From Bacteriovoracaceae bacterium (GTDB lineage: Bacteria; Bdellovibrionota; Bacteriovoracia; Bacteriovoracales; Bacteriovoracaceae): 64,000 nt of DNA. Made by a program: the position numbers and the translations under genes. Below, in pieces: positions 1-64,000 of this stretch (the first letter of the stretch is position 1; every line of letters begins with the position of its first letter). The stretch is from the NCBI GenBank assembly GCA_025210745.1, contig JAOARC010000050.1, forward strand, positions 1 to 64,000, read 5' to 3'. The notes below the pieces were generated by a model. That model saw only the letters and a program-made list of their open reading frames with translations. It made no database searches and was not told the DNA's origin.

Positions 1-255
1 ACTTTCTTCTTAGTTGCTTTTTTAGCTACTTTCTTCTTAGTTGCTTTTTTAGCTACTTTCTTCTTAGTTGCTTTTTTAGCTACTTTCTTTTTAGCTACTT
101 TCTTCTTAGTTGCTTTTTTAGCTACTTTTTTCTTAGTCGCTTTTTTAGCTACTTTTTTCTTAGTCGCTTTTTTAGCTACTTTTTTCTTAGTCGCTTTTTT
201 AGCTACTTTCTTTTTTGTAGCTTTTTTAGCTACTTTTTTTGTAGCTTTTTTAGCT
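1..255. repeat. 27-bp in-frame tandem repeat
   Basis: Units at 1-27, 28-54, 55-81 and 97-123 are identical. Units at 124-150, 151-177 and 178-204 form a second identical subfamily. A 15-bp unit (82-96), a variant 27-bp unit (205-231) and a 24-bp unit (232-255) interrupt the pattern. All lengths are multiples of three, so the reading frame is kept. Near-identity at synonymous positions suggests recent unit expansion by slippage or recombination. Confidence 0.9.
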
Positions 256-290
256 ACCTTTTTCTTAGTTGCTTTTTTCTTAACAGCCAT
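1..290 (-). CDS. Lys/Ala-rich histone-H1-like repeat protein (C-terminus cut by window edge)
   Basis: The frame opens with ATG at 290 behind a strong GGGAGG ribosome site and stays open to the window edge. After MAVKKK the protein is almost only repeats of a nine-residue unit, AKKATKKKV, encoded by a 27-bp unit (15- and 24-bp variants also occur). Such Lys/Ala tails are typical of bacterial histone-H1-like proteins that bind DNA non-specifically and help compact the nucleoid. Composition and repeat are seen; the DNA-binding role is inferred. It lies downstream of clpA in the same direction, separated by a terminator. Ribosome-associated or other Lys-rich proteins are alternatives, because no folded domain is visible. 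Confidence 0.75.
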   Translation of the reverse strand, partial: MAVKKKATKKKVAKKATKKVAKKATKKKVAKKATKKKVAKKATKKKVAKKATKKKVAKKATKKKVAKKKVAKKATKKKVAKKATKKKVAKKATKKK

Positions 291-314
291 AAATTTCCTC
301 CCAGAAATAAATGT

Positions 315-320
315 ATTATA
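315..320 (-). promoter_or_regulatory. Possible -10 element for the Lys/Ala-rich gene
   Basis: A perfect TATAAT reads on the minus strand about 25 bases before the ATG at 290. No convincing -35 hexamer sits at 16-18 bases. A second possible pair further upstream (TTGCGT, 17-base spacer, TATCCT) is also weak. The region is so AT-rich that the match may be chance. Confidence 0.3.
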
Positions 321-449
321 TTACTCTTTTTTTTAGGATAAACACTTTTTCTTTTTAACGCAAACAAAAAATATAAATTTTATTTTTATTTCGGTTTTAT
401 TTTTATAAAAATTTAACTCTTTTTTTCAAAAAGAAAAAAGATAAAAAGA

Positions 450-494
450 AAAAACGTTGTAACTATAATTATATGGCTTAGTCACAACGTTTTA
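450..494 (-). terminator. Terminator after clpA
   Basis: A 10-bp stem, 451-460 (AAAACGTTGT) paired with 484-493 (ACAACGTTTT), encloses a loop of about 23 bases. On the minus strand it is followed by a T-rich stretch. It is placed to end clpA transcription before the Lys/Ala-rich gene. The remainder of 291-555 shows only AT-rich sequence. Confidence 0.75.
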
Positions 495-555
495 TTTTTT
501 ATATTTTTATTTTTTAATACAAACAAAAAATTATCATTTGTTAGTTTTTCCAGTA

Positions 556-2907
556 CTAATGTACTGCAATTTCTTCCTCTTTAAGAGCTTCACAACATAC
601 TTTCACATCATTTTTTTCCACTTTTACTAGAACTTTCCCACCATTTTCGAGCTTTCCAAAAAGAATCTCTCTCGATAAAGGCTTCTTAAGCCTATCATCA
701 ATAAGCCTTTTAAGAGGTCTTGCGCCCATTTTTAAATCGTAACCATTCAGCACAAACCAATCAATTGCATCTTTTTGAACTTCAATTTCAATATTTTTTT
801 CATTTAATGAAGTTTCAAGTTCAAAAACAAATTTTTCTACAATTGAACTGATATTTTCACTTGCAAGATGATTAAAATGAATAATTTCATCTAACCTATT
901 TCTAAACTCGGGTGTAAAAAAGCTTTTTATAGTCTGATCTCTTTTAACAGTATTAAAACCTCTTGCAGAAGCAAGCCCAATTGAACCAGACTCCATATCT
1001 TTTGCACCAGCATTAGAAGTCATAATTAATATAACATTTTTAAAGTCAACCACTTTACCATTAGAATCCGTTAATGTTCCATGATCCATTACCTGCAATA
1101 AAATATTAAATATATCAGGATGAGCTTTTTCTAGTTCATCTAATAACAGTACTGAATAAGGAGTTTGAGAGATTTTTTCAGTCAAAATCCCTCCTTGATC
1201 ATTTCCGACATACCCAGGAGGCGCTCCTATTAATTTTGCAACAGAGTGCTTTTCCATATACTCAGACATATCAAATCTTATAAAATTAATTCCAAGAATA
1301 TGTGCCAATTGCTTAGCAAGTTCAGTTTTTCCAACTCCAGTAGGCCCAGCAAATAAAAATGATGCTATCGGCTTTTGATCATCATTTATTCCTGATCTTG
1401 AAAGCAATATTGCATTACACACTGAATCGATAGCTTTATCTTGTCCATAAATCATTAAAGATAAGTCTCGATTTAAATTTTTAAGTTTGTCTTTTTCATT
1501 AGTACTTATGGATTTCTGAGGAATTCTAGCAATTTTCGCTACAACTTTTTCGATATCTTCAATTTTCACTTCAATAACATCACCACTATTATTTTTAACT
1601 TTAAGATATGAGCCTACTTCATCTAAGACATCAATTGCTTTATCTGGCATTTTTCTATCATTAATATGTTTATCAGCTAATTTAATCGCAACATCAATGA
1701 CTTCTTGCGAATATATAACATTATGAAATGATTCAAAGCTTGTCTTCGCCCCCATTAAAATAGCTTTAGTTTCACTTATAGTAGGTTCTTTAACATCTAT
1801 TTTTTGAAACCTTCTACTTAAAGCCGTATCTTTTTCAAAAAACTTTCTAAATTCATCGTATGTGGTAGATCCGATACATTTTAACTCTCCTCTACTCAAT
1901 GCTGGCTTCAATAAGTTTGAGGCATCCATACTTCCCGCATTTGTTGACCCAGCTCCAATAATATTGTGGATTTCATCAATAAATAAAAAAGTTTGTGTTT
2001 TTTCGCTTTCTTTTTTAAAAGCATTAATAACAGACTTTAATCTCTCTTCAAAATCTCCTCTAAATTTAGTTCCAGCAATTAATGAGGCAATATCTAAACT
2101 AAATATACGAGCATCTTTAATAACTTGTGGAACTTTTCCTTTATTTATCAAATATGCAAGACCTTCTGCAATAGCCGTCTTCCCTACACCTGCCTCACCA
2201 ACTAAAATAGGATTATTTTTCTTTTTTCGACATAAAACTTGAATCAATCTTTCCACTTCTTTTGATCTTCCAATTAACGGATCAAGCTTAGAGTCTTTAG
2301 CAAGCTCATTTAAATTTGTAGTATACTTTGCAAGTATATTCGAAGAAGAATTTGTATCTTCATTCTCTAAGGGGTCAAACTCCTCATTTGAATCAGTCGT
2401 AGGTTTATCTAAAGAATGAGCTATAACTTCTACAAGCTTTTCCTTAGTCACACCTTGTTTTTTTAAAAAGAAAACTCCATGACTATCTTTTGCACTAAAA
2501 AAAGCTACCAAAAGATTAATTGGTAAGATTTCTTTTTTACCAGAGGATTGAACATGCAAAGCAGCTCTTTGAATAACTCTTTGTAAGCTCATTGATATTT
2601 CAGGTTGATAATGAATTCCATTCTCTTTTGCAATTTCTCTTAATTCATCATTAGCAAATTGCTCATCACCAAGTTGCGTAATCTCTTGGTCTGTTAAAAT
2701 ACTAAAATTACTACCAGTATGAACAAATGTCTCTAAATCACTTTTTAAAATCTCTAAGTTTGCTTCACTTTTTTTAAGAGCTTCTTTAACAACATCATTT
2801 CGAAGTAGTGCAAGTAAAACATTTTCTATAGTTAAAAACTCATGCTTAAGCTCATTTGCTTTTTTTATTGCTACATTTAAAAGAATTTCTAATTTTGTAC
2901 TAATCAT
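556..2907 (-). CDS. clpA: ClpA, ATPase subunit of the ClpAP protease
   Basis: This AAA+ unfoldase feeds substrates into ClpP in the cytoplasm. The 783 residues show the Clp N domain (about 1-145), a first ATPase module with Walker A GEAGVGKT near residue 236 and a FIDEIH Walker B, and a second module with GPTGVGKT near residue 519 and LLDELEKAHP. The IGL tripeptide needed for docking to ClpP is present near residue 640. Length matches E. coli ClpA (about 758). A GAGGT ribosome site precedes the ATG. It follows clpS by 35 bases, the usual clpS-clpA operon. ClpB and ClpC are excluded by the absence of a long middle coiled coil and by the clpS partner. Confidence 0.96.
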   Translation of the reverse strand: MISTKLEILLNVAIKKANELKHEFLTIENVLLALLRNDVVKEALKKSEANLEILKSDLETFVHTGSNFSILTDQEITQLGDEQFANDELREIAKENGIHYQPEISMSLQRVIQRAALHVQSSGKKEILPINLLVAFFSAKDSHGVFFLKKQGVTKEKLVEVIAHSLDKPTTDSNEEFDPLENEDTNSSSNILAKYTTNLNELAKDSKLDPLIGRSKEVERLIQVLCRKKKNNPILVGEAGVGKTAIAEGLAYLINKGKVPQVIKDARIFSLDIASLIAGTKFRGDFEERLKSVINAFKKESEKTQTFLFIDEIHNIIGAGSTNAGSMDASNLLKPALSRGELKCIGSTTYDEFRKFFEKDTALSRRFQKIDVKEPTISETKAILMGAKTSFESFHNVIYSQEVIDVAIKLADKHINDRKMPDKAIDVLDEVGSYLKVKNNSGDVIEVKIEDIEKVVAKIARIPQKSISTNEKDKLKNLNRDLSLMIYGQDKAIDSVCNAILLSRSGINDDQKPIASFLFAGPTGVGKTELAKQLAHILGINFIRFDMSEYMEKHSVAKLIGAPPGYVGNDQGGILTEKISQTPYSVLLLDELEKAHPDIFNILLQVMDHGTLTDSNGKVVDFKNVILIMTSNAGAKDMESGSIGLASARGFNTVKRDQTIKSFFTPEFRNRLDEIIHFNHLASENISSIVEKFVFELETSLNEKNIEIEVQKDAIDWFVLNGYDLKMGARPLKRLIDDRLKKPLSREILFGKLENGGKVLVKVEKNDVKVCCEALKEEEIAVH

Positions 2908-2942
2908 AATTACCTCTATATAACCTTAATATGGGCTCTAAT

Positions 2943-3266
2943 TTAACTTTGACAAGGCTCAAAAGTACATTTTAAGGGATAACCTTTATTTTTTGAATAT
3001 CTGTTAACCTTGTTTGCTTTAGACTCAGCAACTTCACATGTATATATACCGCAAATAGCAAGACCTTCATGATGAATTTTTAGCATAATCGCATGAGCTT
3101 CATCATAGTTTTTAGAAAAAAACTTTTCCAATACATGAATAACAAACTCCATAGTCGTATAATCATCGTTATGCATCAAAACTTTAAACATTGATGGCTC
3201 TTTAATCTTTTCAGCAATAGCAACTTCTTCTTGCGAATCAATGGAATTAATTGTTTTTTGACTCAT
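2943..3266 (-). CDS. clpS: ClpS, N-end-rule adaptor of ClpAP
   Basis: ClpS binds the ClpA N domain and delivers proteins carrying destabilising N-terminal residues. The 107-residue sequence has a short flexible N-terminal tail and then the family core: FKVLMHNDDYTTMEFVIHVL, the HHEGLAICGIYTCEVAE segment and a C-terminal YPLKCTFEP. The N-D-D and H residues that recognise the alpha-amino group in known ClpS proteins are conserved. An AAGGGA ribosome site lies about nine bases before the ATG. It is the first gene of the clpS-clpA operon and is divergent from rlmK, with only 47 bases between them. Confidence 0.96.
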   Translation of the reverse strand: MSQKTINSIDSQEEVAIAEKIKEPSMFKVLMHNDDYTTMEFVIHVLEKFFSKNYDEAHAIMLKIHHEGLAICGIYTCEVAESKANKVNRYSKNKGYPLKCTFEPCQS

Positions 3267-3313
3267 TCAAATTTTCCCTTTATTAAATTACTTTCATATA
3301 AGTTTAAGGAATC

Positions 3314-4261
3314 GTGAAATATATGCAACAAACATCTTCAATCATAGAAAATAGAATTAAGAAAAATCACAGCAAGCTTAAAAACTGGATCAAGAAAAAT
3401 AAGATTTCATGTTATAGGCTTTATGATAAAGACATACCTGAGTATCCCTATCAGATTGATGTTTATAATGAATATTTTGTTATTTGGGAAAAAGGCAAAA
3501 AACTAGAAAAAGAACAGTCTCACCTACCTGCTTTAAAAAAAGATGAAATTATTAAAGCGCTTAAAAATATCTTTTCCTGTGATATAAAAAACATCATTTT
3601 TAAAATGAGAAAAATCCAACAAGGAAAAGATCAATATAAAAAAGAAAGAGATCTTAACGCATTTTTTACAATTACTGAAAATAATATCCATTTAAAAGTT
3701 AATCTTTATGACTATTTAGATACAGGATTATTTCTTGATCATAGACCTCTTCGAGAAAAAATACAGGCGTTAAGTCATAAAAATTTAAAAGTATTAAATC
3801 TCTTTTCATACACAGGTTCTATTTCTGTTAATGCAGCAATCAAAAATGCTCGTGTCACAACGGTCGACCTATCAAATACTTATATAAACTGGGCAAAAGA
3901 CAATTTTGCTCTTAATAATATAAACTTAAAAGAACATACCTTTATAACAAGTGACGTTTTTCACTTTTTAAAAGAAACAACTGAAAAGTTTGATCTTATT
4001 ATTTTAGATCCACCAAGTTTTTCAAACTCTAAAAAAGTAAACTCTATTTTTGATGTTCAAAGAGATCATGTCGGCCTTATAGAATTATGTATGCTAAGAC
4101 TAACAAATGAAGGAACTTTATTTTTTTCAAATAATCATCGAAAATTTAGATTGAATGAAAAAATCACTTCAACATATCAAGTGAAAGATACAAGTGAAAA
4201 AACAATTCCCATCGACTTTAGGGATAAAAGGATACATCAGTCTTTTGAAATCAAGTTTTAG
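3314..4261 (+). CDS. rlmK: Stand-alone RlmK-type 23S rRNA methyltransferase
   Basis: Predicted SAM-dependent rRNA base methyltransferase. In E. coli the matching sequence is the C-terminal half of the fused RlmKL protein, which makes m7G2069 in 23S rRNA. Seen here: an N-terminal segment with ECYRLYDxDxPEY-like residues (CYRLYDKDIPEYPYQIDVY), SAM motif I LNLFSYTGS near 160, DLSNTYINWAKDNF, and the catalytic motif DPPSFSNSKK near 231. The RlmL half is missing here and is encoded separately at 62406. Start is uncertain: GTG at 3314 lies three bases from AAGGA and in-frame ATG at 3323 twelve bases from it. Its TAG stop overlaps the convergent giant lipoprotein gene by four bases. RlmI is the main alternative. 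Confidence 0.85.
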   Translation: MKYMQQTSSIIENRIKKNHSKLKNWIKKNKISCYRLYDKDIPEYPYQIDVYNEYFVIWEKGKKLEKEQSHLPALKKDEIIKALKNIFSCDIKNIIFKMRKIQQGKDQYKKERDLNAFFTITENNIHLKVNLYDYLDTGLFLDHRPLREKIQALSHKNLKVLNLFSYTGSISVNAAIKNARVTTVDLSNTYINWAKDNFALNNINLKEHTFITSDVFHFLKETTEKFDLIILDPPSFSNSKKVNSIFDVQRDHVGLIELCMLRLTNEGTLFFSNNHRKFRLNEKITSTYQVKDTSEKTIPIDFRDKRIHQSFEIKF

Positions 4262-7200
4262 TAACCAAGCATATGATGTAATGCCTGAACTTGATGAGAC
4301 TTCATTGCAGTATTATTAATAATGACATCGCTAATTGTTCCACTGAAATAACTTACATTATTATTTCCACCAGAATGAAAATACGACCCGTCACTTGCTC
4401 CTAGAGAAATTCCACCACCATGAGGATAAATCCTAGTTGTTGTATTAGCCGATCCCATATACTCAGTATTCAAAAAACAATCCAATTTACCATCAGCTCC
4501 ACTTGCCGAGGTAAAATTAGAATAATCAAATCTCCAAGTAATAACATATCTTGTGGAAGGAGATATATCTTCAGAAACTGAGATAAAACTTTGAGCACCA
4601 TCTCCATCGTTTGGAATGTTCCAAAATCCACAGTATAATTTATTATCTTGAATATATATATTCATTCCTCTTGATCCACCGCCTTCTTCATAAATAACCT
4701 GTTTTGCAGTTGTTGATCCTGAAGTTGAAAAACCAATCGTAATATTTTTTTGATCTATTAATTGTAAGTTAATTTCATTAGAATTAGGAATCTTTACTCT
4801 ATTGTTTGAACCATCAAAAATAAGCTCCTCATTAACAGCATCATAAATTGGTAAAGTATTTCCATTATCAGATGTATCGTGTGTATCATTTGAAGTCGTT
4901 AAATCATAAATTTTATTAACATTTCCAGTAAAGCTTCCATTATCAGCTGTTACACCATTTTCATCCTCAATAGAAGCAAGAGTTCTGAAGTTATACTCTA
5001 AAACTTTGTTTTGAACATCCGTAGCAAAGTTAAATAATTCCCAAGAGTTTGTTGAAGCAATTGAAGAATAATTTCCAAGAGAGTCAACCGCTCTAACCGA
5101 AATATAATATTCAATGTCATCTGCCAAAGAAAATGAAAAGCCATCTACCCCATTTTCCATTTGATAAGTTAATACATTCCCTATGTCTGTCCAAAAAACT
5201 TTTTCCGTTCCACCTGGAGTTGTCCCTAATGCAATTTCATATGAACTTGTATTAAATAAAGCGGGGTCAATTGCTTGCCATGTCGCAATAGCTGCTTTTG
5301 TTGAACTTGAGTCGTTATTAGCAGTTAAATTATTTGGTTTAGATAAGTTTTCAGAAGACCACTTACCATAAAGATAGTTATGAATAGTTGAAATCAAATC
5401 AGCATCAACACTTTCATTTGTAATCATAACCTCTAAAATTTCACCTCGAAATCGATCTCCATTGCCTGAAGCTGCTCCCGTATGATAGTAAGTATCATTA
5501 TACATTCCACCAATACCAATTGCTCCAGAGTGTGGAAATACTCTTGTCGTAGATGTTCCTGATCCAATAAGTTGATTATTAACATAACAATCTAAACTTC
5601 CATCAGGTCCACTTGGCCCAGCATAATTAGAATAATCAAATACCCAAGATACATTATAGATTGAATTAGCATTAATATTAACAGATGCACTTGTAAATCC
5701 TTGAGCTCCATCTCCATCATCCGTAATATTCCAAAAACCACAATATAGCTTTCCACCAGAAATATAAATATTCATACCTCTAACAGTTCCGCCTTCTTCA
5801 TAGATAACTTGAGTATCATTAATATTGTTATCCGTTTTAATGGCCAACGAAATATTTTTTTCAGAAACCGTTGCAAGATTAATTTCTGCATGGTTAGGAG
5901 TTGTAAAAAAATGATTCGTTCCATTAAAGAAAATTTTATCATTTTGAAAATAAGGAGATCCATCGGAGTTTAAGGCTGAAAAATCATGTTCATTTGTAGA
6001 ACCGGACTGATCATGCCACACTTTAACTTTATTATTAAACCCACCTGCATTTGCAAAGATACCATTTGGATCCTCGATAGTATCTTTTTCTTCACTATCT
6101 AACCAAAGAATCAGACTTGGTAATTCACTCTCAAGGTCTACAACTTGCCACGCAGCCGATACAGCCGCAACAGACTTATTACCTGCATAATCTACAGCTC
6201 TTACAAAAGTATAGTAGTCGGTAGCCGCTTGCATATTGAGATTAAATCCAAGAAGTCCGGATACAGCTGTAAAAGTCGTAATATTACCAATAGCAACATA
6301 GTCCGCAACATCTTGAGTAGAATTAGATGTACCAATAGCTAATTCATAATATCTAACAGCACAATTATCAGAGCCAGCACTCCAACTAAACTCTCCTGTT
6401 GATGTTGGCGTCGCATCTCCATTAACAGCAATAGTTCCTAGCGTCGCAGGAATCGTATTATCCCATCTAAAGCCGATCGTATCTACAACTGGGCTTGACT
6501 CAATTCCAAACTCATCTACAACAGTAACAACAGGAAAATATGGAGAACATTCATTTAAACCTGATAAATTTTGAAATACATGTGTATTATTATTACCTAC
6601 TAAAACAGGAGATACTATATCTGTTGCTCCAAAGCTCGATCCTAAACCGACTTTAATATTATCAATATTTATACCACTTGGGTTAACCCAAGATACAATT
6701 GGTGAATTAATAGGAGAAGATCCTCCTACCCAAACATCTGAACTTGCTAACGAAGTTACTCCATCAGGAGTATCTAAAACAACATTCATTGCCACAGAAC
6801 AGCCTGATGTTTTTAGAACTCCATCTACACTTAATGAATCAATATCATATGAATATGTCTTATTATGTTCAGCCGTAATTTGTAAAGTTTGTTCAGTTGA
6901 AAGATTAAATGTATTAATCGGACTACCTGAACAATTAGACGATTCATATAGCCTTACAATTTGATTAGAAAGGTTTGAGCTTATAGACTTTACCCAGCTC
7001 GCATCTATCGTTAAAGAATTATGAGGAGAAGTTTGCGACCAACCTAAAGAGGTCGCTTCGCTAATAGAATCAAAAACTGAAATTGAAGATGTATCAGAAA
7101 CTCCAACAATAGAAGCTGTTACAATAGCAGTTCCATTTCCAGTTGCCGTTAATAATCCACTGCTATCGATAGTAGAAACAGAAGTATTATTTGAACTCCA

Positions 7201-10200
7201 ATTAACAATATCAGTTAAGTTTAAATCCACGCCATTACTTAAAGATCCCATTACAGATAATTGAACATTCTGAGTATTTCCGATAATTGGAGATCCAGGT
7301 GATACAGTAATAGAATCTAATGTAGGACAATTAAGTTCTACATTTGTAATATTTGCACTTCCCATAGTTCCCATAAAGTTTTGAATCGTACATTCAACTC
7401 CTGATGAATTATTATCAGTTATAATTGTTACCTCATAAAGATTTCCAGGAAATACTTGTGTTGAAAATTGAAAGCTTGTCTGATTTTCTAAAATAGTTAT
7501 TTCTTCAGCTCCAGAGTTAAGCGATAAAGTAACTTGAGAATAATTTAACCCAGTAACAGTTCCTCCCACAAGATACCCTTGTTGAGTTTGACCGTTAGAA
7601 ATCCACTCTAGAATAGGAAATTCATAATCAGTACTATCCGTTGGAAGCTTGTAATTTGCAGCAGGTGATCTCCAATGTTTTGTACTTAAAAAGTCAAATC
7701 CAACATATGAACTTGCTTGATTAAGATCTGCTGATATCAATTGAGTTACAGCATTATTATATCCTGTCACATAATTTGTATCCAGAGCATAAGAAGAAGC
7801 AATTTCAATCCCCGTTTTAGAAATGTCTACTCCTGATATTAAACCAAATGCACTTAATGGCGTTGCCCCATCCATCTTAGTTACAGAACCAAGAGAATAA
7901 ACCTTTTCAATAGCATTCGTAGCAACATTACTTAAACCAACAATACCACCAACAACAACATCAGCTGAAACATTTGCTCTAGAAAAACTATTTGAAATAG
8001 AACCAGCTAATTGATAACCAACAAGTCCTCCAATATGTGATTGAGAGGCGACAAGATCACCTTTTGCATAACAGAATTCAATATTACCTTCTGACATTCC
8101 AGCGATACCACCAACAAAAAGTCTTGGTCCATTAATATCTGAAATTGCGTAACATTCACTAATAGTAGCACCACTAGACAACCTTCCAACAATACCTCCT
8201 GCATAATCAGCCGTACCATTTGAAGTTGTAATATTTGCTTCAGAGTAAACTCTATTTACTTGTAAAGAGTTATGAGATGTGATTCCGACAATTCCACCAA
8301 TATATGAATTTGGAGTAGGATTTGTTACGACAATATGTCCCTTGTTATATGAATCTTCAATAATGTTACCATCAAATGATCCAGCAAGACCTCCAACATG
8401 TCCGACTTTTGCATCAATCGAACCTAAAAAGAAGCTATTTCTGATAGCAGAAGTATTTCCTTCATGTCTACCAATAAGTCCTCCAACATATCGACTTTGT
8501 GCATTTATGTCACTATCAGAAAAAGAATCTAAAATAGATGTATGGTTAGTAGCATGTCCGACAATACCACCTACATTATATCTTACAGAAGATAAAGCAG
8601 TATCTTGAGTATTTATTTGTCCATGAGATTGTATATTTGTTAAAGAACCAAGTCTAATTCTTCCAATTGCTCCACCAATATTATCACCGCCAGAACTAAT
8701 CGTTCCAGTGTAAGAACCACCATTAAAATTAATTGTATAATTGTCGGATAACCCGATAATTCCACCTGCATTAACTTCAATTCCATTAGATGGAGCTGTA
8801 ATATTTCCAGTTACTTGTAAATTTGTAAAAGATCCGCCTTTAACAGCTCCAACAATTCCACCAATAGCTGATTTTAATCCTACTACATTTCCAGTTTGAT
8901 TTATATTAGATAGTGTTAAGTTTTGATCAACTGTTGATCCTAGAAATCCACCAACGTAAGATAAACCAGAAACAGTATTTTTTAGAGTTAAGTTATTAGC
9001 TACAAACGTTCCACCTAGAGTCGATATATGGCCAATGACTCCCCCAGTATAGTTATTACCAGTTACGGTACTTTCAAATATTGAATTTTGAATGGTTATA
9101 TCAACAGCAGAACCAGCAACACCAATAGCACCACCAGTATAAGTAACACCTGTAACATTAGAGTTTATACTTACATTATCTAAGAGTCCTGTTCCAGACC
9201 AAGATCCAACAAGTCCACCGACAAAGTTATAACCAGTTACTTGTGCATTTTCGATATTAAGATTCTTAAAAGTAGCACTATTTGCCAAAGCAAATAAACC
9301 TACTCTCGACTTAGTTGGTTTATTAATAATAAAGTTTTTAATAGTATGGTTATTTCCTTCTAACTCTCCGCTAAAAGTTGTTTTTATATGTTCAATAGTA
9401 TTTCCAGCAAAATCAATGTCCTTAACAAGCTCAAACTTTTTATCTGGAAAATATTGAATATTTGCAAAGTGACCTGCGTGACAAATTTTATATGGAGTCG
9501 CATCTCCGTCAGCACCTTGATAAGAGTTTGCAAATGTTCCTGTATCAGCTTCTGGTTGCTCACATAAATTATCTGCTTTAATAATATTTTTAGCAACTAA
9601 TGTTGAACTTTGAGAATAGTCTAAGCTTTTTAATGAAACATTAAAATTAATTGTCCCAACTGCTAATGGAGTGACATCAACTACTGCTGCCCATCTATTA
9701 TTATCCTGACAAATACTTGAAATAGTTATATCACCTGCAAATACAACAGGATTTCCAGCAATTCCACATTGGCCATGAACAAGTGTCTGACCAGTTACAG
9801 TTAATCCATTTACAGATGGCGACTCGATAGTAAGTTCTAAATTACCTGGTGTAACATTAGTTACAACGGAATCACTATATACCTCATTTAACTGAGATTG
9901 ATTTAAAGAGTCTAAAGTATCATCATATTTTATAAAAATTGAAGCATATTGTCTTTGTAATGGATCATCAGAAAATACATCAGGAAGATTAAAACCAAGA
10001 TTTGCATCCCTAAGCCAAGAAAAGCTAGCATATAAATAGTCTGTAGCTAAAGCCGGCAACTTAAACCCTGTTTCTGGCTTAGTCCAATTACTTGCATCCC
10101 AAGTATAGTTTGTATAATAAATCTCATTTCTAAGTTGCGTATGAGCAAGTGAAGATCCTGAAGCATTTCCAGAAAAAGCTACATTATTGTGATCAACCAT

Positions 10201-12396
10201 AGAGTTTGTATCTAGATAGAAGACATCTGATATCGATGCACCAGCTGCTTTTTCACCATAGATTTGTCCAAAAGATGAATTTGGATATGAGCCTCCTTGA
10301 AGCTTATGAATCGATCCAACAAAATATGATTTATTAATAGAGTTTGAAGTTCCTTCTAACCATCCAACTAGCCCTCCAACTTCACCAATCCCATAAAGTG
10401 TAGTTAAACTAAATGAATCTGAAATATTAGAATTTTGAGTTACACCAACAAGACCTCCAACATATCTCCACGATGTATTAAGAGTTCCCATTGAATATGA
10501 TAATGAAATATCAGCATTAGAAAATCCGGCAAGCCCACCAACTTTACTTCTTACTCCAGAAATTGTTCCTGTATAGTAAGATTCAGATGCACTTGCTCCA
10601 CTTAAATAACCATATAGTCCACCAACATAATCAGCAAGACCATTATTAGCAGCTATATCAACTTGAGAATAATTTCTTTGGTGTACACCTAAAACATTTG
10701 TTGTCTGACCAGCAATACCACCTACAAATGCATAGGGTGTTGGACTTTCGACTGTAATTGTTCCTTTAGAAAAAGATCTTTCTATTCTATTTCCTCTAAA
10801 AGTTCCTACTAAACCACCAATATTAGATCTATATCCAATTAAGTTTCCAGAATAAAATGAATCGATTAATTGAGAGTTATCCCCATTAAAAGTACCAACA
10901 AGACCACCTGTATGATAAGCCTTAGCATTAATATCCATAAATGATCTTGAATTTGTAATTGTTGAATCAAGTCCAATTGAACCAGATAAGCCACCAACAT
11001 ATTTAGCTGTACTATTATAGTAATCCTCATTTACATAAATCGACCCTCTTGAGATCGAGTCACTCATAATAATTGAGAATGCCAGACCAAAAAAACCACC
11101 AGTATAATTAGACCCCGATTCTACATTAGAAGAAACAGTTGTATTAGTAACTGTCGCAAGACCTCTAAGCTCTCCAACAAGTCCTCCAACAAAACCATCT
11201 ACAGCATCTTTTGTCGTTTTTACATCACCTACATTTTCACAATTTGTAAATGTAGCTGCTTGAGTCTCCCCAGCAAAACCACCAACCCATCGTCCTTGAG
11301 ATGAGATATTTCCAATATGCTTTGTATTTGTAAAAGTTAAATTTTCTTCTTGTGATTTACCAATAATACCAGCGATATAGTCATTACCAGAAACCTTTGA
11401 CATTATTGTTGAGTTTTCCATAGTAAATGATCCACCAGAACTTACAATAAATCCAAGAGCTCCACCAGCAAAAGAAGTACCACTTACTTCTACTTCAGTT
11501 TTTACATTTTTAAATAATAAGCTGGCCATAGTATTAGCAAGACCAGCAATACCACCAACATAAGAAACACCACTAACATGACCACTTATTTTAACATTCT
11601 CTAAAGTTCCAGATCCTCTCCAGTCTCCAGCTAGAATACCAACTCTTTGATAACCATCAACAGCAACATCTTTAATTTCAATATTCTTAATCGTTGCATT
11701 TTGAATATATTTAAAGATACCAACTGAAATATCATTTCCTGTTACATCTTTAATTATAATATTTGAAATTCTATACCCATTACCATTTAGCTCTCCCTTA
11801 AAAGTTGCTGGAATAGGTTGAAGAAGTTTATTAGCAAAATCAATATTCTTTCCAAGAACAAATTTTTTATCTGCAAAGAAAACCATATTAGAAAATTGTT
11901 TTGGCGTACATATAACATAAGGAGTTGAAACACCATCTCCTCCACTTTGATAGTTTGCAAATAGTTTTGCTTCATTTGCCTCAGTACAAATACTTTGTCC
12001 TTTTTGAACTGCAACAGTTTCTAAATTTGAGCTAGTGGAATATGTAGTATCAAAAATTTGAGCATTAATTGAAAAATTTCCAGTTGGAAAACCATCAGCA
12101 TTAAAAGCAGCAGCCCAAGAAAAGTCACTCTGACAAATTGAATAAACGGTTTTTGCGTTTATAGAATTTGTAACCTTGATAGGATAATCTTTATTTGAGC
12201 AGTATCCTCCAACAACGATATGTTTTGAAATAATTGTACTTGTAACAGGAGTAATTATATTTAATCCGATTCCATTAAAATCTGGATTTTGAGTTTGATC
12301 TAAATTTGGTGAAATATCAGAGGTTGTTTCTTGAACACATGAAGATACAACAACGATAAGTGCTAAAACTAAAGAATACTTAAGTAACTTGATCAA
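4258..12396 (-). CDS. Giant GLUG-repeat lipoprotein (2,712 aa)
   Basis: Predicted surface lipoprotein. The signal peptide ends in VVVSSC with the lipidated Cys at 20. Two homologous modules follow (about 45-800 and 850-1600); each has an Ig-like head ending in a YxIC...F-N segment, then a long array of GLUG motifs (VGGLVG, IGGIAG types). Behind them lie a Big_2-like Ig domain (about 1690-1780), FN3-like units, and two LamG-like lectin folds (about 2090-2330 and 2470-2712) that share the MNIYI...KLYCGFWNI signature. GLUG and LamG proteins are often adhesins; prey or surface binding is inference. Start is TTG at 12396, because a stop lies four codons upstream and the signal peptide begins at once. 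It stands alone, upstream of a polysaccharide locus. Confidence 0.85.
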   Translation of the reverse strand: MIKLLKYSLVLALIVVVSSCVQETTSDISPNLDQTQNPDFNGIGLNIITPVTSTIISKHIVVGGYCSNKDYPIKVTNSINAKTVYSICQSDFSWAAAFNADGFPTGNFSINAQIFDTTYSTSSNLETVAVQKGQSICTEANEAKLFANYQSGGDGVSTPYVICTPKQFSNMVFFADKKFVLGKNIDFANKLLQPIPATFKGELNGNGYRISNIIIKDVTGNDISVGIFKYIQNATIKNIEIKDVAVDGYQRVGILAGDWRGSGTLENVKISGHVSGVSYVGGIAGLANTMASLLFKNVKTEVEVSGTSFAGGALGFIVSSGGSFTMENSTIMSKVSGNDYIAGIIGKSQEENLTFTNTKHIGNISSQGRWVGGFAGETQAATFTNCENVGDVKTTKDAVDGFVGGLVGELRGLATVTNTTVSSNVESGSNYTGGFFGLAFSIIMSDSISRGSIYVNEDYYNSTAKYVGGLSGSIGLDSTITNSRSFMDINAKAYHTGGLVGTFNGDNSQLIDSFYSGNLIGYRSNIGGLVGTFRGNRIERSFSKGTITVESPTPYAFVGGIAGQTTNVLGVHQRNYSQVDIAANNGLADYVGGLYGYLSGASASESYYTGTISGVRSKVGGLAGFSNADISLSYSMGTLNTSWRYVGGLVGVTQNSNISDSFSLTTLYGIGEVGGLVGWLEGTSNSINKSYFVGSIHKLQGGSYPNSSFGQIYGEKAAGASISDVFYLDTNSMVDHNNVAFSGNASGSSLAHTQLRNEIYYTNYTWDASNWTKPETGFKLPALATDYLYASFSWLRDANLGFNLPDVFSDDPLQRQYASIFIKYDDTLDSLNQSQLNEVYSDSVVTNVTPGNLELTIESPSVNGLTVTGQTLVHGQCGIAGNPVVFAGDITISSICQDNNRWAAVVDVTPLAVGTINFNVSLKSLDYSQSSTLVAKNIIKADNLCEQPEADTGTFANSYQGADGDATPYKICHAGHFANIQYFPDKKFELVKDIDFAGNTIEHIKTTFSGELEGNNHTIKNFIINKPTKSRVGLFALANSATFKNLNIENAQVTGYNFVGGLVGSWSGTGLLDNVSINSNVTGVTYTGGAIGVAGSAVDITIQNSIFESTVTGNNYTGGVIGHISTLGGTFVANNLTLKNTVSGLSYVGGFLGSTVDQNLTLSNINQTGNVVGLKSAIGGIVGAVKGGSFTNLQVTGNITAPSNGIEVNAGGIIGLSDNYTINFNGGSYTGTISSGGDNIGGAIGRIRLGSLTNIQSHGQINTQDTALSSVRYNVGGIVGHATNHTSILDSFSDSDINAQSRYVGGLIGRHEGNTSAIRNSFFLGSIDAKVGHVGGLAGSFDGNIIEDSYNKGHIVVTNPTPNSYIGGIVGITSHNSLQVNRVYSEANITTSNGTADYAGGIVGRLSSGATISECYAISDINGPRLFVGGIAGMSEGNIEFCYAKGDLVASQSHIGGLVGYQLAGSISNSFSRANVSADVVVGGIVGLSNVATNAIEKVYSLGSVTKMDGATPLSAFGLISGVDISKTGIEIASSYALDTNYVTGYNNAVTQLISADLNQASSYVGFDFLSTKHWRSPAANYKLPTDSTDYEFPILEWISNGQTQQGYLVGGTVTGLNYSQVTLSLNSGAEEITILENQTSFQFSTQVFPGNLYEVTIITDNNSSGVECTIQNFMGTMGSANITNVELNCPTLDSITVSPGSPIIGNTQNVQLSVMGSLSNGVDLNLTDIVNWSSNNTSVSTIDSSGLLTATGNGTAIVTASIVGVSDTSSISVFDSISEATSLGWSQTSPHNSLTIDASWVKSISSNLSNQIVRLYESSNCSGSPINTFNLSTEQTLQITAEHNKTYSYDIDSLSVDGVLKTSGCSVAMNVVLDTPDGVTSLASSDVWVGGSSPINSPIVSWVNPSGINIDNIKVGLGSSFGATDIVSPVLVGNNNTHVFQNLSGLNECSPYFPVVTVVDEFGIESSPVVDTIGFRWDNTIPATLGTIAVNGDATPTSTGEFSWSAGSDNCAVRYYELAIGTSNSTQDVADYVAIGNITTFTAVSGLLGFNLNMQAATDYYTFVRAVDYAGNKSVAAVSAAWQVVDLESELPSLILWLDSEEKDTIEDPNGIFANAGGFNNKVKVWHDQSGSTNEHDFSALNSDGSPYFQNDKIFFNGTNHFFTTPNHAEINLATVSEKNISLAIKTDNNINDTQVIYEEGGTVRGMNIYISGGKLYCGFWNITDDGDGAQGFTSASVNINANSIYNVSWVFDYSNYAGPSGPDGSLDCYVNNQLIGSGTSTTRVFPHSGAIGIGGMYNDTYYHTGAASGNGDRFRGEILEVMITNESVDADLISTIHNYLYGKWSSENLSKPNNLTANNDSSSTKAAIATWQAIDPALFNTSSYEIALGTTPGGTEKVFWTDIGNVLTYQMENGVDGFSFSLADDIEYYISVRAVDSLGNYSSIASTNSWELFNFATDVQNKVLEYNFRTLASIEDENGVTADNGSFTGNVNKIYDLTTSNDTHDTSDNGNTLPIYDAVNEELIFDGSNNRVKIPNSNEINLQLIDQKNITIGFSTSGSTTAKQVIYEEGGGSRGMNIYIQDNKLYCGFWNIPNDGDGAQSFISVSEDISPSTRYVITWRFDYSNFTSASGADGKLDCFLNTEYMGSANTTTRIYPHGGGISLGASDGSYFHSGGNNNVSYFSGTISDVIINNTAMKSHQVQALHHMLGY
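4264..6130 (-). repeat. Duplicated FN3-LamG-like unit inside the giant lipoprotein
   Basis: The last 620 or so residues contain two copies of an FN3-like segment followed by a LamG-like domain (about 4264-4980 and 5400-6130). Both copies carry an EEGG..RGMNIYI motif, KLYCGFWNI, DGDGAQ and an LDC(Y/F) strand. The copies have diverged at the DNA level, so the duplication is not recent. Confidence 0.7.
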
Positions 12397-12709
12397 AACG
12401 TTCCACTACCTTTTACAGTTTTATATATACGTGTAATATTATCGACCATTACCTAAAAACATTTAGATTTTTCTAATATTTTTATTTTAATTCCAGAGGC
12501 AAGTAAATAAAATCAAATACTTATATTGGTCCTAGCCCCTAAAACATAATAAATAAAATTTACTTAGACCATATAACTTGAGTATAAAGGTTGGCACTCT
12601 AAATCTGACCTCAAACTTCTTTATCTTCTTTGAAATTACGGGATAAATTTGCCTCACTGCATATTAAATAAGGTTATTAATATAAAATTAATTTAATGGA
12701 GGGATTATA
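12397..12709. other. Intergenic region between giant lipoprotein and polysaccharide locus
   Basis: These 313 bases separate two divergent genes and must hold both promoters. I see no strong -35/-10 pair, hairpin or RNA gene. The plus strand ends in GGAGGG (12698-12703), the ribosome site for the TTG start at 12710. The minus strand has only a weak GTGGAA before the TTG at 12396. A TTGGCAC tract near 12593 resembles half of a sigma54 site but lacks the -12 TTGC. Confidence 0.6.
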
Positions 12710-14683
12710 TTGTCCAATGACCTCATAAAGGCAAATTCAAAATCGGGAGTTTTTAAGGCCCAAAAAATATCTAGTTCTAGATATCATTGGACTCTTATGT
12801 CTTATATAAAATACTTTCTAAACTATAAGATTCTTATTTTTGCTACTTTTATTATTACCGCAACAACTTCATTTTTATTTTTTAATAATAAAAGCTATAA
12901 CGCCAAGGTTGCTTTCACTGTTGGTACTAAACAAAGCTTTACGAGTAACCTATTAATGGGATCATTTGCGGGAGTGAAACAATCTAGTGGATCATTTAAT
13001 AATCTTGTTAATCGACTATATAATCTAGCAAGTAGTCAGTACTTTTTTAGAGGACTTACTTTAAAAGCTAGAAATGAGAAACAATTTTCTTATATAGAGA
13101 AAATTGCTATGCACAACCAATCTCTTTTAAGGCAACTTTTTGAAAAGAAAGAGGAATATCTAACGGATGAAATGATTGTTTCACATATGACAGACTTTTT
13201 ATCAAAGACAACCTATGTTAGGCTAAAGGATGAAAACCAACTTATATTAAGTACAACTACAAAAAATAAAAAACTAACATCTCTTATTCAGCAACTTATA
13301 AAAAAGTATGCAAAAGATATCCTTACAAAAGAACCTATCAATGAAGCAAAGAAAGCTTATGAAATAGTAAAGCAAAAAGTTGCTGATATTGAATCCAAGA
13401 TTTCTCTTATTGATCAAAAGAAAGTCGAAATACAACAAAACTATAGTACATTAGATCCTGAAGAAGCCACAAAAAGATACGCTGAACTTAGAATACTTGT
13501 GCAAAAAGAGCTCATAACAAAAGAAGCAAAGTATAAAACAGATAACAAACTTATAAAGAAGTTAAAAAACTCATTAAGAATGAGTCCGTTTGCTGATTAT
13601 GAAACAAGGGAACGTATCGTTAAGCTACAAAGACAAGTAGAAGGGTTAAAATCTGAAATTACTGCATCTAAGAAGTCTCTAGCTGATATTGAAGCTCAAA
13701 ATAAGTTTTTGCCAACAATTATTTTACAAATAGATCAACTTAACAGAGAACAAGATACACTGTTAAAAGAACTTTATCGCCTTAATGAACAAAAAAATGT
13801 TGCTGATATATCAACTCAAAAAATTCAAGAAGCAATGATGCTAAGAAGTATTGATGAATCAATAAAGTCTCCAGGTTTTGGCTCAATTATTGGAAAAACA
13901 ATTATAACAGCTATTGCTTTTACTTTCTTTTGTCTTGTATCTTTATATTATATGCAGACCTTTATTCCAACGCTCTTTTCTAAAGAAGAGCTTGAACTGT
14001 CTGGAATTAATGTTGCAGCATCATTTTCTTATTTTCTTAGTAAAAAAAATAAAACAAGAGGAATGGGTGAAGTAAGTGTTGATAATCTCGCAATTGATGA
14101 TTTTGTTAAGAAAAATATTTTAACAACGAAAAGAATATCTTTTACATCTATAGATAATGACTCTGATGGATGGAACATCATATACCTTACAATTAAAAGA
14201 TTAATAGAAGAAAAAAAATCTATTTATCTACTAAACTTTAACTTAAGTCTATCGGAAAAAAGAGATCTTGATCGATTACAAAAATATACTTTTGGCTCTT
14301 TTAGATATGATAATGTTAAAAACGCTGGGTCAACAAAATTTATCTTAGATGAATCAAAGCTTAATTTAAACTTAAATATAGTTGATAGTTGTGATTATAT
14401 AATAGTTAATGGATCAAGACTTAAAAGTATACCTAATAAAGCTGTTGTTTTAAGTCTTTGTGACTCAAACTATGTTTTTACAACATTATTTAAGTCAAAA
14501 TTAAGTAATGTAAATAATTTTATAAACTTCTATAATATTGTCACTCAAAAAATAAAAGGATCTATCGAATTACTAGTAACTAACTCTAGTCCAAATGATA
14601 ATATTGGCAGTTATATAAAACAAAGCAAGCAAAGTTTTAAGGATACAAAAGAAGATGAAAACAATATTATCAAACTTGGTTAG
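12710..14683 (+). CDS. Wzz/Wzc-like chain-length regulator with kinase-like tail lacking a P-loop
   Basis: Inner-membrane polysaccharide co-polymerase, expected to control chain length of a Wzy-made polymer. It has a cytoplasmic N-terminus, TM1 at about 40-58, a periplasmic region with long coiled coils (about 200-370), and TM2 at about 391-416. About 240 cytoplasmic residues follow. Their layout (strand-rich, with CDYIIVNGSRL where BY-kinases have YDYIIIDxPP) recalls the Wzc kinase, yet no Walker A GxxxxGKS/T is present and no C-terminal Tyr cluster is seen, so it is probably inactive as a kinase. The TTG start is supported by GGAGGG six bases upstream. It overlaps the next gene by 29 bases. 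Confidence 0.8.
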   Translation: MSNDLIKANSKSGVFKAQKISSSRYHWTLMSYIKYFLNYKILIFATFIITATTSFLFFNNKSYNAKVAFTVGTKQSFTSNLLMGSFAGVKQSSGSFNNLVNRLYNLASSQYFFRGLTLKARNEKQFSYIEKIAMHNQSLLRQLFEKKEEYLTDEMIVSHMTDFLSKTTYVRLKDENQLILSTTTKNKKLTSLIQQLIKKYAKDILTKEPINEAKKAYEIVKQKVADIESKISLIDQKKVEIQQNYSTLDPEEATKRYAELRILVQKELITKEAKYKTDNKLIKKLKNSLRMSPFADYETRERIVKLQRQVEGLKSEITASKKSLADIEAQNKFLPTIILQIDQLNREQDTLLKELYRLNEQKNVADISTQKIQEAMMLRSIDESIKSPGFGSIIGKTIITAIAFTFFCLVSLYYMQTFIPTLFSKEELELSGINVAASFSYFLSKKNKTRGMGEVSVDNLAIDDFVKKNILTTKRISFTSIDNDSDGWNIIYLTIKRLIEEKKSIYLLNFNLSLSEKRDLDRLQKYTFGSFRYDNVKNAGSTKFILDESKLNLNLNIVDSCDYIIVNGSRLKSIPNKAVVLSLCDSNYVFTTLFKSKLSNVNNFINFYNIVTQKIKGSIELLVTNSSPNDNIGSYIKQSKQSFKDTKEDENNIIKLG

Positions 14684-15158
14684 TAAAATTATTATTTTTA
14701 ATTTTATTTTTATGAATTTATCTTTTTCTAATGATGAATTTTTAATAAATAATGATAAACTAAAATTCTCCCCTAAAGGAGCTGAATACTTATCTGGTGT
14801 TCAATATAGAGACAGTCTTATAAAAGTCAAACTCGTTGGTGAAGTTCAAAAACCTGGAGTTCATATTGTTCCAACTAAAACAACTTTTAGCTCACTTCTT
14901 TCCTATGCTGGTGGTCCAACAGATAAAGCAAATATAAAAAAAATTATATTAAAAAGAAAAACAAAAAAGGGTATAAGAAATATCAACTTAAACTTTGAAC
15001 AATATATGCAATCAAATAAAAAAGATGTCACTTTAAAGTCTAATGACCTTATCTATGTCACAAAAGAAAAACCTTTTATTACAGATAGAACTTTAAGTAT
15101 TATTTCTACAACATTAGGAATTATTGTTTCAGGGATGGTTATATCCGATCGTTTTTAA
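14655..15158 (+). CDS. Small SLBB-domain protein, polysaccharide-export type
   Basis: 167 residues: an N-terminal signal or anchor (about 5-25), one SLBB domain (about 56-138) with the typical VKLVGEVQKPGVH and a C-terminal LKSNDLIYV strand, then a hydrophobic C-terminal helix (about 145-163). SLBB domains occur in Wza-type export channels, but the N-terminal Poly_export domain that builds the ring is missing here. The protein is therefore not a complete Wza; it may be an accessory that docks to the Wzz-like partner, whose gene it overlaps by 29 bases. Its 3' end overlaps the convergent wzy-like gene by 20 bases. Confidence 0.75.
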   Translation: MKTILSNLVSKIIIFNFIFMNLSFSNDEFLINNDKLKFSPKGAEYLSGVQYRDSLIKVKLVGEVQKPGVHIVPTKTTFSSLLSYAGGPTDKANIKKIILKRKTKKGIRNINLNFEQYMQSNKKDVTLKSNDLIYVTKEKPFITDRTLSIISTTLGIIVSGMVISDRF

Positions 15159-16356
15159 TATCCTTATTCCAAAGAGCAATAATAAAAGATAATGAATTTA
15201 TAGCTGCATAAATAATAATCGCATAAAAGGTCCCTTTAAAAAGAGCTAGGCTATCATTTCTTAAAGAATACATTACAAAGCAAGTACTAAAAAAAGTGAG
15301 GTATTTAAAGAACTCATTTTTTTCAAAATTTCGAAGTAATATTTTCCAATACATTGATAAGGCCAGAAAAAAACCAATAACTCCCTTATATCCAAAATTT
15401 ATATATCCTTCCGCATCTAATGAAAAACCATATCCTGAATCTGAATTTGGAGCATATAGATCCTTAAACCAAGAAAGAGTATTATGATCTGTCTTATATA
15501 AAAAACTTGGAAGTAAATTAGACAAGGAGTTTATATAAGTCCACCCATTAAAAAACTGATGCCCATCTTCAAAAATTTTAAGACAATAAGTATTTATAAA
15601 AAGAATCGAACCTTGATTTAGTATATCAACTAATGGGTTTTTACCCTCCTGAGTAGAATCACGAAATATAAACATAGCAGTTGCCACACCAACTAACCCT
15701 ACTCCAACCATAATAAATTTAAAAATGGATTGTTTTTTTCCCATTATTGTTCTCATGACAAAAATAGCTAATAATGGAAAGATAAAATCCCTCTCTCCTA
15801 TAACAACACAATAAGCTGTATATATAGCAACATTAATCCAATATAATCTTGTAAGTTTTTTATCTCCAACAACATTAAAATAAAAGGATAAAAAATAAAA
15901 CTCTAATAGGAGATAAATATAGTGCAATTGTGGTAAAGCGAAATTTACCATATCAACTTTAGTCGCTCCGGTAAACCGAAAAGGCAGAATAATCATCAGC
16001 CTTATGCCTCCAAAGATAATACTCATCCAAAGTACTGGATATAGTGCTAGCCACTTATGTCGCTCATTAAGCTCACTATGATAAGATAATTTTTTTCCAG
16101 GAAAAAAAATAAATGGAATCCCTAAGGATGCAATTCCAAGGAGCATTATTAAAGAAGCTCCTTCAATATTCTCTTCTACAATACCAAAATATATAGGTGA
16201 ACCACTCAAATAATTTATGACTGGACCAAAACCGAAGAAAAAATAAAACATCATAATAAAAGTAACGGGGTCTTTTCTTCCTGATGTTAACATTTTAAAC
16301 ACAAGAAACATAAAAGCCAATAAAGTATAAAATAAAATCTGTCCCGAATTATACAT
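15139..16356 (-). CDS. Wzy-like oligosaccharide repeat-unit polymerase
   Basis: A 405-residue inner-membrane protein with about ten hydrophobic helices. A larger loop in the second half (about 255-320) contains DxxQFFNGWTYINSLSNLLPS, matching the large periplasmic loop of O-antigen polymerases, and the GERDFIFPL helix start is common in this family. Wzy proteins join undecaprenyl-linked repeat units at the outer face of the inner membrane. Sequence conservation in the family is low, so the call rests on topology, loop position and neighbours: it overlaps the wzx-like gene by eight bases and lies beside wzz-like and pgl-like genes. Confidence 0.75.
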   Translation of the reverse strand: MYNSGQILFYTLLAFMFLVFKMLTSGRKDPVTFIMMFYFFFGFGPVINYLSGSPIYFGIVEENIEGASLIMLLGIASLGIPFIFFPGKKLSYHSELNERHKWLALYPVLWMSIIFGGIRLMIILPFRFTGATKVDMVNFALPQLHYIYLLLEFYFLSFYFNVVGDKKLTRLYWINVAIYTAYCVVIGERDFIFPLLAIFVMRTIMGKKQSIFKFIMVGVGLVGVATAMFIFRDSTQEGKNPLVDILNQGSILFINTYCLKIFEDGHQFFNGWTYINSLSNLLPSFLYKTDHNTLSWFKDLYAPNSDSGYGFSLDAEGYINFGYKGVIGFFLALSMYWKILLRNFEKNEFFKYLTFFSTCFVMYSLRNDSLALFKGTFYAIIIYAAINSLSFIIALWNKDIKNDRI

Positions 16357-17488
16357 GTTTCCTCATAGTATAAAGATACATACAAAGCTGAGCTATATTT
16401 ACAATTATCCACGAATATAGAGCTCCACGTATCTCAAAAAACTGAATTAGAGGGTATAAAATAATCAGATTTAAAATAAATGTAGAGATATTTATAAAAA
16501 AATGTGAACTATATATATTTTTAGATAAAAGGTGATAATAAAAACTTGAACTCAATAAAGATAAAAATATCATAATAAGTAATTCAAAACTATACTGAGA
16601 ACAAATTAAAAAATCTTCTGAGAAGAATAATGAATAAAACTTACTGTCTACAAATAAAAATATAATGGATACGATGGAAAATAAAATTAAAGGAAATTGA
16701 ATAATATGAATAACTTTTTTGTCTCTTAATTTATGTAATATAGAGTTAAAGTAATTATTAAAAAAAAGTTGCCATATTGAATATAAAGAAATTAAGACCG
16801 TAAATACTGCAACATCTTCATAACTCATTAGCTTTGCTAAAAACATTCGTGGTAGGCTAATATTAAAAGAAAGAATAAAGCCTGACATTCCTAAGAAAAA
16901 AATACTCTTAAAAAGTTTTTCTAAGTTAGATAATTTAAATTTGATCCTAAGTTTTCTAGTATATAACAAAGGAATTAAAAAACTTATAATACCTGAAATT
17001 AAAATTGATCCTTCAATTTTTTTAGATAAAATAATTCCAAGAAAGAAAACTCCATAAACAATAGAGCTTCTCAATATATAATTTTTTGATGCTTTTAATA
17101 AAAAGTTATTCTTTTGTTCATAAACAAAAGGAATATCAAATAAGACTTCTCCAGCCTTAATCATAATCAAACCAATGACAACCCAAATATCAAAATAATT
17201 AGAAAATATTATTCCCGTAATAATGAAAAGAAAAATTATAAGAATTAGTCTTAGCGAAAAATAATCTGAGATCTTAAAATCACTACTTGTTAAATAATGC
17301 CCTCTCATCTGCAAACTAGTCAAAATTGAAATAGGTACAATATAGGCCATCATAAGAGAATATTCTCCAACAAATTTTGTTGAAGTATATTTTGCAAGAA
17401 GTATAAGGACTCCCCAATTAAATGCTGCAACCAGAGCCTGACTAAACAGATATGCTATATTCTCTATTTTCACTAAAACATTATACAA
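16349..17488 (-). CDS. Wzx-like polysaccharide flippase (MATE/MOP type)
   Basis: 379 residues with some eleven to twelve hydrophobic helices, spread evenly, with short loops and scattered basic residues such as YTRKLRIKFKLSNLEKLFKS between helices. This matches the Wzx/RfbX group of the MOP exporter superfamily, which flips undecaprenyl-linked repeat units to the periplasm. It is somewhat shorter than typical Wzx (410-480). It is the first gene of a wzx-wzy pair on the minus strand, divergent from the pglF-like gene 62 bases away. Confidence 0.75.
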   Translation of the reverse strand: MYNVLVKIENIAYLFSQALVAAFNWGVLILLAKYTSTKFVGEYSLMMAYIVPISILTSLQMRGHYLTSSDFKISDYFSLRLILIIFLFIITGIIFSNYFDIWVVIGLIMIKAGEVLFDIPFVYEQKNNFLLKASKNYILRSSIVYGVFFLGIILSKKIEGSILISGIISFLIPLLYTRKLRIKFKLSNLEKLFKSIFFLGMSGFILSFNISLPRMFLAKLMSYEDVAVFTVLISLYSIWQLFFNNYFNSILHKLRDKKVIHIIQFPLILFSIVSIIFLFVDSKFYSLFFSEDFLICSQYSFELLIMIFLSLLSSSFYYHLLSKNIYSSHFFINISTFILNLIILYPLIQFFEIRGALYSWIIVNIAQLCMYLYTMRKHV

Positions 17489-17550
17489 ATTAAATTACTA
17501 AAGCTCGAGAAAATTATTTAGTAAAAATATACTCAAGTATAGGGAAAGTT

Positions 17551-18750
17551 TTGCCGACAAAGATATTAATGAAAGAGTTAAAAATAAAAAGAGTTAATGA
17601 CATTTTACCTGAAGATATTATAGGAAGGAACTTTAGTGAACCTAACTTAGATATTTTAAAAGAACAATTACAAGAACAAGTTGTACTTGTAACTGGTGCA
17701 GGAGGATCCATTGGATCTGAAATATGCCGTCAACTCTTACAAATGAAAATAAAAAGACTTATCTTAGCAGAACACTCTGAGATTAATCTTTATAAAATAC
17801 TAGAAGAAATCAAAGAAATGAATATTGATCAATCAATTGAAGTTATTCCTTCTTTAATTAATATTTGTAATTCAGTAGCTTTAGAATATGTATTCAACGA
17901 ATATAGACCTACCTTTGTATACCATGCAGCTGCGTACAAGCATGTTAATATTGTTCAAACAAATCCATTTTCTGGAATACAAAACAATATTCTTAGTACA
18001 AAGAACATTGTCGAGATAAGTGCAAAGTATAAAGTTAAAAAGTTTGTCCTTATATCAACGGATAAAGCTGTAAGGCCAACAAATACAATGGGTGCAACAA
18101 AAAGAATTTGTGAACTTATCACTTCACAAACAGCTTTAAACACGGGACTAGACTTTTCAAGTGTTCGATTTGGTAATGTTGCCGGAAGCTCAGGTTCACT
18201 TATTCCTAAACTTCAAAGTCAAATTTCAAAAGGAAAACCTTTAACAATTACTGATCCTAGAATGACAAGATATTTTATGCTTATACCTGAAGCTGTAAGC
18301 TTAGTTTTAAAAGCAAGTGAAGAAAGTAAACCTGCTGATATAAAACTTTTAAATATGGGAAAACCAATTAAAATAATTGATATAGCAAAAAGAATTTTAA
18401 CCTTATCTGGAAGAGATCCTAAAGACTATCCAATACACTTTATAGGGCCTGGACCTGGAGAAAAACTATACGAGGAACTTTTTGTAAATATTAAAGATGA
18501 AGATCTTGCAAAAGAAACTGTTTTCTTTACAGCTAAAGGCGGAGAAAGTTCTTTTGAGTCTTTTGATTATAATAATGAGACATATAATTCTATTTTTGAA
18601 GTTGTAGAAAAAATTATTGATCTATCCTTAAACTTTAATAAGAATGCTATTGATCTAGTTTGGAAAACGATTGAAAATGAATTTTTTGACTCTAATGTCA
18701 TTAATGTTGACTTTAACAAATCAAATAAGAAGTCAGATCAGGCAGCTTAA
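17551..18750 (+). CDS. pglF: PglF-like UDP-sugar 4,6-dehydratase (soluble form)
   Basis: Predicted to convert UDP-GlcNAc to the 4-keto-6-deoxy sugar, first step of bacillosamine synthesis. It is an extended SDR enzyme: NAD-binding GAGGSIGSE at 49-57, catalytic region STDK at 169-172, and Met180/Lys184 in PTNTMGATKR, the Met-for-Tyr arrangement typical of the PglF/CapD group. The four-helix membrane domain and CoA-binding-like domain of PglF are absent, so this 399-residue protein is the catalytic part only. TTG at 17551 is chosen since AGGG lies six bases upstream; the ATG at 17569 has no ribosome site. A TAATG overlap couples it to the next gene. FlaA1/PseB-type dehydratases are the alternative. 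Confidence 0.85.
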   Translation: MPTKILMKELKIKRVNDILPEDIIGRNFSEPNLDILKEQLQEQVVLVTGAGGSIGSEICRQLLQMKIKRLILAEHSEINLYKILEEIKEMNIDQSIEVIPSLINICNSVALEYVFNEYRPTFVYHAAAYKHVNIVQTNPFSGIQNNILSTKNIVEISAKYKVKKFVLISTDKAVRPTNTMGATKRICELITSQTALNTGLDFSSVRFGNVAGSSGSLIPKLQSQISKGKPLTITDPRMTRYFMLIPEAVSLVLKASEESKPADIKLLNMGKPIKIIDIAKRILTLSGRDPKDYPIHFIGPGPGEKLYEELFVNIKDEDLAKETVFFTAKGGESSFESFDYNNETYNSIFEVVEKIIDLSLNFNKNAIDLVWKTIENEFFDSNVINVDFNKSNKKSDQAA

Positions 18751-19919
18751 TGAATAAAAGATTACTTGATATCATTTTGATATTACTATCGGCTCCTATA
18801 ACAATTCCTGTTTTATCGATAGGTATTCTCCTTGTTTTTTTATTCCTAGGAAGACCCATTTTTTTTAAACAAAGAAGAATTGGCAAAGGTAATAAAGAGT
18901 TCATTATCTTAAAGCTAAGAACAATGAAGCTTGGAGATGCTCCCGATCATGAAAGATCAACTTTTATCGGTAATCTTTTAAGAAAACTATCTATAGATGA
19001 ACTTCCAGAGCTCTTTAATATTGTAAAAGGACAAATGTCTCTTGTTGGTCCAAGACCTCTTCCAACAAGATATCTTGAATACTATACTGATGAAGAAATA
19101 AAAAGACATGATGTTCTACCGGGGCTAACAGGTCTTGCCCAGGCAAACGGAAGAAATGCTATAAGTTGGAAAGATAAATTTAAGCTCGATATCGAATATG
19201 TTGAAAAACAAAGTCTTTTATTTGATATAAAAATAATTTTTAAAACAGCATTTACACTTTTTAATTTTTCAAAAATAAATGCCAGCGAGAAAGTCACAAT
19301 GCTTCCTCTTGATCAAAGACTTCATATTATTGGAGCCGGTGGACATGCAAAGGTTATTTACGAACTCGCAGAAGACTTAGGATATGAAATAGCAGCTATT
19401 TATGATTCAAATAGTAAAAATGTTGGCAAAAAATTCTTTAATCATATCATAAAGCATGATAGTGAATGCAAAGATAATGCATATAGAATCCTAGCAATTG
19501 GATCAAATAGTACGAGAGAAAAACTCGCCAATCCAAATCATAGATATGCAACTTTAGTCCATCCTCATACTCATATAAGCAAAAGTGCTACTATTGGTGA
19601 AGGTAGCGTAATTTTTAAAGGTGTTCAAATTCAAGCAGATGTAAAAATAGGTAAACACTCTATTATTAATACAAAAGCATCTATTGATCACGACTGTCAG
19701 ATTGGAGACTACACACATATCGCACCAGGATCAACTCTTTGTGGTGAAGTCTGCGTAGGAGATCTTACGTTTATTTGTACGGGTACAAATATTATACAAC
19801 AAAAGAAAATAGGTAAAAATAATATAGTTGCAGCAGGATCTACCGTTACGCATAATATTGATAAGGATAATTCTTTATTTGCTGGAGTACCCGCTGTTTT
19901 TAAAAAGGATTTAGGATGA
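18750..19919 (+). CDS. Phosphoglycosyl transferase-acetyltransferase fusion (PglC-PglD)
   Basis: Two enzymes in one chain. Residues 1-185 are a monotopic phosphoglycosyl transferase: re-entrant hydrophobic helix (about 6-34), KxRTM, the catalytic Asp83-Glu84 in SIDELPELFNI, and GPRPLPTRY. It moves a sugar phosphate from UDP to undecaprenyl phosphate. Residues about 187-389 are a NeuD/PglD sugar N-acetyltransferase: GAGGHAK nucleotide-binding start, then left-handed beta-helix hexapeptides with the catalytic-type His314 in DHDC. The same order occurs in Neisseria PglB. Coupled translation with both neighbours (TAATG before, ATGA after) places acetylation and lipid loading in one complex. Confidence 0.92.
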   Translation: MNKRLLDIILILLSAPITIPVLSIGILLVFLFLGRPIFFKQRRIGKGNKEFIILKLRTMKLGDAPDHERSTFIGNLLRKLSIDELPELFNIVKGQMSLVGPRPLPTRYLEYYTDEEIKRHDVLPGLTGLAQANGRNAISWKDKFKLDIEYVEKQSLLFDIKIIFKTAFTLFNFSKINASEKVTMLPLDQRLHIIGAGGHAKVIYELAEDLGYEIAAIYDSNSKNVGKKFFNHIIKHDSECKDNAYRILAIGSNSTREKLANPNHRYATLVHPHTHISKSATIGEGSVIFKGVQIQADVKIGKHSIINTKASIDHDCQIGDYTHIAPGSTLCGEVCVGDLTFICTGTNIIQQKKIGKNNIVAAGSTVTHNIDKDNSLFAGVPAVFKKDLG

Positions 19920-21028
19920 AAGATTTAAAAAATATACCAATGGCCAGTGCTGATTTATCAGATCTTGAATTAAATAAAGTTATTGAAGTTGTAAAATCGG
20001 GAAGACTTGCACTAGGACCAGTAACAAAAGAGTTTGAAGCTCACTTTGAAAAAAAATGCGGTGTAAAACACGCTATTGCAGTTAGCTCAGGAACAGCTGG
20101 ACTTCACCTTGGACTTATGGCCCTAGGTATAAAAGCTGGGGATGAAGTTTTAGTTCCCTCTTATACATTTGTAGCAAGTGTAAATTGTATTCTTTATGTT
20201 GGAGCTACTCCTGTATTCGTTGATGTTAATGATGATGATTATTCTATTTGCCTAGAAGATGCAAAAAATAAAATTAATGAAAAAACAAAAGCTATAGTAA
20301 CAGTTGATGTTTTTGGGCATCCATCTAAATTAGATGAACTAGAAGTTCTATGTAAGGAAAATAGTTTACACCTAATCGATGATTGCTGTGAAGCTCTTGG
20401 AGCTGAACTTAACGGAAAACCAGTTGGATCTTTTGGAGATATGGGTGTGTTTGCTTTTTATCCTAATAAACAAATTACAACTGGTGAAGGTGGAATGGTT
20501 GTTACTGACTCTGATGAAATCGCACAAAAAGTAAGAGCTATGATGAACCAAGGAAGAGGAGCTATGGGACAATGGTTATCTCATATTTATCTTGGCTTTA
20601 ATTTTAGAATGAGCGAAGTTCAAGCAGCTATTGGTGTTGCTCAAATGCAAAGACTTGATGAAATTCTTTCTAAAAGAGAAAATGTTGCAAATATGTACCT
20701 TAATGAGCTTAAAGATTGTGATAAAATTAAAACTCAATACATTGCACCTAATGCAAAAATGAGTTGGTTTGTATTTGTTGTGACACTTGCAGATGGTATT
20801 AATAGAGATGAAGTTATTAAAAAATTGAATGAAGCAAGTATTCCAGCTAGAGCTTATTTTACTCCTATTCATGAACAGCCTTATTTAAAAGATTATACTA
20901 TCAAAGGAGTTGAATCTTTAAAAAGAACGGAGAACATAGGAACACGAACTTTAGCACTTCCTTTTTATGGAGATATGAGTGAGGAAGAAGTTAAGCATGT
21001 TTGTGATTCTTTAAAGTCTTTTGTTTAA
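19916..21028 (+). CDS. pglE: PglE-like UDP-4-keto-sugar aminotransferase
   Basis: DegT/DnrJ/EryC1/StrS-family PLP enzyme of 370 residues, predicted to aminate the 4-keto sugar made by the PglF-like dehydratase. Visible features: AVSSGTAGLHLGLMAL phosphate-binding start, DVFGHP and DDCCEALGA around the cofactor, Lys185 (FYPNKQITTGEGG) for the Schiff base, and a C-terminal PARxYFxPxHxQP segment. It overlaps the fused gene by four bases (ATGA), completing dehydratase, aminotransferase, acetyltransferase and transferase in one operon. A GnnB role in 2,3-diamino sugar synthesis for lipid A is possible, but the neighbours argue for bacillosamine. Confidence 0.88.
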   Translation: MKDLKNIPMASADLSDLELNKVIEVVKSGRLALGPVTKEFEAHFEKKCGVKHAIAVSSGTAGLHLGLMALGIKAGDEVLVPSYTFVASVNCILYVGATPVFVDVNDDDYSICLEDAKNKINEKTKAIVTVDVFGHPSKLDELEVLCKENSLHLIDDCCEALGAELNGKPVGSFGDMGVFAFYPNKQITTGEGGMVVTDSDEIAQKVRAMMNQGRGAMGQWLSHIYLGFNFRMSEVQAAIGVAQMQRLDEILSKRENVANMYLNELKDCDKIKTQYIAPNAKMSWFVFVVTLADGINRDEVIKKLNEASIPARAYFTPIHEQPYLKDYTIKGVESLKRTENIGTRTLALPFYGDMSEEEVKHVCDSLKSFV

Positions 21029-21040
21029 ATCTTTTCAAGT

Positions 21041-21078
21041 AAAAGTTAGTACGCATAATTGTCTATACGTACTAACTT
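21041..21078 (-). terminator. Terminator between pglE and PEGA lipoprotein (convergent)
   Basis: An 11-bp perfect stem, 21042-21052 with 21067-21077 (AAGTTAGTACG / CGTACTAACTT), closes a 14-base loop. On the minus strand the stem is followed by TTTT, so it serves the lipoprotein gene best. It may also stop plus-strand transcription of the pgl operon, although no good T-tract follows on that side. Confidence 0.7.
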
Positions 21079-21085
21079 AGAAAAA

Positions 21086-21493
21086 TTATTCATGACTAGC
21101 AATTCCTCTTGATGGAACTGACTTTCTTAAAGGAATTAATGTTTGTTCAACTTGTTTTGGTTCAAAGTCATAAGCCTTATCTGTAGCAAAATCAAGGCCT
21201 AAGCCGATAACTCCACCAAATAAAATATTTCCCCAAACCCAATTATCCACGGACTTTCCATCAAGTTCTATACTTTTAGTTTTATAGTTTTCCTTAGAAA
21301 TCTTAATTAAATAATTTTTTCCTCGCGTAAGTTCGAGGTAACAAGGACTCACGCAGCTCTTTCCATCATTTGTAGTAACGCTAGCGCCCTCAGGTGTCAC
21401 TCTAACTGGTACAGTCTTAGTTTTATCATTCATAATAGTTGCACAGCTGGTAACGAAAACTAGTGGCAATGACAATAGTATTGATTTAAGCAT
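21086..21493 (-). CDS. Small PEGA-domain lipoprotein
   Basis: 135 residues. The signal peptide ends in FVTSC with lipidated Cys17. A PEGA-like segment follows (about 28-72): VPVRVTPEGASVTTNDG, a Cys-Val-Ser-Pro-Cys loop, and GKNYLIKISKENYKTKSIEL. A hydrophobic glycine-rich patch (about 87-103) and a basic C-terminus end the protein. PEGA folds are thought to hold envelope proteins at peptidoglycan or polysaccharide. Similar small lipoproteins are widespread and have no known reaction. A strong AAGGAGGG ribosome site precedes the ATG. It is a single gene with its own terminator. Confidence 0.75.
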   Translation of the reverse strand: MLKSILLSLPLVFVTSCATIMNDKTKTVPVRVTPEGASVTTNDGKSCVSPCYLELTRGKNYLIKISKENYKTKSIELDGKSVDNWVWGNILFGGVIGLGLDFATDKAYDFEPKQVEQTLIPLRKSVPSRGIASHE

Positions 21494-21574
21494 ATTTAGC
21501 CCTCCTTTTTATATTCTTCTCGGAATTCAAAGCTAAATACTTGAGTAAAAAAATCTAGGAATATGCTTATACTG

Positions 21575-22330
21575 TTAAATAGACAAATAAATCGGACAAT
21601 GATCACTTCCCATAACATCAGGAAGTATCTTAGCTGTTTTAAACTTTAGATCCTTAGTAACGCAGAAATAATCAATTCTCCAACCAACATTTTTAGCACG
21701 GCAGTTGTTTCTATAGGTCCACCAAGTGTAATGTCCACTTTTAGCAGGGGTTTTAGACCTAAATGTATCCACAAAACCAGCATCTAAAAACTTAGTCATC
21801 CATTCACGCTCTACTGGTAAAAAACCAGTACTATTTTTATTTGTCTTTGGATTAGCTAAATCAATCTCTTCATGAGCTGTATTATAATCGCCACAAATTA
21901 CTATTTCTTTTTTGGTCTTCTTCTTTAATTTTAAAGCCCTTTCTAAAACTGCATCAGAAAACCTTAACTTATAAGGAACTCTTCCATGATCTCTTTGTCC
22001 ATTTGGAAAATAACAGTTAAACAAAATAAAATCATCAAACTCACTTATAATACAGCGGCCTTCATTATCAAACTCTTCTATACCTAGACCCATTGTCGTT
22101 TTAATAGGCTCTTTTTTAGAAAATGTAGCAACTCCAGAATATCCTTTTTTAACAGCAGGAAAAATAGCTTTATGAAACTTTAGATCCATTACTGTTTCAG
22201 GAAATTGCTCTTCTAGTGCCTTAATTTCTTGAAAACAATAAACATCATATTTTGTTTTTTTGATCCAATCGGATAACCCTTTATTTTCACAAGCCCTAAT
22301 TCCATTTACATTCCACGAGATTAATTTCAT
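21575..22330 (-). CDS. xth: Exonuclease III / AP endonuclease
   Basis: DNA-repair nuclease that cleaves abasic sites and degrades 3' ends. Its 251 residues show the family signatures in order: ISWNVNGIRA at the N-terminus, QEIK with metal ligand Glu35, CGDYNTAHEEIDLANPK with the catalytic Asp and Asn, and the C-terminal GSDHCP with catalytic His244. Length fits XthA/ExoA (about 250-270). Its ATG overlaps the parvulin stop by four bases, so the two are translated together. Confidence 0.95.
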   Translation of the reverse strand: MKLISWNVNGIRACENKGLSDWIKKTKYDVYCFQEIKALEEQFPETVMDLKFHKAIFPAVKKGYSGVATFSKKEPIKTTMGLGIEEFDNEGRCIISEFDDFILFNCYFPNGQRDHGRVPYKLRFSDAVLERALKLKKKTKKEIVICGDYNTAHEEIDLANPKTNKNSTGFLPVEREWMTKFLDAGFVDTFRSKTPAKSGHYTWWTYRNNCRAKNVGWRIDYFCVTKDLKFKTAKILPDVMGSDHCPIYLSI

Positions 22331-22608
22331 AACTCTAACCTTTCAATTATATGATATCCAAATTTTGTTCTAATAGGTTCACTTACTTGCCCTACTTTCA
22401 TATTATATAAAGCTCTTTCAAATTCAGGCACCATGACTCCAGATGGAAACTTTCCAAGATTCCCTCCTTCTTCAGATGAAGAACATTCGGAATAATCCTT
22501 TGCTAATTTTTCAAAGTCCATTCCTGTATTTAATTGCTTTAATATATACTCAGCATCTTCTTTGTATTCTACTAAGATATGTCTTGCTCTATAAAATATT
22601 TTATTCAT
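22327..22608 (-). CDS. Parvulin-type peptidyl-prolyl isomerase
   Basis: A 93-residue single-domain rotamase with the whole PpiC fold: RARHILVEYKEDAEYILKQL, SECSSSEEGGNLGKF, the GVMVPEFERALYNMKVGQVSEPIRT core and a C-terminal FGYHIIERL. There is no signal peptide, so it acts in the cytoplasm, like E. coli PpiC (93 residues). It speeds cis-trans isomerisation of Xaa-Pro bonds. It is the first gene of a two-gene unit with xth and follows the rpsA terminator. Confidence 0.93.
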   Translation of the reverse strand: MNKIFYRARHILVEYKEDAEYILKQLNTGMDFEKLAKDYSECSSSEEGGNLGKFPSGVMVPEFERALYNMKVGQVSEPIRTKFGYHIIERLEL

Positions 22609-22624
22609 AAGATCTCCAATCTAT

Positions 22625-22662
22625 ACAAAAAGAATAAAAAAAGGGAGGGCTTTAGCCCTCCC
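22625..22662 (-). terminator. Terminator after rpsA
   Basis: A perfect 8-bp GC-rich stem, GGGAGGGC (22643-22650) with GCCCTCCC (22655-22662), has a TTTA loop. It is followed on the minus strand by a T-rich run (22642 down to about 22625). It is a textbook intrinsic terminator for rpsA. Confidence 0.95.
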
Positions 22663-22696
22663 CACTATTAAAACCTGGTTTAGAACCAAGAATCTT

Positions 22697-24427
22697 TTAG
22701 TTATCTACAGAGAAACCTTTTAGTTTTTCTGCTAACGCTGAAGTAGAAGCTGCTTGCTCTTGAGCATAATCAGCTGCTGATCCATTTTCAGCATTTTTCT
22801 TAGATAAAGCGATTTTCTTTTCGTCTTTATCAATAGACATAATTAAAGCTTCAACTTTTTCACCTGGCTTAATTACATCTTCAGGTTTCTCAACTCTTTC
22901 CTCAGAAAGTTCAGAAATATGAATTAGACCTTCGATTCCTGTTTCCAACTCAACGAAAGCACCAAAGTCAGTTACTCTTACAACTTCACCAGTTGCAACT
23001 GAACCCACAGGTAATCTTTCTTCGATTTTTTTCCAAGGATCTTCTTCTAATTGCTTAATTCCTAAACAGAATTTAGAAGTTTCAGAATCACAAGTTAAAA
23101 CAGCTGCTTTAACCTTATCTCCAACTTTAAATTCATTTGCTGGATTAATATTTTTCTTTGTCCAAGAAACATCACTTACATGAATTAAAGCATCAATATC
23201 TTCTCCAAGATCAATAAATGCTCCAAAATCAACAACAGCTTTAACTGTTCCTTCAACTTCTTTTCCAAGAGGATATTTTTCAGCCAATGCATTCCAAGGA
23301 TTATCTTGTAATTGCTTAAGACCCAAAGAAATTCTTTTGTTTTCAACATCAACTTCAAGAACCTGAGCTTCAATTGTATCTCCAACATTATGACCTTTAA
23401 TTGGTCCTTTATTGTTTGTCCAAGAAACTTCAGATACGTGAACAAGACCTTCAATACCATCGCTTAACTCAACGAAGATACCATAGTCTTTAATTGAAAC
23501 GATCTCACCAGATACTTTAGCTCCAAGAGCGTATTTCTCACCAGCTGATTCCCAAGGGTTTTCTTGAACTTGCTTAAGCCCTAGAGAAACTCTTTCTTTA
23601 GAAGAATCATACTTTAAGATTTTAACATCAATCTCATCACCAACACCTAAAATATTTGATGGATGCTTAACTCTTCCCCAACTCATATCTGTAATGTGTA
23701 ATAGACCATCAACACCACCTAAATCGATGAATGCACCATAGTCAGTAATGTTTTTAACAATACCTTTAACAATCATCCCTTCTTGGATTTGCTCTAAAGT
23801 TTCACCTCTAAGCTTTCCTCTTTCATCTTGAAGAATAGCTCTTCTTGATAGAACGATGTTTCCACGTTTCTTGTTAAACTTGATAACTTTAAACTCCATT
23901 GCTTTACCAATGAACTTATCAAGATTTTTAGTTGGTCTAATATCGATTTGAGAACCAGGTAAGAAAGCCTTAACACCGATATCAACTGATAATCCACCTT
24001 TAACTTTAGCAATAACTGTACCTTGTACAGAGTCACCATTTTCACAAGCTTCAGAGATTTTATCCCAAGCTTTTAAAATTTCAGCTTTATCCTTAGATAA
24101 AACTAAGTTCCCTAAGTGAGACTCTAGCTTATCAAGATAAACTTCGATTTCATCTCCCATAGTAACTTTTAATGTTCCGTCATAGTTTTTAAACTCTTTT
24201 GCAAAAACTAATCCTTCTTGTTTGTAACCAATATCGATCATTACATAATCATCATTGATACTAATTACTTTTCCTTTGTAAACTCCACCTTCAACAAATG
24301 TTCCTTTGCTAGCTTTGTTTAACATTTCTTCAAATTCAGCATTTACTTTTACTGAAGCTTTGTCATCATCGTTAACATTAACGATTTCAAACTCTTTTGC
24401 CCATGCAGGCACGTTAAGTGTTGTCAT
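22697..24427 (-). CDS. rpsA: 30S ribosomal protein S1
   Basis: S1 helps the small ribosomal subunit bind and unfold mRNA. Six S1 RNA-binding repeats are visible, each with a GxV-DYG/DFG-AFVEL/IDL-GLxHxS pattern, and an Ala/Ser-rich tail. The frame is open back to a TTG at 24508, but that TTG is the -35 box of the rpsA promoter. The ATG at 24427 has GGAAGGTGGT just upstream and starts MTTLNVPAWAKEF; it gives 576 residues, close to E. coli S1 (557). The usual cmk and ihfB neighbours are absent; here rpsA stands alone with its own promoter and terminator. Confidence 0.97.
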   Translation of the reverse strand: MTTLNVPAWAKEFEIVNVNDDDKASVKVNAEFEEMLNKASKGTFVEGGVYKGKVISINDDYVMIDIGYKQEGLVFAKEFKNYDGTLKVTMGDEIEVYLDKLESHLGNLVLSKDKAEILKAWDKISEACENGDSVQGTVIAKVKGGLSVDIGVKAFLPGSQIDIRPTKNLDKFIGKAMEFKVIKFNKKRGNIVLSRRAILQDERGKLRGETLEQIQEGMIVKGIVKNITDYGAFIDLGGVDGLLHITDMSWGRVKHPSNILGVGDEIDVKILKYDSSKERVSLGLKQVQENPWESAGEKYALGAKVSGEIVSIKDYGIFVELSDGIEGLVHVSEVSWTNNKGPIKGHNVGDTIEAQVLEVDVENKRISLGLKQLQDNPWNALAEKYPLGKEVEGTVKAVVDFGAFIDLGEDIDALIHVSDVSWTKKNINPANEFKVGDKVKAAVLTCDSETSKFCLGIKQLEEDPWKKIEERLPVGSVATGEVVRVTDFGAFVELETGIEGLIHISELSEERVEKPEDVIKPGEKVEALIMSIDKDEKKIALSKKNAENGSAADYAQEQAASTSALAEKLKGFSVDN

Positions 24428-24479
24428 ACAACCACCTTCCAAATTTTCATTAGCTCTACTACTGTAGAGGCGAGCTACA

Positions 24480-24508
24480 TTTATAGTTTCTAACTGGGTA
24501 AACGTCAA
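24480..24508 (-). promoter_or_regulatory. sigma70 promoter of rpsA
   Basis: On the minus strand TTGACG (24508-24503), a spacer of exactly 17 bases, and TATAAA (24485-24480) form a near-consensus housekeeping promoter. Transcription should begin near 24473, giving a leader of about 45 bases before the ATG at 24427. It lies just past the stop of the upstream glycosyltransferase gene, so rpsA need not depend on read-through. Confidence 0.85.
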
Positions 24509-24538
24509 TAAAATTAATAACTTAAATTAGATCTAGAG

Positions 24539-25678
24539 CTATTTCGAAGCTATTCTTAAACGGGCCCTACAAGAAGCTAAATAATTTTTTACTAATAAAT
24601 CAACATAATGATCTACCCCATGGTAAAAATACATTTCTTCCGACTGACTTTCCAGTGATTTCAATAAGTTATTATGATTAACAACTAACTCTTTTAAGTT
24701 TCGATAAAGGCTTGATGTATCATTTCTTTTGTATGTTCTAAGATTTTGATAAAACCACGACTTAAGCTTTCCCCTAGCAACACTTCTGGGTGCAACAACA
24801 AAAAGCCCTCTACTCATTGCATCAATTTCATAATCACAAAAAACTTCATCGGAAAACAAACTTACAAAAATATGCCCCGGACTAAAAGCTAGCGAAACAC
24901 TTTCAAACTTTCTCACTCCAATAAATCTTCCAGCTCCATTACTAATGATCTTATTTTTTATAAGTTTCACTTTTTCTTTTTCATCAGTATTAAGATCTGT
25001 ATAAATGATAAGTTCAATATTTTTTTTACTTGCAAGCTGTAAAACAACTTGTATTAAAATATCTAATTGCTCCATTGCTCTATCATCAACAATAGTAACA
25101 AGTTTTGATTTGTCTTCAAAGCTTAAATGATTAAAATTATTTTTAATAGCAAGCTCAACTCCCATTCCCGCAAACTTAACCTTTCTTTTATGAACAGGAA
25201 GAAAAACAGGAATAATTTGAGTATGGGCCTGATTTAGTGAAAAAACTCTATCAACTCTTCTTAATATAAATTTTCTTAAAAAAGATTTATAAGTTTGAGT
25301 AAAGTCTTTATTAACAGTTAAAAATAAAGGTATCTTTTTAAAAGCTCCCATCACTAAACAAATAGTCCAAATATAATCAAGCCTAAAACAATGAACTAAG
25401 TTATAATGAGTTATTAACAAAATATTCTTTAGTTCTTTATAAAACTTATAATCATAACTTTTAACAGTACTTCTGCCTTTATAAACAATACAATCTATAA
25501 GGCTGTTTTTTAACTTATTATGTAGTTTTGATTCTTCTATGCAAAAAACTTCTACATGGCTTCCCATATCTCTTAACAGTAAAGCATCTTTATATGCTCT
25601 TCTTTCAATACTACTCCAATTTCGACTTGGACATATAATGAGAACTTTAGAGTCTTGAAAATTTATTCTCTCATTCAT
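24539..25678 (-). CDS. Glycosyltransferase, GT-B fold (GT4-like)
   Basis: 379 residues with two Rossmann-like halves. The N-terminal half has VLIICPSRNWSSIERRAYKDALLLRDMGSHVEVF, the usual acceptor-domain start. The C-terminal half has a KVKFAGMGVE link, a stretch like VSLFSDEVFCDYEIDAMSRG and then LFVVAPRSVARG, close to the E-x7-E donor-site region of GT4 enzymes. There is no signal peptide. It is the last gene of the lpx operon, overlapping the DUF3108 gene by four bases. A role in LPS core or lipid A sugar addition is inferred from position; donor and acceptor cannot be read from sequence. Confidence 0.7.
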   Translation of the reverse strand: MNERINFQDSKVLIICPSRNWSSIERRAYKDALLLRDMGSHVEVFCIEESKLHNKLKNSLIDCIVYKGRSTVKSYDYKFYKELKNILLITHYNLVHCFRLDYIWTICLVMGAFKKIPLFLTVNKDFTQTYKSFLRKFILRRVDRVFSLNQAHTQIIPVFLPVHKRKVKFAGMGVELAIKNNFNHLSFEDKSKLVTIVDDRAMEQLDILIQVVLQLASKKNIELIIYTDLNTDEKEKVKLIKNKIISNGAGRFIGVRKFESVSLAFSPGHIFVSLFSDEVFCDYEIDAMSRGLFVVAPRSVARGKLKSWFYQNLRTYKRNDTSSLYRNLKELVVNHNNLLKSLESQSEEMYFYHGVDHYVDLLVKNYLASCRARLRIASK

Positions 25679-26739
25679 GGCTGATATTGCTCAATATCTC
25701 CACTAATGGAACCAATTTTTATTTTAGCTTTAAACTTTAAGAAAGCACGATATTGATCTGCACTAAACCAAAAAGTCATATCACCACTTTTTAAAGTTGA
25801 ACCATCATAGTTTGATGATGCTAAAACTTTATAAGCTAACTTCTGTCCAACCTTTGTATCTATTTTTTCTTTTTTAAGAATCTTTATTGCAAAGATCTTA
25901 GCAATACCTCTATTTATAAATGGAACATCATACTTTGCTCCAATTTTCATATTTAGACCTCTAATAAAATATATAAGAGATAGTGGGTCCTGATAAAATT
26001 TTGGAATATATCCTTCGTATTTTTTCTTTTTAGTTTTCTTCTTTGTCACTCTTTTATAAAAACTAACAACTTTATGATTTGTTCCATCAAATAACTGTAG
26101 AGCATCTACATTTTGTGATGACTCTCTTTGAATTAAACTAAACTTTGCAGGAGTAAAAGAATCTTCATATACATAGCTATCAACAGTATCATCAAGCTCA
26201 TATAAATAACGATAGAATCTTGCCGTCTTTAGTTTTGTTTTAAAGTGATATGCAGGTCTACCTCCTACAACAGTCATGGGTGCAACTTCTAAAGAGATCT
26301 TTCCAGTAGATACACCTAAGTAACTCATATCAATAATTGCTTTTTCACCAACCTTAAATGAAGGCTTAAAATTATCTAAGATATTTTTATTTTTCTTATT
26401 TAGAATGATAAGATCTTTTGGATAATCCTCAGGGTGTTCAGACTTTATATATTCTTTTTTCTTTACCTGCTTGTTTTTAGTCTTCTTAGGAGTTTTCTTT
26501 ATTACAACTTTTTTTTGAGTTTTTTCTTTTTTTACAGAAACGACTTCTTCATTTTTATCTTCAACTTCTTTGGGGGCTTTTTGAGTTTTAAACTTTTCTA
26601 AAACATCACTATCGACATCAAAGTCCTTCATTAGTTCTTCATTTCGCGCGCTAGAATCATCATTTGAGGAAAAGTAATCTTTTAATGTTGTTGAGCAAGA
26701 AACAGATAAAAATAACGACAATATTAATAGTTTATTCAC
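25675..26739 (-). CDS. DUF3108 lipoprotein
   Basis: 354 residues. The signal peptide ends in SVSC (lipidated Cys15). A charged, low-complexity linker rich in Lys and Glu follows (about 25-95). The DUF3108 domain fills about 125-354, with FKVGEKAIIDMSYLGVSTG, an AYHFKTKLKT strand, a VDSYVYEDSFTPAKF segment and a C-terminal MTFWFSADQ. This family is often found beside lpx or envelope genes and has an all-beta fold of unknown function. It sits between lpxK (49 bases upstream) and the glycosyltransferase (four-base overlap), which points to an outer-membrane or LPS-related task. Confidence 0.8.
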   Translation of the reverse strand: MNKLLILSLFLSVSCSTTLKDYFSSNDDSSARNEELMKDFDVDSDVLEKFKTQKAPKEVEDKNEEVVSVKKEKTQKKVVIKKTPKKTKNKQVKKKEYIKSEHPEDYPKDLIILNKKNKNILDNFKPSFKVGEKAIIDMSYLGVSTGKISLEVAPMTVVGGRPAYHFKTKLKTARFYRYLYELDDTVDSYVYEDSFTPAKFSLIQRESSQNVDALQLFDGTNHKVVSFYKRVTKKKTKKKKYEGYIPKFYQDPLSLIYFIRGLNMKIGAKYDVPFINRGIAKIFAIKILKKEKIDTKVGQKLAYKVLASSNYDGSTLKSGDMTFWFSADQYRAFLKFKAKIKIGSISGDIEQYQP

Positions 26740-26787
26740 AAAACCTCTTTAAGTTATATTTATAACTATTTTAGTCTTATCTGGATT

Positions 26788-27828
26788 TTATTCAAGAGAG
26801 AAACGGGTGTTTATAAGCTCTAAAAACTGGCCTTGTCCACTTAGAAACTCTAGCTTAATTCTCAGGTAAAACAGAGAATTTTCAAGCTGTTTAAACTTAG
26901 AAAGCTTTACATAATCTTTTTCAGTACAGATAAAGTGATATTGATCAAGTGGATAGTCTTTTAACAACTTATCTATAAACTTATCATCAAAATTAAAGTG
27001 GTCAGAGTATTCACTTTTTTCATCAATATTTATATTTAAAGAATAAAGTGTCTGATAAAATGACTCAGGAGATGCAATAGCACTGATTGCAACAATTTTT
27101 TTAGACTCGATATCTGTAGTTTCAATTTTTTTATTTAAATTAAATAGTCCAACAGGCACATAATTTGTTTTTAAAATAAGCGCATTACTTTTAGTTTCTC
27201 TAATTTTCTTTTCAAGTAAAACTGAATTTTCATTATTATGTTCGTTAACTTTATTAATAATATATACATCTGCACACTTTATCGTTTCAAAGCTTTCTCT
27301 TAAATATCCTTTAGGGCAAGTGAAGTATTGATCTAAAGACATATTGGCATCAAACATTAAAATATCTAATGATCTTAAAATCTTTAAATGCTGAAACCCA
27401 TCATCTAAAATAACAAAATCAAAATCTTTATTTGCTGTATATTTTTTAAAGTTTTGAGATCTATTTTTTCCAACAATAATTGATGGTCTTTGCATATTAA
27501 AAGCTATCATTGAAGGTTCATCTCCAAATTTAATAGGATCAATATCTTCTTTTGACTCTAAAAATCCTCCTGTTTGCTCAAGAGAACTTTTATATCCTCT
27601 AGTAAGAACACAGACATCTTTTCCTTTTTCTTCTAAGTAACTTGTTAACCAAATAGTAAAAGGAGTCTTACCAGTGCCCCCAAATGAAATATTTCCAATA
27701 CTAATAACTGGGGCTTTTAAGATATTTCTCTTTAATAAATCATATGTATAAAAAGCTCTTCTTAGTCTATAAATAAAAGACCAAAGTTCACTTAATGGAT
27801 ACAATAAAAGCATCTTCACCTTACTCAT
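26788..27828 (-). CDS. lpxK: LpxK, tetraacyldisaccharide 4'-kinase
   Basis: Adds the 4'-phosphate to the lipid A precursor at the inner membrane, making lipid IVA. The 346-residue protein has an N-terminal membrane-associated helix, the LpxK-type P-loop GNISFGGTGKT at 45-55, TRGYKS, and the DDGFQHLKILRSLDILMFD motif with the catalytic Asp. Length matches the family (about 330-350). It overlaps lpxB by eight bases. No msbA lies between lpxB and lpxK as it does in many other bacteria. Confidence 0.95.
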   Translation of the reverse strand: MSKVKMLLLYPLSELWSFIYRLRRAFYTYDLLKRNILKAPVISIGNISFGGTGKTPFTIWLTSYLEEKGKDVCVLTRGYKSSLEQTGGFLESKEDIDPIKFGDEPSMIAFNMQRPSIIVGKNRSQNFKKYTANKDFDFVILDDGFQHLKILRSLDILMFDANMSLDQYFTCPKGYLRESFETIKCADVYIINKVNEHNNENSVLLEKKIRETKSNALILKTNYVPVGLFNLNKKIETTDIESKKIVAISAIASPESFYQTLYSLNINIDEKSEYSDHFNFDDKFIDKLLKDYPLDQYHFICTEKDYVKLSKFKQLENSLFYLRIKLEFLSGQGQFLELINTRFSLE

Positions 27829-28948
27829 TTATAACCTCGGCCATATATGAAGCGATATCAAACTGCCCTTGATCTAAAAGATCTTTTGTTTGAGATAAAG
27901 TACTAATTTTTGAATTGTAGTGTTCTCTATCTGTTAATAGTCTAATAATTGTTTTAGAAATATTATATCTATCTGCTCTATAATGAAGGTGCTCATCATA
28001 AACATAATCACCATGAATTATATTTGTAAGTGATACTGGTCCATCATAAGTAATAATCGATCTAAAGATAAATTCATTTACCATTGATAGTTTATAAGCA
28101 ACAACTGTTGGTAAACTGAAAATCCCTGTTGCCAAAGTTACGGTTCCAGAAGCAGCCATACAAACATCAGCCCAATCACATGCTTTTATAAGATCATCAG
28201 AATCCCAAACTTTAATATCTTTAGGAAGACTTTTCATTGCATCACTAACACTAGAAACCTTTACAATACCAACTTCAATATCACTGACTTCTTTTCGAAC
28301 AAGATTTAAGGCCTCTATAAATACGGGTAATAATCCTTCTACTTCAAATCTTCTACTTCCAGGTAATAGAAGAATTCTTTTTTTTCTTTGATTAAGTTCA
28401 TCAAAGCTTTTATGTCTTAACGAACCTAGCTTATCTCCATATTCGTAAATAAGAGGATGAGTTACAGGCTTAATTCTTTTTACACCTCTATCTTCAAACC
28501 ACTTTTTTTCAAAAGGTAAAATGGTAAATAAGGTATGAACACACTTTTCTAATGTTTTAGCACGCCATGCTTTCCATACCCATGCTTGAGGAGCAACATA
28601 ATAAAGAACATTAACGTCCATCTTTTTTAAAGTTTTAGCAAGTTTTAAGTTAAACCCTTGAAAATCAATAAGAATTGCCGTTTTTACATTTTGCTCTTTA
28701 ACTCTTTTAACTATTTTTTTAAATGCATTTTTATAAAAAGGAAGTTTTCTAAGAACATCAGTTAGTCCCATAGAGGAAAAATCTTTATAATGATACATTA
28801 GATCCACACCTAGTGCTTCAAGCTTATCGCCCCCAACTCCAAAATAGTCTGTATTAGGGGTTTTATCTTTAAGTCCTTTAAAAAAGCTTAGAGCATGATC
28901 TTCCCCAGACTTTTCTCCGGCAATGATTAAACATGACTGTCTACTCAT
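27821..28948 (-). CDS. lpxB: LpxB, lipid A disaccharide synthase
   Basis: Joins UDP-2,3-diacylglucosamine and lipid X into the lipid A disaccharide. The 375 residues show the family N-terminus IIAGEKSGEDHALSFFKGLK, YYVAPQAWVWKAWRAKTL, the LLPGSRRFEVEGLLPVF donor-site motif, and AASGTVTLATGIFSLPTVVAYKLS. Length matches E. coli LpxB (382). It shares a TAATG junction with the oxidoreductase gene upstream and overlaps lpxK downstream, so it lies inside a tightly coupled operon. Confidence 0.96.
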   Translation of the reverse strand: MSRQSCLIIAGEKSGEDHALSFFKGLKDKTPNTDYFGVGGDKLEALGVDLMYHYKDFSSMGLTDVLRKLPFYKNAFKKIVKRVKEQNVKTAILIDFQGFNLKLAKTLKKMDVNVLYYVAPQAWVWKAWRAKTLEKCVHTLFTILPFEKKWFEDRGVKRIKPVTHPLIYEYGDKLGSLRHKSFDELNQRKKRILLLPGSRRFEVEGLLPVFIEALNLVRKEVSDIEVGIVKVSSVSDAMKSLPKDIKVWDSDDLIKACDWADVCMAASGTVTLATGIFSLPTVVAYKLSMVNEFIFRSIITYDGPVSLTNIIHGDYVYDEHLHYRADRYNISKTIIRLLTDREHYNSKISTLSQTKDLLDQGQFDIASYMAEVINE

Positions 28949-29895
28949 TACAGCTTAATTTCCTCATTCTTATCTAAAGACTCTAAAACTTTATCAATAA
29001 CAGATACGATATTAGAACCTTCTTCAAAGGTAACCATTTCTTTTGAATCATTTAGGATTGAATTATAGAATCTTTCTTGTTCTATATTTAAATGATCTCT
29101 TTTTTCGTAAGTATAGTTTTGTACAAACTCTTGCGGATTAGTAGAGCTATTATCAGCTATTGAATATTCATTTTTAAACATATCAACGAAAATACATCCA
29201 TTACTAGACATAATTTCTAATGTTCTTTGTTCATAAGTATGGTTTCTTCCTGATGTAATTTCAAAAATACTTCCATCTTGCGCAAATAAATAACAAGTTA
29301 CATGATCCCACTTATCAGTTCTAATCTTATATCCATCTGCAACTAGCGATTTAAACTTTTTATTAAAGATATAATGACATAAATCAAGATCATGAATCAT
29401 AAGATCCTGAACAACATCTACATCCGTTGCTCTTCCTTTAAATGGTGCAAACCTATTAATCTTTACGTGTACTTTTCCTTCAATTTTATCAGTATAGGGC
29501 TTAATTTTGTCCCAAGCTTCGTGACATCTTTCAGAATGTCCAACTTGAAACTTTAGTGAAGAGTCTTTTAGCTCACTAAGCTTAACTGCTTCATCAGATG
29601 AAGAACAAAGAGGTTTTTCACAAAAAATATGTTTTTTCTTTTCTAGTAAATATTTTGTAACATCAAAATGAAAAGATGTCGGTGTTACAATTATAGCAGC
29701 ATCTATTTCATCAATAATTTCTTCAACAGAAGCCACTACTTTTGCATTAGGATGATTTTCTTTAGCAAGCAATTGATTTTTTTCAAAAGGTTCTACAATA
29801 GCAACTAAGTTCGAGGCTTCTAATCCATCTGCTTTTTGAGCATGCCATTTTCCAAGGTGGCCATAACCAATAAGTGCAACATTTACTTTATTCAT
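28948..29895 (-). CDS. Gfo/Idh/MocA oxidoreductase in the lpx operon (GnnA candidate)
   Basis: 315-residue NAD(P)-dependent sugar dehydrogenase: VALIGYGHLGKWHAQK dinucleotide-binding start, the EKPLCSSSDEA motif with catalytic Lys, and DLMIHDLDLCHYI in the C-terminal domain. It lies between lpxA (four bases away) and lpxB (one-base overlap). In Acidithiobacillus and Leptospira the homolog GnnA oxidises the 3-OH of UDP-GlcNAc so that an amino group can replace it, giving 2,3-diamino lipid A; Bdellovibrio lipid A is reported to use that sugar. A GnnA role is therefore attractive but inferred; the partner aminotransferase GnnB is not in this operon. Confidence 0.8.
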   Translation of the reverse strand: MNKVNVALIGYGHLGKWHAQKADGLEASNLVAIVEPFEKNQLLAKENHPNAKVVASVEEIIDEIDAAIIVTPTSFHFDVTKYLLEKKKHIFCEKPLCSSSDEAVKLSELKDSSLKFQVGHSERCHEAWDKIKPYTDKIEGKVHVKINRFAPFKGRATDVDVVQDLMIHDLDLCHYIFNKKFKSLVADGYKIRTDKWDHVTCYLFAQDGSIFEITSGRNHTYEQRTLEIMSSNGCIFVDMFKNEYSIADNSSTNPQEFVQNYTYEKRDHLNIEQERFYNSILNDSKEMVTFEEGSNIVSVIDKVLESLDKNEEIKL

Positions 29896-29899
29896 AATA

Positions 29900-30688
29900 T
29901 TATCCTAAAAATGGAGGAACTCCGATTTTACTTTCACTAATAAAAGCAACAATCTTTTGAATCAGTGCATTTTCTTTATATTCTTCTATATTTTCTTTAT
30001 TATCTACAAAAGCTCTTGGCGATAAAGTCGAGCTTTCCATTACACGGTAAAACTCGATCACCTCTGAAACTTGTTCTTTTGTACTTCCCATTCTTTTAAG
30101 ACCAATAATATTTATCCCCTTAAGCTTAATTCTATTTCCCATTGCCGTAAAAAATGGAGGGATATCTTTATCAATAGCACTAGCAGCTCCAATAAAAGCT
30201 CCCTTACCAACATGACAAAATGGAGTAACTCCGCAAGCTCCTCCCATTTGAACATTATCACCTAAGTGAACATGTCCAGCGCACATTGTTCCATTAGCCA
30301 AAGTTACATTATCTCCAATAACACAATCATGAGCAAAGTGAACATGGGCCATGAAATAACCATTATTTCCAATAATTGTTTTTTGAACTTCTTTAGTTGT
30401 CGCTCTATGAACAGTAACACCTTCTCTAAAAAGATTATTATTCCCAATAATTGTTTGAGTTGGTTCACCTTTATAAGACTTATCTTGAGGTGCTACTCCA
30501 ATTGAACAAAACTCATGAAACATATTTGCGTTACCAATAGTCGTGTGACCTTCAATAACAACATGAGATTTAAAAGTATTATTATCACCAATAACAACAT
30601 CTTTACCTATTAAACAAAATGGTCCAATTGTTACATTTTCACCAATTTTTGCACCTTCTTCAATAATTGCAGTTGAGTGTATACTCAT
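29900..30688 (-). CDS. lpxA: LpxA, UDP-GlcNAc (or UDP-GlcNAc3N) acyltransferase
   Basis: First acylation step of lipid A synthesis. The 262-residue sequence has N-terminal left-handed beta-helix hexapeptides (IGENVTIGPFCLIG and so on), the catalytic His in HVHFAHDCVIGD, the GGACGVTPFCHVG turn, and a C-terminal helical domain beginning IGLKRMG. Length equals E. coli LpxA (262). The acyl-chain and O- versus N-acceptor choice cannot be read here, but the adjacent GnnA-like gene raises the chance of an amino acceptor. It is two bases from fabZ. Confidence 0.95.
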   Translation of the reverse strand: MSIHSTAIIEEGAKIGENVTIGPFCLIGKDVVIGDNNTFKSHVVIEGHTTIGNANMFHEFCSIGVAPQDKSYKGEPTQTIIGNNNLFREGVTVHRATTKEVQKTIIGNNGYFMAHVHFAHDCVIGDNVTLANGTMCAGHVHLGDNVQMGGACGVTPFCHVGKGAFIGAASAIDKDIPPFFTAMGNRIKLKGINIIGLKRMGSTKEQVSEVIEFYRVMESSTLSPRAFVDNKENIEEYKENALIQKIVAFISESKIGVPPFLG

Positions 30689-30689
30689 T

Positions 30690-31175
30690 CTATTTTTCCT
30701 TAAAAGTTAATTTAGCTAATACTTGAGACTCAGATGTTTTTTCATCCTCATGAAAAACTTCACAGTTATAACTTGCAATGTTTCCTCGGCACTTTACAAC
30801 TGTAGAGATAATTTTTAGATCCATACCTGGTATAATTGGCTTTCTATATTTTGAATTATCGCTCCCAAGTAAGAGAGTTTCTACATCATAATTTTCAACT
30901 CCTTTTTCAAGGACAGGAATTGAAGCAAAAGCCGAAGCTTGTGCCATCATTTCAATTTGCACAACACCTGGTAAAATAGGATTGCCAGGAAAATGACCAT
31001 CAAAAATAACATGATCTTTTTTTACCTTATAATGAGCTATAACCTGAGTTCCTATAAGCTCTCTTACATTTGAAGGATTCTCAACTTCAGAAGTAATTGA
31101 CTCAATAGAATCAATAAATAAAAATGGCGATCTATGTGGTAGAAACTCAAGTACTTTTTCTTTATTAAATAGCAT
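30690..31175 (-). CDS. fabZ: FabZ, 3-hydroxyacyl-ACP dehydratase
   Basis: Dehydrates 3-hydroxyacyl-ACP during fatty-acid elongation and balances that flux against lipid A, which uses the same substrates. It is a hot-dog-fold protein with LPHRSPFLFIDSI at the start and the catalytic GHFPGNPILPGVVQIEMMAQ segment (His and Glu). At 161 residues it is slightly longer than E. coli FabZ (151). Its start shares one base with the lpxD stop, and lpxA follows by two bases: the common lpxD-fabZ-lpxA order. Confidence 0.96.
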   Translation of the reverse strand: MLFNKEKVLEFLPHRSPFLFIDSIESITSEVENPSNVRELIGTQVIAHYKVKKDHVIFDGHFPGNPILPGVVQIEMMAQASAFASIPVLEKGVENYDVETLLLGSDNSKYRKPIIPGMDLKIISTVVKCRGNIASYNCEVFHEDEKTSESQVLAKLTFKEK

Positions 31176-32200
31176 TAATTATCCTTTAACATTCTTCGAA
31201 GTTTAGCTTGATTTCTAAGCCACTCTTTTAATGGTCCAGCTGGGTGTCCTGCAACAACTTTCCCACTTTCTATGATTGCATTTTCACTGACAACAGCTGC
31301 TGCCGCTAGCGTGGCACCTTTTTTAACTGTAACTCCAGGAGCACACCCTGATCCTGCCGCAAATACGGCATAGTCTTCAACTGTACAACTTCCTGCCACC
31401 CCTGACTTACCACACATAATAACATGATTTCCAATAACACTATTGTGTGAAACCTGAACTTGATTATCTATCTTTGTTCCATTTTTAATTATAGTATCAT
31501 TAAAACAACCACAATCAATTTGTGAACTAGATCCAATTTCTACATCATTACCAATTTTTACATTATAAAGATGCCAGATTTTATTATGAATACCATCATA
31601 AAAATTATATCCAAATCCATCCGATCCAATAGTTGTATTTGCATGAATACGACAATCTGATCCAATCTCACAGTAAGCATATATGGAAACATTTGGATAA
31701 ATAACTGTGTTATCACCTATTTTACAATAAGGTCCAATGACAGCACCTGGCATAATAATAACTCCCTTTCCTATTACTGCCGCGTCTCCAATAAAAACAC
31801 CTTGAGCAATCTGAGCATCTGGATCTATACTTGCCGTTCCCATTTGTCTACCATCGACATATAAGTTAAGGTTTTCATATTTTTTATCATAAAAAGGTTT
31901 AGACAATAAGCACATCGACTTCGAAATATTGTCACTTGTAAAAAGATAATCAAACCTTTTATCTAATAGTTCTAATATTTCTGTATTGTCTTTATTATCA
32001 TCATAAAAATTCTTATCTATTATACCAATTAAAGACAGAGTATTTTCTTTAATTTTCTTTAAAAATTTTGACGACTTAATAAAAACAATTGTGTTTTCAA
32101 GAGGCTCTACAAAACTAGAAATGCCAGATATATTATCTGGCATACTTGTCAAGGCACTCAATCCTTTATCTAAATTTAATAGTGATTGTGTTTTCAGCAT
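31175..32200 (-). CDS. lpxD: LpxD, UDP-3-O-acylglucosamine N-acyltransferase
   Basis: Adds the second acyl chain in lipid A synthesis. The 341 residues comprise an N-terminal uridine-binding domain (about 1-100), a left-handed beta-helix (about 105-300) with hexapeptides such as IGKGVIIMPGAVIG, the NTTIGSDGFGYNFY loop and the QVSHNSVIG segment with the catalytic His, and a C-terminal helix ending LRRMLKDN. It shares a TAATG junction with the skp gene and with fabZ. Confidence 0.95.
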   Translation of the reverse strand: MLKTQSLLNLDKGLSALTSMPDNISGISSFVEPLENTIVFIKSSKFLKKIKENTLSLIGIIDKNFYDDNKDNTEILELLDKRFDYLFTSDNISKSMCLLSKPFYDKKYENLNLYVDGRQMGTASIDPDAQIAQGVFIGDAAVIGKGVIIMPGAVIGPYCKIGDNTVIYPNVSIYAYCEIGSDCRIHANTTIGSDGFGYNFYDGIHNKIWHLYNVKIGNDVEIGSSSQIDCGCFNDTIIKNGTKIDNQVQVSHNSVIGNHVIMCGKSGVAGSCTVEDYAVFAAGSGCAPGVTVKKGATLAAAAVVSENAIIESGKVVAGHPAGPLKEWLRNQAKLRRMLKDN

Positions 32201-32703
32201 TACTTATACTTTTTATCAAAAGCCTTGATAACTTTATCTGTAATATCAACTTTAGATCCAGCATATAATAAAGGCGATCCTTGTAAAGCAAAAGTCATAT
32301 CTAGTTTTTCTAATTTTGAGACACTATTTATAACCGGTTGTAGTTTTTCAAGTAATGGCTTTTTTAATTCAATTTCTTGCTTTTGAATTTTCTTTTGAAA
32401 TTCCATTGTCTTTTTTTGAATTTCAGCAATTTTCATTCTTATTGCTTTTTCTTTCTTTGCTTTAGCCTTGTCACTTAAAACCATACTTTGTTTTTGAAAG
32501 TCTTTTTGCATTTTCTTTATAGAGTCTTCATCTTTTTTTAACTTTGATTTCATCGAATTATAAGAAGTCTCTAAAGTCTTTTTAATTTTTTTACCAAGCT
32601 TTACTGTTACTAAAACTTTCTGAATGTTAACTTCACCAACTTTAGCTGCACCATATGAATAAAAAGAAAGAATAAAAGCGCTAATAATTAATAAATTTTT
32701 CAT
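32200..32703 (-). CDS. skp: Skp/OmpH periplasmic chaperone
   Basis: Periplasmic holdase for unfolded outer-membrane proteins on their way to BamA. It has a signal peptide (about 1-19, ending GAA), an AKVGEVNIQKVLV strand, a long Lys-rich coiled coil (about 40-120) that forms the tentacles of the trimer, and a C-terminal return strand with GSPLLYAGSKVDITDKVI. The 167-residue length is typical (E. coli 161). It lies nine bases after bamA and one base into lpxD, the widely conserved bamA-skp-lpxD order. Confidence 0.93.
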   Translation of the reverse strand: MKNLLIISAFILSFYSYGAAKVGEVNIQKVLVTVKLGKKIKKTLETSYNSMKSKLKKDEDSIKKMQKDFQKQSMVLSDKAKAKKEKAIRMKIAEIQKKTMEFQKKIQKQEIELKKPLLEKLQPVINSVSKLEKLDMTFALQGSPLLYAGSKVDITDKVIKAFDKKYK

Positions 32704-32712
32704 ATATACTCC

Positions 32713-34986
32713 TTAAAATAATTGTCCTATATCAAAATGGAACTTTTGCCCATCTTGGTTCTTGTCTTCTTCTGGATCTATTGGATAGGCAAACTCAAAT
32801 CTCAATACACCAATAGGAGAAAACCATCTAAATCCAAAACCATAGTCCTGTCTAAGAACACCTTCTTCAATATCTCCAGCACTCTCATATACATTACCAA
32901 CATCATAAAAAAGAACCCACTTTAAGCCTGCTTCTTTAATAAGAGGGTGTTCTAACTCAAAAGATGAAAGTAGAGATAAATTCCCACCGTTGTTAAATAA
33001 TGCTGTTTGCTCAGTGATTTTATCTTTATCGTAAACTTGAGGTCCAATATCTTCAAAATTGTATCCTCTCATATTTCTTGCTCCACCCATAGAGAACTTT
33101 TCTGTTCTCGGAAGCTTTCTATCCGTTGTTTTCATTAACTGCTGCATTTGAAGTCTATGCCTAAAGATAAGCTCTTTATCTTGAGTTAAAGGTTGATAAA
33201 ATCTAGTCTCAAAAATACCTTTAAGCCATTCTTGATCACCATAAAGCCCCGCATACTCAAACGACAAACTTCCATAATAACCATCTGTTGGCTCAAAAAT
33301 ATTATTCCTCCTATCGTATCTTATAGCAGCCTTTAAAGTTGCAGCAACTCCATTTTCAATATCAACATCGACTGTTGGGTTTGCAACATCTTCAAGATCT
33401 GTATATTCATGTCTTAAAGTTAAAAAAGCTCTTGTATACTCAAAGATAGGATAACCAACTCTGACATCGGCTCCATATTTTTTTGAAGAAAAAGATGTCG
33501 TAAGTCCGTTTGAATTACTATAAATATCTCCACCTGCTGTCCATAAAGTATCCAAAAAATATGGTTCAGTAAAACCTAGATTATAAGATTTTTGCTGTTT
33601 TGAATGATTCACATTAAAGTTTAAATTTTGTCCTTTACCCATAAAGTTATTCTGAGCAATTGAAGCTTGAAAGAACTCTTTTGTCGCTGTTGAATAACCA
33701 GCTCCTACTGATATTTGTCCAGTCTGTCTTTCTTTTATAGAAATTTCAACATCTAAAATATCATCTTTCCCACGAGGCGAGACAGTATTAAAAATAACAC
33801 TATTTTGTTCAAAAAACCCAAGCCGATTTACATTTTCTTTAGATTTACGAAGTAAACTTCCTGAATACATCATTCCTTCATAAATTCTAAGCTCTCTTCT
33901 TATAACTTTATCTCTAGTTTTAGTGTTTCCTTTAATACTAATTTTCCCAAAATAAGCAATTTTACCCTTTTCAAACGAATAATTAATATCAACTTTATTT
34001 TCACCAGGAACTATTTGAAGATTTCTCAAAACATTTGCAAAAGCATATCCCTTATCCTGATACATCTCTGTTAAAGACTGAATATCGCGTCTCAACTTTT
34101 CTTCAGAATATATATCTCCAGATTTTAAACTTGTTTTTTCATCTAACTCAGCACCTGTAAATAATAACTCTCCATTGTAAAAAATATCATTTACCGAAAA
34201 CTTTGGTCCTTCTTGTATCTTAATTGTAATAAAAATCCATTTTTTATCTTCTGAAACTGTAACTTCGGGATTACCAATATTAACCTGTAAATAACCTTTC
34301 GTTTTATACAAATACTTCAACCTTTCAATATCTGTCTGAAAATTAAATTCTTTAAAACTACCACTATCACTCATTCCAGAAAAAAATGACTCTTCAGTTG
34401 TTTGCATAAAAGGCTTTAGCTCATCATCCTTAACTTCATTATTACCAAGAAAATAAATTTTCTTAACCCTAACCTTGTCAAACTCTTGAATCTTAAACGT
34501 TAGATCTAAATTTCCAAACTCATTTTTACGAAGATCATAATTGATAACAGCAAGATAATACCCTTTTTCTTCATATAGTTTCTGAATAATTTGAACATCT
34601 TCTTTAATAGAGTTTACATCCAAAATATTAAAAGGTTTTGTTTTAATTTTCTCATTAATATCGTCATCCGAAACTTCATCATTTCCCTCAAATACAATTT
34701 TAGAAACAACCGATTTTTCTTTAACCTTAAAAACAAGACTATTAGACCTACGATGAGCTTCAACTAAATCAAAATATTTCATCTCATAGATTTTTTTTAT
34801 ATCGGACTTTAGAATTTCAGTATCGAGCATGATTCCTTTTTTACTAAATACTTTTTCCAATATGGCCTGAGGCTCAACTCTTTTAGTTCCCTCGACTACA
34901 ACTTTATTAATTTTAAATAGTTTTTTTGCAGAAGCATTAAAACTTCCTAAAATTAAAACTATTAAAAATATATACCTACCTAACAT
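32713..34986 (-). CDS. bamA: BamA, outer-membrane protein assembly factor
   Basis: Central component of the BAM complex that inserts beta-barrel proteins. The 757 residues hold a signal peptide (about 1-20), five POTRA domains (about 22-350; for example FKINKVVVEGTKRVEPQAIL and VRVKKIYFLGNNEVKDDEL), and a 16-strand barrel. The loop-6 motif appears as MGGARNMRGYN (VRGF/Y type), and the chain ends in Phe. Length is close to E. coli BamA (810). It is followed by skp and the lpx genes. The upstream gap to lolD is 57 bases. Confidence 0.97.
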   Translation of the reverse strand: MLGRYIFLIVLILGSFNASAKKLFKINKVVVEGTKRVEPQAILEKVFSKKGIMLDTEILKSDIKKIYEMKYFDLVEAHRRSNSLVFKVKEKSVVSKIVFEGNDEVSDDDINEKIKTKPFNILDVNSIKEDVQIIQKLYEEKGYYLAVINYDLRKNEFGNLDLTFKIQEFDKVRVKKIYFLGNNEVKDDELKPFMQTTEESFFSGMSDSGSFKEFNFQTDIERLKYLYKTKGYLQVNIGNPEVTVSEDKKWIFITIKIQEGPKFSVNDIFYNGELLFTGAELDEKTSLKSGDIYSEEKLRRDIQSLTEMYQDKGYAFANVLRNLQIVPGENKVDINYSFEKGKIAYFGKISIKGNTKTRDKVIRRELRIYEGMMYSGSLLRKSKENVNRLGFFEQNSVIFNTVSPRGKDDILDVEISIKERQTGQISVGAGYSTATKEFFQASIAQNNFMGKGQNLNFNVNHSKQQKSYNLGFTEPYFLDTLWTAGGDIYSNSNGLTTSFSSKKYGADVRVGYPIFEYTRAFLTLRHEYTDLEDVANPTVDVDIENGVAATLKAAIRYDRRNNIFEPTDGYYGSLSFEYAGLYGDQEWLKGIFETRFYQPLTQDKELIFRHRLQMQQLMKTTDRKLPRTEKFSMGGARNMRGYNFEDIGPQVYDKDKITEQTALFNNGGNLSLLSSFELEHPLIKEAGLKWVLFYDVGNVYESAGDIEEGVLRQDYGFGFRWFSPIGVLRFEFAYPIDPEEDKNQDGQKFHFDIGQLF

Positions 34987-35043
34987 CTAACACCTTAAGT
35001 CTTTACGCAAAATTAAGTATTTATGCTTTAAATATAATGAATA

Positions 35044-35703
35044 TTAGCTAATTATCTGACCATCTTCAATTGTTATTTTCTTCTCAAAGGAATTAGCCAC
35101 CGCATCATCATGAGTAACTATAATTAATGCACTTCCAAAAGCTGTAGATAAAGACTTTAAAAGCTCTACAACCTTTGAGGAATTAACTGAGTCGAGGTTC
35201 CCTGTTGGCTCATCGCACAGCAGTAATTTAGGTCTCAACGACAATGCCCTTATTATATTTATTCTTTGTTGCTCTCCCCCAGATATCTGATGTGGATATT
35301 TCTTAAGTAAATGATCTACCCCTAACTTCTTAGCAAGTTCCACAACAAATGGCTTTATATCTGACAACGCTCTTGCCCCAATTCTTGCCGGTAATAAAAT
35401 ATTATCTAAACAATTCATAGAAGGTAATAAAAAGTGAAATTGAAATATAAATCCAATAGAAGAGTTTCTAAAAATAGCAAGGTCATCATCTTTAAAAGGA
35501 ACAATATCTTTTCCCGCTACAATAACCTTACCTGTATCTGGTTTATCAAGACCTCCAATTAAATAAAGAAGTGTTGATTTTCCCGAACCTGAAGCTCCCT
35601 TTAAAACAATTTGACTACGCTCTTTTAATTCAAGATTAATACCTTTTAAAACTTGTGTCACACCGAAAGACTTCGTTACATTTTCCACCTTAACAAAATT
35701 CAT
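35044..35703 (-). CDS. lolD: LolD-type ABC transporter ATPase
   Basis: ATPase of the LolCDE machine that releases lipoproteins from the inner membrane. It shows Walker A GASGSGKST, the Q-loop FIFQFHFLLP, signature SGGEQQRINIIRAL, and Walker B LLLCDEPTGNLD. The frame runs back to 35775, but that part lies inside the upstream permease gene. ATG at 35703 is chosen: it gives MNFVKVENVTKSFG, has AGGAG ten bases upstream, follows the permease stop by one base, and gives 219 residues, the usual LolD size. MacB-type export ATPases are the alternative. Confidence 0.9.
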   Translation of the reverse strand: MNFVKVENVTKSFGVTQVLKGINLELKERSQIVLKGASGSGKSTLLYLIGGLDKPDTGKVIVAGKDIVPFKDDDLAIFRNSSIGFIFQFHFLLPSMNCLDNILLPARIGARALSDIKPFVVELAKKLGVDHLLKKYPHQISGGEQQRINIIRALSLRPKLLLCDEPTGNLDSVNSSKVVELLKSLSTAFGSALIIVTHDDAVANSFEKKITIEDGQIIS

Positions 35704-35704
35704 C

Positions 35705-36898
35705 TTAAGAAAACTCCTGTCTAAGACCAAAAAGAAGTCTTTTCCTTTTAAGTCTGTATATTGATATTCCTCCAATAAGTACTATCCATAGAAATGCTCC
35801 TAAAAAAACAATTAGAAAGTCATTCAATTCTAAATCTAAGTGAAGCTTTGATAAAACGTATATATCTCCAGGCAATTCAAAGATAGAAAGATTTTGTAAT
35901 AAATAATCAAATATTCTTGCAAAAACGATTGATAACAAACAAGAAATAACCCAAATCGAAACAAGTAAATACATCCAAAATCTCACTAAAACAGCTTTAC
36001 TTAACCCTAGTGCCCTAAGCAAGAAGAAGCTTTTTGACTGCCTTTCTAAAACAAAAATAATAAAAGCTAAGACATTAAAAACTGATACAATAACAATTAG
36101 TTGCAATATCATTGTTATCGATAGTTTCTCAACACCCACAGCTTCTAAAAGAGTTGAATACTCTTTCCAAAATGGAAAGAAGACAAATGCTGTAGACTCC
36201 AATTTTGACTCAAAAGAACTTACTCTTTCACTTATTTCATCTTTAGATGCCTGATATAAAAGTTTAATATATGATTTGTTCGAAGCTAATGGCCTATAAC
36301 CATAAATAGACGATAAGGTATTTTTATTCACATAGACATAACGTAAATTCTTTTCGTAAATACCATGATCAATAATTTTGGTGACTATAAAATTTTTAAG
36401 TACCGTTGAACCCTTTATTGTATTTTTATTTGTAGAAAACAAGAATGTTATTTCATCTCCAATATTTACAAATAATTCATCAGCAAGTTCTTTTCCAATC
36501 ATTATTTCATTCGTAGATATTTTATCAACACCTAAACTTAATACTTTTGAAAAAGAAACCTCGTTAACCCCATTCACTAAAACGGCCTTAGAGGTCTGTC
36601 CATGTATTAAGAATGACTGCATTTGTAATACATGTGTTACATTAAAATCATTTGTAGAAAAAAGCTTATTATCTAATTTATTACTATTATAAACACCTAT
36701 AGAAGATTTTACGATAATATCAGATGATGAGTTCTTTAAAGAATTAATTAAAGTACTTTCAAATCCATCCATCAACCCTACTGTTGATAAAATAACAGCA
36801 ATAGAAAAAGCAAAGCTTAAAATAGCTCCGATTAAAAATCGAACTGATGATTTTTTCTCTAAGATAATTTTAAAGAGTTGAAAAAAAGGTAATTTCAC
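35705..36898 (-). CDS. lolC: LolC/LolE-type ABC permease
   Basis: 397-residue inner-membrane permease with LolC/E topology: one N-terminal TM (about 20-42) with the SxVGLMDGFE motif after it, a large periplasmic domain (about 45-255), and three C-terminal TM helices in an FtsX fold (about 260-380) with a LRALGLSKAVLVRF coupling segment. Only one permease is present, as in species where a single LolF-like subunit replaces LolC and LolE. It lies seven bases after lysS and one base before lolD. Confidence 0.88.
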   Translation of the reverse strand: MKLPFFQLFKIILEKKSSVRFLIGAILSFAFSIAVILSTVGLMDGFESTLINSLKNSSSDIIVKSSIGVYNSNKLDNKLFSTNDFNVTHVLQMQSFLIHGQTSKAVLVNGVNEVSFSKVLSLGVDKISTNEIMIGKELADELFVNIGDEITFLFSTNKNTIKGSTVLKNFIVTKIIDHGIYEKNLRYVYVNKNTLSSIYGYRPLASNKSYIKLLYQASKDEISERVSSFESKLESTAFVFFPFWKEYSTLLEAVGVEKLSITMILQLIVIVSVFNVLAFIIFVLERQSKSFFLLRALGLSKAVLVRFWMYLLVSIWVISCLLSIVFARIFDYLLQNLSIFELPGDIYVLSKLHLDLELNDFLIVFLGAFLWIVLIGGISIYRLKRKRLLFGLRQEFS

Positions 36899-36905
36899 TT
36901 AGAAA

Positions 36906-38459
36906 TTACTCCTCACCCTCATTACTTTCAGATCTAAAGAAAGTTTCTTTTTTAAGTAGTGGAAATAAAATAACGTCTTTAATTGTCTGACTATCAGTTA
37001 AAAGCATAACTAATCTATCAATACCGATACCTTCACCAGCTGTTGGTGGCATCCCATACTCTAGAGCTCTAACATAATCATAATCAGGATCACATGCTTC
37101 ATCATCCCCGCCCTCTTTAAGCATTGCTTGATCAGCAAATCTTGAAAGCTGATCAGTTGGATCATTAAGCTCGTTAAATGCATTTGCAATTTCCCATCCA
37201 TTGATAAATAACTCAAACCGATCAACAACATCAGGATTCTCATCATTTCTTCTAGATAATGGTGAAACTTCAGTTGGATATTCTGTAATAAAAGTTGGAT
37301 TGATTAACTTGTCTTCAACAAATTCTTCAAAACATAAAACCATAAGTTTTGCTGCTGAGAACTTATCAAGATCATCTTTTTTAACTTCTAATTCATTTTT
37401 AGACTTTAATAATGAAATCATTTTGTCTTTATTTGTTAAGTCTTCTAAAGTTAAATCAGTGTACTTAACAACTGCATCTTTCATTGGAAGTCTTTCAAAC
37501 TTTGATCCAAAATCAATTTGTCTATCTCCCCATTTTATAACAGAGCTTCCCATTACATCTTTAGCAAGACCGTGAATTAATTTTTCAGTTAAGTCCATTA
37601 GATCTTCATATGTAGCATAAGCTTGGTAAAATTCGATTGATGTAAATTCAGGGTTATGCTTTAAAGATAAACCTTCGTTTCTAAAACATCTATTCATTTC
37701 AAATACTTTATCGTATCCACCAACTATTAATCTTTTTAGGTGAAGCTCAGGAGCTATTCTCATAAATAGTTCCATATCAAGAGCATTGTGATGAGTATTA
37801 AATGGCTTAGCTGTAGCTCCACCAGCAATTGAATGCATCATTGGAGTTTCAACTTCTAACCAATTGTCTTTATAAAAGAATTCTCTAATATATCTTACTA
37901 TTTCAGATCTCTTTTTAAGCTTATCTCTAGATTCAGTATTCATGATCATATCAACATATCTCATTCTGTATCTTGATTCTTGATCTGTTAATCCGTGAAA
38001 TTTTTCAGGTAAAGGTCTAATCGACTTTGTAACTACTTTAAATTCTAGTGCATTTAAAGTAAGTTCGCCTTTATTTGTTTTAAAGATATCACCTTTGGCC
38101 CAAATAATATCACCATAGTCACATAGCTTATAATCAGCAAAGCCTTCTTCATTAGTTACATTTTTTTTAACATAAACCTGAAATTTTCTTGATCCATCAT
38201 CAATTTTAATAAATGCAGCTTTACCAAAGTCTCTAACTAATAGAGCACGACCAGCAACACTATATGTATCAGTTTGTCCGATCTCTTCTTTAGCTAAATG
38301 ATCATATTTTTCAAATAAAGCATCTGCTTTTACAGAGGGTTTTACACCATGCTTATATGGATGAGAGTTCTGCTCTTGAAGTTTAGATCTTTTATCTATT
38401 CTTACTCCAACTTGCTCTGAATATAAATTTTCCCACTGATCAATGTACTTTTGCTTCAT
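36906..38459 (-). CDS. lysS: Lysyl-tRNA synthetase, class II
   Basis: Charges tRNA-Lys in the cytoplasm. The 517 residues have an N-terminal OB-fold anticodon-binding domain (about 60-175; FIKIDDGSRKFQVYVKK) and a class II catalytic core: motif 1 near YIREFFYKDNWLEVETPMM, motif 2 FRNEGLSLKHNPEFTSIEFY, motif 3 GEGIGIDRLVMLL. Length fits the family (about 490-510). It sits between prfB (69 bases upstream) and the lol genes. prfB-lysS is a widely conserved pair, also seen in E. coli. Confidence 0.97.
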   Translation of the reverse strand: MKQKYIDQWENLYSEQVGVRIDKRSKLQEQNSHPYKHGVKPSVKADALFEKYDHLAKEEIGQTDTYSVAGRALLVRDFGKAAFIKIDDGSRKFQVYVKKNVTNEEGFADYKLCDYGDIIWAKGDIFKTNKGELTLNALEFKVVTKSIRPLPEKFHGLTDQESRYRMRYVDMIMNTESRDKLKKRSEIVRYIREFFYKDNWLEVETPMMHSIAGGATAKPFNTHHNALDMELFMRIAPELHLKRLIVGGYDKVFEMNRCFRNEGLSLKHNPEFTSIEFYQAYATYEDLMDLTEKLIHGLAKDVMGSSVIKWGDRQIDFGSKFERLPMKDAVVKYTDLTLEDLTNKDKMISLLKSKNELEVKKDDLDKFSAAKLMVLCFEEFVEDKLINPTFITEYPTEVSPLSRRNDENPDVVDRFELFINGWEIANAFNELNDPTDQLSRFADQAMLKEGGDDEACDPDYDYVRALEYGMPPTAGEGIGIDRLVMLLTDSQTIKDVILFPLLKKETFFRSESNEGEE

Positions 38460-38491
38460 GTAAATATCCTTAAAAATCTCTAAATTATTTT

Positions 38492-38520
38492 ATGGGGCAT
38501 CATATAGTCTAAGTGCCCAT
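38492..38520 (-). terminator. Possible stem-loop between prfB and lysS
   Basis: On the minus strand ATGGGCA (38520-38514) pairs with TGCCC-C-AT (38499-38492) with one bulged base and a loop of about 14. The tract after it is AT-rich but has no clean T-run, so it may be a weak terminator, an attenuator or an mRNA-processing site. Confidence 0.35.
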
Positions 38521-38528
38521 TTTGGCAA

Positions 38529-39657
38529 TTATTCTGCGGTGTTATCTAAGGCTCGCCATTTTAAAAAGTCTTTAATAAATGGATCAATATCACCATCTAA
38601 AACTTTGGTTGCATTTGAGCTTTCACAATTAGTTCTATGATCCTTAACCATCTTATAAGGATGAAGAACATAAGATCTAATTTGAGACCCCCAACCAATT
38701 TCTTTTTTATTGGCTTCATTTTCAGCATCTTTTGCTCTTTTTTCTTCCATGGCCTTTTCATAAAGCCTTGATTTTAGAACTTTCATTGCTGTTAACTTAT
38801 TTTGAAGCTGGCTTCTTTCATTTTGACACGTAACAACGATACCTGATGGATTATGGGTAATTCTAACAGCCGAATCCGTTGTATTTACAGATTGACCACC
38901 AGCACCACCAGATCTGTATACATCTATACGAAGGTCTTTATCTAAAATTTCAATTTCTATATTGTCATCTACCTCTGGAGATACATACACAGAAGCAAAT
39001 GAAGTATGTCTTCTAGCATTTGAATCAAACGGAGAAATACGAACTAATCTATGAATTCCGCTCTCTCCTTTTAAATGACCAAAAGCAAATTCTCCGCTAA
39101 CCATAAAGGTAACTGATTTTATTCCAGCACTATCACCATATTGATGATCCATAACTGTAACTTTATGCCCTTTAGCCTCTGCCCATCTTGTAAGCATTCT
39201 GTAGAGCATACTTGCCCAGTCACAAGACTCTGTCCCACCTGCTCCAGCATTTATAGATACAATAGCATTATTTGGGTCTGTTTCTTCTGATAAAAGAGCT
39301 TGTTCCTGAGCAGCTAAAAGAGCTTCTTCCATTGTAGTAAAGACTTCGATGGCCATAGCATCAGAATCAGAGTCTCCTTCTTTAGCGTACTCAACTAAGA
39401 TTTCAAATTCTTCAAATAGCTCATTAACCCCATCAAACTTTTTAACGACAGAATCAATTATAGATTTTTCTTTTTGAATTTTTGATGCATTATCTGAATC
39501 GTTCCAAAAGCCTTCTAATGCTTCTAGTTCTGATATTTCACTTAGACGTCTTTTCTTTTTATCAACGTCAAAGTGACCCCCTAAGGTGATTAAGGATTTC
39601 CTTACAAGAGTCTAACTTTTGTAGTATTTCGTTTAGTTCTAAAGATAAATTACTCAT
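38529..39657 (-). CDS. prfB: Peptide chain release factor 2, programmed +1 frameshift
   Basis: RF2 ends translation at UGA and UAA. The gene is in two frames. ATG at 39657 opens 29 codons ending AGG GGG TCA CTT, followed by in-frame TGA (39570-39568); slipping forward one base on CTT continues as GAC (39569-39567) to the stop at 38529, about 375 residues in all. This matches the E. coli signal (Shine-Dalgarno-like AGGGGG, spacer, CTT TGA C). Beyond the shift are the RF2 anticodon motif SPF in RISPFDSNARRH and the catalytic GGQ in SGGAGGQSVNTTD. Low RF2 makes UGA reading slow and favours the shift: autoregulation. Confidence 0.96.
39567..39582 (-). promoter_or_regulatory. prfB recoding site
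   Basis: AGGGGG (39582-39577), TCA, CTT (39573-39571), TGA (39570-39568), C (39567). The internal Shine-Dalgarno-like hexamer lies three bases from the slippery CTT, the same spacing as in E. coli prfB. Without the shift only a 29-residue peptide would be made. Confidence 0.93.
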
Positions 39658-39699
39658 AGAAAGTAATTTATCTTATTAGATATCCCCAGGCAAGAAGAC

Positions 39700-42030
39700 T
39701 TATCTAAGTTCCTCACATGGAAAAGGATTTGTTACAGCAGCTTCAGAATAGAAAGCTAAAACCTCTAAAATTTTAGCTATAGTAAATCTTGTTGCAGAAG
39801 ATTTTTGATTTTTTTCTTTTTTTGCTTTAAACCACAAAAACTTCGCACCTTGTCCAATTGTCCTAAATATATTTCCTTCTACATCTGGTACCTGCTCATA
39901 CTTTAAAAGATACCAAAAAAAGACCTTAGAATCTTTCTTTAAGGACTCTACTGGAATAATCGCTTTAATTGCATCTTCATAAATGGGATAAGCAATTTCA
40001 GCTTCAACTGGTTGTAAAATCCCATCTGGTAAAGATCCTTGCTTTATACCACGTTGATCAAACTTATTTATAGTCTGCTCAATCGCCATAAGTCCTGCAA
40101 ACATACTAAAATAATCGCCACTTTCCATCGGAACAGGAGAACCATCTTCAAAAAGAGTACACGATCTGGAAAATCTTTCAGCTACATAAAAGAATTCATC
40201 TATTTTTTCAGCTGATAAACTTTCTAAATAGTTATAAAGCCCCGGTAAATGATCGGCAATTGTTGATCCATTATATTTAGTATTAAACATTTGTTTATAT
40301 TTTTTTCTATAAAACTCTGGAAGATATCTTCCTTTTGCATCGAGATGACAATCACTATCTTCAATACATAGTTTTTTCATTTCAGTATCAATCGCATTTG
40401 CAATACTTCCCGAAGAAATAAGGTCCAAAGCAAACTCTGTCGCTTCATTAATCTCCATTATTGCATTACCATTTGATTGATGCTGAAAAAGTGTTGTCAT
40501 TAAAGTTATAGTTTCAGCATTATTTAAATACTGTCCCGGATGAACTATACCTTCACCTTCTAAAATATCAAGATACTCTCCCATAAGATCATTTAAATTC
40601 TTTTGCGAAAGACCTATACCATAAAGATACTTTTCATTCTTTTGTGTTGCATATTTCTTATATAGTCTGAGTAAAATATTTTCAAAAACAGATATTTCAA
40701 ACATCGAAAATGGTGTTCTTCCATAGTTTTTAATAAACTTAGCTGAACTATTATGACCTTTGAAATAAGCATACTTTTTAGCGATACGACTAAAGCTATC
40801 TAAATAGTTTCTTTCTTTTTTATCTATTGTGTATGCATAAAAACGTATGTTTTCTAAATTTTTTTGACTCAAGAGTTCTTTTTCATATCTGCCAAATAGC
40901 CTATAAAAGAAAACTCCTCTTTCTAAATTATCCAGTATAATATCATCAACAAGGATAGATATATCTCTTGCTGTGAAAATATCAGATTCAGAAGAAAGCA
41001 ACGCTCCTTTAAGTTTTTGAATATTATTTTTATATTTTCTATAAACCTCAATTTTATCTGTAAAAATAAGAATTGCATCAAATAGCTCATCTATAGTAAA
41101 AAGCTCCTCTTCTGAAAACTTACTATAAAAAAGACTTCTTTTTACTGTTCTCATATCAGCAAATAAAGTATTTACTAAACCTTTTTCAATTCCAAAGTTA
41201 TCATGATCAATAAGCTTAAATTGCGAAACATCAAATACCATTTTTCCTAAATCAGACAATTTTCTTAAAAGGAGCATCAACTCCTTAGAAGTTAACTCAT
41301 CCTTTTGTCCTCCCAAAATAACCTTTTTAACAAAAAGGAGTTTAGAACTATTTTCAATAATACGAGAGCTATCTAATGCTCTAAACTTATTTAAAAATTT
41401 CGACAAGACTAATCTATTATTATTCTCATGACCTTTATGTTCAGATATAAGAAGATCTGCAATTCTATTAAATCCAGTAAAAACCGCAGATTTTCTATAG
41501 TTATGGACTTTGTACGTCTTTGTTGTTAAATCGGAAAAGTACTCATAGATATTGCTATTAACAACATACTTATTTACATCAATAAAAACACTTATAAGAT
41601 CATTCACATGTTCTAAAGAAATATAATTGGGATCATCGCCATATAAAAGTGAATTCATATCAAATATAGCTTCTAAAGGATTTACTAAAGCTGGATCAAA
41701 ATCTTTTAAATTATCATCAATAAATTTAACAAGCTTTGTCTTTGAAAGATAACCAGGCCTATCGGTTTTAACAACTTGAACAAAGTCATTTAAATAAGAA
41801 CCTAAACATTCTAAATCCTTTGTTATAATCTTAACAAAATAATTTGAAATGGCATCAGTGTTTAATGTACAACTAGATGCTGCCTCTAATTCTTGCGTTT
41901 TTCTATCTTCATCAAAAAGGTCACCAGCCGTTGATTTTACAGCTCTTTCTATTTTTTGCACATCTTTTTTCGAGCAGGAAATAGCAAGCATAAGAACAAA
42001 AAGTAAATGTACTAACATCTTTAAACGCAT
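39700..42030 (-). CDS. Large lipoprotein of unknown function (776 aa)
   Basis: I do not recognise a family. The signal peptide ends in LAISC (lipidated Cys19). The remainder looks all-helical, with many aromatic and charged residues and no repeats or TM segments. Cys pairs occur in CTLN near 54, DLECLG near 74, KLCIEDSDCHLDAKGRYLPE near 560 and RSCTLF near 630. The segment LITFLM-like helices and conserved YLPEFYRKKYKQMF do not point to an enzyme. It lies between a porin-like gene (38 bases upstream) and prfB (42 bases downstream), on the same strand; a shared envelope role with the porin-like protein is a guess. Confidence 0.75.
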   Translation of the reverse strand: MRLKMLVHLLFVLMLAISCSKKDVQKIERAVKSTAGDLFDEDRKTQELEAASSCTLNTDAISNYFVKIITKDLECLGSYLNDFVQVVKTDRPGYLSKTKLVKFIDDNLKDFDPALVNPLEAIFDMNSLLYGDDPNYISLEHVNDLISVFIDVNKYVVNSNIYEYFSDLTTKTYKVHNYRKSAVFTGFNRIADLLISEHKGHENNNRLVLSKFLNKFRALDSSRIIENSSKLLFVKKVILGGQKDELTSKELMLLLRKLSDLGKMVFDVSQFKLIDHDNFGIEKGLVNTLFADMRTVKRSLFYSKFSEEELFTIDELFDAILIFTDKIEVYRKYKNNIQKLKGALLSSESDIFTARDISILVDDIILDNLERGVFFYRLFGRYEKELLSQKNLENIRFYAYTIDKKERNYLDSFSRIAKKYAYFKGHNSSAKFIKNYGRTPFSMFEISVFENILLRLYKKYATQKNEKYLYGIGLSQKNLNDLMGEYLDILEGEGIVHPGQYLNNAETITLMTTLFQHQSNGNAIMEINEATEFALDLISSGSIANAIDTEMKKLCIEDSDCHLDAKGRYLPEFYRKKYKQMFNTKYNGSTIADHLPGLYNYLESLSAEKIDEFFYVAERFSRSCTLFEDGSPVPMESGDYFSMFAGLMAIEQTINKFDQRGIKQGSLPDGILQPVEAEIAYPIYEDAIKAIIPVESLKKDSKVFFWYLLKYEQVPDVEGNIFRTIGQGAKFLWFKAKKEKNQKSSATRFTIAKILEVLAFYSEAAVTNPFPCEELR

Positions 42031-42068
42031 TTTTTAGTACTCCTAAACAAATACGTGCAAAAACCTAA

Positions 42069-43430
42069 TTAAAATAGGTACTTCAAAGAACCATAGAATG
42101 CATCGTTATTCACGAATTTATCCCAATATGACTCTTCTTTTTCGTTTGTACCAATCATATTAACACCTAAAGAAGTCATTAATGATGGAGATACCTGATA
42201 GTTTGCACGAATCATTGTTAATCTGTCTTCCGTGAGCATATCAAATTTATAATCTAAACCAACACTTACTTTCCTTGTAATATGTGAACCAATATTAAAA
42301 TGTATGGCCTGGTTCCATCTTGGATATTGAAGTAATGGATCGCTTTCTTTATCGAACTCACTAATTCTTGCAATATAATTAATTGCACCAGTCATATTAT
42401 TATCTTTATACTCAAATCCCCCACCCACATAATCTTCTTGGATTTTCTTAGGGTTCATTTCTAGCCATGTTTTAACTTCGCTTGCAACTTCCGGTGTTTT
42501 ACTGGGCCTAACAAATAATGAAGTTAAGTTTAGAGCAAAGTTTTTAGTAAAATCATATTTAATATCACCACCATAAACCTCATGATAATAAACTTCTGGA
42601 GTGACATCAACTTCTACAATAGAACCATTTAAACCAACCTCTAAAGGTGTTGAAACTGTATTTTCTGGTTTCTTCATATAAAAGGCATCAATAGATATCT
42701 CTTCATGAGAAAAACCTAATCTCGTTCCGTAAGAAGGATTAAAAACAATAGTGGATATATTTGGCATTTCAACATTATAAAAAACCGGAAGATAGGTTCC
42801 GCTTACATTTGCTTGGGCAGGAGGTGCATCACACCAAGCATTTTTACAAGTAATCGTTCCTTTATCTTCATCAATAACTGTATTAGGATTCATTTCTGGA
42901 ACATATATAAATGAAGCAAACATATCTATCTTTATTCCATTAGAAAACTGTTTAAAAGCTCTTAAACCTGTCAAACCTTCTTGCCCAGGATCAAAGCCAT
43001 CAAAATTAACTCGATTATTTAACTTACCAAAAGACCAATTTTTATCTGCGTGTGACCATGGAAGAACAAATCTACCAAAAGAAGATTCTATATTATATTT
43101 TGAAAGATGAGTTGAGATATAAGCTTCTGGAATAGAAAACATAAAGTTTTCTTTATTATTATATCTCGTTTTTAGTTCAAATTTCTTTCCAATTACACTT
43201 GCTGATTCACTCTTTTCATATTTTAAGTTTAAGTCAGCTCTGAATTGATTTCCTTCTACTTCACCAACATCTTCAACAAGTTGATTTGAAGATAATTCAA
43301 TATTTCCAGAAAATCCTTCCGGCAAAAATAATGCAGATCTTGTATTTGAAATACTAGCAGTTGTTACAGAGCTAAAAGAACTTGTAACAAATGTTGCTGT
43401 TAACATTAATTGCTTTAAACTTAGATTCAT
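42069..43430 (-). CDS. Outer-membrane beta-barrel (porin-like) protein
   Basis: 453 residues with a Sec signal peptide (about 1-26) and then alternating amphipathic strands throughout. The chain ends AFYGSLKYLF, the terminal-Phe beta-signal read by BamA. Strands such as FALNLTSLFVRPSK, AINYIARISEFD and KVSVGLDYKFDM are typical of barrel hairpins. There is no plug domain, so a TonB receptor is unlikely. One Cys pair occurs in TCKNAWCDAPP near 205, in a probable outer loop. Substrate unknown. AAGGTG precedes the ATG. First gene of the long minus-strand run. Confidence 0.78.
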   Translation of the reverse strand: MNLSLKQLMLTATFVTSSFSSVTTASISNTRSALFLPEGFSGNIELSSNQLVEDVGEVEGNQFRADLNLKYEKSESASVIGKKFELKTRYNNKENFMFSIPEAYISTHLSKYNIESSFGRFVLPWSHADKNWSFGKLNNRVNFDGFDPGQEGLTGLRAFKQFSNGIKIDMFASFIYVPEMNPNTVIDEDKGTITCKNAWCDAPPAQANVSGTYLPVFYNVEMPNISTIVFNPSYGTRLGFSHEEISIDAFYMKKPENTVSTPLEVGLNGSIVEVDVTPEVYYHEVYGGDIKYDFTKNFALNLTSLFVRPSKTPEVASEVKTWLEMNPKKIQEDYVGGGFEYKDNNMTGAINYIARISEFDKESDPLLQYPRWNQAIHFNIGSHITRKVSVGLDYKFDMLTEDRLTMIRANYQVSPSLMTSLGVNMIGTNEKEESYWDKFVNNDAFYGSLKYLF

Positions 43431-43658
43431 TATTCACCTTTTAATAATCTCTATAAGTTATCACTTTTTGCAAAGCACAACTCAATAATTTTTCTATTTT
43501 GTAAAAAATACTGACTTTGATCCTAAATCAAGTTAACACGTATTTTCAACAGGTTATTTAACAAATAAGGATGTAAAACAATTTAAGTTATTTTAAGTTG
43601 CTAAAATCACTAGCAAATCATAAAGTACTTAAATATTAAAATAACCAAGGAGAATAGT

Positions 43659-44972
43659 ATGAGACTATGCGCACTGATGGTTTTATTATCACTAAGCATT
43701 TACGCAAATTTTGATAATTCAAAACTATTTATTAAAACAAATAATATTAAGAGTTTACCTCAATCAAAACTCATAAAATCGGTTAAACATTTATTTAATA
43801 ATAACTATATTGTTTCAACATCTGATGCTGTGGAACTTCAAAAAATATTAAAAAATAATAAGGAAATACTAGATACGCAAAAAAACTACAAATCAATAAA
43901 GTCTGTACTTCCAAAAGAGCAAAAACTTGTAAATAGCAGCATTAAAAGCTTTTTTAATACTCCATTTAATGATCCTCAAGTAGACAAGATCTGGTCTTTT
44001 AATGATGGTGAGGATTATGGTGTATCAGTTAATAAGTACTTTTTATCACCACTATCTAGGGAAAAAACTCTTAATATCGTGGCTGTTGTTGATACAGGAG
44101 TTGATTATAAACACGAAGATCTAAAAGATGTTATGTGGAAAAATAAAAAAGAAATTCCAGGTAACAAAATCGATGACGATGCAAACGGATATATTGATGA
44201 TGTTTATGGAATTGATACTTTAGATAAAGATGAGCAAGGTAATGCTACTGGAGATCCTATGGCATCTCATGCTCACGGTACTCACGTAGCTGGTACAATT
44301 GGGGCAAAACAAAATAATAATATTGGTATTGCAGGAATCTCTAGCTCAGCTAGAATTATGGCCATTAGAACTGTACCTGACTCTTCAGATGAGACAGATG
44401 CTGATATTGTTGAATCATTCTTATATGCTGCTAAGCACGGAGCTAAACTTATTAACTGTTCATTTGGAAAAAAAGTTAATGAGGGTGGAAATATTGTAAA
44501 TGAGACAATTACTCATATTGGAAAAGAGTATGGTGTTCTTACTATTGCTGCTGCAGGAAATGATAGCTCAAACAATGATACAAATCCAAAATACCCGGCT
44601 TCATTTGATAGCGACTACTTATTAGTTATTGCTTCAACAAATAAAGGATGGTTTGGAAATGGACTATCAAGTTTTTCTAACTATGGAAAAAAGACTGTTG
44701 ATGTAGCAGCACCAGGTTCTAGAATTTTTTCTACTGTACCAGGAAATAGTTACTCTTCAATGTCTGGAACATCAATGGCATCTCCTACTGCCGCTGGAGT
44801 TGCTTCAGAGGTTCTTGCAAACTTTCCTAGTCTGACTCCACTACAGCTTAAAAAAGTTATGATGGAATCGACAATAAAAGAAAGTAAATTTCAAGATAAA
44901 TTAGTTTCTTCTGGTAGAGTTGATCTAGCAAATGCTATTCAATATACCTTAGAAAACTTTAACAGCCTATAA
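43659..44972 (+). CDS. Secreted subtilisin-like (S8) serine protease
   Basis: 437 residues: signal peptide (about 1-16), a pro-region (about 17-115), and an S8 catalytic domain with Asp145 in VVDTGVDYKHEDL, His206 in HAHGTHVAGT, the oxyanion Asn in AAAGNDSS (near 292), and Ser372 in GTSMASPTAAG. An insertion with DDDANGYIDDVYG after the catalytic Asp is typical of the proprotein-convertase-like bacterial group. An export protease may digest prey or surface protein; that role is inferred. AAGGAGAA precedes the ATG. It has its own terminator. Confidence 0.95.
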   Translation: MRLCALMVLLSLSIYANFDNSKLFIKTNNIKSLPQSKLIKSVKHLFNNNYIVSTSDAVELQKILKNNKEILDTQKNYKSIKSVLPKEQKLVNSSIKSFFNTPFNDPQVDKIWSFNDGEDYGVSVNKYFLSPLSREKTLNIVAVVDTGVDYKHEDLKDVMWKNKKEIPGNKIDDDANGYIDDVYGIDTLDKDEQGNATGDPMASHAHGTHVAGTIGAKQNNNIGIAGISSSARIMAIRTVPDSSDETDADIVESFLYAAKHGAKLINCSFGKKVNEGGNIVNETITHIGKEYGVLTIAAAGNDSSNNDTNPKYPASFDSDYLLVIASTNKGWFGNGLSSFSNYGKKTVDVAAPGSRIFSTVPGNSYSSMSGTSMASPTAAGVASEVLANFPSLTPLQLKKVMMESTIKESKFQDKLVSSGRVDLANAIQYTLENFNSL

Positions 44973-44977
44973 AACAA

Positions 44978-45003
44978 AAAAGGGAGCTTTTAGGCTCCCT
45001 TTT
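44978..45003. terminator. Bidirectional terminator, S8 protease / ybeY
   Basis: AGGGAGC (44981-44987) pairs with GCTCCCT (44994-45000); A-rich sequence on the left and T-rich on the right give a T-tract on both strands. It serves the S8 gene on the plus strand. On the minus strand it overlaps the ybeY stop codon at 44990. Confidence 0.9.
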
Positions 45004-45499
45004 CTTTTTTTAAAATCTCAATTATTTTTTCTTCAAAATCATTCATTATCTTTTCTTCATCTTCTGATATTTCATGATCATATCCAAGTAAATGTAAAAA
45101 ACCATGAATGGCAAGGTGACAAAACTCTTCTGCAAATGTGATCTTAAATTCATTCGCCTGTTTTTGGCATACACCATTAGCAATAATAATATCTCCAATT
45201 TCTAGAACAGGGCAAAAGTCATCATATTCACCATTTCTAAAGTTATCTTGTAAGGGAAACGATAAAACATCTGTCACATAGTCTTTATTTCTATGCTCGT
45301 GATTAATCTGCTTAATTTGCTCATCATCCACGAGGCTAATATTAACATTCATATCCTTTTGATAATCAAACTCATTAATTAAGAACTTTTTAAAAGATCT
45401 ACATAAATAATTTAGCCACTTATCCTCATTATCAAAAGAATCTTCTGTACTATAGAAGATCGAAGCCCCTTCAAATAAGTAATTATTTTCTTTTTCCAT
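44990..45499 (-). CDS. ybeY: YbeY, endoribonuclease / rRNA maturation factor
   Basis: Zinc-dependent RNase needed for 16S rRNA 3'-end maturation and ribosome quality control. The 169 residues end in the family signature HLAIHGFLHLLGYDHE (three zinc-ligand His) and have the N-terminal NVSLVDDEQIKQINHEHRNKDYVTDVLSFP. Length is typical (E. coli 155). Its 5' region lies against the inverted-repeat element at 45524-45651, and mazG is divergent. The common neighbours phoH and era are absent. Confidence 0.96.
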   Translation of the reverse strand: MEKENNYLFEGASIFYSTEDSFDNEDKWLNYLCRSFKKFLINEFDYQKDMNVNISLVDDEQIKQINHEHRNKDYVTDVLSFPLQDNFRNGEYDDFCPVLEIGDIIIANGVCQKQANEFKITFAEEFCHLAIHGFLHLLGYDHEISEDEEKIMNDFEEKIIEILKKEKGA

Positions 45500-45523
45500 A
45501 AATCTTACCTATAATACTACATA

Positions 45524-45651
45524 ATACCAATTACGTAAATTATGCAGAGGCTAGGCAAGCAAAGCGAAGAGCCGAAGTCGTACATATAGTACGTCGTAGG
45601 TGATGAGACTGTAGCTTAACGACGCCTATGTATGATTTACGTATTTGGTAT
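45524..45651. mobile_element. 128-bp MITE-like inverted-repeat element
   Basis: The left end, from ATACCAATTACGTAAAT, and the right end, ATTTACGTATTTGGTAT, are imperfect inverted repeats of about 28 bp (roughly five mismatches). The interior continues as an imperfect hairpin with CGTAC-ATATA-GTACG at its tip (near 45579-45593). It is visibly richer in G+C than its surroundings and has no coding capacity. It fills most of the ybeY-mazG gap; the mazG ribosome site AAGGA abuts its right end. Size, ends and fold fit a non-autonomous transposon derivative or REP-like repeat. I see no clear target duplication. Confidence 0.7.
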
Positions 45652-45663
45652 AAGGATTTGAAA

Positions 45664-46440
45664 ATGAACTACCCACAACTTGAAAAACTTATTGATGTTA
45701 TAAAAAAGCTTAGAGACCCAAAGGATGGTTGCCCTTGGGATCTGGAACAAACTCATAAAAGTCTTCTAAAATACCTTATCGAAGAATCTTATGAATATGT
45801 AGAAGCTGTTGAAGATAACAACTTTGATAAGATGAAAGATGAGCTTGGAGATGTTTTATTACAGGTTCTTCTTCATGGGCAAATTGCAAGCGAATCAAAT
45901 AAGTTTAATATCGAAGATATTGCAAAAAATCTAAGCGATAAAATGATAAGACGTCATCCACATGTTTTTAAAGACAAATCATTAGCAAAAGATGCTGATG
46001 AAGTAACTAAGAACTGGGAACAAATTAAAGCAAAAGAAAACAAAAATAAAAAAGAATATTTTTTTAATTCATCAGACCTTTGTATGCCGGCCTTAATGTC
46101 TAGTGCTAGAATTGGAAAACGGTCAGCTAAAGTAAACTTTGATTGGGACAACTATGAGCAAGTTTGGGATAAGGTTTGTGAAGAACTTGAAGAAGTTAAG
46201 GAAGAGATTTTTCCTAAAATAAATAAAGATAGAGCAAAAGAAGAAATCGGAGATCTTTTGTTTTCTGTTGCTCAATTAGCAAGGCATCTTGAAATCGATC
46301 CTGAAGATGCTCTAAGATCTGCCAACAAAAAGTTCATTAAAAGGTTTAATAAAGTTGAAGATTATGTAGCTAATGAAAAGAAGGCCATAAATCAATACTC
46401 TCTAGATGAGCTAGAGAGTATTTGGCAGAAAATTAAATAA
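45664..46440 (+). CDS. mazG: MazG nucleoside triphosphate pyrophosphohydrolase
   Basis: Hydrolyses NTPs to NMP and PPi; housecleaning and ppGpp-related roles are known. Two MazG repeats are visible: LRDPKDGCPWDLEQTHKSLLKYLIEESYEYVEAV with the EExxE...ExxD metal site completed by DELGDVLLQVLLH, and a second ELEEVKEEI...EEIGDLLFSVAQLARH. The frame extends to an ATG at 45628 inside the inverted-repeat element. ATG at 45664 is preferred, with AAGGA just upstream and the canonical N-terminus MNYPQLEKLI, giving 258 residues (E. coli 263). Its 3' end overlaps the convergent peptidase gene by eight bases. Confidence 0.94.
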   Translation: MNYPQLEKLIDVIKKLRDPKDGCPWDLEQTHKSLLKYLIEESYEYVEAVEDNNFDKMKDELGDVLLQVLLHGQIASESNKFNIEDIAKNLSDKMIRRHPHVFKDKSLAKDADEVTKNWEQIKAKENKNKKEYFFNSSDLCMPALMSSARIGKRSAKVNFDWDNYEQVWDKVCEELEEVKEEIFPKINKDRAKEEIGDLLFSVAQLARHLEIDPEDALRSANKKFIKRFNKVEDYVANEKKAINQYSLDELESIWQKIK

Positions 46441-48451
46441 GCCCCGATCTTTTTAAAAGAGGATCAACACTAGGCTCTTGTCCCTTAAACCTTTTATAAA
46501 GTTCCATTGGATCAACGCTACCACCTTTAGATAGAATGTTCTCATAAAAGCTATTAGCTGTTTTCGTATCAAATATTCCATTTTCTTTAAAAGATTCAAA
46601 AGCATCTGCATCTAAAACTTCAGCCCACTTATATGAATAATATCCAGCTGAATACCCACCTTCAAAAATATGACCAAATGAACAAGACTTATTGGTTCCA
46701 GCGACATGAGGATAAAGATCAAAGTCTTTCATACATCTATTTTCAAATTCCTCTATACTATTAATAGAAGCAGCATCCATTGTATGATACATCATATCCA
46801 AGTGACCAAAACTAAGTTGTCTAATAGTTGCTAGTCCACTTAAAAATGTATTTGTTTTCTTTATTTTCTCAATATACTTTTGAGGTAAGACCTCACCTGT
46901 TTCATAATGTTTAGCAAAAATCTCCAAGCATTCTTTTTCTAAAACCCAGTTTTCTAAGATTTGCGATGGAAGCTCAACAAAGTCCCAATAAACATTTGGT
47001 CCAGCAACAGAAGTATATTTTACGTTAGATAATAATCCATGAAGAGCATGTCCAAACTCATGAAACAGAGTTAGTACTTCATTTAGTGTTAATAAAGATG
47101 GCTTTGAAGCTGTAGACTTTGTAAAGTTACATACAATTGATACATGAGGAGTTTTATTTCCATCTGCATATAGACCTTGGGACCTGTATTCAGTCATCCA
47201 AGCTCCAGCTCTTTTTGTTTTTCTTGGAAAAAAGTCGCAATAAAAAAGACCAACAAAATTATTATCTTTTGTTACTTCAAAAACTTGTACATCTTCATGA
47301 TATTTTGGTATTTCTAGGTTTTCTTTAAAGCTTAAGCCAAAAAGTTTATTTGCTACACTAAAAACTCCTTCAATTGTATTTTCAAGTTTAAAGTATGGTC
47401 TTAAAACTTCATCATCTAAATCTAAAGTTCTCTTTTTAAGGATTTCACTATAAAAAGCTCCATCCCATTTATTTAAAGTATCATTACCTGTTAATTCTTT
47501 TTTTAATGACTTAAGCTCATTAATTTCATCATGGGCCTTACCAATGGCCTTATCATAAATATTTTTTGAAAATTCAAAAACAGTTTTAGGATCTTTTGCC
47601 ATACGTCTATCTAAAATGTATTCAGCATGATTAGAAAACCCTAAAAGCTTAGCTCTTTTTTGTCTTAAAGATAACATATCCTTGATATTTGTCGTGTTAT
47701 CGTACTCATCATTAAAAGCGATTCTAGATGCTGCTAAATATATTTCTTTTCTAATTTCTTCATTTTTACAATATTGAAGAACCGGATAATAACTTGAAAA
47801 ATCTAAAGTAAATGCATATTTACCATTTTCATCCATTGAATTAGCTTTTTCCATTGCTGCTTCTAGTATACCTTCAGGAAGTCCTTCTAGTTTAGATTTA
47901 TCTTCAATTATTAACTTATAACTATTCTTAGATTTTCTTGATTTTTCGCTAAACTTTACTCTTAAAGTGGATAATTTTTCATCAATTGAAATAAGCTCTT
48001 TTTTAGCATCCTCATTTAATAAAGCTCCTCCTCTTACAAACCCCTGATAATAGTTTTCTAAGATTGTTTTTTGCTCAACAGTTAGCTCATCAGTATTAAT
48101 GTTTTCATAAACATCTTTAATCTTAGAAAATAGAGTCTCATCTGTATAAAGATTAGATTCAAACTTTGTTCCAATAGAAAAGAACTCTTCACTTATACTT
48201 TCTAGTTCTTCAGTACACTGGGCACTATGAAGATTTGAAAAAATAAGATTAATTTTTTCAAATTCATGGGTAGATGTTTCAAACTCTTCAATTATAGAAA
48301 AATCTCTTTTTGAACTTTCTTTGATCTGATTTATTTTCTCATTCGCTAGATCAATCGCTTTATTAAGTGCTGGAATATAATCGTTAGTGTTGATTTTATT
48401 AAAATCAAAAGCTTCATCAGTAAAGTTTGATTTTTCAAAAAAGTAATTCAT
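46433..48451 (-). CDS. M3 family oligopeptidase (OpdA/PrlC-like)
   Basis: Cytoplasmic zinc metallopeptidase that degrades short peptides. The 672 residues match OpdA in length (680) and show TLFHEFGHALHGLLS with the HExxH zinc site near 461, the SVAGPNVYWDFVELPSQILENW continuation holding the third ligand (Glu), and the C-terminal GHIFEGGYSAGYYSYKWAEVLDADAFESF segment. There is no signal peptide. It lies four bases after the transporter gene, so the DtxR-transporter-peptidase genes may form one operon. Dcp is the alternative subfamily; the two are hard to separate by eye. Confidence 0.93.
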   Translation of the reverse strand: MNYFFEKSNFTDEAFDFNKINTNDYIPALNKAIDLANEKINQIKESSKRDFSIIEEFETSTHEFEKINLIFSNLHSAQCTEELESISEEFFSIGTKFESNLYTDETLFSKIKDVYENINTDELTVEQKTILENYYQGFVRGGALLNEDAKKELISIDEKLSTLRVKFSEKSRKSKNSYKLIIEDKSKLEGLPEGILEAAMEKANSMDENGKYAFTLDFSSYYPVLQYCKNEEIRKEIYLAASRIAFNDEYDNTTNIKDMLSLRQKRAKLLGFSNHAEYILDRRMAKDPKTVFEFSKNIYDKAIGKAHDEINELKSLKKELTGNDTLNKWDGAFYSEILKKRTLDLDDEVLRPYFKLENTIEGVFSVANKLFGLSFKENLEIPKYHEDVQVFEVTKDNNFVGLFYCDFFPRKTKRAGAWMTEYRSQGLYADGNKTPHVSIVCNFTKSTASKPSLLTLNEVLTLFHEFGHALHGLLSNVKYTSVAGPNVYWDFVELPSQILENWVLEKECLEIFAKHYETGEVLPQKYIEKIKKTNTFLSGLATIRQLSFGHLDMMYHTMDAASINSIEEFENRCMKDFDLYPHVAGTNKSCSFGHIFEGGYSAGYYSYKWAEVLDADAFESFKENGIFDTKTANSFYENILSKGGSVDPMELYKRFKGQEPSVDPLLKRSGLI

Positions 48452-48454
48452 AAT

Positions 48455-49663
48455 TTAAGCCTTATTTAATTTTAATAGTTTATATGCACAGAAGATCCAT
48501 AATAGAATCATTATACTTTGTAATGAAAAGAAAACAAAGACACTCTTTAATGTAAAAACAGACATAACAAATGCTATTAATGCTTTTGCCATTCTATAAG
48601 AAAACATATCTGTAATATATTTTGTTCCATATTTTTGAGGACCCGTTAGCCCGTGATACATAACTTCTTTTGAGTAAGCAAAGATTGAATAATCACTTGC
48701 TTTCATTAAAACAAATATAATTATCGGTAAAATAACTGTAAATGAACCTAGGCTTAAAAATGTTAACCCTAGATAGAAAAATGGTATGGCCATAAAGATA
48801 GTCTTATTTTTAAAACGAGACATCATAAAAGGAATAGCAATAAATTGAAAAGCTAAGCTTACTGCATTTATATATGAATAAACATTTCCAAGATAAGATG
48901 TTCTTTCATTTTTATCAGTAACAAGTTCAGTAAAAGTATAATTAAACTGTAAATCAGCAATGAAGATTATCCACTGAGTTAAAGCAACAATAGCACAAAT
49001 AAAAAAGACAAATACTTTTACATCTTTAATTGCTTTAAGAGGAGATTGTTTGTCTTCAGCTTTTTCTTTTTGATCAATATTTTTTGTCTGATAGAAAATA
49101 ACTCCCGTTAAAACGATAAAAAATAGTGATAAGATAAATACGTAATACGTACCAAATCCTTTAGCAACATAAGATGTAAGCATTCCTCCTAAGATTCCAC
49201 CAATTGATCCCATTGCTCCTAAGGGGCCAAAAAGTTTTTTTACTTCTTCTAAGTTAAAATTATTATTAGTAAAACCAAGACATAAATGTATTAATAAAAC
49301 GATATAACTTTCTTTAATAGCAAAAAGTAAGAAGGCCGACTCTTTTATCCCTCCAACTTGAAGTAAGTAAGCAATATAAAGACCGAAGGCTGAAAAAACA
49401 GCAATTATTAAATAGAGTTTTTGAACAGAAAATCTTTTTTGTAGCTTATTAGCAGCCCAAATAGTTACACCTAAAAAAGTTATGGATATGAATGTTGCAA
49501 GAGAATAACTTGAAGCTGTATAAGCCTCGTAAAAAAATGCTCCTACAGCTGATCTAACTAGTGGGTAGCTAAAAAGGGCTAAAAAGTACGTTAGAAAAAC
49601 ATACTTTGAAATTTTTTTTGTTTTAGGATCTAAGTTTCTTAAAAAAGATAAATATTCATTCAT
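48455..49663 (-). CDS. NTT/MFS-like multi-pass transporter
   Basis: 402 residues with about eleven to twelve TM helices and short loops. The segment KASDYSIFAYSKEVMYHGLTG...YGTKYITDMFSYRMAKA resembles the conserved helix-loop of ATP/ADP translocase-like (NTT/Tlc) proteins and their MFS relatives, in which K-x2-E-x2-Y and K-x4-D-x3-R are kept. Substrate is unknown; nucleotides, metals or drugs are possible. The first codon shares a base with the stop of the DtxR-type regulator gene, and the M3 peptidase follows by four bases. Confidence 0.65.
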   Translation of the reverse strand: MNEYLSFLRNLDPKTKKISKYVFLTYFLALFSYPLVRSAVGAFFYEAYTASSYSLATFISITFLGVTIWAANKLQKRFSVQKLYLIIAVFSAFGLYIAYLLQVGGIKESAFLLFAIKESYIVLLIHLCLGFTNNNFNLEEVKKLFGPLGAMGSIGGILGGMLTSYVAKGFGTYYVFILSLFFIVLTGVIFYQTKNIDQKEKAEDKQSPLKAIKDVKVFVFFICAIVALTQWIIFIADLQFNYTFTELVTDKNERTSYLGNVYSYINAVSLAFQFIAIPFMMSRFKNKTIFMAIPFFYLGLTFLSLGSFTVILPIIIFVLMKASDYSIFAYSKEVMYHGLTGPQKYGTKYITDMFSYRMAKALIAFVMSVFTLKSVFVFFSLQSIMILLWIFCAYKLLKLNKA

Positions 49664-50169
49664 TATTCTAGGTATTTATCACCAATCTGTGCTTCCATAA
49701 ATTCGTGATTAGTTTTAAAAGACGCAAGATCTAATGTTGTACTTAAATCCAGAGATTCTTTTGTCGAAACCTCTTTCATAAAAACGAATAACTTCTCTCG
49801 AGTCTGATTACTTAATAAATGCTCCATTAAACAAGAATCTTTATGTGCAATATCATCCTCAACACCAACAACATCTTTTAAAAAATAATAAAGTAAAGTT
49901 CGAGAAGATAAAATGGAATGAACCTCATTATGACCTTTTGACGATAACGAAAAAAACTTACTTTCGTCTTCTTCGACAAGTTCTTTTTTTCTTAAATTCA
50001 CCAAAGCTGTTGACACACTTCCTTTAGTTAAATTCATTTCTTTAGCTATATCCGTAACTCTTGCATAGCCTTTTGATTCCTTTAACTTATGAATCGTTAA
50101 AAGATAATGGGCCATAGAATGGGTTAAATCACTGTCTGATACATGTTGAATACTACTTTTATTTGTCAT
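49663..50169 (-). CDS. DtxR/MntR-family metal-dependent regulator
   Basis: 168 residues. The N-terminal winged helix (about 17-85) reads MAHYLLTIHKLKE...VTDIAKEMNLTKGSVSTALVNLRKKELVEEDESKFFSLSSKG, standard for DtxR/MntR. A dimerisation and metal-binding helix pair follows (about 85-150), with E/H/C residues (HKDSCLMEHLLS) in ligand positions. There is no SH3-like third domain, as in MntR. It likely represses with Fe2+ or Mn2+. The ATG at 50169 lies within seven bases of the proposed -10 box, so the transcript may be leaderless; AGGGC is too close to act as a normal ribosome site. Confidence 0.88.
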   Translation of the reverse strand: MTNKSSIQHVSDSDLTHSMAHYLLTIHKLKESKGYARVTDIAKEMNLTKGSVSTALVNLRKKELVEEDESKFFSLSSKGHNEVHSILSSRTLLYYFLKDVVGVEDDIAHKDSCLMEHLLSNQTREKLFVFMKEVSTKESLDLSTTLDLASFKTNHEFMEAQIGDKYLE

Positions 50170-50176
50170 GCCCTAT

Positions 50177-50205
50177 GTTGTACAAAAGTTATTATCTTTT
50201 CTCAA
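50177..50205 (-). promoter_or_regulatory. Candidate promoter of the DtxR-type operon
   Basis: On the minus strand TTGAGA (50205-50200), a 17-base spacer and TACAAC (50182-50177) form a moderate sigma70 promoter. Transcription would start near 50170, at the ATG. The -35 box lies inside the palindrome at 50197-50213. Confidence 0.5.
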
Positions 50206-50213
50206 TGAGAAAA
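50197..50213. promoter_or_regulatory. Candidate operator palindrome upstream of dtxR-type gene
   Basis: TTTTCTCA-A-TGAGAAAA is a perfect 8+1+8 inverted repeat that overlaps the -35 hexamer of the proposed promoter. Its place suits autorepression by the DtxR/MntR-type product. The base sequence is not the classical DtxR or MntR box, so the link is inference. Confidence 0.5.
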
Positions 50214-50359
50214 ATTATTTGCACAAAGATTAATTAACTATTTATCCAAGATACAAGCTAAGTATCTAATATTACGTATTTTTTATAAAGGATAAAAACT
50301 ACCTAGAAGCATAAATACCTGGAATCATGCTAAAATTTAATGAGTCAAAGGAATTATTT

Positions 50360-52006
50360 ATGAAAGCTATACTATTAATCTATCTTTTAGTTTCAAATTT
50401 TGCATTTTCACAAAATGAGAGTGCTTTTGATGATATAGGAGCTTTTGATGCTGATGAAATTAATACATCTGAAAACTATATACACAATGGCAAATCAGAG
50501 CGTCTTGCAGATGAAGCTTGCTCTGATACAACACAAGCTAGAACTAAAAAAAATGGTGAAACTGTAAGCAATAATATTTGTAATAATCAACAAAATGCTT
50601 TTTTAGAAAACGATAGAATTTTATTTGGCGCAGTTCGAGGAAAATCACTTGAAAGTTGGATGCCAATGGTCTCTCAAATTTACTCTTCTGTCGTTGGAGT
50701 TTTACCAATGAAATATTATACAAATTCGGGCTATGGAAAAGGAAGCTCTAGAAGTAAAATAAAAGAAGCCAAAACAAAAGAAGCAAAAAAAGCGACAAAG
50801 AAAAAAGAAACTAAAAGTGAACTAGACTATTGTGGCTTAGTAGGAAAAGCCGCTGAAATGGGATCAGGCTTAATTACTCAAGCTCAAAATAAGCAAAATA
50901 CGGAGAATTTAAAAAATACCTCCGTAGTCTCGGCTCAAGCTCAAGCTTTTTATGCAAATGCAAATACTCATGAAGCTCTAAAAAAGAGGTCTCGAATACA
51001 AGGCTATGTTTGGTCAGGTGTCTCAGCATGTTATGTAGCTATGATGGCAAAAAGCTATATGGTTCCCAATGCGGGGGCTATTATGAAAGCAAGTGGCTCT
51101 GCCTTTATGGGTTACTTTTATCTCAAAAAGGCAAGCTATCATAAGCAAAGACAAGAACAATTTACAGCGATGGCAGACTCTATGCCCAAAAAAGGAGAAT
51201 GTAATCCTGTTACAGATACAACATGTTTTTGCGCAGAAGAGACCTCACAGCAAAGTGATCCAGATAACTACCAAAAATACTGTATGCCTCAAATGATATC
51301 AGGAAGGCCAGGAACCGCTTCAACCTGCGTAACCTCAACTGGACTAGCTGATCCAAACTGTAATTGTAAACTTGATAATAGCTGTATAACAACAGCAATG
51401 AAGAACTTTGGATTAAAACTAGGAATGGATCCTTCTGTATTAAAAGGTATTTTACAAAACTATAAACCTCTACAAGATGGTTTTGCAAGCGGTAACCTAG
51501 CCGATGCAACAAATAAAAATCTTGCTTTTGCACAAAAGACCTTAAAAAAAATAAAGCCACAATTAAAAAATAGTATCAAACTTAATGATAAACAAAAGTC
51601 GATGGCAAAGGATTTTTTAGGACTAGGCTTCCCTCAAAGTGCCGCCGCTATCTTAGCATCTTTACCTCCATCTCAACTACCAGAAGATTTTGCTGGAGGC
51701 ATGGGTGATGATGACTATGATGATGAGGGTGTCGAAATTATCAATGATAATGTAAAAGCTAGCTATAAGACAGTAAAGAAAAAAAGATCAAGAAAAAAAT
51801 CTTATCGTCCAAGCTTTAAAAGAAAAATGAAAACAACAAACTCTGGTACAGGAATAGAGATTGATGACTACCTGGCAAAAGCTCAAAGAGAAGCTGAAAT
51901 CACAAAAGATAGCAGTAAACCTCTTTTTGAAATTATTTCTTATAGATATAAAAAATCTGCTTGGAAAGAGTTTAAAAACAATCTTGAATCTGAAGATCAA
52001 AAATAA
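50360..52006 (+). CDS. Secreted Lys-rich protein of unknown function
   Basis: I do not recognise a family. ATG at 50360 is chosen over 50327: AAAGGAA lies six bases upstream and the product then begins with a clean signal peptide (MKAILLIYLLVSNFAFSQ). The 548 residues include an acidic N-terminus, a KKKETK-rich linker (about 130-155), a hydrophobic stretch (about 210-255) that could be one or two membrane segments, a Cys-rich region (about 275-350; PKKGECNPVTDTTCFCAEE, PNCNCKLDNSC), and a basic tail (KKKRSRKKSYRPSFKRK). The six or more Cys suggest disulfides in the periplasm. Its 3' end overlaps the convergent reductase gene by ten bases. Confidence 0.75.
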   Translation: MKAILLIYLLVSNFAFSQNESAFDDIGAFDADEINTSENYIHNGKSERLADEACSDTTQARTKKNGETVSNNICNNQQNAFLENDRILFGAVRGKSLESWMPMVSQIYSSVVGVLPMKYYTNSGYGKGSSRSKIKEAKTKEAKKATKKKETKSELDYCGLVGKAAEMGSGLITQAQNKQNTENLKNTSVVSAQAQAFYANANTHEALKKRSRIQGYVWSGVSACYVAMMAKSYMVPNAGAIMKASGSAFMGYFYLKKASYHKQRQEQFTAMADSMPKKGECNPVTDTTCFCAEETSQQSDPDNYQKYCMPQMISGRPGTASTCVTSTGLADPNCNCKLDNSCITTAMKNFGLKLGMDPSVLKGILQNYKPLQDGFASGNLADATNKNLAFAQKTLKKIKPQLKNSIKLNDKQKSMAKDFLGLGFPQSAAAILASLPPSQLPEDFAGGMGDDDYDDEGVEIINDNVKASYKTVKKKRSRKKSYRPSFKRKMKTTNSGTGIEIDDYLAKAQREAEITKDSSKPLFEIISYRYKKSAWKEFKNNLESEDQK

Positions 52007-53220
52007 GGAGTTAGCTCCTTTACATATTTTTTATCTTTCATACCACAAAGAACAATATCTACGCCAAGATCAATATATTTTTTGACTGCAATTTGTTGAA
52101 TAGATAATTGTGAATCTTTTATAAGTCCTTGAGATATTGCAATTGACTTAAATTCTTTTGCTCTTTTTGTCATATTGAACCTAGCAGCCTCAATAGCAAG
52201 ATCAAATAAATCAAAAAATGGAGCTGCTTCTTCTTTTGTTAATGATCTTCCCCAGACTGAAGTTAAAAGAGGAAAAAAATGTCCATAAAAAATTTGTTCT
52301 ACTGCATCTGTAGAAACTTGCTTATACCAAATTTTTTTAATTTGACTAAAAAGAGGAAGCTCTTCTAATCTTTCTTTTTCATCATCACTTTGAAAGCTCC
52401 ATTCATCCACAGCACTTTGTGTAAGTTTAACAAACTCTTTGTCAGCAAAGTCTTTATTAAACTCCTTAGTATCATATTCACAAAGCCTTACAAAGCCCTG
52501 TGCTGTAAAAGCATTAAAAGGTCTATTGATCATTGTGTGAATACTATGCTCTTTTGCAAGTTCGATTAAGTGCTTACCACCAAACTGTCTTTCAATTGAA
52601 CCAAGTTCTAAAAGGTTCATTGGAAATTGAATATATTTAAAACCAGTTAATTTATTCCTTTTAATAATATCTATAATAACTTCAAGATTAGTAGATTCAT
52701 GATCATCTTTTGGGTCAATAAATGTATTTGAACTAATACCATATGACTTTATAAGTCCTCTAGATACAAAATCTTCAAACTTTATTAGAGCTTTTTCAAT
52801 ACGCTTATAATACTCATCTTTATTTGAATCACTTAACTTTAAATAATATTCTGGATTATGTAATAGATAACAATCAAGAGTATCAATCCCAAGCCTTTCT
52901 AAAGATCTTTTTAATTGATCTTCTAAAAAGTCAGGATGAATTGAATGTTTTAAATGCTCGTTTAATTCAACAAGATCAGTAGATAAATTATTATCTTTTA
53001 CAATTTGTAGGTTATCTCCTTGAACATAACCTACCTTAGAAATTATAAATGGCTTATATGAAGATTCTTTTAAGCACTTTCCTATTAGCTTTTCACTATC
53101 ACCATTTGTATAATTTGATGAAGTATCAATATATTTTACTTTATTTATAAGTGCTAAATTTAATGCCTCTTTGTGAGAAGCTGACTTAACTGAAACTCTA
53201 TATGCTCCAAATCCAATCAT
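51997..53220 (-). CDS. Aldo/keto reductase family protein
   Basis: NAD(P)H-dependent TIM-barrel oxidoreductase. IGFGAYRVS, KVKYIDTSSNYTNGDSEKLIG (catalytic Asp and Tyr), FIISKVGYV (Lys), and LDCYLLHNPEYY (His) follow the AKR order. At 407 residues it is longer than typical AKRs (about 320-350), with an extra C-terminal helical stretch around 270-340 that contains no known motif. Substrate unknown. It starts one base after the rpiB stop, so the two are co-transcribed. Confidence 0.88.
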   Translation of the reverse strand: MIGFGAYRVSVKSASHKEALNLALINKVKYIDTSSNYTNGDSEKLIGKCLKESSYKPFIISKVGYVQGDNLQIVKDNNLSTDLVELNEHLKHSIHPDFLEDQLKRSLERLGIDTLDCYLLHNPEYYLKLSDSNKDEYYKRIEKALIKFEDFVSRGLIKSYGISSNTFIDPKDDHESTNLEVIIDIIKRNKLTGFKYIQFPMNLLELGSIERQFGGKHLIELAKEHSIHTMINRPFNAFTAQGFVRLCEYDTKEFNKDFADKEFVKLTQSAVDEWSFQSDDEKERLEELPLFSQIKKIWYKQVSTDAVEQIFYGHFFPLLTSVWGRSLTKEEAAPFFDLFDLAIEAARFNMTKRAKEFKSIAISQGLIKDSQLSIQQIAVKKYIDLGVDIVLCGMKDKKYVKELTPYF

Positions 53221-53646
53221 TTATTTATCCAATAGATCGATTCTCATTTGGTGTCTTCCACCTTCGAACTGTGTACTTTTCCAAGTATTAATCATTTGTT
53301 TTACTTCTTCTAAGCTATTACTTCTAGCTCCAAAGCAGATGATATTAGCGTTATTATGCAATTTACACATCTTTGCATCATCAACAGATCTACAAAGTGC
53401 TCCCCTAATACCCTTTAATCTATTTACGCTTATTGAGATTCCAATTCCAGAACCACAAAGAGCTATACCTAAAGCATTATTATCTTTTACCGCGTGAGCA
53501 AGCTTTGATCCAAAGTCTGGATAATGAACACTGTCTAGACTGTTTGTACCCAAATCTTCTACCTCAAAAGATTCTTTTAAAAATGGAATTAATTTTTCTT
53601 TCATTTCAAAAGCAGCATGATCACAGGCAATGTATAGTTTTTGCAT
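53221..53646 (-). CDS. rpiB: Ribose-5-phosphate isomerase B
   Basis: Interconverts ribose-5-phosphate and ribulose-5-phosphate. The 141 residues show the RpiB N-terminus YIACDHAAFEMKEKL, DLGTNSLDSVHYPDFG, the catalytic Cys in ALCGSGIGISI, the RG(A)LC segment and KLHNNANIICFGAR with the catalytic-type His. Length fits (E. coli 149). It has its own strong promoter and leads the rpiB-aldo/keto reductase pair. Confidence 0.95.
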   Translation of the reverse strand: MQKLYIACDHAAFEMKEKLIPFLKESFEVEDLGTNSLDSVHYPDFGSKLAHAVKDNNALGIALCGSGIGISISVNRLKGIRGALCRSVDDAKMCKLHNNANIICFGARSNSLEEVKQMINTWKSTQFEGGRHQMRIDLLDK

Positions 53647-53679
53647 AAATAATCCTCATAGATTTGATAGGTTTTCAAG

Positions 53680-53708
53680 AATATATAAGTTATAAAATAG
53701 TATATCAA
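53680..53708 (-). promoter_or_regulatory. sigma70 promoter of rpiB
   Basis: TTGATA (53708-53703), a 17-base spacer and TATATT (53685-53680) on the minus strand. The start of transcription would be near 53673, giving a leader of about 27 bases that includes GAGGATT before the ATG at 53646. Confidence 0.7.
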
Positions 53709-53728
53709 TGACTTTTGGGTGATAAGCA

Positions 53729-54127
53729 ATGAGATTAGCTCTTTTATTAGTATTTTCTATGAATGTGCACAGCGAAATACTTACAATTAACATAAAAAGA
53801 TATAAAGCAAAAAGTAAACCTCGTATTGGAGTTCTTGTTTTTGATAAAGAAAAGGGTTTTCCTAAAAAAGAGGACTCTGCTATTTTTAGAGATTTTTTTC
53901 ATTCTAGTAATATAAAAATCAAACTTAAAAAAGGAACCTACGCTATCAGTGTTTTTGAAGATGAAAACAATGATGGAAAACTAAATACAAACTTTATTGG
54001 TATACCAAAAGAAGGTGTTGGTTTTTCTAATAATTCAAAATTAATATTTGGACCACCAGATTTTGAAGATTCAAAAATCTTATTAGATGAGAGTAAGACA
54101 ATTCATATTGAGTTAAAGCATTTTTAG
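53729..54127 (+). CDS. DUF2141 secreted protein
   Basis: 132 residues with a short signal peptide (about 1-15). The DUF2141 core is clear: IGVLVFDKEKGFPKKED, GTYAISVFEDENNDGKLNTNFIGIPKEGVGFSNN, and a LDESKTIHIEL C-terminal strand. The D-E-N-x-D-G-K-L-N/D loop looks like a calcium-binding turn. No biochemical function is known for this family. It is followed after one base by a fatty-acid-hydroxylase-family gene, and such pairs recur beside lipid or carotenoid genes, so a lipid-linked envelope role is possible. Confidence 0.85.
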   Translation: MRLALLLVFSMNVHSEILTINIKRYKAKSKPRIGVLVFDKEKGFPKKEDSAIFRDFFHSSNIKIKLKKGTYAISVFEDENNDGKLNTNFIGIPKEGVGFSNNSKLIFGPPDFEDSKILLDESKTIHIELKHF

Positions 54128-54128
54128 T

Positions 54129-54809
54129 ATGATCATAACCTTTTCAATTATTTTTATAGCGATATTTTTAAGATATTTATTATTTTCTATCATCCTAGAA
54201 AAATTAGTTAAAAAAAAGAATAAGATTATCAATAAAAAACGATCAAAAGAACTTATTAAGTTTGAAATAAAGCAATCATGCATAACTTCACTAGTCTTTG
54301 CACTTGGAATGAGCCATCTTTTTCATTTATGGCAAAATAACGTTCTTATTTTTAAAAGTGAATTTAACCTTTTATCGCAATTAATCGTATTGCTAGTTTT
54401 TCTTTTTATTCATGATACATATTACTATTTTTTACATAGGGCCATGCATACAAAAGTACTTTATAATTTTACACATAAGGCCCATCATAGATCTATTACA
54501 ACTAGTGGTTATACAGCATTTTCATTCAACTTTATAGAAGCTTTTTTTCAGCTTCTGCCTATTTATATAATGATTTTAGTTTTACCATTTAACTTTATCA
54601 CTCTTGTTATAGCTCTTATATTTATGAGTATATCAGGGACAATGAATCATATAAACTATGAGTTTTATCCTAAATGGCTTCAAAAATTCTTTATTGGAGC
54701 TCATCATCACAGCCTTCATCATAAAAAATTTAAAGTAAACTATGGTTTGTATTTTACTTTTTGGGATATTGTTTTAAAAACAGAGCATAAAAAAAGCCCC
54801 ACATTGTAG
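54129..54809 (+). CDS. Fatty-acid hydroxylase / sterol-desaturase family membrane enzyme
   Basis: Di-iron integral membrane oxygenase. The 226 residues have about four TM helices and the His-box set of the family: HDTYYYFLHRAMH near 97-109, HKAHH near 119, and HHHSLHHKKFKVNYG near 195. Members hydroxylate or desaturate fatty acids, sterols or carotenoids. Substrate cannot be told; ceramide-like, carotenoid or fatty acyl are options. It forms a unit with the DUF2141 gene, and its stop lies inside the bidirectional terminator before ahcY. Confidence 0.9.
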   Translation: MIITFSIIFIAIFLRYLLFSIILEKLVKKKNKIINKKRSKELIKFEIKQSCITSLVFALGMSHLFHLWQNNVLIFKSEFNLLSQLIVLLVFLFIHDTYYYFLHRAMHTKVLYNFTHKAHHRSITTSGYTAFSFNFIEAFFQLLPIYIMILVLPFNFITLVIALIFMSISGTMNHINYEFYPKWLQKFFIGAHHHSLHHKKFKVNYGLYFTFWDIVLKTEHKKSPTL

Positions 54810-54823
54810 TGAGGCTTTTTTAT
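54790..54823. terminator. Bidirectional terminator, hydroxylase / ahcY
   Basis: AAAAAGCC-C-CAC pairs with GTG-A-GGCTTTTT around a short ATTGTA loop. The A-run on the left and T-run on the right give a good T-tract on both strands, ending the hydroxylase gene and ahcY. The hydroxylase stop codon lies within the hairpin. Confidence 0.9.
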
Positions 54824-54842
54824 ATTTAAAATTCTTTAGATT

Positions 54843-56177
54843 CTAGTATCTATAGTGTTCTGGCTTATAAGGTCCATCAACTTTAACATCAATATACTTA
54901 GCTTGATCTTCGCTTAATACTTCAAGTTCAACACCAATTTTAGCTAAATGTAATCTTGCAACTTTTTCATCTAAATGCTTTGGAAGCATATATACTTCAT
55001 TTTTATAAGCATCAGTATTTGTCCAAAGTTCGATTTGAGCTAATGTTTGGTTTGTAAATGAGTTACTCATAACAAATGAAGGATGGCCCGTAGCACATCC
55101 AAGGTTTACTAATCTTCCTTCTGCTAAAACGATAATCTCATTTCCTTTAACATTATAAATATCAACCTGAGGCTTAACTTCTACTTTTGAGTCTCCGTAA
55201 TTTTTATTTAACCATGCCATATCGATTTCATTATCAAAGTGACCAATATTACAAACGATCGCTTTATCTTTCATTCTTTCAAAGTGCTTACCAACGATAA
55301 TGTCTTTATTTCCAGTTGTTGTAACAAAGATATCTCCTTCTTCAACAACAGTATCAAGTTTTTTAACTTCAAAACCATCCATTGCAGCTTGAAGAGCACA
55401 AATTGGATCGATCTCAGTAACGATAACTCTTACTCCAGATCCTCTTAATGAAGCTGCTGATCCTTTACCAACATCTCCGTATCCACAAACAACAGCTACT
55501 TTTCCGGCCATCATAACATCAGTTGCTCTTCTGATTGCATCAACACATGACTCTTTACATCCGTATTTGTTATCAAACTTAGACTTTGTAACTGAATCAT
55601 TTACATTGATTGCTGGCATTGGAAGAGTTCCATTTTTAACTCTTTCATAAAGTCTATGAACACCAGTTGTCGTCTCTTCAGATAGTCCTTTGATATCTTT
55701 AACAAGATGAGGAAATCTATCTAAAACCATGTTCGTTAAGTCTCCACCATCATCTAAAATCATATTAAGTGGCTTTCCATCCTTAAATGTAGTTAATGTT
55801 TTTTCAATACACCAATCAAACTCTTCTTCAGTCATTCCTTTCCAAGCAAACACAGGAATTCCAGCTGCTGCGATTGCTGCTGCTGCATGATCCTGAGTTG
55901 AGAAGATATTACAAGAAGACCAAGTTACATCAGCCCCAAGCTCTACTAAAGTCTCAATTAATACTGCTGTTTGTATTGTCATATGAAGACATCCAGCAAT
56001 TCTAGCTCCTTTTAGTGGCTTCGATTCACCATACTCTGATCGAAGTGACATAAGTCCTGGCATCTCCGCTTCAGCTAGTTTGATTTCTTTTCTTCCCCAG
56101 TCAGCAAGAGATATATCTTTTACTCTGTAGTTTAAATTTTGAGCATTATTTTCTTGAGTAATTTTTGTTGTTTCCAT
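54843..56177 (-). CDS. ahcY: S-adenosylhomocysteine hydrolase
   Basis: Splits SAH into adenosine and homocysteine, which keeps methyltransferases active. The 444 residues show [28 protein letters not shown], the catalytic [19 protein letters not shown]-binding [28 protein letters not shown], and the terminal KPEHYRY. AAGGA precedes the ATG. No SAH riboswitch-like GC-rich structure is seen in the 249-base upstream region. A methyltransferase gene is divergent from it. Confidence 0.97.
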
Positions 56178-56426
56178 TTTTGGATATCCTTATTTAAAGT
56201 TATAAAATCTCGTAACATACTAGTTAAGTTTAGGTAAATAGTAAATATAGACTATTTCTCTACAATTTTATTAAGAATAATAAAATATTTCAAAATATAA
56301 ATTAACGTAAAATCAACAAGATAAACAGACAAAAGATTCTTATTAGAATTTTTAACTAAAGTTCAGATTCTAAATGTCCGACAAAGTAGATATAATATAA
56401 ACACAACTGATTATAAGGCAATATAT

Positions 56427-57218
56427 ATGGGCTACATACTATCTGGAAAAAATGAACCTAAAAGACTAGATGATCAATCAAGCACTGAAGAATTCAGCTT
56501 AAAAGGTGAATTATCACAAATAATGCCAAAAGATGGAAGTAAAGTACTAGATGCCGGCTGTGGGTCAGGAGTTTTATGTCGATACTTAAATCAGCAAAAA
56601 CTTAATCTACAACTTCATGGATGCGATATTAGCAAAGAAAGTCTATCCTATGCAAAAAACAACTCATCTAAAAATATCAACTTCTTTACTCATAATTTTG
56701 TAGATTCTGCTCCGCCCAATCAATACGATGTTATTTACAATAGACTTGTTGCTCATCACCTTGGAGAAGAATTGACCTATAAAGGATATTGTAACCTTTA
56801 CAAGTCTCTCAATAATGGCGGAAAACTTCATGTTATAGATGTTGATGGAATTATGATTAATATAGGGAGCTCTAACAAACAACTAACCCAAAAAGTTTAT
56901 GAAATATCACAAGGCTTTCAAGGGTCCTTTAATACCGCCAGACATATTCCTCATCTATTAGCCAAAATAGGATTTAAAAATATCAAATGGCAAATTCAGA
57001 TTATGGATTTTCAAAACAAAGATAGAGTTTTAGAAGCAATTCAATGGAAAGAAAGACTTACAAGTGCAAAAGACTTTCTTCTAAATTTCTTTGACAGCGA
57101 GTTTGAAGTTCATAAATTTATCAAAAACTATACAGAAGAAATTTCAAAAGAAACGACAGTATTATTTTATAATAAGTTTATTATATCTGCTCAAAAAGAA
57201 ACCCCAAATATCTCATAA
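56427..57218 (+). CDS. Class I SAM-dependent methyltransferase, substrate unknown
   Basis: 263 residues. SAM motif I VLDAGCGSGVLCRYL lies near 39-53, motif II GCDISKESLSYAKNN near 73, and a YDVIYNRLVAHHL post-II strand near 100. The C-terminal half is variable, as in small-molecule methyltransferases (UbiE/COQ5-like). It is the first of three closely spaced plus-strand genes (gaps of 59 and 3 bases) with an acyl-CoA dehydrogenase and an acyltransferase-like protein, which suggests a common small product. Confidence 0.85.
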   Translation: MGYILSGKNEPKRLDDQSSTEEFSLKGELSQIMPKDGSKVLDAGCGSGVLCRYLNQQKLNLQLHGCDISKESLSYAKNNSSKNINFFTHNFVDSAPPNQYDVIYNRLVAHHLGEELTYKGYCNLYKSLNNGGKLHVIDVDGIMINIGSSNKQLTQKVYEISQGFQGSFNTARHIPHLLAKIGFKNIKWQIQIMDFQNKDRVLEAIQWKERLTSAKDFLLNFFDSEFEVHKFIKNYTEEISKETTVLFYNKFIISAQKETPNIS

Positions 57219-57277
57219 GAGTACAACTGAATAGTACATTTTAATAAAAACATCTTTTTATTACTAAGGAATGAAGA

Positions 57278-58447
57278 ATGGGAATTACTAAAAAAAGTTA
57301 TAATCAAGATAATCAATATATTTTAGAAGAACTAAAAAAATTTGTAAAAAGCGAAATTGCGCCATATGAAACAACATGGGATAAAGAAAACACCTTTCCT
57401 CTTGATATTTCCAAGCAATTACATCGTCTTGGCTGGTTACAAAGTTTTATTCCCACGCATTTAGGAGGCTTAGGATTGTCAACCTCAACTCTATGCCAGA
57501 TGTATAAAACAATAGCTCAAGAATCCAGGGGTATTACAACCTCAATGGCTGGGAATATGCTTGCTTTTTTACCTATAATAAAACACGGATCTAAAAAGCT
57601 TCAAGATAAAATAATTAAACGCTATTTAAATGATTTTTTTCTTATGAGTTTTTGTTTTACAGAACCTGATTCAGGTAGCAATGTTTTTAATATAAAAACT
57701 AATGCTAATAAAGTAGATAAAGGCTTTGTTTTAAATGGAAAAAAGTGCTTTGTTACAAATGCTAATTACTCCGAATATCTTTTAGTTGTAGCTGTAAATA
57801 AAGATATAACTAATTCTAAAAATAATTTTTCTTTATTTTGTATTCCAAAGAACTCTAAAGGAGTAAAGGTTGCATCTGCCTATAATAAAATAGGACATAG
57901 ATCTTCTAATACTTCTGAAATATTTTTTGAAGATGTCTTTGTGCCATTAGAAAACTGTATTGGTCTTGATGGAAATGGAATCAACATTGCTTTTGATTCA
58001 ATACAAAGAAGTCGAATTTTTCTAAGTTCCTCTGCTATTGGACTTTGTGAAAAAGCTTTCGATATAACTTGTAACTACTTAGAAAATAGATCTATCTATG
58101 GAAAACCTCTTCTTTCAAAAGAGCAAATTAGAGGTAAATTATCTGATCTCTATACAAAAAAACATGCTGGCTGGTTACTAACTCTAGATGCTGCTGAAAA
58201 GTGGGACTCAGGAGATAATTCTTTTGTTCCGTCTAGTATGGCAAAGCTTTATTGCGGAAATATTGCCATGGATTTTTCAAGAGAATGTATGGAGTTTTTT
58301 GGTGCATGGGGCTTAACGAAAGAGTATCCCATAGAGCTTCTTTATAGAGATGCGAAGTTCTATGAAATACTTGAAGGTGCAACTTTTGTACAACAGGCCA
58401 TCATCTCAAAAGAAATATTTAGAAAGAAAATAAAACTCGTAGGATAA
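57278..58447 (+). CDS. Acyl-CoA (or acyl-ACP) dehydrogenase
   Basis: FAD enzyme that introduces an alpha,beta double bond into an acyl thioester. The 389 residues have the family order: helical N-domain, SFCFTEPDSGSNVFNIKTNA, LNGKKCFVTNANYSEYLLVVA, and the C-terminal YEILEGATFVQQAIISKE with the catalytic Glu in the LEGAT position. An isolated dehydrogenase beside acyltransferase and methyltransferase genes, without other beta-oxidation genes, is more usual in secondary metabolism than in fatty-acid breakdown; that is inference. A GAAGAATG-type ribosome site (AAGGAATGAAG) precedes the ATG. Confidence 0.93.
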   Translation: MGITKKSYNQDNQYILEELKKFVKSEIAPYETTWDKENTFPLDISKQLHRLGWLQSFIPTHLGGLGLSTSTLCQMYKTIAQESRGITTSMAGNMLAFLPIIKHGSKKLQDKIIKRYLNDFFLMSFCFTEPDSGSNVFNIKTNANKVDKGFVLNGKKCFVTNANYSEYLLVVAVNKDITNSKNNFSLFCIPKNSKGVKVASAYNKIGHRSSNTSEIFFEDVFVPLENCIGLDGNGINIAFDSIQRSRIFLSSSAIGLCEKAFDITCNYLENRSIYGKPLLSKEQIRGKLSDLYTKKHAGWLLTLDAAEKWDSGDNSFVPSSMAKLYCGNIAMDFSRECMEFFGAWGLTKEYPIELLYRDAKFYEILEGATFVQQAIISKEIFRKKIKLVG

Positions 58448-58450
58448 ATA

Positions 58451-59218
58451 ATGATTAATAATTTAATTGATGAATCTATCTTTGTTAATATTAATGAAAA
58501 AAAAGTTGCTTATATCACCATAAATCATCCATATTCAAGTCTTGGAGAAAAAAGAGTTAACTATTTTTTTTCGGCACTAATGGCATTTAAAAGAGATGGG
58601 TACTTAAAACATTTTCCATATGGAACTCTTCCTTTTGATGTATCAGACTTCATTTCGACTCATCATATTTTTATAGAAAAAAGACATAATGATTTTAAAA
58701 TCATTATGTCTTACAAAACAATATCAAACAAAGTATGTGATATTCATAGAGTATTACTTCCAATAACTGAAATTTTTTTGAAAAATGATTTGGCAGAGCA
58801 CAGACTCGCCTTAGATAACTTTACCAAAAAAGATGAAATCTCTTATGGATTTGGCTGGACTATTTCTCCCGAAATATCTTGCATTAATACAAGAAAGCTT
58901 TTAAAAGAACTTTTTTTATCAACACTATTTAACTACTATAGATATAAAGGTATTCAAAAATCAACCTGCCTAGGTGTTTTAACATCTAGAACAGACCAAT
59001 TCTTTCTCAACTTTGGGTACCAACCTCTTTTTAATGAAACAACTAAAGAGTATCTTAAAAGTTTTTCCGTTAAAGAATTTAATGATATTGAAGCAAAACT
59101 ACTTGTTTGCGATAACTTTAGCTTACAAGCAAGACAACTTGGCAAGAAATATTATGACCTATTTAAAAAAGGATATGATTTTCTAGAACATGATGTTTCT
59201 CGCAAAAAAGTTGCTTAA
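58451..59218 (+). CDS. Acyltransferase-like protein (GNAT/FeeM/autoinducer-synthase type, tentative)
   Basis: 255 residues. The middle and end read like the GNAT-related acyl-homoserine-lactone/FeeM group: IEKRHNDFKIIMSYKT, DEISYGFGWTISPEI at the place of the EisR motif, a helix LKELFLSTLFNYYRYKGIQ, and a C-terminal TSRTDQFFLNFGYQPL that mirrors the G-x-R/F...GY ending of GNATs. Such enzymes move an acyl chain from ACP or CoA to an amine. Substrate is unknown and the family call is by eye. It starts three bases after the dehydrogenase stop. Confidence 0.5.
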   Translation: MINNLIDESIFVNINEKKVAYITINHPYSSLGEKRVNYFFSALMAFKRDGYLKHFPYGTLPFDVSDFISTHHIFIEKRHNDFKIIMSYKTISNKVCDIHRVLLPITEIFLKNDLAEHRLALDNFTKKDEISYGFGWTISPEISCINTRKLLKELFLSTLFNYYRYKGIQKSTCLGVLTSRTDQFFLNFGYQPLFNETTKEYLKSFSVKEFNDIEAKLLVCDNFSLQARQLGKKYYDLFKKGYDFLEHDVSRKKVA

Positions 59219-59252
59219 AAGATATATAATTTTTATTTAAAATACTAAAGAT

Positions 59253-60107
59253 TCAAAAAAGACTTTTATCTTTTATTATATAGTCTATATGTTCAGAACC
59301 TAAATGATAAAATGTATTAACATCTATAATCTCAAAAGATGGTAGTCCATAAAGAAGAGGGAAAAATCTTATAGCACTTTGCCTATATAACATTGAACGC
59401 TCATTTGTAATCATCTTCGAATTAAATATTTCATGGGTTTTATTATAAGCTCGAGATCTCAAGGTAAATAAGTCCCCTCTAAAAATAACATCATAATAAT
59501 AAAAATTTCTTTCAATTTTATGTACATTTTGAACAATATAGAGAGCTATATCTGACATCCGATAAAAATGATAATCAGTAGTAAGCTTTTTTTTAAACCC
59601 ACTAGAGCAGGAAATAAGTCCCATTTTTACAATGTCATATTTAGTAAGTGAATATTCATTAGAAATAAAGTCTATTAACTTTTGTGCCAGAACTAAATTT
59701 ACTAATAAATCATCGTTATCAACAGCCTCTTGAGATAAGTCGAACCGATTTAGAACATATTGAGAAACTCTCTTATTCAGCTTGTTGCCAACGTAATCCA
59801 GCATAGACCTAATATTTCTCATATAAGTCCCTGCATTAACTTTATATTCATCAGGGATATCACAAGTCGTTTTCAAAAATTTTCTTCTTATATTATCAAA
59901 GTCCAGTCTATTGTAAGCAATGTCATCAACATTTACGCCTAAAAAACTAGAAATCTTAACAATATCGGAAAAGCGATACTCACCGCTAAGCTTAATTCTA
60001 TCAAACTCCGTTTTTTTTAATTGTAAAATATCACACATAAAGTCTTCATCCCAATATAAAGACCTCTGAATATTATTTATAGTTTCTACAATATTAGATT
60101 GGATCAT
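59253..60107 (-). CDS. HTH regulator-like protein, second gene of pair
   Basis: 284 residues with an N-terminal helical domain (about 15-65; ILQLKKTEFDRIKLSGEYRFSDIVKISSFLGVNVDDI) that looks like a divergent XRE-type helix-turn-helix. The long C-terminal part (about 70-284) is predicted helical then mixed, and ends in SMLYRQSAIRFFPLLYGLPSFEIIDVNTFYHLGSEHIDYIIK. I do not recognise that domain; a sensor or ligand-binding role is a guess. It overlaps the XRE gene by four bases and converges on the acyl cassette with 34 bases between. Confidence 0.6.
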   Translation of the reverse strand: MIQSNIVETINNIQRSLYWDEDFMCDILQLKKTEFDRIKLSGEYRFSDIVKISSFLGVNVDDIAYNRLDFDNIRRKFLKTTCDIPDEYKVNAGTYMRNIRSMLDYVGNKLNKRVSQYVLNRFDLSQEAVDNDDLLVNLVLAQKLIDFISNEYSLTKYDIVKMGLISCSSGFKKKLTTDYHFYRMSDIALYIVQNVHKIERNFYYYDVIFRGDLFTLRSRAYNKTHEIFNSKMITNERSMLYRQSAIRFFPLLYGLPSFEIIDVNTFYHLGSEHIDYIIKDKSLF

Positions 60108-60817
60108 GAAACTTTTAGTAAGACCTTGTCTGACACATCTTTAACTTCGTAAGAAAACCTTTTGTTTAAATCTAAGCATGTTTCTAGAAATGAAAGCTCT
60201 GCACTTTCAGTATCTTTTATAATTTGACTAGTAGTAGAATTCTTAAAACTTAAAACAACAAGATTTCCCATATTTGAAAGTTCCTCAATTTTAAAAGAAT
60301 TAAAATGATGAATAATACTAGAAATATCTTTTGTATCTGACTTTTCAGGTATCTCTAATAAAATCTGCTCTTTTGCTTCTTCATACTCACTAGGAAAATG
60401 CTTTTGAAGGAATTTAAAAAAATGAGGTGTAAACTTAAATGACGAAAATACAAAAAGAGATTTTTTTATTTTTAAAAGTTTATAAAGATCTTTTTCAACT
60501 TTTTCGTCTATTTTCTTTACAAATTCATAAGCAAGACGCACTGAAAACCCATCTTTACCAATAAACTTCGAATTTATATTTTTAGCTAACCTACTTGGTA
60601 TCTTATTTATGAAACCGGATTGAAAATACTTAATATCATACCCAACTAAATCACAAAATCCTAAGATTAAACCAAAACTCACATCTTCATGAAAGTTTCT
60701 TTCCATCTTTGAAATTGTTGATTGAGCAACATCTAGTTTTTTAGCGACTTCAGCTTGCTTTAAACCAGACTCCAACCTAATTGCTTCAAATACTTCACCA
60801 GTTGTAAACTTATACAT
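60104..60817 (-). CDS. XRE-family transcriptional regulator
   Basis: 237 residues. Residues about 6-60 form a clear Cro/CI helix-turn-helix: EVFEAIRLESGLKQAEVAKKLDVAQSTISKMERNF. The remaining 175 residues are a helical-plus-strand domain (about 85-235; FSVRLAYEFVKKIDEKVEKDLYKLLKI) likely to sense a ligand or dimerise. GAAGG precedes the ATG. It heads a two-gene unit. Target genes are unknown; the neighbouring acyl cassette is the obvious candidate. Confidence 0.82.
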   Translation of the reverse strand: MYKFTTGEVFEAIRLESGLKQAEVAKKLDVAQSTISKMERNFHEDVSFGLILGFCDLVGYDIKYFQSGFINKIPSRLAKNINSKFIGKDGFSVRLAYEFVKKIDEKVEKDLYKLLKIKKSLFVFSSFKFTPHFFKFLQKHFPSEYEEAKEQILLEIPEKSDTKDISSIIHHFNSFKIEELSNMGNLVVLSFKNSTTSQIIKDTESAELSFLETCLDLNKRFSYEVKDVSDKVLLKVS

Positions 60818-60878
60818 AATATTACCTTCTATAAATTCTAATAAGCATATTTATTATCACAAAAAAATATTAATATTA

Positions 60879-61742
60879 CTACTTTAGTGTAAATAAAAAC
60901 TTATCTAGTCTTTCGATATGCGCAAAGTGCCCAGCTCGATCAAAAATATCAACTTCTACATCCTTAAAAATTTTAGTAGATACCTCTAGTTGCTCCGACA
61001 CCTTAGAAACAGGATCTTGTTTTCCAAAGATCAACTTGGCTTTACCTGTGTAATTCAATCTAGTATATGATTGCTGTGGCATTGTTTTTAGAACACCAAA
61101 AAAAGCCGGGACATCAAATTGAAATTGACCTACAAAATATTGGAAGTAATTTAAAAAGCTATCCGTATTTGTAAAATAATGAGTCATTAAAACTTTATCT
61201 GTTAATGCAATAGAAAAAGCTTTTAACCAATTATCATCGAACGTATTTCCCATAAGGCCAATTAGATTTTTAAGCTCTAAAGCTTTGGCCTTATCTTCTT
61301 TAGAAAAGTCTCCTACAGCTAAATTTAAAATATTCTTAAAGGCCGGTAAGTAGTTTAAAGCTGGACTAATAAAAATAATGTCTTCTACTTCAATCTCTAA
61401 AGAATTTATCATATTAGCAGCTATAATTGATCCATAGCTATGAGCAATAAAGCTAACTTTAACTAAATCATTCTTGGAAACCACTTCACTAGTAAAGTTT
61501 AAAGCCGACTTAACTGAAGCTTCGAAAGCAAAGGCATCACTATAAGTATCTCCTTGCGGCCTTAAGGAAGAAGGTTCATTCCAAAAAAAGATCTTATCTC
61601 CATTTAACTCTATTTTATTTTTTATTATATTAAACTCGGGATTAGAGTTCATTCCCGGACCACCATGCAAATAAATATAGGATTTTGCCCAAGAATTCAG
61701 CGATAAAGTAGTAAAAACAAAAACTAATAATAGTTTATTCAT
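60879..61742 (-). CDS. Secreted alpha/beta hydrolase
   Basis: 287 residues with a signal peptide (about 1-19, ending WAK). Hydrolase features: HGGPGMNSN oxyanion loop near 27, nucleophile Ser in FIAHSYGSI (near 103), IFGKQDPV with the acid Asp, and RAGHFAHIERL with the catalytic His near the C-terminus. HGGPG is common in proline iminopeptidases, esterases and haloperoxidases; the true substrate is unknown. A GAGGAG ribosome site precedes the ATG. Single gene. Confidence 0.85.
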   Translation of the reverse strand: MNKLLLVFVFTTLSLNSWAKSYIYLHGGPGMNSNPEFNIIKNKIELNGDKIFFWNEPSSLRPQGDTYSDAFAFEASVKSALNFTSEVVSKNDLVKVSFIAHSYGSIIAANMINSLEIEVEDIIFISPALNYLPAFKNILNLAVGDFSKEDKAKALELKNLIGLMGNTFDDNWLKAFSIALTDKVLMTHYFTNTDSFLNYFQYFVGQFQFDVPAFFGVLKTMPQQSYTRLNYTGKAKLIFGKQDPVSKVSEQLEVSTKIFKDVEVDIFDRAGHFAHIERLDKFLFTLK

Positions 61743-61834
61743 AAAGTCTCCTCATTATTCTATACAGAATAGTAGCTAACACTCTAAAAGTAGAATTACA
61801 AGGCTGATACAAATATTTTACAAATAAAACCAAT

Positions 61835-61862
61835 TATTGATGCTAAGCAATATTGATGCTAA
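61835..61862 (+). repeat. Two exact 12-bp direct repeats before the DCC gene
   Basis: TATTGATGCTAA occurs at 61835-61846 and again at 61851-61862, 16 bases apart, ending just before the start codon. A regulator-binding pair or a small duplication are both possible. There is no clear ribosome site next to the start. Confidence 0.7.
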
Positions 61863-61865
61863 AAT

Positions 61866-62255
61866 ATGCTTATGACTAAACTAAAAGTATTTTATGATGG
61901 AAGTTGCCATCTATGTGATAAAGAAATTAAATACTATCTTAAAATTGATAAACGCAACCTTCTAGAAGGGATTGATATTACAAACCCAAAATTTGATCCA
62001 TCCCATTATGGGCTTAACAAAGAGCAGGTAAATACTCACCTTCATGCCATAGACGAAGAGGGAAAAGTCTTTAGTAAAATAGATAGCTTTGTCGAAATAT
62101 GGAAACGTGTATACAAGAATCAAGTACTTATCAAAGTTATATCTAATAAGTTTATAAGGTTTTTAGCTGATAAGTCCTATATAGTTTTCGCCGAATATAT
62201 AAGACCGAAATTGCCAAAAAAGAAAACCTGCTATAACTCCGAATGCTCTTTATAA
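61866..62255 (+). CDS. DCC-family (DUF393) thiol-disulfide-like protein
   Basis: 129 residues with the DCC signature KVFYDGSCHLCDKEI near the N-terminus (D-G-x-C-x-x-C), and further motifs GIDITNPKFDPSHYGL and IDEEGKVFSKIDSFVEIW that follow the family order. DUF393 proteins have a thioredoxin-like fold and a presumed redox role; no substrate is known. Start may be ATG at 61866 or 61872; neither has a good ribosome site. The C-terminal Lys-rich PKLPKKKTC and a final CYNSEC are extra Cys. Confidence 0.87.
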   Translation: MLMTKLKVFYDGSCHLCDKEIKYYLKIDKRNLLEGIDITNPKFDPSHYGLNKEQVNTHLHAIDEEGKVFSKIDSFVEIWKRVYKNQVLIKVISNKFIRFLADKSYIVFAEYIRPKLPKKKTCYNSECSL

Positions 62256-62405
62256 AGCGGCTGAACTAACATGTAACTTTCTATATCTAAATATTTTACA
62301 CACTAATGCGCATCTCATAAAAATCAAAAACAAATCCTATTCACATGACAATACAATTGCTATAAGCTGCTTAATTTCAAATTAATCAACAAGTAGTAGC
62401 TAAAT

Positions 62406-63656
62406 ATGAATAAAACAATTACAAAACTTAAGAATTCTTTTTTTGCATCTTGCCCGGTAGGTTTTGAAAACTGCTTAAATGATGAATTGTCTACGCTAAA
62501 TATAACGGATACTTTTATTGCAAGAGGTGGAGTTCATTTTAAATGCTATCCTCAAAATGCCATTAAGTTTTTACTGACGACAAAAATAGCAAGTCGTGTT
62601 TACAAAGCATTATTTAAGTTTGATATAAAAAATGAAGAAGATCTTTACAGAAGATGTCTCGAAATCAAATGGAGATCAATCTTTAATCTTGAGCAAACAT
62701 TTAAGATTGAAACAATTCAAGGGAAATCACCTAATGGAAAAAAAAGGTCTGCATTTAAAAGCAGTGTTTTTTTATCCCAAAGGGTAAAAGATGGAATTGT
62801 TGATACATTTAGAGAAAAGCTTAATAAAAGACCGGATGTTGATACCAAATCTCCTGATGCATCTTTTGTTGTCAGAGTAACTCCTCACGATAATGAGTTT
62901 TCCTCTAAAGAGGAAGTCACAATTCTTTTAGATCTTTGTGGAGCCCCTCTAAGCAATAGAGGATATAGAAAAAATAGTTTTGTAGCACCTCTTAGAGAGA
63001 ACTTAGCAGCTGGAATTATTGCTCTTTCAAATTTCAATGAGACAAATATATTCATTGATCTAATGAGTGGATCTGGAACACTGGCCATTGAAGCAGCTTT
63101 ATATAAATCAAAAATGCCTGGAAGTTATCTATTTTTACAGGACTATTTTGAGTTCGGTGACGAGCTAGATTTTAATTTTTTAAACTTAAACTTCTATACA
63201 AAAGATCAATATTTACAAGATGATTTTAAAAAGATTATTAGTGAGCTTAAAGAGCAAATGGCAAAGTCTTATAAGTCACTTGAAAAAATAAGTATAATAG
63301 CAAATGAAATTGATCCTAAAAATATATCGAACCTAAAAGAAAATATAAAGAATGCATGTCTAGATAAATTCATTAATATAAAAAATGAAGATGCTACAAC
63401 ATTTTCTATTGATATTAAAAATGCTACTTTAGTTGCAAATCCACCATATGGTGAAAGAATTGGAAATAAAGATGAACTAGAAAAAACTTATTATGATTTA
63501 GGTGAAAATCTAAAAAATAATTTTAAAGAAAATACAGCTTATATTTTCACTGGTAATATTCCTCTTATAAAGAAAATTTCACTACAAACTTCTAAAAAGA
63601 TTATTTTATTTAATGGAAATATTGAATCTAGACTAGTTGAATATAAACTCTACTAG
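62406..63656 (+). CDS. rlmL: RlmL-type 23S rRNA m2G methyltransferase (THUMP)
   Basis: Predicted to make m2G2445 in 23S rRNA. The 416 residues match the N-terminal half of E. coli RlmKL: FFASCPVGFENCLNDEL, GGVHFKCYPQN and ASRVYKALFKF (THUMP region about 60-165), then the methyltransferase core with FIDLMSGSGTLAIEAA near 215 and catalytic NPPYGERIG near 345. The RlmK half is absent here and lies at 3314. Single gene; the stop overlaps a convergent gene by four bases. Bacillus YpsC-like proteins have the same domain set. Confidence 0.92.
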   Translation: MNKTITKLKNSFFASCPVGFENCLNDELSTLNITDTFIARGGVHFKCYPQNAIKFLLTTKIASRVYKALFKFDIKNEEDLYRRCLEIKWRSIFNLEQTFKIETIQGKSPNGKKRSAFKSSVFLSQRVKDGIVDTFREKLNKRPDVDTKSPDASFVVRVTPHDNEFSSKEEVTILLDLCGAPLSNRGYRKNSFVAPLRENLAAGIIALSNFNETNIFIDLMSGSGTLAIEAALYKSKMPGSYLFLQDYFEFGDELDFNFLNLNFYTKDQYLQDDFKKIISELKEQMAKSYKSLEKISIIANEIDPKNISNLKENIKNACLDKFINIKNEDATTFSIDIKNATLVANPPYGERIGNKDELEKTYYDLGENLKNNFKENTAYIFTGNIPLIKKISLQTSKKIILFNGNIESRLVEYKLY

Positions 63657-64000
63657 CCTTGTTCATCAATCTTCATTGCTAGGTTTGGCGTAGAAAACTG
63701 CAATAGAGCTTTTTTATTAATGATTTTCTCATAATGCTTAGAAGACTTGCTAAAAAAGTATCCCGAAACATCTCCATCTTTTAAAAAGATTGTGTGACCT
63801 TTTCCTGCAAACTTTCTTAAAACAAAATCAGAATCTAATAGCAAGATATCTCTAATCATAAAGTTCTTAGCTACATACATAATGATTGTTAGATCACTCA
63901 TTTCAACTAGAGACTTCTTTAGCTTGACCCCCTTAGGAGAGGTTATATCATGCCAATGTATTTTTACTTCAACTTTTTTATCATTAGAATAAAAGTCAAA
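63653..64000 (-). CDS. Partial gene of unknown function (5' end beyond window)
   Basis: The frame is open from the window edge to its stop at 63653, about 115 residues, so an ATG at 63901 is probably internal. I recognise no family. The visible C-terminus is mixed and basic, with hydrophobic strands (MSDLTIIMYVAKNFMIRDILLLD) and a SGYFFSKSSKHYEKI segment; there is no TM helix. It converges on rlmL with a four-base overlap. Confidence 0.55.
   Translation of the reverse strand, partial: FDFYSNDKKVEVKIHWHDITSPKGVKLKKSLVEMSDLTIIMYVAKNFMIRDILLLDSDFVLRKFAGKGHTIFLKDGDVSGYFFSKSSKHYEKIINKKALLQFSTPNLAMKIDEQG

Follow-up and report, generated by a model that had tools for sequence, protein, structure and literature searches.

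Why should an acyltransferase-like gene in a relative of the predatory bacteria lie between two metabolic genes and two helix-turn-helix (HTH) regulators? The window analysed here is a stretch of 64,000 nucleotides from a Bacteriovoracaceae bacterium (contig JAOARC010000050.1). The original prediction described a five-gene unit in it at 56427–60817, and all five open reading frames are present, to the base. On the plus strand are a methyltransferase gene (MT, 56427..57218, 263 aa), an acyl-CoA dehydrogenase gene (ACAD, 57278..58447, 389 aa) and the acyltransferase gene (AT, 58451..59218, 255 aa), separated by gaps of 59 bp and 3 bp. On the minus strand are two regulator genes, HTH2 (59253..60107, 284 aa) and XRE (60104..60817, 237 aa), which share a 4-bp overlap. 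The two blocks are convergent, with 34 bp between AT and HTH2. The predicted unit is a real cassette but an incomplete one, leaving out an alpha/beta hydrolase gene (ABH, 60879..61742, minus strand) that is part of it. Consensus scans for promoters and terminators did no better than chance. A 32-nt palindrome within AT was considered as an operator and rejected, there being no other copy genome-wide at three or fewer mismatches.

Is AT an acyltransferase? Searches with the window AT sequence gave no usable match in Pfam, NCBIfam, PHROGs or PDB sequences, so comparison of folds and profiles was needed. The window AT missed every acyltransferase model in Pfam, and neither it nor 45 homologues matched PF21926 directly. 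No autoinducer-synthase model was matched by AT in Pfam and NCBIfam or by the 45 homologues in Pfam, and PF13444 (Acetyltransf_5) has zero members in the genome. When the AlphaFold2 model of AT (pLDDT 92.8) was compared with the PDB using Foldseek, the N-acyl amino acid synthase FeeM (2g0b) came first. FeeM chains took ranks 1–3, 5 and 8 (best E 4.6e-5), with a TM-score of about 0.5 by query and 0.67 by target, and LasI, MesI and BjaI were within the top 16. The AT family profile matched members of the FeeM family (PF21926) colinearly over 182 columns with 90% probability, against 0.8% for the control. The prediction of a FeeM/GNAT-like acyltransferase, graded weak when it was made, is now well supported by these modelled folds and profiles. 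An unrelated fold would have spoken against it, and the best PDB match is FeeM; of the two families suggested for a profile search, FeeM-family proteins match in the profile comparison but PF21926 itself gave no direct hit, and the autoinducer synthase models are not matched.

A GNAT fold beside HTH genes could also belong to a toxin with XRE-type antitoxins, in which AT would acetylate something in the host, aminoacyl-tRNA for example, and be neutralised by the HTH proteins. KacT does occur in the AT fold list, far down at rank 49, and degron-like tails such as that of AT, described below, are known in toxin-antitoxin systems too. We nevertheless consider a toxin very unlikely. The best folds are FeeM and the AHL synthases, AT is mostly convergent to the regulators across loci and shares no operon with them, the regulators, at about 290 aa and with a domain for sensing, are not small antitoxins, and MT, ThiF-like enzymes, ACAD and hydrolases recur as biosynthetic partners.

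The neighbouring enzymes can be assigned by sequence. The MT and ACAD calls were correct: MT is a class I SAM-dependent methyltransferase (Pfam Methyltransf_25, 1.8e-13), and ACAD is complete, with N, M and C domains (Pfam, best 5.6e-31) and a retained EGxTFVQQAI catalytic-Glu region. Methylation of a carboxyl group by MT is a guess, since MT can be placed only in its superfamily, and the closest relatives with solved structures are phosphoethanolamine N-methyltransferases. ABH (Pfam Abhydrolase_1, 7.6e-7) has HGGPG and AHSYG motifs and an N-terminus that reads as signal-peptide-like.

Do these genes belong together outside the window? The AT family was found in 98 of 369 Bdellovibrionota genomes. 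For 81 relatives' loci, genes near AT (4 or fewer positions away, 468 genes) were compared with genes farther off (6 or more, 255 genes). HTH genes made up 122/468 of the near set and 0/255 of the far set, with corresponding figures of 43/468 and 1/255 for methyltransferases and 42/468 and 2/255 for alpha/beta hydrolases. An HTH-V4R gene adjoins AT in 63 of the 81 loci, an MT homologue is close to it in 44 and an ABH homologue lies within 5 genes in 46. A ThiF-type enzyme, absent from the window, is found beside AT in 25–26 of the 81. MT and the ThiF-like enzyme alternate (43 versus 25 loci, one with both), with at least 8 switches. MT, ThiF and hydrolase are all missing near 12 AT loci, about half of which are also without an adjacent regulator, and regulator pairs occur without a synthase as well. 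A scan of genome contigs with the window AT found nothing, and one with an AT sub-alignment gave five named records; no AT homologues were found on plasmids.

ACAD lies next to AT at just 3 loci, and the full set of five is therefore no general feature of relatives. The expectation that the three plus-strand genes would be kept together holds for MT and AT and fails for ACAD, which we regard as an optional partner. The two closest homologues of ACAD in the phylum (48% and 43%; others 36% or less) nevertheless both adjoin an AT gene. Could the genes be housekeeping neighbours brought together by accident in one genome? The rarity of ACAD beside AT would fit this, as would the absence of AT from the one same-genus genome examined, but adjacency and enrichment across the phylum contradict it and make it hardly credible.

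What might the regulators sense? XRE is, as predicted, a clear XRE regulator with a canonical HTH (Pfam HTH_3, 4e-8). The window HTH2 has no meaningful match of its own in Pfam, NCBIfam or PHROG. It had been described as a divergent HTH protein with an unknown C-terminal domain; the HTH is indeed degenerate, but the C-terminus can now be given a fold and the protein a paralogue. Its AlphaFold2 model (pLDDT 92.5) matches H-NOX and TRAPP Bet3 proteins in Foldseek, and 4 of 39 HTH2 homologues match Pfam V4R (best 4.8e-9), although the window HTH2 does not. The XRE and HTH2 families match over 273 columns with 99.9% profile-profile probability. They are full-length paralogues, each with an XRE helix-turn-helix and a V4R/H-NOX/Bet3-like domain. 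For V4R domains, binding of hydrophobic ligands has been proposed (PMC2253512).

With H-NOX proteins as the top PDB matches of HTH2 and a Pfam HNOB match (0.006) in one relative, the locus might instead be a gas- or redox-sensing unit in which HTH2 is a heme regulator of lipid modification genes. This is highly improbable, and heme sensing by HTH2 was rejected. Within the fold no histidine is conserved; the sole His-rich column lies at the C-terminal end and is gapped in 16 of 39 rows. The YxSxR motif is found in 1 of 39 homologues, and V4R is matched by more relatives than HNOB.

A V4R-type sensor for a product of AT would be expected to evolve with it. The AT and HTH2 trees correlate at 0.74 after removal of rpoB distance (permutation p 0.001, n=24), and the AT and HTH1 trees at 0.70, although the distinction between proximal and distal HTH genes is blurred at some loci. 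The synthase and regulator trees do not track rpoB (0.09 for AT and 0.17), and those of ABH and MT follow AT weakly. AT and the regulators thus match each other and not the species, as expected of cognate pairs and as in LuxI/LuxR-like systems, where synthase and receptor co-evolve. This and the sensor fold support the predicted combination of biosynthesis and sensing, and the locus is probably a cassette that pairs the synthase of a small, hydrophobic acyl metabolite with its receptors.

Is that metabolite a signal? The genes could form an ordinary cluster for an N-acyl amino acid lipid, surfactant or antibiotic. The HTH-V4R pair would then be local regulators that serve homeostasis by sensing the product, or else a hydrophobic precursor, with no signal passing between cells. 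The best characterised chemical relatives, tyz and trz, make lipids that are recovered mainly from cell pellets (PMC10404671), and in stieleriacine-type clusters, for which no signalling role is known, genes for an N-acyl amino acid synthase, a methyltransferase, ThiF and an oxidase occur together (PMC12479983). However, strong co-evolution of synthase and regulator that ignores species, and receptor pairs without a synthase, fit a signal better, and no product exporter recurs among the neighbourhood clusters. We judge the ordinary lipid cluster unlikely, if a serious contender.

The C-terminus of AT also deserves attention. In the window it is SRKKVA, and across the family the last residue is Ala in 66 of 78 tails (background 6%), preceded by K/R. 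The tail is a low-confidence stretch of the AlphaFold2 model. ClpXP recognises C-motif-1 (xAA) and C-motif-2 (like RRKKAI or RAKKVA) at a flexible C-terminus (PMC9775585), and by sequence the AT tails appear to be of this kind. The Ala tail as a by-product of AT/HTH2 gene overlap was ruled out, as a gap separates the two genes in the window and gapped loci elsewhere retain it.

From gene content, folds, conservation, the MT/ThiF alternation, co-evolution and the conserved tail, we infer the reactions, substrates, ligands and signalling role of a cassette whose product, in the best model, is an N-acyl amino acid with a capped carboxyl group, a signal that HTH-V4R proteins sense. AT, the proposed synthase, would take its acyl group from acyl-CoA or acyl-ACP and attach it to the amine of an amino acid or a comparable acceptor. 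MT would cap the product, most likely converting the free carboxylate to a methyl ester; in other lineages the ThiF-type enzyme would replace MT and cyclise the carboxylate to an oxazolone. Either cap would give a neutral, membrane-permeant molecule. In the window genome, ACAD may introduce a double bond into the acyl chain or acyl-amino acid. The two HTH-V4R regulators, HTH2 as proposed receptor, would bind the product in a hydrophobic pocket of the V4R type and regulate their own operon, the synthase or both, in the way that LuxR acts on LuxI products. ABH could end the signal by opening the ester or ring, and the ClpXP-type tail may make the synthase short-lived.

Carriers of the cassette may therefore have an undescribed chemical signalling system of their own. 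Responses of predatory Bdellovibrionota to the signals of other bacteria have been studied, going by the available part of one report (PMC8461301), and no description of an autoinducer synthase of theirs was found in the literature examined. It is quite possible, if just short of probable, that Bdellovibrionota have a new class of autoinducer system. A FeeM-fold synthase would make N-acyl amino acids capped as methyl esters or oxazolones, read by cognate tandem XRE-V4R receptors instead of LuxR. Differently tuned pairs in each species would move horizontally, and some species would hold receptors without a synthase. If so, whether Bdellovibrionota signal to one another would become directly testable through a phylum-wide synthase paired with a lipid-sensing receptor other than LuxR, the V4R fold would have a natural acyl ligand for testing, and formation of a methyl ester or of an oxazolone would be interchangeable finishing steps for one signal.

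How does the cassette compare with known systems? FeeM is the best structural match of AT, and relatives' FeeM-family proteins match its profile colinearly. Unlike FeeM, to which it is about 10% identical, AT is longer and has a degron-like tail and dedicated regulators. The TyzABC, TrzAS and OxzAB acyl-oxazolone pathways combine a FeeM-fold N-acyltransferase, a ThiF cyclase and a desaturating flavoenzyme; the ThiF homologues TyzB and OxzB cyclise N-acyl amino acids, and TyzA, like AT, is closest in structure to FeeM and BjaI (PMC10404671, PMC12856293). The ThiF-type loci of Bdellovibrionota share the N-acyltransferase and cyclase with them, whereas the window has a methyltransferase in place of ThiF and an acyl-CoA dehydrogenase in place of the nitroreductase-family oxidase, and the present cassette carries HTH-V4R regulators and a hydrolase in addition. 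For the MT-type cassette the predicted product belongs to the same class as the N-acyl alanine methyl esters of Roseovarius; in the portion of that report available (PMC11580390) these esters have no part in AHL signalling, no methyltransferase is named and no genetic link to the AT family was found. A V4R sensor fold is likewise joined to a DNA-binding domain in archaeal MsvR and XylR/PheR-type activators, as far as the accessible sections of those reports go (PMC3729527, PMC10715001), but here the HTH is an N-terminal XRE domain, the regulators are tandem paralogous pairs and they are coupled to an acyltransferase. LuxI/LuxR quorum sensing through AHLs also places the same broad acyltransferase fold beside a co-evolving regulator and includes receptor-like genes without a synthase. 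The present system differs from it in that AT misses the LuxI family model, the partner regulators are a tandem pair with an XRE HTH and V4R-like fold rather than LuxR, the genes are mostly convergent, and there are extra capping enzymes.

The window carries three plus-strand genes, encoding a class I SAM-dependent methyltransferase (MT, 56427-57218), an acyl-CoA dehydrogenase (ACAD, 57278-58447) and the proposed signal synthase, a FeeM/LuxI-fold N-acyltransferase (AT, 58451-59218), separated by gaps of 59 and 3 bp. Convergent with AT, on the minus strand and overlapping each other by 4 bp, are two regulator genes: HTH2 (59253-60107), with a degenerate helix-turn-helix (HTH), and XRE (60104-60817), with an HTH_3 domain. 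MT and ACAD have clear Pfam calls; neither AT nor HTH2 itself matches a family. An alpha/beta hydrolase gene (60879-61742), also on the minus strand and upstream of XRE, makes this a unit of six genes. The host genome is a 2.7-Mb draft, 88% complete. The original prediction, which placed the first five genes exactly, was of a cassette for biosynthesis and sensing; this cassette is real, conserved, and better founded than had been stated. We consider it fairly probable that it is a synthase-receptor unit, and give slightly less than even chances to a strict autoinducer system.

Divergent from MT is ahcY (54843-56177), whose S-adenosylhomocysteine hydrolase would recycle the MT by-product. As ahcY was not seen to recur near AT in relatives, this placement is probably coincidence. 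A few genes upstream of the cassette is a gene for a fatty acid hydroxylase-family membrane protein (54129-54809), immediately preceded by a DUF2141 gene; recurrence of these near AT was likewise not seen. The AT coding sequence contains a perfect 32-nt palindrome (AAGACATAATGATTTT/AAAATCATTATGTCTT, 58681-58712), with no second copy elsewhere in the genome at up to 3 mismatches.

AT homologues, 22-32% identical to the window protein, are present in 48 of the 129 genomes of the class. The AlphaFold2 model of AT, built from 46 aligned sequences, has a mean pLDDT of 92.8. In a Foldseek search of the PDB its matches include FeeM chains at ranks 1, 2, 3, 5 and 8, then LasI (11), MesI (12) and BjaI (16), as well as arylalkylamine and agmatine N-acetyltransferases. 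The AT family is colinear with a FeeM-family profile, made from proteins of relatives picked by PF21926, over 182 columns at 90% probability, against 0.8% for the control comparison of AT with HTH2. Residues Y51, D66, H71, G189 and W238 are (nearly) invariant in the family; the window AT has all but the last of these, with F in place of W238. The D63-x-x-D66 spacing is reminiscent of a D-x-x-D in LuxI proteins. AT shares its structural neighbourhood with TyzA, an N-acyltransferase that acts on tyrosine and phenylalanine (PMC10404671). Several Bacteriovoracaceae genomes (G123, G010, G077, G007) also contain long (400-540 aa) true Pfam FeeM matches distinct from the AT family (L135-L138); G123 has five Pfam FeeM matches and no AT.

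Genome comparisons covered the Bdellovibrionota, where AT was found in 98 of 369 genomes (E <= 0.001, roughly 15 of the 98 being marginal); it is absent from the sole same-genus genome examined. Neighbourhood counts rest on 81 AT loci of the phylum. A gene for a regulator of the HTH2/XRE type (HTH-V4R) is immediately beside AT in 63 of these, mostly convergently (55 convergent, 6 tandem, 4 divergent). Also enriched near AT, with almost none six genes off, are MT, ThiF-type enzymes and a single alpha/beta-hydrolase subfamily. Histidine-kinase-like ATPases of small size (about 205-216 aa; clusters C8, C14) recur near AT and its regulators (L036, L045, L046, L052, L054, L062, L073). Six AT homologues have no nearby MT, ThiF or hydrolase and no adjacent regulator (L065, L067, L098, L108, L115, L116), and are perhaps paralogues with a different role.

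MT and ThiF replace one another: 43 loci have MT only, 25 ThiF only, 1 both and 12 neither, several of the last being near contig ends. The single locus with both (L057) has a methyltransferase-like gene of 348 aa four genes away. Fisher's test gives p = 7e-11, a descriptive value since the loci are related. Does the alternation reflect two old clades? At least 8 changes of state on a quick AT tree argue instead for repeated replacement. PF00899 was confirmed for ThiF in four loci. Cyclisation of N-acyl amino acids is the reaction of TyzB and of the ThiF domains in OxzB and TrzS (PMC10404671, PMC12856293). Most simply, then, MT, assignable to superfamily level only, would do an equivalent job, for instance methyl ester formation.

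ACAD is outside the general cassette. Its closest homologues in the phylum (48% and 43%, all others 36% or less) both adjoin AT, in a pair of distant genomes. One of these loci (L112) also holds MT and hydrolase, the other (L109) ThiF. ACAD is thus a rare, dedicated and optional partner of AT. The catalytic-Glu region is kept in all three AT-linked ACADs. By analogy, ACAD is probably a desaturase filling the slot of the nitroreductase-family oxidase in oxazolone pathways.

The HTH2 model (pLDDT 92.5) matches H-NOX proteins best, with TRAPP Bet3 lower in the list. Scanned singly against Pfam, 4 of 39 proximal (HTH2) homologues match V4R (best 4.8e-9) and one matches HNOB (0.006). V4R and Bet3 are homologous (PMC2253512, PMC5468417), and V4R domains are believed to bind hydrophobic ligands (PMC2253512). 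Heme sensing was considered and is unlikely, because no fold histidine is conserved in the 39 homologues and YxSxR is present in one. Distal (XRE) regulators have the canonical XRE motif, whereas the HTH of proximal ones is degenerate; profile comparison (99.9%, 273 columns) marks the two families as full-length paralogues.

Across 24 genomes, AT distances correlate with those of the proximal regulator at 0.74 (permutation p 0.001), unchanged once rpoB distance is removed, and with the distal regulator at 0.70. The correlation with rpoB is 0.09, so the AT/regulator pair departs from the species tree. Co-transfer of linked genes should make all of them correlate, yet AT reaches 0.33 with MT and 0.15 with the hydrolase; the excess for the regulators is as predicted for a synthase-receptor pair. 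Tandem HTH-V4R pairs also occur without a nearby AT (L123-L129); in two cases (L123 and L124, in G010:C36 and G005:C13) the same alpha/beta hydrolase accompanies the pair. All these pairs resemble receptor solos, although AT may just be missing from the draft assemblies.

Alanine is the final residue of 41 of 46 AT proteins, versus 5.9% of 597 neighbouring proteins, and of 66 of 78 in a wider set, often preceded by K or R (KKAA, RKAA, KKVA); the model has low confidence at these last residues. The same tail, ending KAA/KVA, is present in 13 of 25 ThiF proteins (L091, L095, L097 and others) and in two of three clustered ACADs (L109, L112), the window ACAD lacking it. This degron-like ending is rare in MT (1/43) and hydrolase (2/42). 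The host tmRNA tag ends MAA. The tail of the window AT, SRKKVA, is similar to the E. coli ClpXP C-motif-2 substrates YbaQ (RAKKVA) and PaaA (HARKVA) (PMC9775585). The synthase is probably short-lived through proteolysis, a property that would fit a signal switch.

We found no description of the receptor type or of the capping-enzyme alternation in the open-access PMC literature. Compared with known systems, the FeeM/LuxI-type synthase and the oxazolone-type chemistry are familiar, and the receptor type and the alternation of capping enzymes would be the new elements.
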